Positions 1 through 23,206 of a stretch of 23,206 nucleotides of DNA are shown here, in pieces; position 1 is the first letter of the stretch, and every line of letters begins with the position of its first letter. The position numbers were made by a program, and so were the translations under genes. Source of the DNA: a virus. Under the pieces are notes generated by a model that worked only from the letters and a program-made list of their open reading frames with translations, was not told the origin of the DNA and did no database searches. Location of the stretch: IMG/VR virus record IMGVR_UViG_3300012964_000058, positions 1 through 23,206 of that record. One strand, 5' to 3'.

Positions 1-737
1 TGAATAGTAGGTAAATTCAAACTATCCTGGAGCGTGTCCAGATAGTCTTTAGAGTTATACCCAAATCCTTGTATAGATAAAGTCAGTTCCTTTTCAATTC
101 GTAATTCCTGATAATCCGGCGGTTTTGCCGCAGGAAGTGCGGGCGTTGGCGGAATTTTTATGTCGGATTCCCACGCTTGCCCAAGTTGCGGAAACGCAAT
201 TGTTTTCATAGTCACATATGCTTTATCCGGTATGATTCCATTTTCATCACCCCATACAATGGGTATAGGGTTTGCTGGAACGGTTCCAGCAACGGGCGTA
301 TTTAAAGTAGCGATATATGTTGCCCCCAGGGCGTTTATAGCCGCCAATAAATCACCGCCAGCCGATCCAAAAGTACCCGCAGCAACAAGCATGGACGAAG
401 CGGCTCCGGCGGTTCCGCTCATGAATTTAATCAGACCACCATAAAAAAATACGCTTTCGTTGCCGCCAGTTGCGGTTAATAATGCCGCTTGTATTTTGGA
501 TATGATAACGCTCCATGAGTCTGTAATAAGTATGTCGAGGTGTAATTTGCGCAGAGTTCCGCCATCGGGTTTTACGTCAATGTCGTACGTGTTGGACGCT
601 AACCCTGGAACAGTAATTCCAATGAACGCTCCCAGTGAACCTGTATTGGTAAGCGTTTGATACCCTGGAGTTTGCGGGTTAAGTACCAAGTCCGCCCAAT
701 CAAATATCGCGTCTTCTATTTCGGTTTGAACGCTCAT
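1..737 (-). CDS. Neck/tail-terminator-like virion protein, partial (runs off left edge)
   Basis: The frame is open from its ATG at 737 to the window edge, so the C-terminus is missing. The start follows GAAGG with 7-nt spacing and directly abuts the stop of the upstream gene. The end visible here (PYVT-like IPDKAYVTMKTIAFPQLG, then a beta segment and a helix rich in D/L) resembles the gp12-like domain of phage neck terminator proteins. Residues about 45-130 look like an inserted Gly/Ala/Thr-rich accessory domain (YDIDVKPDGG, then SKIQAALLTATGG, then GTAGAASSMLVAAGTFG), a pattern common in tail and decoration proteins. It is last in a connector series after adaptor, completion and closure genes, which fits a role at the head-tail or tail-end interface. 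Family identity is by eye. Confidence 0.6.
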   Translation of the reverse strand, partial: MSVQTEIEDAIFDWADLVLNPQTPGYQTLTNTGSLGAFIGITVPGLASNTYDIDVKPDGGTLRKLHLDILITDSWSVIISKIQAALLTATGGNESVFFYGGLIKFMSGTAGAASSMLVAAGTFGSAGGDLLAAINALGATYIATLNTPVAGTVPANPIPIVWGDENGIIPDKAYVTMKTIAFPQLGQAWESDIKIPPTPALPAAKPPDYQELRIEKELTLSIQGFGYNSKDYLDTLQDSLNLPTI

Positions 738-1091
738 TTAAGCGCCTTCCTTATTGCGTGCGGCCACGTATTCGTAATGGTTTATAAGTCCGTTTTGCCA
801 GGGGTTCGCTTCTATTATTTCCCAATCAAACCCGCCATAAGACACCATAGCGCCTTTGGTCTGAGTTTTTGGATCGGATACTTTTAACTGAGTGTCGGTT
901 ATAATTTCAATTGCACTGTCTATTCGATACCCTTGCATGAGTACCGATAATTTGTACGCCCCTACGGGCTGAACAGAGCAAGTAATGCTGAATGGCGGTT
1001 CCGCAGCCGCGTCTACCCATCGGCCTTTTACGTACGCGCCCGCTCCTGTAGGGATGATGACGGATAATACTATGGAACCAAGCAAACTCAT
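738..1091 (-). CDS. Head-closure / head-tail joining protein
   Basis: This 117-residue protein matches the general pattern of small head-closure (stopper) proteins: an early YVKGRWVD segment, an SVQP motif near residue 40, an L-x-x-GYR segment, and a WEIIEANPW...HYEY beta-strand end. Such proteins form a ring under the portal/adaptor, close the filled head and provide the tail attachment surface. The ATG overlaps the upstream stop as ATGA and is preceded by AGAGGT. The next gene starts immediately after its TAA. Position between the gp10-like gene and the neck gene supports the call. The exact Pfam family cannot be fixed without a profile search. Confidence 0.7.
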   Translation of the reverse strand: MSLLGSIVLSVIIPTGAGAYVKGRWVDAAAEPPFSITCSVQPVGAYKLSVLMQGYRIDSAIEIITDTQLKVSDPKTQTKGAMVSYGGFDWEIIEANPWQNGLINHYEYVAARNKEGA

Positions 1092-1612
1092 AATTTCACG
1101 ACCTCTGAATTTATAGAGTTGCGGAATTGCGCTGTATCGTTTAAAGGATTGCCTTGTCTGAATTTCAAAGCCGCAAATGGGCCTTTACGTATTTTAACTT
1201 TAATTCCATTGGAAGCCCAAACCCCTAATTTTTTAAGGGCGTGCGACGCGGTTTCCCTACCGTCTTCGACAGTTCCAAGGGCTTGCGCGATCATAGTGTC
1301 AATTTTATACTTGTTTTCATCCACCCAACTTCGCAGCCAGGAACGTTCAGGTATATGTATTGTTTGCGTACTTGGTTTTAAATGAATACCCACTGAGTGT
1401 AAATATGCACGCATTTTTGCCGTTACTTTAATCACTTTTCCAAATTCATGAGTAGCGGCGATTTTCACCATTTCGGAGGATTCCCCGTTTTTACTTTTAT
1501 GAGCGTTCGCATTACTCAATACACCAACTTTGACCGCGTGATGCTTGAATACGTTTATTTCTTTTAAAATTGCGTCAAGTTTGCTTCGTTCGTCTGTGTG
1601 GTGAGTAGGCAT
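1088..1612 (-). CDS. HK97 gp10-like / virion morphogenesis protein
   Basis: This 174-residue protein has the features of the gp10-like or Mu virion-morphogenesis families. These are an N-terminal VKVGVLSNA strand, a central AATHEFG motif (residues about 53-59), the IPERSWLR segment (about 87-94; PxRxFxR in relatives), and a C-terminal PLNDTAQFRNSI segment near residue 160 (relatives show PLIDTGQLRNSI). These proteins act in the neck as tail-completion components. The start overlaps the upstream stop as TAATG, and GGAGG lies 9 nt upstream. It lies between the DUF4054-like adaptor and the closure protein, the usual order. Confidence 0.8.
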   Translation of the reverse strand: MPTHHTDERSKLDAILKEINVFKHHAVKVGVLSNANAHKSKNGESSEMVKIAATHEFGKVIKVTAKMRAYLHSVGIHLKPSTQTIHIPERSWLRSWVDENKYKIDTMIAQALGTVEDGRETASHALKKLGVWASNGIKVKIRKGPFAALKFRQGNPLNDTAQFRNSINSEVVKL

Positions 1613-1953
1613 TACAACGCGCCTCCTAATACAGATATTCCCGCGCCCATTAACGCTTTTAATTGCTGTCCGTAGGTGGTTTGATCCAATGCGGACGCTT
1701 TACCGCTTTGAGCAAAAAACGACATCGACAACTTGCCCTCGGTAATACTGGCCAATTGTCCCCCTGTGCCGCTGACTTTAGACCGCTGCGCGATAGTCCA
1801 CATGTGACACGCCCGCAAGGCAATGGCCATAGCGGTTTGCGTGCCGAAAAACGTGGCGCTGGTCATTGAAGTGGCCATGGTTATGTAATTAACCAAAAGC
1901 GGATCGGCAGCGAGACCGGGACAAATAGTAGTTATGATGTCGTTTACACTCAT
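1612..1953 (-). CDS. DUF4054-like head-tail adaptor protein
   Basis: This 113-residue, helix-rich protein fits the DUF4054 head-tail connector pattern: a short CPGLAADPLLVNYI start, an A-rich central helix containing an LRACHMW segment, a loop GTGGQLASITEGKLSMSF (about residues 61-78), and an end with TTYGQQL (about 92-98; relatives have TxYG). Such proteins dock on the portal as adaptor. No ribosome-binding site is evident before ATG 1953; translation probably relies on re-initiation from the gene ending 10 nt upstream. Neighbours on both sides are capsid and connector genes. Confidence 0.7.
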   Translation of the reverse strand: MSVNDIITTICPGLAADPLLVNYITMATSMTSATFFGTQTAMAIALRACHMWTIAQRSKVSGTGGQLASITEGKLSMSFFAQSGKASALDQTTYGQQLKALMGAGISVLGGAL

Positions 1954-1962
1954 GAGAGATTG

Positions 1963-2415
1963 TTAAGCTTTTTTGCTTTTTGTGTTCTCGTCATCCGCTT
2001 CATCTGTTTCTGCAGATTCAATCGGAGCGCGTTCAATTTTGAGTTCCTTGATACGCTCTTCAACGGCTAACGCCACGCGCTTGTCGAGTTTAGCATCGCC
2101 AAGCCATCCATTAAGGGAATCCGGATTGACGGTATTTTTTACGAGTTCTATGGCCTTATTGGCCGTAAGTTCTGACAACTTTTCCGCTGTACGAACTGGT
2201 TTGCCTGGGCCAGACGGGGTTTTGGCTTCGATTTTTATAAGGTCGCCACTTGCCAACACGTCCTTAACATGAGGGGCTAAATGTTCCCATTCCAGTTCCG
2301 ATATTTCGTTCACGCCGGGTAAAAGTCTGATGAAACTTTTTTTCGGCATTGCTTTGCCCTCTATGGGCACGATTGACATATGCTTGATGCACTCTTTATT
2401 CCATTGTACTAACAT
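1963..2415 (-). CDS. Conserved phage protein between major capsid and adaptor genes
   Basis: A 150-residue protein starting at ATG 2415, chosen because AAGGA precedes it by 8 nt. The longer open frame (to 2553) would run back into the capsid gene. The N-terminal half has a beta-type LLPGVNEISELEWEHL segment. The C-terminal half is helical and charged (KLSELTANKAIELVK, then RVALAVEERIKELKIE) and ends in an acidic/lysine tail. I have seen proteins of this style after capsid genes in siphovirus-like genomes, but no function is known to me. A structural or head-assembly role is inferred only from its place between the major capsid gene and the adaptor gene. Confidence 0.75.
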   Translation of the reverse strand: MLVQWNKECIKHMSIVPIEGKAMPKKSFIRLLPGVNEISELEWEHLAPHVKDVLASGDLIKIEAKTPSGPGKPVRTAEKLSELTANKAIELVKNTVNPDSLNGWLGDAKLDKRVALAVEERIKELKIERAPIESAETDEADDENTKSKKA

Positions 2416-2483
2416 TTGGTTTATCCTTTTTGTTTTAACTATCCGCCCGGAGTTTATGCCCCAGGCGGATAAATTGTTTGTCC

Positions 2484-3416
2484 TTAAATACCGTCCCCAA
2501 ACGCAAACGCCAGTGGGTAATAAATTATTACGCCGGCGGTTTCTGCGTGGCAAGGTATCTCGAAGCTCATACCCTTTTGTTGAGGGTCAAACTGCTCAAA
2601 CGGCTGCGGAACTTCGTGAGTGAGGTGCATGTCGTCAAACGCACCCACCATCATTCTGTCCGTACCGCCCGCACCAGCTCCGTCCAACTCGACCAGGTAC
2701 TCAATACGCTTGATTACAGGGGAATTGTTTAAAATCCATTTGAGAATCGTAATGTCCGTATTGGTTCCCATGCGGGTGTTTGCGATGTCATTGTATTGCA
2801 CCAATGGCAACAGTAACGTGTCTGGAATTTCCAATCCATTGGTGTTGTTCATTACCGCATTTACGAGGTTGGTAACGTCGCGTACTTTTTGATCGGGAGT
2901 CTTTGTTGACCACAGCTTTGAGGAGCCTGTACCATCGGCAATCACAGTATCTTCAGTGATACCAGAATAGTTGATAAAGCCCTGTAAGCCCGTGGCCGCG
3001 TCGCCGCTGATCACAGTGGTGTTCATTTTCTCGTCAATCGCTCGACGAGCAAAGTCCGCCCGGCGTTGGTCCAGTCGCTTGCCGCTGTATTGGCTTTCCC
3101 GGATTTCTTTTATGGAATATCCGTATGAGTCGCCAATGCCTTTTGGTTTTACAGTGAATTCCTGGCCTTGTACGTCTACACGCGGGAAGTCATTGGCGTA
3201 GTCCGAAATGAACTTGGCCAAACCTACCCCACTGTATTGTGTCCAGGTTATCGCCCGCACTCCTGTGTTTGCTTCTGTGGACATCGGCACCAGCATCAAG
3301 CCTTTGAGTTGCTTGTATTTGACATCGTAAGACTTTGCCTTTACATATTCCAACTCGCGGGCAAAAAATACGGATTCCCCGGCGTCCAATTTTAATGGAT
3401 GTTTACTTGGATTCAT
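2484..3416 (-). CDS. Major capsid protein (DUF2184-type, HK97 fold)
   Basis: The 310-residue product resembles the DUF2184 major-capsid family: an N-terminal ARELEYVKAKSYDVKY helix, the KGLMLVPMST strand, a TWTQYSGVG...ISDYANDFPRVDV segment, then SYGYSIKEIRE and the long RRADFARRAIDEKMN helix. The end (EIPCHAETAGVIIYYP) matches the beta-rich C-terminal part of this family. It should build the icosahedral shell after cleavage or expansion driven by the protease-scaffold encoded just upstream. The start at 3416 has AAGGAGG at 5-nt spacing. A second ATG at 3420 is out of frame and too close to the ribosome-binding site. Confidence 0.85.
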   Translation of the reverse strand: MNPSKHPLKLDAGESVFFARELEYVKAKSYDVKYKQLKGLMLVPMSTEANTGVRAITWTQYSGVGLAKFISDYANDFPRVDVQGQEFTVKPKGIGDSYGYSIKEIRESQYSGKRLDQRRADFARRAIDEKMNTTVISGDAATGLQGFINYSGITEDTVIADGTGSSKLWSTKTPDQKVRDVTNLVNAVMNNTNGLEIPDTLLLPLVQYNDIANTRMGTNTDITILKWILNNSPVIKRIEYLVELDGAGAGGTDRMMVGAFDDMHLTHEVPQPFEQFDPQQKGMSFEIPCHAETAGVIIYYPLAFAFGDGI

Positions 3417-3426
3417 TCATGCCTCC

Positions 3427-4176
3427 TTAAATTAAGCCCCGGACTTCAAGCATAGCAAGATTGTTTGTCGCCCCGCTTCTGAAGTAGCCGCCTACATTGT
3501 AGTTGGTGCCCGCTGTCGATAAAAACTTGCCTTGAGTCGCCCCATCGGCAATTACCGCATATGCGGCCTGCTTATCTTGCACGGTTCCGGTTGCGGGTAC
3601 CCAGATCACCCCTTCAGCCACTATGTTGACCAAATCCTGTACTTGATACGCCGCAGTTCCCGCGCCTGTGAGCCTGTCCGCTATTTGAGTGAACATAGCC
3701 ACGCCGAGGAACTTGCCCCAGGTTGACGTAACAATCGCCACGTTGGCTTGAGACGCACCCGCAGTAACCGCCCCTGTGACCACGAGGTCAAGCCCCTTGG
3801 TTTTGATCAAGATTATGCGGTTAGTTGATCCGGCTTCCGCGCTGATACCCAACGCAATCAAAGGCGCGCTGGCGTTAATAGCGGCGATGTGCGCCGTCAT
3901 TGTAGCCGCGTGCGATGTAGCGTAAGTGGTGGCAATTGCGATTCCGTTTATGGTAGTTGTCAACACGTTGCTTGCCACTAAATCCGCGTCAAGGGTTTCC
4001 GTCACGAGGTCATCGTGTATGTTGTACACTTTGTCCTCTACGTTTTGGAAGCCCATAACCGGGGCGCCGAATGCGATAATTTCTTGAGCCTTACCGGATT
4101 CCACGACGCGCGGATTCATACCTACAACTAATCCGGCTATACCCGGAGTGTCGCTCATATTTCCATATGCACCCAT
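3427..4176 (-). CDS. Gp24-like structural cement (capsid decoration) protein
   Basis: This 249-residue protein starts with the typical small cement-protein layout (MSDTPGIAGLVVGMNPRVV, then AFGAPVMGFQNVEDKVYN) and ends with GVIWVPA, a QDKQAAYAVIADGATQGKFLS segment and LAMLEVRGLI. Proteins of this gp24-like type bind the expanded shell from outside and stabilise it. Residues about 67-160 look like an additional inserted domain rich in Ala/Thr/Ile (INGIAIATTYATSHAATM, then GSTNRIILIKTKG), which makes the protein longer than minimal family members. ATG overlaps the preceding TAA as TAATG, with AAGGGGG 6 nt upstream. It directly precedes the major capsid gene. Confidence 0.75.
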   Translation of the reverse strand: MGAYGNMSDTPGIAGLVVGMNPRVVESGKAQEIIAFGAPVMGFQNVEDKVYNIHDDLVTETLDADLVASNVLTTTINGIAIATTYATSHAATMTAHIAAINASAPLIALGISAEAGSTNRIILIKTKGLDLVVTGAVTAGASQANVAIVTSTWGKFLGVAMFTQIADRLTGAGTAAYQVQDLVNIVAEGVIWVPATGTVQDKQAAYAVIADGATQGKFLSTAGTNYNVGGYFRSGATNNLAMLEVRGLI

Positions 4177-5858
4177 TATTTGCCCCCTTCATCGTACTTT
4201 TCGCCGCGACTTTCAGCGGTTTGTCTTGCGATCATGCGCTGTCTTGCGGCGGCGCTATCGTACTTGACGGCTTCATCGCGGTTCATATTCGCAAACGGGC
4301 TGCTGTTCAGTATGTTGCTGTTTTGCAAGTTCACGTTAGCGTCAATGTGTTCCACGGCGGCGTCGAAACGCGCGGCCATGTATGCGGCGTCTTTGCCGTC
4401 CAGGTTCGCTTTTGGGAAGGCTTTCAAAATAATTGCTTTTTGAATCGCTTCCTCACTTGAGTCCGCTTTAACTTCTACGCCGGCCTTATTGGCTATGGCA
4501 AGAAGTGGTAAAAGCTGTCCGATTTTCATCGAGTTCGCGGCATCCGCTTTGGCTTTTTCCAAGTCTTTAGCCAGCCCGTCTGCACGTTCTTTTTGCGTGT
4601 CGCGTTCGGCTTCCAACTTGGACTTGTCTGTTGTAAGAGTTTTCACGGTATTTTCTGCCGCGTCTGCTCTTTCGTTGGCCTTGGAAAGTGCTACCAGTAC
4701 CGGAGCCTCAGCTTGGTACTCTACACTATCCAGGGTTATCTTTTTCATATCCATAGAGTCTCCTTGATTTTGATTTGTATCTAAATTTGATACCATTACC
4801 GCGTCTTTGCTATCCAATCGAATAGCCGCAGCGTCGCCCGCACGGGCTTGATCCACGATTGCCACATGGTTATACCGGATTTTGCGTTGAATGAAATCGT
4901 AATTCATGCCGCACCAAACGGCGCCGGGCTTGGCGGGTTCGAGTTCGCATTTGTAGCCGCATGACAGCGCTTGGCGTCCTGCTTGCGCGTCCGATATGGC
5001 CTTGGCTTCCATAATCATGATGTCGATGGCCAAATGGATTCCATCAGTCATTTTGCTGTAATCATAATCGGCACGTTGCCATTGTGTTTCGCTGCCAGGG
5101 TTCGATCCGGTATTTCCGACTTGATATTTTTTTACGTTTTCCGATGTGACAATTTCCGTTGGATGTAAATTCGTCATCGGCTTCATTTTTAAAGTTTCGA
5201 TAGACTCGGGATCGAAAACCTCTTCAGGTAATCGCAATTCTTTTTGCGTAGACCCGTCTGCGTTTTTGTATGTGAACACGCCAATACTGGTTACGATGGC
5301 GCGGCCTTTCAAAAAGCCTTCCGGCTGTATTATTTCAAACGCCTTCGTCATGTACTCAGGGATATTTACGCTATCCCAACGCTGCACACTGTCTGCGTTG
5401 TCCTTGCTCGCCATTTTAGTTTTCTTTTTAGTGCCGCAGGCATCGGACTCGTACCCGCATTCCGGGCAAACCCCGCTTTCCGGCATTTCGCATTCGCACT
5501 CAGGACACATACCCTCGTCCAATTTTTTCTTGTCGATTAATTGCAGTAAAGCATCGGCAGCACTGGACACCGCGTCCTCGCCTTGCTGGGCTGCGCGACT
5601 TTTGGCTGCTATTACCCCGCGCCGGAATACTTGGCCGTCCTTACCATAAGGATATTTAAACCGGGCTTTCGTATCGGCGGTTGCGGCGGGGTCTTCAGCA
5701 ATATGCCACAGCGCATAGTTCGCCCAATCGTCCCCGTTTTCGCCGAGTAAGGCGTTGCCGTCCGCCCCGGAAAAACTCCAGGGAGCATTCGACACTTTGC
5801 CGGCGTTAATCAGCTTTTTAGCGTTAGATATTGATTTTGATTGCGCTGTTAAACTCAT
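4176..5858 (-). CDS. Fused prohead protease (DUF2213-like) and scaffold protein with zinc knuckle
   Basis: This 560-residue protein starts at ATG 5858 (AAAGGGG, 7-nt spacing, ATGA overlap). The longer open frame is rejected because it would overlap the upstream gene. Layout: residues 1-110 are a domain with a WANYALWHIAED helix and YPYGKDGQVFRRGVIAAKSR; 118-141 form a zinc-ribbon-like cluster (C118, C121, C123, C131, C134, C141); 160-350 resemble DUF2213 prohead protease, with candidate catalytic residues in NLHP (H232), ALSCGY (S299) and NHVAIVD (H331); 400-460 are predicted coiled coil; the remainder is helical, as in scaffold proteins. The protease would clear the scaffold and mature the head before packaging. 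It sits just upstream of cement and capsid genes. Confidence 0.8.
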   Translation of the reverse strand: MSLTAQSKSISNAKKLINAGKVSNAPWSFSGADGNALLGENGDDWANYALWHIAEDPAATADTKARFKYPYGKDGQVFRRGVIAAKSRAAQQGEDAVSSAADALLQLIDKKKLDEGMCPECECEMPESGVCPECGYESDACGTKKKTKMASKDNADSVQRWDSVNIPEYMTKAFEIIQPEGFLKGRAIVTSIGVFTYKNADGSTQKELRLPEEVFDPESIETLKMKPMTNLHPTEIVTSENVKKYQVGNTGSNPGSETQWQRADYDYSKMTDGIHLAIDIMIMEAKAISDAQAGRQALSCGYKCELEPAKPGAVWCGMNYDFIQRKIRYNHVAIVDQARAGDAAAIRLDSKDAVMVSNLDTNQNQGDSMDMKKITLDSVEYQAEAPVLVALSKANERADAAENTVKTLTTDKSKLEAERDTQKERADGLAKDLEKAKADAANSMKIGQLLPLLAIANKAGVEVKADSSEEAIQKAIILKAFPKANLDGKDAAYMAARFDAAVEHIDANVNLQNSNILNSSPFANMNRDEAVKYDSAAARQRMIARQTAESRGEKYDEGGK

Positions 5859-6199
5859 TCGTAAACCCCTTTCACAGTCACGGCGGCTATGATACTGCCG
5901 GTATTGTCTACGCCCTTGCTGCGTACCGCCCGCCAAGCAGTGACGGCGAAATTTACCGGGCTATTTTGCAACGCTGGAAACCAGTCGGCAGTATCGGCCT
6001 GTATGGCCTCATGCGATGCCATGGTGAATTCTATTAGTCCGTTTGGGGTGACGTTAAACCCTACCGCCAATAATTCTACGGCAGGTATGGTGTAGGCGTC
6101 TGAGGTTTCGCCGGGTTCCGCCAACGTTATTTTGTTGTAAAACACGGCTGCGTGTCCGTAGCTGGACAATTGCGAACGTTCCATTGTTATCAAGTTCAT
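5855..6199 (-). CDS. Hypothetical virion-cluster protein, 114 aa
   Basis: I do not recognise this protein. It is beta-rich, with alternating hydrophobic residues (AVFYNKITLAEPG, VELLAVGFNVTP, LIEFTMASHEAI, GSIIAAVTVKGVYE), no membrane segment and no cysteine. Both ends overlap neighbours by ATGA, so it is translationally coupled between the 494-residue structural protein and the protease-scaffold. GGAGGT lies 11 nt before the start. Cotranscription and composition suggest a small virion or head-decoration component; that is inference from position only. Confidence 0.75.
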   Translation of the reverse strand: MNLITMERSQLSSYGHAAVFYNKITLAEPGETSDAYTIPAVELLAVGFNVTPNGLIEFTMASHEAIQADTADWFPALQNSPVNFAVTAWRAVRSKGVDNTGSIIAAVTVKGVYE

Positions 6200-7680
6200 T
6201 CTAAAAACTTACCTCCGAAAGTGGCGGCAACGCTGGCGGTTTGCGCCCCATCATGCGTACAATAAATTGCAAACATTTGGCTTTTATTGGATTCAAAATT
6301 TTGGACTATGCGGTCATGGTATGATAATCCTTCCCCGGTTCGGAGAGCAGTACCGCCTTTTCCCGCCTGCCCAGCTACGGAATACCCGGCGTCGATTTCA
6401 TGCTCCATCATAGGCGTAAAAACGGCGTTCACGCTATATTCTACCCCTATGTTTGGATCGCCCCACAATGGCGACCAATCTCCACTTGTAAGATCATAAT
6501 CATGGACATGTACCAATTCAAAATACACATCCTCTACTTTAGTGGATATGTCGTACTTAATGTATTTCACGGTTTTGCGGTTTGGATGGTCGGCAATATC
6601 CGGGCAGTTATTTTTAAGTCGTACTGCCAATACGCATTTTTTAGTAGTTACTGGCACGCGGGTAGTTTCGTTGCCGACTGCAAATTCAAATCCAGGAGGC
6701 TCATAACCGCCGTCGCTTTCTACCGAACTGCATATTTGTTCAAGCTGCGTTGCGCTGGCCGCCGTGCCTATGTTTTCGATTTCAAAACTTATAGGCAATG
6801 AAGCGGTACGCAGCCACGCCACGGCGGTTTGATTGGCATGCTGGTCCACGTGTACGAGGATGTTTTGCCCGTTCACGTTAAAAAAGTGGCGCCCATTTCC
6901 AGCGGCAAGCCACGCCAAATCGTCATTGAATATCTGTATTTTAGCGGGGTCGAGCGTCACTCCTGATGGACCAAACCCATCAAGCTTATCGACGTTCCAT
7001 TCTGATTGCGGTTTTAATTGAGTGTCTACGCTTCCCGAAGTATTGGAACGCTGGACGATTTTTAATATCAGTCCGTCCAAACAAAATCCAGTTGCGTTTA
7101 AATCATCCCCGTATAAAAGCCATTGGCGCACGTTCGCTTTTGCGGCTCCCATTACGGCAGTGCGGTCGGCCACCTGCCCTTTTTTCGGGGTGTAGGGGAA
7201 ATATTCCCGTGTGCGCCTGACTACGCGCTGCCCGGAAACGGTTCCGACTTTCAAATAGGAACTCGCGCGGTAATAGTTGTATTCTATGTGTGCGCCGGTG
7301 TTATGGTTCGTGAGCACGGCTGTCGCGCCCGCGCCTACGCCCGCGATGGTCAAATTTTCGGTATCGGTAAAATCGTTGTTTGATGTTGTATATGTGAGTA
7401 CGGTTCCGGCTACGGCGGTGATGACGCCTTTTTTGCCAGATGTCGCACCGGTTATGGTGTCGCCCACTACGGGCGTGCCGACAAGGCTGGATACGTTCAT
7501 GATGGCACCCCACAGGCGTTCCTCCCAAAGGGAGATTTGCCGAGAGGTTATTTGTTTGCTTTCAAACGCACCTTTTGCCAGTGAGAAACGGGGTTTGCCG
7601 AATACGTCGAGCTGTGCGCCCGCCGCAAATTTGAGTTGGTCTGTGAATCCGGGTAGGTTGATGTTTGTAATGTTACTCAT
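6196..7680 (-). CDS. Large virion structural protein of environmental-phage type
   Basis: This 494-residue protein has the run EYFPYTPKKGQ, then NVRQWLLYGDD, then WNVDKLDGFGPSGVTLD, KIQIFNDDLAWL and NGQNILVHVDQHAN, then LPISFEIENIGTA and QICSSVESDGGYE. I know this order from many marine and metagenomic phages, where it is annotated as a virion or structural protein without a settled role. Residues about 74-135 look like an inserted small beta domain (GDTITGATSGKKGVITAV). Start ATG 7680 is chosen because a GTG start at 7707 would lie inside the terminator-like hairpin. No Shine-Dalgarno is visible, which is odd for this genome. It is the first gene of the head operon, upstream of protease, cement and capsid. 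Confidence 0.75.
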   Translation of the reverse strand: MSNITNINLPGFTDQLKFAAGAQLDVFGKPRFSLAKGAFESKQITSRQISLWEERLWGAIMNVSSLVGTPVVGDTITGATSGKKGVITAVAGTVLTYTTSNNDFTDTENLTIAGVGAGATAVLTNHNTGAHIEYNYYRASSYLKVGTVSGQRVVRRTREYFPYTPKKGQVADRTAVMGAAKANVRQWLLYGDDLNATGFCLDGLILKIVQRSNTSGSVDTQLKPQSEWNVDKLDGFGPSGVTLDPAKIQIFNDDLAWLAAGNGRHFFNVNGQNILVHVDQHANQTAVAWLRTASLPISFEIENIGTAASATQLEQICSSVESDGGYEPPGFEFAVGNETTRVPVTTKKCVLAVRLKNNCPDIADHPNRKTVKYIKYDISTKVEDVYFELVHVHDYDLTSGDWSPLWGDPNIGVEYSVNAVFTPMMEHEIDAGYSVAGQAGKGGTALRTGEGLSYHDRIVQNFESNKSQMFAIYCTHDGAQTASVAATFGGKFLE

Positions 7681-7692
7681 TATTTGGACAAT

Positions 7693-7739
7693 AAAAAAGG
7701 CCGACACGCGGGAATACTCAAACCCACATGCCAGCCTTT
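7693..7739 (-). terminator. Strong terminator-like hairpin in the leader of the structural operon
   Basis: On the minus strand the arms (7739-7723 and 7712-7696) form a continuous 17-bp stem with several G-U pairs around a 10-nt loop, followed by a run of six T. The G-U pairs become A-C mismatches on the plus strand, so the signal belongs to the minus strand. It ends 12 nt before the ATG of the 494-residue protein. Because it lies inside the leader of the proposed minus promoter, it could be an attenuator that needs antitermination, or it could stop read-through from upstream. Confidence 0.75.
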
Positions 7740-7890
7740 GTTTATACAGTCAGCCAGACTATTTTCGATATAAATATAAATACTTTATACGCCGTCGACT
7801 AATTAACCGGAGATAAAGGCAAATAAACCGGAAAACCGCTATTTTTTTGAACTTTTTTTCGCGTTTTCCCTGCTAAAATATAAAAAGTAG
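7740..7890. other. AT-rich non-coding leader between divergent units
   Basis: No open frame with a ribosome-binding site is visible on either strand. The stretch has long A/T runs (seven T at 7842-7848 and again at 7853-7859). It also has an imperfect inverted repeat (GGAAAACCGC near 7830 against CGCGTTTTCCC near 7860). It would be the 5' untranslated leader of the minus-strand structural transcript starting near 7908. Nothing else is recognised. Confidence 0.5.
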
Positions 7891-7919
7891 TAGACTATTT
7901 ATTAAACTTTTTATATTAT
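7891..7919 (+). promoter_or_regulatory. Sigma70-like promoter for the plus-strand three-gene unit
   Basis: TAGACT (7891-7896) and TATTAT (7914-7919) are separated by exactly 17 nt. The -35 matches consensus at four of six positions and the -10 at five of six. The predicted start near 7926-7927 would place the leader hairpin at the very 5' end of the RNA. The -10 coincides with that of the minus-strand promoter. Confidence 0.5.
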
Positions 7920-7943
7920 ACTATTAACGGAGCCGGGAATCAA
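7915..7943 (-). promoter_or_regulatory. Near-consensus sigma70 promoter for the head structural operon
   Basis: Reading the minus strand, TTGATT (7943-7938) is followed after 17 nt by a perfect TATAAT (7920-7915). This predicts a transcript from about 7908 running left through the leader hairpin into the 494-residue gene and the capsid genes. The -35 element lies inside the loop region of the plus-strand leader hairpin, and the -10 palindrome is shared with the plus-strand promoter. Confidence 0.6.
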
Positions 7944-7956
7944 ACCCCGGAACCGT
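7927..7956 (+). promoter_or_regulatory. 5' leader stem-loop of the plus-strand transcript
   Basis: ACGG (7927-7930) pairs with CCGT (7953-7956). After a symmetric AG/AA internal loop, CCGGG (7933-7937) pairs with CCCGG (7946-7950) around an 8-nt loop. With transcription starting near 7926, this hairpin would form the 5' end of the RNA and could protect it from decay. The minus-strand reading resembles a tRNA T-arm but has no matching acceptor stem. Confidence 0.5.
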
Positions 7957-7980
7957 AAAACAAAATAAGAGGTAATGAAT

Positions 7981-8400
7981 ATGAGCGCATACACTGTAAA
8001 TAAAAAACACATAGACCTGCTGGTAACTGGACTGTCTTGGGTGAATAATGGAAGCATTTCCGATGTGATGAGAACTTTTGGATTGAATAGCGGGGACGAT
8101 AATGAATTTGATTTTATCGGTCGATTATTATGGAATGAAAATTACGTGTCCGTAAATACCCGATACAAAGAACAAATCGTCTATCCAGAATATAAATACG
8201 CGGCTAATAAAGAATTTATTTTCGGAGCCGATCACGATAAAAAAATAGTATCTATGTTAAAGCAAATTCATTGCTATAACTACCAATCTTGCGAAACACA
8301 AGAATGGTATACCAGTACCGCTTGCAAAATGATGGAATATTTAGAAAAAAGACTGATACAAAAATTGTCTGGGTATGAAGCCGCGCCTTGGGGAATATAA
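7981..8400 (+). CDS. Conserved small accessory protein, 139 aa
   Basis: ATG 7981 is preferred over ATG 7975 because AGAGG lies 8 nt before it but only 2 nt before the other. The protein (SAYTVNKKHIDLLVTGLSW, then IGRLLWNENYVSVNTRY, then IHCYNYQSCET near residue 100, ending APWGI) resembles a soluble family common in phages and plasmids, whose members share a W/N-rich middle, a CYxYQSCE-type motif and an APWG-like end. I know of no function. Its codons are visibly more AT-rich than the neighbouring structural genes, which fits acquisition as an accessory gene. Its stop codon directly abuts the hammerhead ribozyme. Confidence 0.85.
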   Translation: MSAYTVNKKHIDLLVTGLSWVNNGSISDVMRTFGLNSGDDNEFDFIGRLLWNENYVSVNTRYKEQIVYPEYKYAANKEFIFGADHDKKIVSMLKQIHCYNYQSCETQEWYTSTACKMMEYLEKRLIQKLSGYEAAPWGI

Positions 8401-8454
8401 CCGCCTGACGAGTGCCCCGGCGTAGGGGACGAAACCGGGGAAACCCGGTCGCGG
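8401..8454 (+). ncRNA. Type I hammerhead self-cleaving ribozyme
   Basis: All core elements are present in order. Stem I is CCGC (8401-8404) with GCGG (8451-8454). The core is CTGACGA (8405-8411). Stem II is GT/AC plus CCCC/GGGG with one bulged G8414 and a six-base loop (8419-8424). GAAA (8431-8434) follows. Stem III is ACCGGG (8434-8439) with CCCGGT (8444-8449), closed by a GAAA tetraloop. The cleavage triplet GTC ends at C8450, so the predicted cut is between 8450 and 8451. Stem I carries the open ends, making it type I. CCTT (8386-8389) and AAGG (8463-8466) could extend stem I beyond an internal loop that might contact loop II. Cleavage would leave the downstream message with a 28-nt leader that keeps its ribosome-binding site. 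Activity is inferred from structure. Confidence 0.88.
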
Positions 8455-8478
8455 AAAACGCAAAGGAAGGAAAGTAAA

Positions 8479-8643
8479 ATGGAAATAACACTCAAAAATA
8501 AACAGGTAATACGCGGCGTCTACGTGTCGGAAACCGCGCTGGAATTGCGGCTTTTCGATGTGATGGCGGGCTGTATGAAGTCGGTAAATCGGGCGGACAT
8601 TGCGGCACTGGCTATGGTGTCGTTTACGAGAGGTGGGACATGA
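8479..8643 (+). CDS. Small protein, 54 aa, possibly Sm-like fold
   Basis: ATG 8479 is preceded by GGAAGG at 8-nt spacing, and the stop overlaps the next start as ATGA. The sequence starts MEITLKNKQVIRGVYVSE and continues ALELRLFDVMAGCMKSV, then NRADIAALAMVSF. The strand pattern (nucleobase-binding-type KNKQVIRGV turn, hydrophobic LELRLF strand, late DIAAL) vaguely recalls the Sm1 motif of Hfq/LSm proteins. The similarity is weak and unproven. Translation would proceed on the RNA released by the upstream hammerhead ribozyme. I do not otherwise recognise it. Confidence 0.75.
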   Translation: MEITLKNKQVIRGVYVSETALELRLFDVMAGCMKSVNRADIAALAMVSFTRGGT

Positions 8644-8855
8644 GTTCTAAAAATCTCACTGAATTACCTTATGTAAACACCCCAGTGGGCAAGGAACAAA
8701 TGTGGGAATTTTTTGACGAGTACAAGCAATGGGCGCAGTCCAACATGCGCAACGTGGATTCTTACGTAACCCCGTTTTCATTGTATACGGCGTCTCGGCT
8801 TCTCGCTGCGGAAAATGAAATAAAAAAGCTGAAAACAACACTCAAAACCACGTAA
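8640..8855 (+). CDS. Hypothetical protein, 71 aa
   Basis: The start overlaps the preceding stop as ATGA, with AGAGGTGG a few bases upstream, so it is coupled to the 54-residue gene. It is a soluble, helical protein: a KEQMWEFFDEYKQWAQSNM helix, then TPFSLYTASRLLAAENEIKK, ending in a lysine/threonine tail. No motif is recognised. It is the last gene of the plus-strand unit, with the terminator starting 24 nt after its stop. Confidence 0.75.
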   Translation: MSSKNLTELPYVNTPVGKEQMWEFFDEYKQWAQSNMRNVDSYVTPFSLYTASRLLAAENEIKKLKTTLKTT

Positions 8856-8858
8856 AGA

Positions 8859-9059
8859 CTAACCCTCCCGCCGTACCCGCTCCCGGCCTTGCACTATTGG
8901 TTGGGAGCCTTTTTCCGGCTTGCGGAACCGTTCGCGCCGCTCCACCGCTATGTCGATGTCAGGGCAGTTCTCATTCAGCGTTATCACCACCTTGCCGTGT
9001 GGCGTGGTTTCAATTGCGTGTTTTATTGCCGCCATTGCCGCGTCTGATAGTTTGTTCAT
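8859..9059 (-). CDS. Hypothetical small protein, 66 aa
   Basis: ATG 9059 has AGGA at 7-nt spacing. The protein begins with an alanine-rich helix (LSDAAMAAIKHAIETT), then HGKVVITLNENCPDIDIAVE, then a basic tail (RRERFRKPEK). Short proteins with an HGKVxIxLNE...DIxxExRxRF pattern occur in other phages without assigned function. Its C-terminal codons contain the plus-strand terminator arms, which may explain its Arg/Gly-rich end. It follows the MuF and 86-residue genes in the packaging/head cluster. Confidence 0.7.
   Translation of the reverse strand: MNKLSDAAMAAIKHAIETTPHGKVVITLNENCPDIDIAVERRERFRKPEKGSQPIVQGRERVRREG
8879..8914 (+). terminator. Intrinsic terminator of the plus-strand unit
   Basis: GCTCCCGGCC (8879-8888) pairs with GGTTGGGAGC (8899-8908) as a 10-bp stem with two G-U pairs around a 10-nt loop, followed by C and five T. 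The poly-T lies on the plus strand. The element overlaps the C-terminal codons of the convergent minus-strand 66-residue gene, so one sequence serves both. Confidence 0.85.
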
Positions 9060-9062
9060 AAA

Positions 9063-9323
9063 TTAATCCTGACAATCCTTTTCCAATTCATCGACGTTTT
9101 GTTTTAAATATGCGGTGACTTTTTTATATGCGGCGTCTATTGCTTTTGAATCAAACCCGCGATATTTACACCGCGCCGGATAAACTCGCTTCACAGAACC
9201 GTCCTCATTTATTTCGCTGGTTAACGCCCATCCAAATAAGTGTAAAAATTCATTTACAAATAAAATAAGCCCCGTAGCCCGAAACTCTTCCCAACTTTTT
9301 TCCTGCAAATTTTTATCTTCCAT
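9063..9323 (-). CDS. Conserved phage protein, 86 aa
   Basis: Two in-frame ATGs exist. The second (9323) is chosen because AAAGG lies 6 nt upstream of it but touches the first (9329). The protein (EDKNLQEKSWEEFRATGLILFVNEFLHLFGW, read in parts: SWEEFRATG, FLHLFGWAL, VYPARCKYRGFD, YLKQNVDEL) resembles a small family often found in phage and prophage genomes, with a conserved W-E-E-F-R-x-T-G start, a hydrophobic helix ending FGWA, and a YPAR-x-K-x-RGF centre. Function is unknown to me. It follows the MuF gene by 9 nt and so is in the same transcript. Confidence 0.8.
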   Translation of the reverse strand: MEDKNLQEKSWEEFRATGLILFVNEFLHLFGWALTSEINEDGSVKRVYPARCKYRGFDSKAIDAAYKKVTAYLKQNVDELEKDCQD

Positions 9324-9332
9324 TTTCATCCT

Positions 9333-10325
9333 TTACGCCGCTAACCCGTAGTCGGCAATTGCTAAAATATTTTTCCAATACGGTATTGCGGTACATCTGC
9401 ACTGATAATCCTGTCCGGGATGAAGCTTGACCATGCCGCTTGTTTTCGGCTTCCATGTTTTCCCGCCGTCATCACTGTATACGCTGGCGTCATCCCACCG
9501 CCCCAATAAGCCTTCCATAGCGGCATGAGATGGGCGCACGCGCTTGTCGCCTGTGGTCAGCCACGTATACCATCCTGCCCCGACCTCAGTTTGTTGCGCT
9601 TGGTTTATCTGCCCTTGCAACTTACCTATCTGGTCGCGGGCTAAAAACCGGGCTTTGTTGCGGCTCCAGGTTTCCGATACCCCGGATACGTCACCAAGCT
9701 CTTGTATCTGTTTTTTAAGCGTGTTGTAACTTACGCCGTTTATGATCGCCTGTTCTGCCGCGTAGTTGACTTTGGTTATGTATTCCGTGGCAAAGCTTTT
9801 TATGAGGCGGTAATTGTCTTGTGCCCAGCGGGATCTTAAATCCGGCCACCACGTTTCCGCCGTGTTAAACGACACCCCCAAAGCCCCCGCCATTTGTTTT
9901 GCCCACTGCGCATCGGCAAACAGTTTTACCGCATCGGCCTCGCTGCCAGCCCCCATATAAACCTGTGAGCCGCCCTGGTTTTGCTCAGGGAAGTATTGCC
10001 CCACCCAGCTGGTCAGCGTGGCGGTTAGTAGTTTGAAGCCGGTTCCAGGTATAGCGTCGGCGTGCGGTATCATATTTCCCGCGCGGGAAATATGGTCTGC
10101 AGAGTCGCCTCGCAGTAACGCCTCGCCGTGTTTTTCTATGTAGGCGTTTACGGCCTCAATCAGCGGGCTTACGTAACTGTATATGGTTTTCGCGTACCGG
10201 CGTTCAATCGCATACGGGTACATTACCGGTACTATTTTCGGCGGCTTGGCGCGTTGTCGCGGCTTGAGTTTACGCCGGCTGGCTCGCACGGTTTCAATGA
10301 GGTGTTTTGAGTAGTCGGTTGACAT
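9333..10325 (-). CDS. MuF-like minor head protein
   Basis: The 330-residue product has the C-terminal Mu gpF-like domain: FLARDQIGKLQGQINQAQQ, then GAGWYTWLTTGDKRVRPSH (residues about 247-265), GLLGRW, and the closing HPGQDYQCRCTA with paired cysteines. The N-terminal part is helical, as in SPP1 gp7-type proteins that bind the portal inside the head. Such proteins act in head assembly and sometimes leave with DNA. No ribosome-binding site is visible; translation is probably coupled to the 29-residue peptide ending 3 nt upstream. Order portal, MuF, then head genes is standard. Confidence 0.9.
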   Translation of the reverse strand: MSTDYSKHLIETVRASRRKLKPRQRAKPPKIVPVMYPYAIERRYAKTIYSYVSPLIEAVNAYIEKHGEALLRGDSADHISRAGNMIPHADAIPGTGFKLLTATLTSWVGQYFPEQNQGGSQVYMGAGSEADAVKLFADAQWAKQMAGALGVSFNTAETWWPDLRSRWAQDNYRLIKSFATEYITKVNYAAEQAIINGVSYNTLKKQIQELGDVSGVSETWSRNKARFLARDQIGKLQGQINQAQQTEVGAGWYTWLTTGDKRVRPSHAAMEGLLGRWDDASVYSDDGGKTWKPKTSGMVKLHPGQDYQCRCTAIPYWKNILAIADYGLAA

Positions 10326-10328
10326 GGT

Positions 10329-10418
10329 TTATAAAAACGCAAACAATACCGCGACAAACGCAACGGCCAATAATGCGGCGACGATTACCGCCGCGTGTTC
10401 TTGCTGTGGACTAAGCAT
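10329..10418 (-). CDS. 29-residue single-span membrane peptide between portal and MuF
   Basis: ATG 10418 lies inside the last codons of the portal gene, in another frame (8-nt overlap), with AGGGG 6 nt upstream. The peptide is MLSPQQEHAAVIVAALL followed by AVAFVAVLFAFL, i.e. a short polar start and one hydrophobic segment of about 20 residues. The stop is 3 nt before the MuF ATG, which has no ribosome-binding site of its own, so the peptide may serve partly to couple portal and MuF translation. A membrane role is inferred from hydrophobicity only. Confidence 0.6.
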   Translation of the reverse strand: MLSPQQEHAAVIVAALLAVAFVAVLFAFL

Positions 10419-11919
10419 TTTCCGCCCCTGGTTCCGGTACTGGCGGCAATCCGGGTTCTGGCATAGCCCCCAACACACTGTCCGCCCATTCCAACTCATA
10501 CACCTGGTCTGGCGTAAGCACTTGATGGTCCAGATACACGCCGTACTTGTCCGCGCGGGTCTTGGCGGCTTCCTCATTGAGCTTTGTGGTTTCCGCCTCT
10601 GCTTTGGGGTCGAGGCTTTTCAGCGACTGGTACTTGATTGGCTGGCATTTAATCCCGTACACGATTTCGATCATACCGTATAGCTGTTTGAGAGGAGGCG
10701 TGATTTTTTGCTGTTGCTGGCTGCGACACGTATCATAATAATTGTCGTCTACTTTGCCGTCCGCATTTAATCCGGTACGTTGCTCACTGAATAGCTTGTT
10801 TGTCGGTATGCCGCTACTGCCGGACAGCCTGACTTTAAACTCGCCTATGATTTCCGCAATACCCCCGAGCGCAACCGAGTCGCGGCTGTACTCTTCGCCC
10901 TCGCCAAGCAACACGGCGTTGAGTATGGACTTGGCCATGTTCACGATTTCCATGCGGGTAATCAACTCATCTTCCCGGCCTTGAGCCAGTAATTCGACGA
11001 GGTTGCTAATTTTATATTTGCCGATTGTAAACTCATACATGAGGCTGGCCACGCTGCCCATAAGCCCGCCGTAATCCTTCAGCTCATTGTGGATTTGCTG
11101 CAACACCGACACGCCCCAATACCGCTGCTCTACATTGACAAGGTTTCGCATACCAAGGGGCAGCTTTTCGCCTTTGAATACCAGGCAGCGGCTTGCGTGT
11201 ACGCGCTGATATGTCGAAGTGCCGCCTGCATAAAACTCGACGTCATACAATTCCACCGCCCCGTAATTGGGCTTGGTTATGTCGGTTTGAAACTGGCTTG
11301 TACCCAGCCGGATACGTCGTTTATCCACCACGGTGAGCTTGCCCAGACCCTCTACGGTATTGCTGCCGAAAAACGATTTTAGCATGGAGCCAATTGCCCC
11401 GGACTTTTTAACCCTTTTCGGGTCAAAGGGCTTGTCCAGCGGTTCGCCGTCTTGGGCTCCGATTATGATTAACGCACCGCCGTAAAGCCGCGCCCACTTC
11501 AACGCCTCGTTAAAACATTCTTGTATGTTAAGGGCTTCTTGTATCGCAATGAGTTGCTTTTTGCTGGTTTCATCCACGGCGTCGTCATCGTTTTCATCTG
11601 ACTCCAGATCCAACCATTCGCGTGTCATGTCATCGGCGACCACGTTCACGATTTTAGCGCCCACGCCATCGGACAAGTATATGGCGTCGAGTTCCGCATC
11701 GGAAATGACGGCCTGATTCTCGAAGGTGGTAGCGGTTTTCTTGTCGCGTACGCCCGCGAGTCCGGCCATTGCGTTTGCCCAACCGTCGGCGTTGGCCTTG
11801 GTTACGGCGTCGAGGCGGGCTTGCATTGCTATGAGGTCGGCAGCTAATTGCGAGTCGTGATTGGTAGTGGGTTTCTGTGTGCGGGACTTTGGCGCGTTGG
11901 GTATGGGTTTATTGCTCAT
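10411..11919 (-). CDS. Portal protein (DUF1073-type)
   Basis: The 502-residue protein matches the DUF1073 portal family: YLSDGVGAKIVNVVADDMTREW (seen as the AKIVNVVADDMTREW part), a WARLYGGALIIIG segment, VDKRRIR, a HASRCLVFKGEKLP stretch, then a GIPTNKLFSEQRTGLNAD segment and DDNYYDTCRSQQQ. The C-terminal quarter carries an E/K-rich helix (DPKAEAETTKLNEEAAKTRADK) and a proline-rich tail. Portal rings form the DNA entry vertex and bind terminase, MuF and adaptor proteins. The start overlaps the preceding stop as ATGA with AGGAG 10 nt upstream. Confidence 0.9.
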   Translation of the reverse strand: MSNKPIPNAPKSRTQKPTTNHDSQLAADLIAMQARLDAVTKANADGWANAMAGLAGVRDKKTATTFENQAVISDAELDAIYLSDGVGAKIVNVVADDMTREWLDLESDENDDDAVDETSKKQLIAIQEALNIQECFNEALKWARLYGGALIIIGAQDGEPLDKPFDPKRVKKSGAIGSMLKSFFGSNTVEGLGKLTVVDKRRIRLGTSQFQTDITKPNYGAVELYDVEFYAGGTSTYQRVHASRCLVFKGEKLPLGMRNLVNVEQRYWGVSVLQQIHNELKDYGGLMGSVASLMYEFTIGKYKISNLVELLAQGREDELITRMEIVNMAKSILNAVLLGEGEEYSRDSVALGGIAEIIGEFKVRLSGSSGIPTNKLFSEQRTGLNADGKVDDNYYDTCRSQQQQKITPPLKQLYGMIEIVYGIKCQPIKYQSLKSLDPKAEAETTKLNEEAAKTRADKYGVYLDHQVLTPDQVYELEWADSVLGAMPEPGLPPVPEPGAENA

Positions 11920-12122
11920 AATCGAACTACTCCTGATATAGTGACTTTGGATATTTTCGCTTTTAAAGTGATAAGATAAGTAAGGGACTCTGATGTTTCT
12001 GTAAATTTAATTCTTTTTTCGCAACGCTCTATTAAGTCTGTGCTTAATCCTGTTTGACGCAATAATAACAAGCCGGGCAATTCTTGTTCTAAAACTTCTA
12101 CAGGTACTTCATATACAATCAT
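11916..12122 (-). CDS. Hypothetical protein, 68 aa
   Basis: Not recognised. A short N-terminal MIVYEVPVEVLEQELPGLLLL section is followed by RQTGLSTDLIERCEKRIKF, then a beta-type end (YLITLKAKISKVTISGVVRL). No membrane segment is convincing. Both ends overlap neighbours (ATGA with portal, ATGA-type overlap with the 81-residue gene), so it is part of the terminase-portal operon. A packaging role would be guesswork. Confidence 0.65.
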   Translation of the reverse strand: MIVYEVPVEVLEQELPGLLLLRQTGLSTDLIERCEKRIKFTETSESLTYLITLKAKISKVTISGVVRL

Positions 12123-12364
12123 GTCTTATTCCTTTTCATTTGATTTTCCGGCTGGGCGGGGCAAAGCAAAAACTGGTAGAACACATGCTCAGTACGCAGC
12201 CCGGAAAACATAATCCACTTTTTAGCTTTTACGACTTCTTGCATGTTTATTTTTAGATGGGTTAGTATGCGTAACGCCGCCGGGTCGCCGCGTAAAGCGT
12301 TTTTCGGGACTTCGTAACCGACGCCGTGTTGCTGGAATTCTGAGAATGGAGGAAGGCGGGTCAT
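12119..12364 (-). CDS. Hypothetical protein, 81 aa
   Basis: The start is ATG 12364, overlapping the upstream stop as ATGA. A longer frame to 12421 would overlap the upstream gene by 61 nt and has no ribosome-binding site. The protein starts MTRLPPFSEFQQHGVGYEV, has a central RGDPAALRILTHLKINMQEV helix, and ends HVFYQFLLCPAQPE plus a basic tail. Not recognised. It is one of four small genes between large terminase and portal. Confidence 0.65.
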   Translation of the reverse strand: MTRLPPFSEFQQHGVGYEVPKNALRGDPAALRILTHLKINMQEVVKAKKWIMFSGLRTEHVFYQFLLCPAQPENQMKRNKT

Positions 12365-12642
12365 TGCGAAACCTTGGCAAATTTTACTTCGGTTACGTAG
12401 ACCTTTTGTAAGGTTTCCCAACCGTCATAAATTATTTCTACTATCACCCAAATTTTACCATTCCATTGAAACAACGCGGCATTCATCTTGTCGTCTCTGA
12501 AATCCTTTAATTTCATGACGGGCAATCTTTCATTTAAGCGTTGACGCCCTTCAAAATAAAAAAATTGAGTAGGCCACTCGCCTGTTTTATCAAAAAAAGA
12601 ATAGTACTTATTATCTAAGATTACTTCTACTGTTTCAATCAC
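12361..12642 (-). CDS. Hypothetical protein, 93 aa
   Basis: Not recognised. The protein is aromatic-rich and beta-like (TVEVILDNKYYSFFDKTG, PTQFFYFEG, NAALFQWNGKIWVIVEIIY, KVYVTEVKFAKV), suggesting a compact soluble beta fold. The start overlaps the upstream gene by 8 nt and the stop overlaps the next start by 4 nt. Low GC relative to the terminase gene is noticeable. Confidence 0.65.
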   Translation of the reverse strand: MIETVEVILDNKYYSFFDKTGEWPTQFFYFEGRQRLNERLPVMKLKDFRDDKMNAALFQWNGKIWVIVEIIYDGWETLQKVYVTEVKFAKVSQ

Positions 12643-12841
12643 GTGCCACCTGCCCTTTATTACGTACTCGGTGCGGACGATAACGCCATACCAATTTAGC
12701 CAATTTATCTACCGCCTCATCCTTGGACTTAGTATTCAAGGACGCGGCGTTTCCAGAAAATCCGGTATTCCATTCTGGGTCTATTTCTATATCCATTAAT
12801 ATATCTTTAATCTGTTCTTTTATAGCTTCTTCGCCATACAT
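12635..12841 (-). CDS. Hypothetical protein, 68 aa
   Basis: ATG 12841 is chosen over a GTG at 12847 because GAGG lies 5 nt before the ATG and overlaps the GTG. The protein is MYGEEAIKEQIKDILMDIEI, then a DPEWNTGFSGNAAS loop, then DEAVDKLAKLVWRYRPHR and a basic end. It looks like a small helical protein. Not recognised. It follows the large terminase by 7 nt. Confidence 0.65.
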   Translation of the reverse strand: MYGEEAIKEQIKDILMDIEIDPEWNTGFSGNAASLNTKSKDEAVDKLAKLVWRYRPHRVRNKGQVARD

Positions 12842-12848
12842 ACCCACC

Positions 12849-14150
12849 TCACCATTTATTCAACACTCCCGTATCCTTGACACCGACTTTAAACCCCTCG
12901 CGCGCAAGCGAGGACAGACTGTCAATTGAGTCATCCGGCTCCTGCCCTTGCGAATAGTCCATACTCATACTCAAATACTCCATATCGGTATCCTCATCCC
13001 ATAAGATTTTCGGCCATATCTCATACCCAAACGACGTGATCTTGTGATGCTTGTTCCAGTCTTCCCAATACGTCCGCACGTTCAGCCCGTGACGCTTCAA
13101 TGCGTCCGCCGTATAACCTTTATCCGGATTGGTTTCGATATGCAGCACCTTGACTCTATGAGTCTTGTACAATCGCACGATTTCCGGTATCCAGTCCTTT
13201 ACGTTGCCGCCGTACAGCCAGCCCCGCCCCTGGTACTCATCCCCTTTGGGCGTCAACGCAGTCAAGGCGCAAAAGTGGTCGCCGTCAAACGCGGCATCGA
13301 GTTGCATCTGACAGCCCGGCAATAGGTAATCCCATTTACCCCAGCGCGGTTCCTTAAACATGGCGTCCGTGTTTTCGGTCAAGTCTAAGTCATAATTGGC
13401 GGCGTATAAAAACGGCGTAGTAGTGCGTTTCTTTTCCGCGATTTCCGCCGGCGATAACAGCCCAGTTGCGCTTACCGGGTACATAAGCGGGGTTGCGGGA
13501 ACCGCCGTCCACCCGTCCAACCGGTGCCAGGGCGTACCGGTAAACATTACATAGTGTCCGGGGTCAATGATGTTGGTGACGATTTCGCGCAAGATTTCCT
13601 TTGTCTTTTCCCGTTCCGCCATGCTCAGCCGGTCACGCAACGTCACGAAGTCATCCGCAAGGATCTTGTCGTAATGCTTACCAGTCAGCGAGGCGTCGAG
13701 TCCGTGCGCGTTGACATTTCCCTCTGGCGTTTGTGTCGCCTTGAAGTTGTAGACAAGTTTGCCCTCACGCTTTATGACGGCCTTGATTTGCATTTTGTGG
13801 ATGGACTGGAACAAGGCTTTAATGGCGGGCATAGCCATAATACCCTCAATCATTTTCACCACTTCGGCGGCGTCTGTGTATCGTTTGCGTATGAGTCCTA
13901 TGCGGTCGTCGGGATTGAGCAGCATCCAGCGCACGGCTCCGATAGCCATTGACGTGGTCTTGTAGCTGCCCCGATGAGCTTCGAGTGCGGCATGAGTTGC
14001 GCTGTCCCATAGGTAGCGTATCCAGTATGAGTGTAACGGCGTGAGTTTATTTTTACCGGCAAGGTGTCCGAGCAAATGCGGGTAGGCGCATATGTATTCT
14101 ATTTCGGCAGTCGAGTATTGCAGTGCGGATCGGTACACCGTGGCAAGCAT
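12849..14150 (-). CDS. terL: Terminase large subunit (packaging ATPase-nuclease)
   Basis: The 433-residue protein carries an N-terminal packaging ATPase: Walker A variant EAHRGSYKTT (57-66), Walker B KILADD (162-167) and a coupling motif MFTGTPWH (202-209). A C-terminal RNase H-like nuclease follows, with acidic candidates D285/D289/D291 in LDAAFDGDH, E339 in HIETNPDKGY and D407/D410 in DDSIDS. It cuts concatemeric DNA and drives it through the portal. Its ATG directly follows the stop of the zinc-finger gene, with only a weak ribosome-binding site. Small terminase lies five genes upstream, an unusually wide separation. Confidence 0.92.
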   Translation of the reverse strand: MLATVYRSALQYSTAEIEYICAYPHLLGHLAGKNKLTPLHSYWIRYLWDSATHAALEAHRGSYKTTSMAIGAVRWMLLNPDDRIGLIRKRYTDAAEVVKMIEGIMAMPAIKALFQSIHKMQIKAVIKREGKLVYNFKATQTPEGNVNAHGLDASLTGKHYDKILADDFVTLRDRLSMAEREKTKEILREIVTNIIDPGHYVMFTGTPWHRLDGWTAVPATPLMYPVSATGLLSPAEIAEKKRTTTPFLYAANYDLDLTENTDAMFKEPRWGKWDYLLPGCQMQLDAAFDGDHFCALTALTPKGDEYQGRGWLYGGNVKDWIPEIVRLYKTHRVKVLHIETNPDKGYTADALKRHGLNVRTYWEDWNKHHKITSFGYEIWPKILWDEDTDMEYLSMSMDYSQGQEPDDSIDSLSSLAREGFKVGVKDTGVLNKW

Positions 14151-14342
14151 TTACTTTTTACGCACTCCCAAGACGTTAAGCCAAGGGCGTTTTTGCCTGT
14201 CCAGTGCGCCGCCGCATTCATAGCTGCAAGTTTTCGCGGTGCCACGTCCCCGGCTGGGGCGAAACTCTTTGCCGCAAATTACGCAAACGCGCTTGGGCTG
14301 CTCGCCGTTGCGGGATTGGTGTGTGAATATTTCAGTACTCAT
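14151..14342 (-). CDS. Small zinc-finger protein upstream of terL
   Basis: The 63-residue protein has C20-x2-C23 and C39-x3-C43, an arrangement for one zinc ion, set in a basic context (GKEFRPSRGRGTAKTC, ECGGALDRQKRPW). Short C-x2-C...C-x3-C fingers like this are seen in phage DNA-binding and HNH-associated proteins. There is no HNH catalytic triad here. Placement directly before large terminase suggests a packaging or DNA-binding accessory; this is inference. The start codon abuts the T-run of a terminator-like hairpin and has no Shine-Dalgarno. Confidence 0.75.
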   Translation of the reverse strand: MSTEIFTHQSRNGEQPKRVCVICGKEFRPSRGRGTAKTCSYECGGALDRQKRPWLNVLGVRKK

Positions 14343-14377
14343 AAAAAATAAAAGCCCCAGTTAGTCGGCAGGGGCTT
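14343..14377 (-). terminator. Terminator-like hairpin directly before the zinc-finger gene
   Basis: AAGCCCC (14377-14371 on the minus strand) pairs with GGGGCTT (14358-14352) around a 12-nt loop and is followed by TTATTTTTT, which runs straight into the ATG at 14342. The T-run is only on the minus-strand side. It could end the transcript carrying the small-terminase gene cluster, or act as an attenuator before the terL part. Confidence 0.7.
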
Positions 14378-14403
14378 CCAGTGGGTAAGGAGGAAATTAA
14401 TGG

Positions 14404-14808
14404 TCATGTTAAATATCTTTCCAACCGCTTCCAAACCCAGTCCATACGCTTTTTCAAGTCTGCGTTGGCGGCTTTGAGTTCCGCGTTTTCGGCTTCTATT
14501 TGCGTGAGTCTGGCTTGGTTTATTGCTTGCCCCATAACCACTATCCGCACTTTGTCTAATTCCAATTCCAGCTTCGTAAACCGCTCATGAACTTGCTGGC
14601 ATACGATACCTAAGCCGTTGTTGTTGCTGAACGGATGCGTAGGCGCGTCTTGCCGCCGCTCAAATTCTGGTACACGCTGTTTTGGGTACGGGTTTTCATA
14701 CTCCGGGGCCGGCGGTTCGGATGTGCGGCAATTCTCGCAAAATTGGCCTGTAATGCGGTAGCATCCGCAAGCAGTATCTGGTTTATGGAATTCTGGCAAC
14801 TGGTTCAC
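14404..14808 (-). CDS. Cys-rich, coiled-coil hypothetical protein, 134 aa
   Basis: Start is taken as GTG 14808, which overlaps the upstream stop as GTGA and has AAGGA at 7-nt spacing; an ATG at 14838 is possible but has a poor site and a 34-nt overlap. The N-terminus carries a cysteine cluster (ACGCYRITGQFCENC) that could bind zinc. The middle is proline-rich (PPAPEYENPYPKQR), and the C-terminal half is a long heptad-like coiled coil (RLTQIEAENAELKAANADL) ending WVWKRLERYLT. Not recognised. Its stop is followed by the terminator-like hairpin. Confidence 0.65.
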   Translation of the reverse strand: MNQLPEFHKPDTACGCYRITGQFCENCRTSEPPAPEYENPYPKQRVPEFERRQDAPTHPFSNNNGLGIVCQQVHERFTKLELELDKVRIVVMGQAINQARLTQIEAENAELKAANADLKKRMDWVWKRLERYLT

Positions 14809-15092
14809 TTCCATTTCCTTATCAGATTTTGAAGCCATATCGGCAATCCAGCAAAAAACGCTGCAGCCAATTCTCGCATACGAGTTCGCAAGCGGTATAA
14901 CGCAAACCCCAGGGAATCCTTATACAATGGGCGCAGTCCCGCTACTACCGCCAGCCAAGCTCCTTCTATGGTTTTGTTAGAGGCTTTTGGTAGACGCCCG
15001 CGATATTTATATTCAAATTCCGCCTTTTCTGATGGCGTAAACACCGCCTGTTCAATATACTTATCCAATAATTGCTCGTCTGTTTTACTCAT
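14805..15092 (-). CDS. Hypothetical protein, 95 aa
   Basis: GGAGG lies 7 nt before ATG 15092. The protein is helical, with a charged start (SKTDEQLLDKYIEQAVF), an FEYKYRGRLPKAS segment, then a hydrophobic AWLAVVAGLRPLY section, and an amphipathic end (ELAAAFFAGLPIWLQNLI followed by RKWK). The last segment could touch a membrane, but it is short and flanked by basic residues. Not recognised. Its ribosome-binding site is an exact copy of that of the gene at 15105-15419. Confidence 0.65.
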   Translation of the reverse strand: MSKTDEQLLDKYIEQAVFTPSEKAEFEYKYRGRLPKASNKTIEGAWLAVVAGLRPLYKDSLGFALYRLRTRMRELAAAFFAGLPIWLQNLIRKWK

Positions 15093-15105
15093 GAAGTTGC
15101 CTCCT
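15089..15105 (-). repeat. 17-nt direct repeat, copy 1 (ribosome-binding site and start)
   Basis: The minus-strand sequence AGGAGGCAACTTCATGA at this position is identical to 15416-15432. Both copies hold the Shine-Dalgarno, 7-nt spacer and start codon of a different small gene. Confidence 0.8.
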
Positions 15106-15419
15106 CAATACACATAGCCTATTCTGGAAGCGTAATCGTCCACTAATTCAAATGGCAAATCTACACAGCCTGACGGAACCTCTTGCCCAAATTTTAATAC
15201 AATATCGCCTCTAATACTATAGCGAATGAACAAATTAGAAATCACCTCTCGCAAAGGTTCCAAACTTCTAATGTCCATGGGTATCGGTTTTTGAGTAACG
15301 CCTTCAATATACCATTTTATATCTGATAAAAATTTACTGGACTGTTTTACGCAATACTTCCGATTTGTAGCGATTACCAACCTACGATTTTCCACCTCTA
15401 CTTTAAGGGCAATATTCAT
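15105..15419 (-). CDS. Hypothetical protein, 104 aa
   Basis: ATG 15419 is preceded by AGGAGG at 7-nt spacing, and the start overlaps the preceding stop as ATGA. The sequence starts with beta strands (MNIALKVEVENRRLVIATN), has a SKFLSDIKWYIEGV helix, and ends GQEVPSGCVDLPFELVDDY. I do not recognise it; it is soluble, without metal-binding motifs. It sits among five small genes between small and large terminase. Confidence 0.65.
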   Translation of the reverse strand: MNIALKVEVENRRLVIATNRKYCVKQSSKFLSDIKWYIEGVTQKPIPMDIRSLEPLREVISNLFIRYSIRGDIVLKFGQEVPSGCVDLPFELVDDYASRIGYVY

Positions 15420-15432
15420 GAAGTTGCCTCCT
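15416..15432 (-). repeat. 17-nt direct repeat, copy 2 (ribosome-binding site and start)
   Basis: Identical to 15089-15105. This copy also encodes the last residues of the 87-residue protein (EATS then stop) in the overlapping frame, while copy 1 is mostly intergenic. Confidence 0.8.
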
Positions 15433-15679
15433 GTGCGTTTTGCATTACGTCTGCAAAAGACGGGGTTGCCGGTATGTTAAAGCAATCGGCAGAGAATATT
15501 ACCGGTAAACAGCGTTCCAACCCTTCGGAACTATACCCCCCATGAATCCATACGTATCTGATTGGACGCCCTACAAAGTCCGCAGAGGTCACTTCATATT
15601 CCAAATCTTTCACTACCAAAAACGGGAGTTTACTTACCATAATAATGGTAGAGGAATCCTTCACGCATTTAACTTTCAC
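15416..15679 (-). CDS. Hypothetical small beta-type protein, 87 aa
   Basis: Start is GTG 15679, overlapping the small-terminase stop as GTGA, with GAGG 5 nt upstream. The N-terminal MKVKCVKDSSTIIMVSKLPF then VVKDLEYEVTSADFVGRPI pattern resembles small phage SH3-like proteins that begin MKVKCI and contain a 'KEYEV' strand. The C-terminal half continues with RYVWIHGGYSSEGLERCLPV and a helical end. Function unknown. Confidence 0.7.
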   Translation of the reverse strand: MKVKCVKDSSTIIMVSKLPFLVVKDLEYEVTSADFVGRPIRYVWIHGGYSSEGLERCLPVIFSADCFNIPATPSFADVMQNAQEATS

Positions 15680-16413
15680 GGCAACCTCACTTCAATTTCT
15701 GTTTCCACCTTTCGCGGCCTACCGGGTTTGCGCTTCCCGGATTCGATTGTCTGCGTGGCGGTATAAGTAGTGGTGACTTTTGAGCCGTCTGGCACGGGGG
15801 AGTTTTGCACGTTCTTGCGGATTTGCGCCAGTGTGCTACGGATTTCGGCGGGGAGTTCAACGTCTTGATCGCCTCCATTATTTCCACCCCACGCTATACG
15901 ACCAAGTGATTGTAACGCGGTGTCTCGGTTTGGTAATACATATTCTCGCACCTTAATATTAGCATCTTTGCCATAATAGCGGGTAGTCATACCGTCTACT
16001 AACTCTTTAAGTGCTTCTGGAAGTTTACTTAACGGGCGTAAAGTACCATCATCTTCATAAAAATCTTCCAATCGGTAAAACGCACGCAGATAATAGGCTT
16101 CGATTACTTTATACCCTATTTTATCCGTATAAGGTTTAGTAGCGGACTGTATTATGCGGTTTATAGCAGCGCGCACATTAGGTTGGTTGTGTACATGCCA
16201 TGATTTCGAGGTTAGTGCCGATCTTGTAGGGGCTTTATACCCTGCGGCCTCCATAGCGTCTGTGGATTTGAATCCATTGGTACAGTATACTATTACAAAT
16301 ATTAGTTCTGGTTTCGTTAATTTGAGGTCGGAAAAGTCTATCGACATCTGTTTTTTGATGGCGGCTTTCGTGTATTTAGTGACTATATTTTCGTTTTCAG
16401 GCGTATTTTTCAT
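15676..16413 (-). CDS. terS: Terminase small subunit
   Basis: The 245-residue protein has the N-terminal helix-turn-helix typical of small terminase: LTKPELIFVIVYCTNGFKST, then DAMEAAGYKA, then NQPNVRAAINRII (residues about 32-88). These subunits recognise the packaging site and recruit the large subunit. A central helical domain (oligomerisation in relatives) follows. The C-terminus has an AT-hook-like KRKPGRPRKV near residue 230, which could add minor-groove binding. No ribosome-binding site is visible before ATG 16413; the 84-nt AT-rich gap upstream may hold a promoter, but none is convincing. Confidence 0.8.
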   Translation of the reverse strand: MKNTPENENIVTKYTKAAIKKQMSIDFSDLKLTKPELIFVIVYCTNGFKSTDAMEAAGYKAPTRSALTSKSWHVHNQPNVRAAINRIIQSATKPYTDKIGYKVIEAYYLRAFYRLEDFYEDDGTLRPLSKLPEALKELVDGMTTRYYGKDANIKVREYVLPNRDTALQSLGRIAWGGNNGGDQDVELPAEIRSTLAQIRKNVQNSPVPDGSKVTTTYTATQTIESGKRKPGRPRKVETEIEVRLP

Positions 16414-16497
16414 AATTAAATCGGGTTATTCCGTATTAATTTACGTTTATTATTCAATATTTACCCTTTTATTTTAGTATTTTTCCCGCGTAAAGTC

Positions 16498-16722
16498 TTA
16501 TTTATTTCCGTAAGTTACCGGGTAATTTAAGGAATTTTCTACTTGTTTTATTGCTGTTATCGCTTCACAAGTATATCGACAAGCGGATTCATCCCCTACC
16601 TTATGACACAATCCAACACTTTTAAAATCCTCGCTGTATTCCACGTACCATCGGTCTTCCGGGGGTTTTGTTGGTTTGTAGCAGGCTGGTATTAGCATCA
16701 AAATTAGAATATATTTTCGCAT
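16498..16722 (-). CDS. Small cysteine-rich lipoprotein
   Basis: The 74-residue product begins MRKYILILMLIPAC, a short lipoprotein signal with lipobox LIPAC and lipid-bearing C14. The mature part has three further cysteines (C39, C48, C52), aromatic and acidic residues, and no other membrane span. It would be anchored to the host inner or outer membrane facing the periplasm. Possible roles are superinfection exclusion or lysis; neither is shown by the sequence. Its ribosome-binding site is weak. It precedes the small terminase gene. Confidence 0.7.
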   Translation of the reverse strand: MRKYILILMLIPACYKPTKPPEDRWYVEYSEDFKSVGLCHKVGDESACRYTCEAITAIKQVENSLNYPVTYGNK

Positions 16723-16727
16723 ATTAT

Positions 16728-16928
16728 TTATTCAGGAACTCTCCAGCGGAAACTACTCATTAACCGCGCCACTACCCCTGTGTCAGAACTTATTACAGAA
16801 TTGGTTTTGCGGTATTTCCGTTTTCCACAAGTCAAGCAAACGCGAGTTTGTATCATAGCCCCACCTGAATTTAGAATGGTTTCCACTGCTCCTACGTCTT
16901 CCCATTTATCGTAATCGTGTATATGCAT
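16728..16928 (-). CDS. Small putative zinc-binding protein, 66 aa
   Basis: ATG 16928 is preferred because AAGG lies 7 nt before it; GTG 16934 is only 1 nt from that site. The start MHIHDYDKWEDVG and later TRVCLTCGKRKYRK resemble short phage proteins with an H-x-H...C-x2-C zinc-ribbon half site, which reads like 'HxWxxW...R.C..CG'. No function is known to me. It is followed after 5 nt by the lipoprotein gene. Confidence 0.7.
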   Translation of the reverse strand: MHIHDYDKWEDVGAVETILNSGGAMIQTRVCLTCGKRKYRKTNSVISSDTGVVARLMSSFRWRVPE

Positions 16929-16930
16929 TT

Positions 16931-17176
16931 TCACGCCTTATCCTTCAGCACCAATTCCATTACCTTTTCCCGCAACCCGTTCGCCCGCGTAACCAGGTAT
17001 AAGCGTCCGCCGTTTCGCACTTCCTGTATTCGCGCCAATAACGGGGCGGCGTACCAATACACCGGTTCGGGGCGGCTGGTAGACATAAAGGGTTCGTATT
17101 TTCGTATTACCGCTTCAAGTTCCGCAAAAGTTTTGCAGGCGTGTACCACATTCGTTTTATCGTTTTCTGTAATCAT
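16931..17176 (-). CDS. Hypothetical protein, 81 aa
   Basis: GAAGG at 6-nt spacing precedes ATG 17176, and the start overlaps the upstream stop as ATGA. The sequence is mixed alpha/beta: a CKTFAELEAVIRKYEPF helix, then VYWYAAPLLARIQEVRN, then GRLYLVTRANGLREKVMEL. Not recognised. It is part of a run of coupled small genes from 18348 to 16498. Confidence 0.65.
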   Translation of the reverse strand: MITENDKTNVVHACKTFAELEAVIRKYEPFMSTSRPEPVYWYAAPLLARIQEVRNGGRLYLVTRANGLREKVMELVLKDKA

Positions 17177-17370
17177 TTATTTCCTTCCTTCAAGGCATTT
17201 TCGTATTCCGCTTTCCAATCAACCAATACGGCTTCCATTCTCGCTATAACCCAATCGAGTTCCTTGACGCGGATTTCCGCTTGCGCCCCGGCATAAGTAG
17301 CGGCTCCCTCATCCGCTTTATTCTGATAAAAGGCGCGGCGGGCTTTTAATTCCGCAATTAAGGCGTTCAT
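17173..17370 (-). CDS. Small helical protein, 65 aa
   Basis: ATGA overlaps at both ends show translational coupling with both neighbours. The whole protein looks like a helical hairpin (LIAELKARRAFYQNKADEGA, then AQAEIRVKELDWVIARMEA). No motif is recognised. Its coiled-coil nature suggests it may associate with the coiled-coil protein encoded just upstream. Confidence 0.65.
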   Translation of the reverse strand: MNALIAELKARRAFYQNKADEGAATYAGAQAEIRVKELDWVIARMEAVLVDWKAEYENALKEGNK

Positions 17371-17966
17371 GAGGGCTTGCCTTCTACGGACTTTCGGATT
17401 TGTGGAATAGTGACTTGTCGCAATTGATTATTCGTATTATCGGCTTCCTTTACTACGGCTTGACGGCGTTGCAGTTCTACTTTTTCGTTAAGCGTTTGTT
17501 GGTTTACCCCGGCTATGAGTTCTTGAAGCTGGCCACTTACCTTTACCGCATCGCCTATTGAGGTTTCGTATTTTTGTATCGTGGCGTCGAGTTGTGTTTG
17601 TTTACGTTGGTATTCGCTTATTTTTGCCGTAACTTCGTAATTTTTACTTTCTATTTCGGCGACATGGCGGATTTTTTCAGCTTCCAACTCTCGGCGTAAA
17701 AATTGAATTTCCTCTGCATGCGTTGCTATTAAGGTGTCGAGCTGAGATTTGAATCCGGCTTCAATTTGCACTTTGGACTCATTCCAGCTTTTTGTCAACG
17801 TTTCCGCTATTTGTTTTAAGGCCGCGTCGAAGTCCCAAGCCTGTTGATGTATGCGGCGGTTGCTGCGCTCATTTAATTCCGCAAGGGACTTCGAGTATTT
17901 TTCCCATGCCGCGTTTTCCGCTTCTATTTTAAGCTGCGCCCGTTTTTTGTAATCCAGCGGCCACAT
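17367..17966 (-). CDS. Long coiled-coil protein, 199 aa
   Basis: Start ATG 17966 is chosen from three in-frame options because it overlaps the upstream TAA as TAATG; longer forms run into the membrane-protein gene. Almost the whole chain is charged heptad-like helix (for example RRELEAEKIRHVAEIESKNY, SEYQRKQTQLDATIQKYETS) with no cysteine in the chosen form and no membrane span. It probably forms an extended oligomer. Function is unknown; the neighbouring membrane proteins suggest an envelope-linked role, but a cytosolic role is equally possible. Confidence 0.65.
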   Translation of the reverse strand: MWPLDYKKRAQLKIEAENAAWEKYSKSLAELNERSNRRIHQQAWDFDAALKQIAETLTKSWNESKVQIEAGFKSQLDTLIATHAEEIQFLRRELEAEKIRHVAEIESKNYEVTAKISEYQRKQTQLDATIQKYETSIGDAVKVSGQLQELIAGVNQQTLNEKVELQRRQAVVKEADNTNNQLRQVTIPQIRKSVEGKPS

Positions 17967-18220
17967 TATCGTACATCCCATTTTATATTTGAGTCGCCCG
18001 CTTCGCACTTACCCGCAACTTTTCCCGCCTCTATCGGCACGCGAGATTGCCCGTACACTATCCGGTAACGTGTCCCATTTGAGCAATAATAATGGGTATA
18101 TGTGGAGGGTAAAAACAAAAGTAACCAAGCAGGTTCCGTAACCATCAACAATAACATAATACCTACAATCCATACTTGATAACGCGGCTTGGCTTTCAAC
18201 CGCTCAATAAAATAACTCAT
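17966..18220 (-). CDS. Small membrane protein, 84 aa
   Basis: GGGAGG lies 5 nt before ATG 18220, which overlaps the upstream stop as ATGA. A basic start (MSYFIERLKAKPRYQV) is followed by a hydrophobic stretch of about 22 residues (VWIVGIMLLLMVTEPAWLLL) and a polar C-terminus with two cysteines (C46, C72) that could form a disulphide in the periplasm. The topology, N-in and C-out, follows from the positive-inside rule. Function unknown. Confidence 0.7.
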   Translation of the reverse strand: MSYFIERLKAKPRYQVWIVGIMLLLMVTEPAWLLLFLPSTYTHYYCSNGTRYRIVYGQSRVPIEAGKVAGKCEAGDSNIKWDVR

Positions 18221-18348
18221 AAAAACCTCCCTATCAATATTCCGACGGCTACCGCCAATCCAGTAAACAGCCAATCCAAAACTTTTTCAATTTCCCGAAT
18301 CCGGTTTTGCCGCAAATCATATTCATGATTATTTGATTTGTACTGCAT
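18217..18348 (-). CDS. Small single-span membrane protein, 43 aa
   Basis: AGGGG at 5-nt spacing precedes ATG 18348, and the stop overlaps the next start as ATGA. A hydrophilic N-terminus (MQYKSNNHEYDLRQNRIREI) is followed by a C-terminal span DWLFTGLAVAVGILIGRFL. Such tail-anchored or holin-like peptides occur in many phages. No lysis gene is visible nearby, so a lysis role is only a possibility. Confidence 0.75.
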   Translation of the reverse strand: MQYKSNNHEYDLRQNRIREIEKVLDWLFTGLAVAVGILIGRFL

Positions 18349-18350
18349 AC

Positions 18351-18842
18351 TCACCCCTTTTTAAACAACCGCTCAAACGCTTCCCAGGATATCATTACCA
18401 CAGGTTCGGCGTACATTTTACACTTATACGCTACCAGCCAGTCAATACCGGGTTTCGCGCTTTTCATAGCCTGCGCCACAAACGCCTGAACGCTCATGCC
18501 CTCACTGGATTTACATTCTACCGCAAAGGAGAACCTGGTTTGCGCTTCCCCTCGCAATATTATGTCTACGCCGGCTTGCCCCATTTCGCGGGCGTGGATT
18601 AAGCACTGGTCGTCTTGCTGATCGTAAGGCAGCCCGATTAACGCCGCGATTTTACCCGCAACCCATTTTTGTAAATTCCTGCCCTTGCCTTTGGCACTGG
18701 ACTTGGTTATGGGTTTTTGCGCTTTTTCCAACTTACTAATCAAAACACTATACCCCGGCTCAAATGGGCTCGCCATCCGGATTATTTCCGAAATTTCGTT
18801 GTCGCTTAATTGAACCCAGCGGCGGGTAGAAGTGTCAGCCAT
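18351..18842 (-). CDS. PD-(D/E)XK-type nuclease
   Basis: The 163-residue protein (start ATG 18842, GAGG at about 6 nt) shows the nuclease core: a basic GRNLQKWVAGKIAALIG helix (54-70), then GQAGVDIIL with D93, then FSFAVECKSS with E109 and K111, a GMSVQAFVAQAMKSAK helix, and a VAYK strand. D...ExK with this spacing is the PD-(D/E)XK signature, as in Holliday-junction resolvases and other phage endonucleases. Downstream of the UvsX/RecA-like gene, a recombination or branch-resolution role is likely but not proven. Confidence 0.7.
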   Translation of the reverse strand: MADTSTRRWVQLSDNEISEIIRMASPFEPGYSVLISKLEKAQKPITKSSAKGKGRNLQKWVAGKIAALIGLPYDQQDDQCLIHAREMGQAGVDIILRGEAQTRFSFAVECKSSEGMSVQAFVAQAMKSAKPGIDWLVAYKCKMYAEPVVMISWEAFERLFKKG

Positions 18843-19065
18843 TTGCTGCCTCTGCTTCATAAGTTTTCAAAATATCAGGATCCGTTATTATTGAAAATTC
18901 ATACGCATATAGAGCAATACTTCCACTTACTGAATGTAAATACCGCATACCTCTGGGCAATAAATTCGGTTTTAATAGTTTCACTAAGTACCCTCCGCCA
19001 AAAGAGTCCACGACTTCCCCAAAACCGAAAGTCGTGATTACTTTTTGCCCGTCAAGATTATCCAC
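18835..19065 (-). CDS. Hypothetical SH3-like small protein, 76 aa
   Basis: Start is GTG 19065 with GGGGAG at 6-nt spacing. The sequence starts DNLDGQKVITTFGFGEVVDS, then FGGGYLVKLL, a pattern reminiscent of small beta-barrel domains with a G-x-x-V start and a G-x-V-x-D turn. The rest has a GSIALYAYEFSIITDP segment. No function can be named. It overlaps both the nuclease gene and the preceding gene by 8 nt. Confidence 0.65.
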   Translation of the reverse strand: MDNLDGQKVITTFGFGEVVDSFGGGYLVKLLKPNLLPRGMRYLHSVSGSIALYAYEFSIITDPDILKTYEAEAANG

Positions 19066-19402
19066 AAACCACTCCCCGGATCATATCCTTGGTAATAGTT
19101 TCTAACATCAACGCCGTCAGGTAATCCCGCACTTCTGGCGTCAGTATTTTAGGATACATCCGCGCCATTTGCCGGATTGCGAGTTTGCGAGGCAGCCCGG
19201 CGTCCAGTAATCCACGGTACACTTTCCACGCCTCAAATATGTCTTGCGAATCCACGCTGAACACGCTCATGAGTTCCGTGATTTTTTGATCCGGCACTAA
19301 GTTGCGTTTTCCCATTACAGGACGCGGCGGGATTCCGCTTAAGTCCGGGCTGGAAATTTTGGCGCACGATTCGTTTTGACTGCTTGCTCGTTTGCTTCCC
19401 AT
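19058..19402 (-). CDS. Hypothetical helical protein, 114 aa
   Basis: ATG 19402 has GAGGG 4-5 nt upstream but overlaps the recombinase gene by 64 nt; ATG 19315 would avoid this but has no ribosome-binding site. The conserved-looking part starts near residue 30 (GKRNLVPDQKITELMSVF) and continues with helical DIFEAWKVYRGLLDAGL and KLAIRQMARMYPKI. It may be a small DNA-metabolism accessory in the recombination module. Not recognised. Confidence 0.65.
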   Translation of the reverse strand: MGSKRASSQNESCAKISSPDLSGIPPRPVMGKRNLVPDQKITELMSVFSVDSQDIFEAWKVYRGLLDAGLPRKLAIRQMARMYPKILTPEVRDYLTALMLETITKDMIRGVVCG

Positions 19403-20610
19403 TTATCCCTCACTCGTTTTGTTAATTCCGGCTGTAGGCCGTTGGCTTCGATATACGCTATCAACTCGTCCCGGGTGCGCGACGTACCAAAGGTTTGCGC
19501 GTACGCCTCGTGCGGCGGATTAAGGGTTTCCAAAAATTCAATCATATCCGATTTTTTGTAATCCTTATACGCCGCTTTATATTCGTCTATCAAGTTGTAT
19601 GTTTCAATAAACTCTTTCAGCGTTTGTACTGTTTTTTCTTTGGCATCGGCGTCCCAAGTTATTGCGTTAGCCCGTTCTAAAAGTTTATAACCTTCTTTAA
19701 CATTTCGCAAAGAATACAAGTAATCTATATTAGACCCTGTATTATCTATACCATAGTCAAAATAAAAAATAAAATCGCATTTTCGATAAGGTAAAGGCGT
19801 TTTTGATTTTTCCAGCAAAGCTCTTAAAATATGTCCTATTACGGATTCCCCCTTTTTCAATCTTATGAGGTTTGCAAAATAAAAAATAGAATGGCAATAA
19901 AAATCTAAAGCGTCTCCGCCTGCGCGACTGTATTTTTTAAAACTAAACGGATCAATCACAGAGCGCGTTTGAGAAACTATTATCAATAAAACTTTAGTAG
20001 ATGACAACCTATCGTGAAGTTGCGGGAAAAATTCCTGGCTCAAATATTTAGGTTTGCCCATTTGATAAGAGCCTTCCATTTCTTTGTCGCTTCCTTTGAC
20101 AAACCGGGTGTAACGAGTATCCGCCCTTTTATTTTGTTCTTCAGAAGTCAATCCATCCAAACTGTCCAACACATATATCCCGCACTCGTCTTCTTTTAAA
20201 CTTTCGGTAAATGCCCGAATATTACAAAAGGCTTCTTCTACTGTTTTACTTTTAACCCGTTTTTTTGGATCTTCTGGAATAACTTCTATACCATATTTTT
20301 CCTTGGTTTGAAAAGTATTACCAGTTTCGCAATCATCGTATACCCATTTGAAAGCGTTTCCAAATTTAAAATGATTTGCTACTATAGTTTCCACTGCTTG
20401 AGCGGTTTTGCCTGAGGATTTATCCCCAACAAAATTAATAATACATCCTGCCGGAATCCCGTAACGTAATCCCCCGCCTGCCGCTAAATCGGTTAAATCG
20501 CACCCCAAAGTGAACACGATTTCCGAGTCTGTGAACACTGGTTTACGCGGCTTCTTTACCTTATCCGCAATTTGTTCCGCCACTTCTTCTAAGCTTTCGT
20601 TTTCTGGCAT
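19339..20610 (-). CDS. UvsX/RecA-like recombinase
   Basis: The 423-residue protein (ATG 20610, GAGG about 10 nt upstream; the GTG at 20631 is less likely) has a RecA-type ATPase core: TLGCDLTDLAAGGGLRYGIP (35-54, read in part), Walker A GDKSSGKT (62-69), Walker B CGIYVLDS (143-150) and a later LLIIVSQTR segment with the conserved Q. It would assemble on ssDNA coated by the gp32-like protein and drive strand exchange for recombination-dependent replication or repair. Residues after about 330 form a helical C-terminal tail. It is cotranscribed with the SSB and a nuclease. Confidence 0.85.
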   Translation of the reverse strand: MPENESLEEVAEQIADKVKKPRKPVFTDSEIVFTLGCDLTDLAAGGGLRYGIPAGCIINFVGDKSSGKTAQAVETIVANHFKFGNAFKWVYDDCETGNTFQTKEKYGIEVIPEDPKKRVKSKTVEEAFCNIRAFTESLKEDECGIYVLDSLDGLTSEEQNKRADTRYTRFVKGSDKEMEGSYQMGKPKYLSQEFFPQLHDRLSSTKVLLIIVSQTRSVIDPFSFKKYSRAGGDALDFYCHSIFYFANLIRLKKGESVIGHILRALLEKSKTPLPYRKCDFIFYFDYGIDNTGSNIDYLYSLRNVKEGYKLLERANAITWDADAKEKTVQTLKEFIETYNLIDEYKAAYKDYKKSDMIEFLETLNPPHEAYAQTFGTSRTRDELIAYIEANGLQPELTKRVRDKWEANEQAVKTNRAPKFPART

Positions 20611-20957
20611 TTTTTCACATCCTCTAAACACACATGTCGGCGACCGTTACCCGCCCCGATTATTTTACTGCGCACCTTTTCCGATTGCGTCCACGTATAC
20701 AGCGTCTCTATCGGCACGCCCGTTTCTTTGCTGGCTTGCGACACGAGTACCCAGCCCGGTTCCGGCTTTTCGCCATGCGCGCTTATCCAGTCAGTGAGTT
20801 CCTTTTTTTTGAAACCCCAGGTGCGGGGAGCAAGGCGTTTGCCCCACCCCCACTTTAACCCGGCGTGAACTATGGTTTCCTTGGTCAGCGGCAATCCACG
20901 ACGCACGCAAAGATTATGCGCCTCGGTTAATGTTACTGAAAACTCATCACTCATCAT
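20589..20957 (-). CDS. Double winged-helix DNA-binding protein
   Basis: The 122-residue protein contains two similar helix-turn-helix-like units. The first is VTLTEAHNLCVRRGLPLTKE...WGFKKKELTDWISAHG (in parts; about 8-63). The second is VLVSQASKETGVPIETLYTW...RRHVCLEDVK (about 70-114). The second is typical of MerR/excisionase-like domains. Roles could be transcription control, excision or origin binding; the sequence does not decide. Start ATG 20957 overlaps the SSB stop as ATGA; ATG 20954 is an equally good alternative. It lies between SSB and recombinase. Confidence 0.75.
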   Translation of the reverse strand: MMSDEFSVTLTEAHNLCVRRGLPLTKETIVHAGLKWGWGKRLAPRTWGFKKKELTDWISAHGEKPEPGWVLVSQASKETGVPIETLYTWTQSEKVRSKIIGAGNGRRHVCLEDVKKCQKTKA

Positions 20958-21907
20958 TTACCCTTCAAGCGTTTTTCTTCATTAATACACTCTGTCCACA
21001 CTTGACACCCGGCTGCACATTCCGCATATTCATCATTATCGCGTCCAAACACCCCCCCAGGATGTGCACATTTAAAAGTGGACACTGAGTGAGTTGGGGT
21101 GTCCTCTACTGCGGGCTGCTCATGCGTTTCGTGGCTCGGCGTTTCCGCCCCTTCGTCCTCTGCCCCGGCTTCGGCTCCGTATAACACGGCCTCAATTTCC
21201 TCATACGTTTGAACTTTTATCAAATCGTCAAAACTGATAGCCGCGTCTTGAAACTCTTTCGCCACGGGCTTTTGTCTGGCGCGGAAAGAAAAGGACTTGA
21301 ATTCAAAATACTTGTTCTTGCCAAACGTCTCCTCTACGGCTCTGAACGTTACGGTAAACCCTTTTTCGGAAGGATCGGCAAAGTCCACAAAATTGTCCGG
21401 GGGAACTGCGGCGGCTTTCGCCTCGTCTATGAGTTCCTTTTCAAAGTTGTAATGCGACGCGTCGAAAATCTGAACCCCTTTTTCCGGTTCACGCACATCC
21501 ACTACGTTATAAAACACGCGGCGGCTGGCTTTCAATGCCTCAAACTCTTTTTGCATACCCTTGTTTTTATAGTCGTCTGCTTGCTCGCAAATCGGGCAGG
21601 GCTTGCCGTAATTTTTTTTCGGGCAAATTACATCGGTTTTATTCACACCCACGTTTTTGTGAATGTGAATATCCAATACATAATGCTCTTCCTCAATTTT
21701 AGCGTCCCCGGCTTTTACTAACGGGTGGTTTTTAGACTTGATTACGTAAGGCACAATGTCGATTGCGTTTTTATCGGGTTTCGGCTTAAAAAAAAGCGTT
21801 TTGGTATCTCTACCAGTTTTTTGCCAATCGAAAGCGGATTTACCCCCGCCGCCTGCGTAATCCTTTGTTTCGTAGCTTTTTGCGTATCTGTTTGCGAATT
21901 TACTCAT
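20954..21907 (-). CDS. gp32-like single-stranded DNA-binding protein
   Basis: The 317-residue protein resembles T4 gp32-type SSBs found in many phages: basic/aromatic N-terminal segment, an HIHKNVG stretch (81-87) followed by ICPKKNYGKPCPICE, with H81/H83, C95, C104 and C107 as zinc candidates, then VFYNVVDVREPEKGVQIFD in the OB core. An acidic linker (GAEAGAEDEGAETPS) precedes a second cysteine cluster (C280, C297, C301, C307) in the C-terminus. It would protect ssDNA and modulate the recombinase. GGGAATC precedes ATG; the start overlaps the upstream stop as ATGA. Confidence 0.85.
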   Translation of the reverse strand: MSKFANRYAKSYETKDYAGGGGKSAFDWQKTGRDTKTLFFKPKPDKNAIDIVPYVIKSKNHPLVKAGDAKIEEEHYVLDIHIHKNVGVNKTDVICPKKNYGKPCPICEQADDYKNKGMQKEFEALKASRRVFYNVVDVREPEKGVQIFDASHYNFEKELIDEAKAAAVPPDNFVDFADPSEKGFTVTFRAVEETFGKNKYFEFKSFSFRARQKPVAKEFQDAAISFDDLIKVQTYEEIEAVLYGAEAGAEDEGAETPSHETHEQPAVEDTPTHSVSTFKCAHPGGVFGRDNDEYAECAAGCQVWTECINEEKRLKGK

Positions 21908-22074
21908 GATTCCCTTGCCTTCCTGAATTTTACAGTTTCCTGATCCAACGCCTTCAAAACCTCTTGGTGATCTTGCCCGTTTGCGACCGTGGCGGTAAGC
22001 CCCACGCGCATGGATTCATAATTGCCTAAATTATAAACCCGTTCAAAATGAACTTCTGTTATTTTTACTTCCAT
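21904..22074 (-). CDS. Conserved small phage protein, 56 aa
   Basis: AGGAG at 5-nt spacing precedes ATG 22074, and the stop overlaps the SSB start as ATGA. The sequence VKITEVHFERVYNLGNYES then RVGLTATVANGQDHQEVLKA resembles a very common small phage/prophage family (KITEVxFxRxxNLGNYEsxRxxxxA...). The family's function is not known to me. It is consistently found near SSB or exonuclease genes in other phages, in my experience, which suits its location here. Confidence 0.85.
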   Translation of the reverse strand: MEVKITEVHFERVYNLGNYESMRVGLTATVANGQDHQEVLKALDQETVKFRKARES

Positions 22075-22076
22075 GT

Positions 22077-22553
22077 TTACTCCTGTTTATTCAAATTTTT
22101 CCTGATTTCATTGGACACATCATCGCCCACGCTACCCTTTCCACCATCCGGGCGGCTGTAGTAACTTTTAATCCACAACTGCGTCAAATTATCGAGTTCG
22201 GATTTGCGGTGATCCAACGCCTTGACGCCGGCCTCTAAATGGTACTGCGTGGATTGGGCTTGCTGATAAAGCGACTTGGCCTCCTGCACCTGTTCATCAG
22301 TTTCCACAGTTGCCGCAATAGTCGCCTCGGTGGTTTTTACCTGCGCGTTTGCTGCCAATTGGCGGTGATACATTTCCCGCTGCGCCGTTACCAGCTTGAC
22401 GTTATTGTATGCCGCGTCTACAGCGGATTTGGCGTCTGCCAGCTTTTCCGCCCAATAATGGTAGAGGCTGGGTTGCTTGGCGCACTCCTCCTCAAGCTTG
22501 AAGCGGTTGATTGTTACGTCTGCCGCAAAATCGTGTTTTTCATTTTCGATCAT
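22077..22553 (-). CDS. Helical protein, possible UvsY-like recombination mediator
   Basis: Start is taken as ATG 22553; a TTG at 22559 is possible. The 158-residue product is mostly helical: INRFKLEEECAKQPSLYHYW, AKSAVDAAYNNVKLVTAQRE, VQEAKSLYQQAQSTQYHLEA and HRKSELDNLTQLWIKSYYSR (each a separate helix), ending with a polar tail. This size, the helix pattern and the 'H-x-K-x-x-L...L...Y-x-S-x-P' end recall UvsY-like mediators in phages that also encode UvsX and gp32. The adjacency to the gp32-like and UvsX-like genes supports it. The assignment is inference. Confidence 0.6.
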   Translation of the reverse strand: MIENEKHDFAADVTINRFKLEEECAKQPSLYHYWAEKLADAKSAVDAAYNNVKLVTAQREMYHRQLAANAQVKTTEATIAATVETDEQVQEAKSLYQQAQSTQYHLEAGVKALDHRKSELDNLTQLWIKSYYSRPDGGKGSVGDDVSNEIRKNLNKQE

Positions 22554-22707
22554 GTTCAATAAACCCCTTGATTATTTTTTCCGCATCGTCCACCGACTTC
22601 ATAAATTTTTTATCGGGGGTTTCGGAATACTTTTCAGCCTCTCTGAGTAAATAAATCATCCATAAGGCTAATTTAATCAACCCTTTTCTAATTAATTTTT
22701 TAAACAT
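22540..22707 (-). CDS. Hypothetical small protein, 55 aa
   Basis: AAGGAG at 5-nt spacing precedes ATG 22707, and its stop overlaps the next gene by about 14 nt. A basic, hydrophobic start (MFKKLIRKGLIKLALWMIYL) could be an amphipathic or membrane-associated helix; the rest is charged (REAEKYSETPDKKFMKSVDD). Not recognised. Composition is AT-rich. Confidence 0.7.
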   Translation of the reverse strand: MFKKLIRKGLIKLALWMIYLLREAEKYSETPDKKFMKSVDDAEKIIKGFIEHDRK

Positions 22708-22709
22708 TT

Positions 22710-23206
22710 TTACTCCTTATTTATTTTGATACGCAATACCGCTAATTCGATAATTAAATAATACGCCTTTGCGTGTTCGTTATCACCGCGTTCTTTTGTT
22801 ACTTTTTCTCGGAAATCTTCTAACGATCCTTTATAGCAACCACAATTAACAAATATACCTGCTTTAGTTTTGAAAAATGTGGTTGTTCCATTACGGGAAC
22901 CGACTTTAGAAACCCATAATAAATCAGCATTGCCGGACACCTCCGCATCGCCGGACACCTCCGCATTGCCGGACACCCGCGCATCGCCGGACACCCGCGC
23001 ATCGCCGGACACCTCCGCATCGCCGGACACCTCCGCATTGCCGGACACCCGCGCATCGCCGAACACCCGCGCATCGCCGGACACCCGCGCATCGCCGGAC
23101 ACCTCCGCATTGCCGGACACCCGCGCATTGCCGGACACCTCCGCATCGCCGGACACCTCCGCATTGCCGAACACCAGCGCATTGCCGAACACCCGCGCAT
23201 CGTCAA
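22710..23206 (-). CDS. Hexapeptide-repeat protein with small C-terminal domain, partial (runs off right edge)
   Basis: The frame is open at the right edge, so the N-terminus is missing. At least 15 tandem hexapeptides of type A-x-V-S/F-G-N/D are followed by a unique domain of about 70 residues (WVSKVGSRNGTTTFFKTKAG, then IFVNCGCYKGSLEDFREKV). The repeats should fold as a left-handed parallel beta helix. Proteins with such repeats joined to a 'GSRNxTTTFxKT...VxCGCFxGxxxxF' domain occur in other phages, function unknown. The downstream small gene starts just after its stop. Confidence 0.8.
   Translation of the reverse strand, partial: DDARVFGNALVFGNAEVSGDAEVSGNARVSGNAEVSGDARVSGDARVFGDARVSGNAEVSGDAEVSGDARVSGDARVSGNAEVSGDAEVSGNADLLWVSKVGSRNGTTTFFKTKAGIFVNCGCYKGSLEDFREKVTKERGDNEHAKAYYLIIELAVLRIKINKE
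22929..23200 (-). repeat. 18-bp tandem repeat encoding hexapeptides
   Basis: About 15 near-identical 18-bp units (plus-strand core GCCGGACACC with variable CTCC or CGCG and GCAT) occur without spacers, in frame with the hexapeptide codons. Units differ mainly at one residue (E/R, N/D, S/F). The array can expand or contract by slippage without breaking the frame. Confidence 0.85.

Follow-up and report, generated by a model that had tools for sequence, protein, structure and literature searches.

The purpose of the hammerhead ribozymes found in phages has been a question since 2011. Clustered copies in the prophages of Agrobacterium tumefaciens, Azorhizobium caulinodans, and Clostridium scindens lie between phage operon genes and were proposed to cut long transcripts to gene-length mRNAs, and those of A. 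tumefaciens undergo cleavage upon expression in E. coli (PMC3088659). In the haloviruses HF1/HF2 a transcript 5' end maps at most 3 nt from the hammerhead site (PMC3088659). Perreault et al. listed the intergenic hammerhead of phage PaP3 among active ribozymes with core variations, while 4 of the 18 consensus hammerheads that they tested were without cleavage (PMC3088659). The literature thus supports intercistronic self-cleavage for the class, and we infer it for the copy described here. The preliminary description of this DNA had treated the intergenic setting as special, which was an overstatement since both intergenic and clustered phage hammerheads were already reported in 2011 (PMC3088659).

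The window (the whole stretch of viral DNA analyzed here, 23,206 nt) represents part of a tailed-phage genome, and its minus strand carries the genes for portal, capsid, head protease, terminase, and recombinase. The predicted ribozyme lies inside a three-gene cassette on the plus strand (7981-8400, 8479-8643, and 8640-8855), with the following features.

7981-8400 (+): upstream gene, 139 aa, with AGAGGT at 7968-7973; its stop codon adjoins the ribozyme
8401-8461 (+): predicted type I hammerhead ribozyme including the pseudoknot tail (sequence, pattern, covariance models)
8401-8404 (+): stem I 5' strand CCGC, adjoining the TAA stop (sequence, pair check)
8405-8411 (+): core box CUGACGA (sequence)
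8412-8430 (+): stem-loop II, 2 + 4 bp with bulged G8414 and loop GGCGUA at 8419-8424 (sequence, pair check; same bulge in locus L145)
8420-8423 (+): loop II strand GCGU of the predicted pseudoknot (class-level support)
8431-8434 (+): core box GAAA; A8434 is A15.1 and pairs with U8449 (U16.1) (sequence, pair check)
8434-8449 (+): stem-loop III, 6 bp with GAAA loop at 8440-8443 (sequence, pair check)
8448-8450 (+): cleavage triplet GUC, predicted cut between 8450 and 8451 (sequence; cut position from hammerhead chemistry)
8451-8454 (+): stem I 3' strand GCGG, predicted 5' end of the downstream product (sequence, pair check)
8458-8461 (+): tail ACGC, predicted to pair with loop II before cleavage; CGC at 8459-8461 can pair with GCG at 8451-8453 (product hairpin)
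8463-8470 (+): Shine-Dalgarno-like AAGGAAGG of the downstream gene, entirely 3' of the predicted cut (sequence)
8479-8643 (+): downstream gene, 54 aa, start codon 28 nt past the predicted cut
8640-8855 (+): third gene, 71 aa, with an ATGA overlap with the downstream gene
8879-8914 (+): terminator-like 10-bp hairpin followed by CTTTTT, z -2.5

We found that the sequence layout confirms 8401-8461 as a complete type I hammerhead. Stem I is the open helix, stems II and III are closed by the loops GGCGUA and GAAA, and the NUH triplet at the stem III/I junction is GUC, with C8450 as H17. A base-by-base check of stem II pairs GU 8412-8413 with AC 8429-8430 and CCCC 8415-8418 with GGGG 8425-8428, while stem III is formed by A8434-U8449 together with CCGGG 8435-8439 and CCCGG 8444-8448. 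The three helices comprise 16 pairs, all of them Watson-Crick, and the core follows the consensus throughout. The preliminary description had given the full type I layout, with coordinates for the core and for the end of the cleavage triplet, and these are exact to the base. The interval that it assigned, 8386-8470, does contain the ribozyme; its 5' end was drawn too wide, as 8386-8400 is coding sequence and stop codon, and the functional unit is 8401-8461. The pseudoknot, the product hairpin, and the position of stem I flush with the upstream stop codon were absent from it. Our data suggest that this RNA very probably cuts itself and would thereby divide a long message in two.

The first gene of the cassette does not generally come with the ribozyme. 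The product of that gene (7981-8397, plus strand; loci L221-L300) belongs to a widespread phage family with conserved CYxYQSCE and LPGYEAAPWG motifs, for which we found no Pfam or NCBIfam model above cutoff. Its relatives are usually without a ribozyme, a point against a working ribozyme in the window: only 2 of 80 loci have a nearby match, neither at the same site, one being a good match about 1 kb upstream that carries a U4C core change and the other a weak match just upstream. A U4C change of the hammerhead core is known from a viroid with reduced activity. Locus L226 contains a hammerhead-like element at 1425-1491 with this core change (CCGAUGA) and otherwise intact helices, located just past a stop codon. 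Relatives of the 54-aa and 71-aa genes were looked for and none were found, and none of the three operon genes matched a defence or curated family. The hairpin at 8879-8914 is the probable end of this small operon, and a consensus scan missed it because its loop is 10 nt long. We found no close relatives of the window phage by upstream gene, capsid, or exact ribozyme sequence, and none at the DNA level among annotated phages. Two further observations concern the window itself. The leader of the small operon contains a stable hairpin at 7927-7956 (plus strand) with a CCGGG/CCCGG stem, the same sequence as stem III of the ribozyme, and the leader from 7910 to 7985 folds with a z of -4.2. At the contig edge, 22710-23192 (minus strand) is a highly repetitive ORF with VSGDAEVSGNA-like repeats, probably encoding a left-handed beta-helix protein.

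We compared the window copy with the described phage hammerheads. The PaP3 copy that we found (NC_004466, about 44110-44036, minus strand), which from the phage and the intergenic position we infer to be the copy tested by Perreault et al., is likewise type I, lies between two small phage genes, and has a GUC site. Its stem I, too, starts 1 nt past a TAA stop, and it has a possible 4-bp pairing between loop II and tail (GAUU/AAUC, compared to GCGU/ACGC in the window). The two copies differ in sequence and stem lengths, and PaP3 has a much longer stem-loop III, an unbulged stem II, and a listed core variation (PMC3088659), in contrast to the consensus core of the window copy. The HF1/HF2 hammerhead (HHphage) resembles the window copy in lying just 5' of a gene, but has a core insertion near stem I, belongs to a high-salt archaeal host, and precedes the first gene of its transcript. 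The prophage clusters share the position between phage operon genes but have several copies per operon, compared to one in 23 kb here.

Similar elements are numerous in viruses and bacteria. Searching viral contigs for the hammerhead core pattern gave at least 120 stretches, and a structural filter at least approximately 130 complete type I viral copies, many of which are grouped between genes of one contig; with covariance model R2 (see below) up to 8 hammerheads were found in single viral contigs. Scanning for the same stem I yielded 57 stretches from viral contigs, and a further 46 came from bacterial genomes, most of them Paenibacillus and allied genera. The CCGC-stem type I hammerheads of IMG/VR contigs and Paenibacillus/Cohnella (L011, L145, L160, L178, and others) share with the window copy its stem I, its core, the loop II-tail pseudoknot, and a tail, (C)CGCA, after 3-8 nt, and L145 even has the same bulged G in stem II. 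Most of them have a 4-bp GCGG-N4-CCGC product hairpin, while that of the window has 3 bp and a 5-nt loop. Our data indicate that the window copy is a well-formed new example of a known phage hammerhead class and does not define a new one. The same-stem copies also include ten loci in the chromosome of Arthrospira sp. PCC 9108 (CP066886.1; L175, L176, L183, L185, L195, L197, L200, L204, L214, and L219), and the tails that we inspected hardly differ from one another, suggesting that this cyanobacterium has a hammerhead within a repeated mobile element. In locus L053, at about 1521-1580 and about 1973-2030 (plus strand), the stem I 3' strand coincides with, or continues into, the following gene's Shine-Dalgarno AGGAGG, and cleavage would therefore release a ribosome-binding site held in stem I.

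In the window, stem I starts at the base right after the upstream TAA stop (8398-8400), and both the ribosome-binding site and the start codon of the next gene lie entirely 3' of the predicted cut. A similar placement is seen across phages. In 41 of 137 viral copies stem I is immediately preceded by the stop codon of an ORF with at least 60 aa, compared to 108 of 7500 random sites in the same loci, and a start codon with a ribosome-binding site is found within 60 nt downstream of 86 of 137 copies, compared to 1084 of 7500 random sites; the ORFs come from a simple caller, related phages are non-independent, and the p-values are nominal. The UGA of the core is itself a stop codon in 24 of 137 copies (16 of 7500 random sites), which is less telling as other CUGANGA sites reach 31 of 343. 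Placement of phage hammerheads flush with stop codons is a regularity that may be new.

A second regularity concerns the tail. In the window copy, loop II (GCGU, 8420-8423) and tail (ACGC, 8458-8461) are predicted to form a 4-bp pseudoknot, and 3% of its own tails, when shuffled, reach 4 bp with loop II. Statistical support for this pairing is at the level of the class: 25 of 49 same-stem relatives have at least 4 bp between loop II and tail, whereas exchanging tails among copies gives 12.6, with 20 as the highest value of 2000 trials. In other hammerheads, cleavage is accelerated by pseudoknots that join stems I and II (PMC3088659). The tail may also pair with the 3' strand of stem I. CCGC follows GCGG after 3-8 nt in 46 of 83 distinct same-stem copies, compared to 2.3 expected, often with a GNRA-type loop, and the hairpin so formed often has 4 bp; the putative hairpin of the window copy would be a weaker form (GCG-GAAAA-CGC, 3 bp). 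Tail-stem I pairing also occurs with other sequences (e.g., GUGG/CCAC, UGACA/UGUCA, and GACAG/CUGUC): 26 of the 106 copies whose stem I differs show it, compared to 10.1 with swapped tails (maximum 19 in 500 trials). Pseudoknot and product hairpin are separable in relatives such as L142, L145, and L148, and among hairpin-bearing copies the loop II helix reaches into the hairpin loop in 13 of 46, compared to 5.0 (p 0.0005). Pairing of the tail with the stem I 3' strand across relatives may be a new regularity; a partial literature search found no description of a tail used in both ways, and its novelty is unproven.

Taken together, we consider it likely that the type I hammerhead is functional and that, from its place between the first two genes, it cuts the polycistronic mRNA while both reading frames stay whole. 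Once transcription passes about 8461, stems I-III would form and loop II would pair with the tail (GCGU/ACGC), docking stems I and II side by side, and the RNA would cut itself between C8450 and G8451. The upstream message would retain its stop codon and gain a 2',3'-cyclic phosphate at a structured 3' end, while the downstream message would begin with a 5'-OH GCGG located 28 nt ahead of the start codon and retain its own ribosome-binding site. After the cut the 4-bp stem I would dissociate, and the tail could pair with the freed stem I strand (GCG-GAAAA-CGC); this product hairpin would cap the new 5' end and in effect prevent reversal of the cut. The effect on gene expression would be that two genes of one transcript have separate mRNA fates.

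The position of the ribozyme raises the question of whether translation could control the cut. A ribosome on a stop codon covers about 11 downstream nucleotides. Terminating at 8398-8400, it would cover exactly the 5' strand of stem I and the core, so heavy translation would block the cut and leave the stem I 3' strand to pair with the tail, while a drop in translation would let the ribozyme fold and separate the genes. The strong enrichment of flush stop codons across phages is consistent with such a switch, as is a tail for which both loop II and the stem I 3' strand are possible partners, and with the nucleotides up to 8411 covered the product hairpin is predicted with P 0.91. However, the flush placement is explicable by compact phage genomes together with the need to retain the stop codon, enrichment alone is no proof of regulation, and the alternative hairpin of the window is only 3 bp; we therefore regard this switch as unlikely. 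That phage type I hammerheads are in general translation-aware intercistronic cutters, with the window copy as one instance, is a proposal that we hold just as tentatively. In it, tail-loop II pairing would mark the cutting state and tail-stem I 3' strand pairing the uncut or product state, with ribosomes on the upstream gene deciding whether the mRNA is split, an assignment of states that is doubtful to the same degree.

The preferred reading, a ribozyme that cuts, also has to be weighed against a hammerhead-derived remnant that is inactive or cuts too slowly to matter in the window phage. Stem I has only 4 bp and stem II is bulged, both of which count against activity, and longer RNA offers competing folds. 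The minimum-energy fold of the isolated 8398-8462 is exactly the hammerhead structure, at -25.3 kcal/mol; this energy is ordinary for the composition (z -0.8), and folding energy was rejected as evidence on that ground. When flanks are included (8401-8480), the energy model, which is without pseudoknots and core contacts, favours the product hairpin over stem I (P of stem I about 0.01), a preference that we take as a warning on the activity of the predicted ribozyme. The copy also falls under the Rfam cutoff: RF00163 (Hammerhead_1) is the best hammerhead match in the window at 17.2 bits, compared to a gathering cutoff of 34, and an Rfam scan of the window at the gathering cutoff gave no match. 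This cutoff is uninformative on membership here because the PaP3 copy, for which no Rfam hammerhead is reported even at E 10, and twelve hammerhead-bearing phage loci, several with at least 5 copies and none with an Rfam hammerhead at cutoff, are missed as well. Scans with Rfam at default cutoffs widely overlook phage hammerheads. A weak match to Rfam c4-a1b1 on the minus strand (16.7 bits, cutoff 46.7) overlaps the stem III palindrome and was taken as chance.

We built two covariance models from which the window was left out. R1, based on 49 viral same-stem copies, scores the window copy at 54.2 bits (E 5e-11), a value that is inflated because its copies were picked for that stem. R2 was built from 19 copies that differ in stem I; it scores the window copy at 23.1 bits (E 1.7e-5), with the next match at E 0.15, and recovers the PaP3 copy at E 1.2e-8. 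A hammerhead covariance model was the check proposed in the preliminary description, and with Rfam the outcome is divided: RF00163 ranks best among the hammerhead matches and its score stays below its cutoff, a result that the misses in PaP3 and other phages make uninformative. Covariation counts on alignments A1 and A4 were not taken as proof because the patterns used to pick members fix or demand those pairs. Decay should leave damage in the core or helices, and here the core is entirely consensus and every helix pair is intact; the short stem I is common to relatives, and the bulged G recurs in L145. A decayed or inactive remnant is thus improbable, and less probable than the translation-coupled switch.

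Hammerheads are simple, very large databases can be expected to contain consensus matches (PMC3088659), and the window was chosen by a motif-seeking reader, all of which would favour the view that an intercistronic gap resembles a hammerhead by chance. A search for the core pattern gave one match in the window and none in 100 shuffles, and even a descriptor with looser stems gave only 4 matches among 103,500 windows simulated with a Markov model at matched size and composition (about 4e-5 per window). These counts, the matching pseudoknot, and a location right behind a stop codon, as is typical of the class, make coincidence extremely unlikely, in agreement with the earlier judgment. The type I reading is borne out by sequence, statistics, about 130 other viral copies, both covariance models, and the PaP3 copy. 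A circular or trans-ligated RNA product, as in viroids and retrozymes, is a role that hammerheads have elsewhere (PMC7761336) and is very improbable here in place of mRNA processing, as scans with R1 and R2 find a single copy in 23 kb, flanked on both sides by protein-coding genes, instead of tandem or paired hammerheads bounding a repeat unit, and a search by Perreault et al. for circularized or spliced RNA from the clustered prophage hammerheads was negative (PMC3088659).

The window copy offers a clean and compact test case, with one ribozyme, three small genes, and a probable terminator, for a self-cutting element between phage genes. The regularities of the class are more interesting than the single copy. 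Both of them, the placement flush against stop codons and the tail whose two partners exclude each other, are general and testable, and they point to intercistronic mRNA processing in phages, perhaps with translation coupling.
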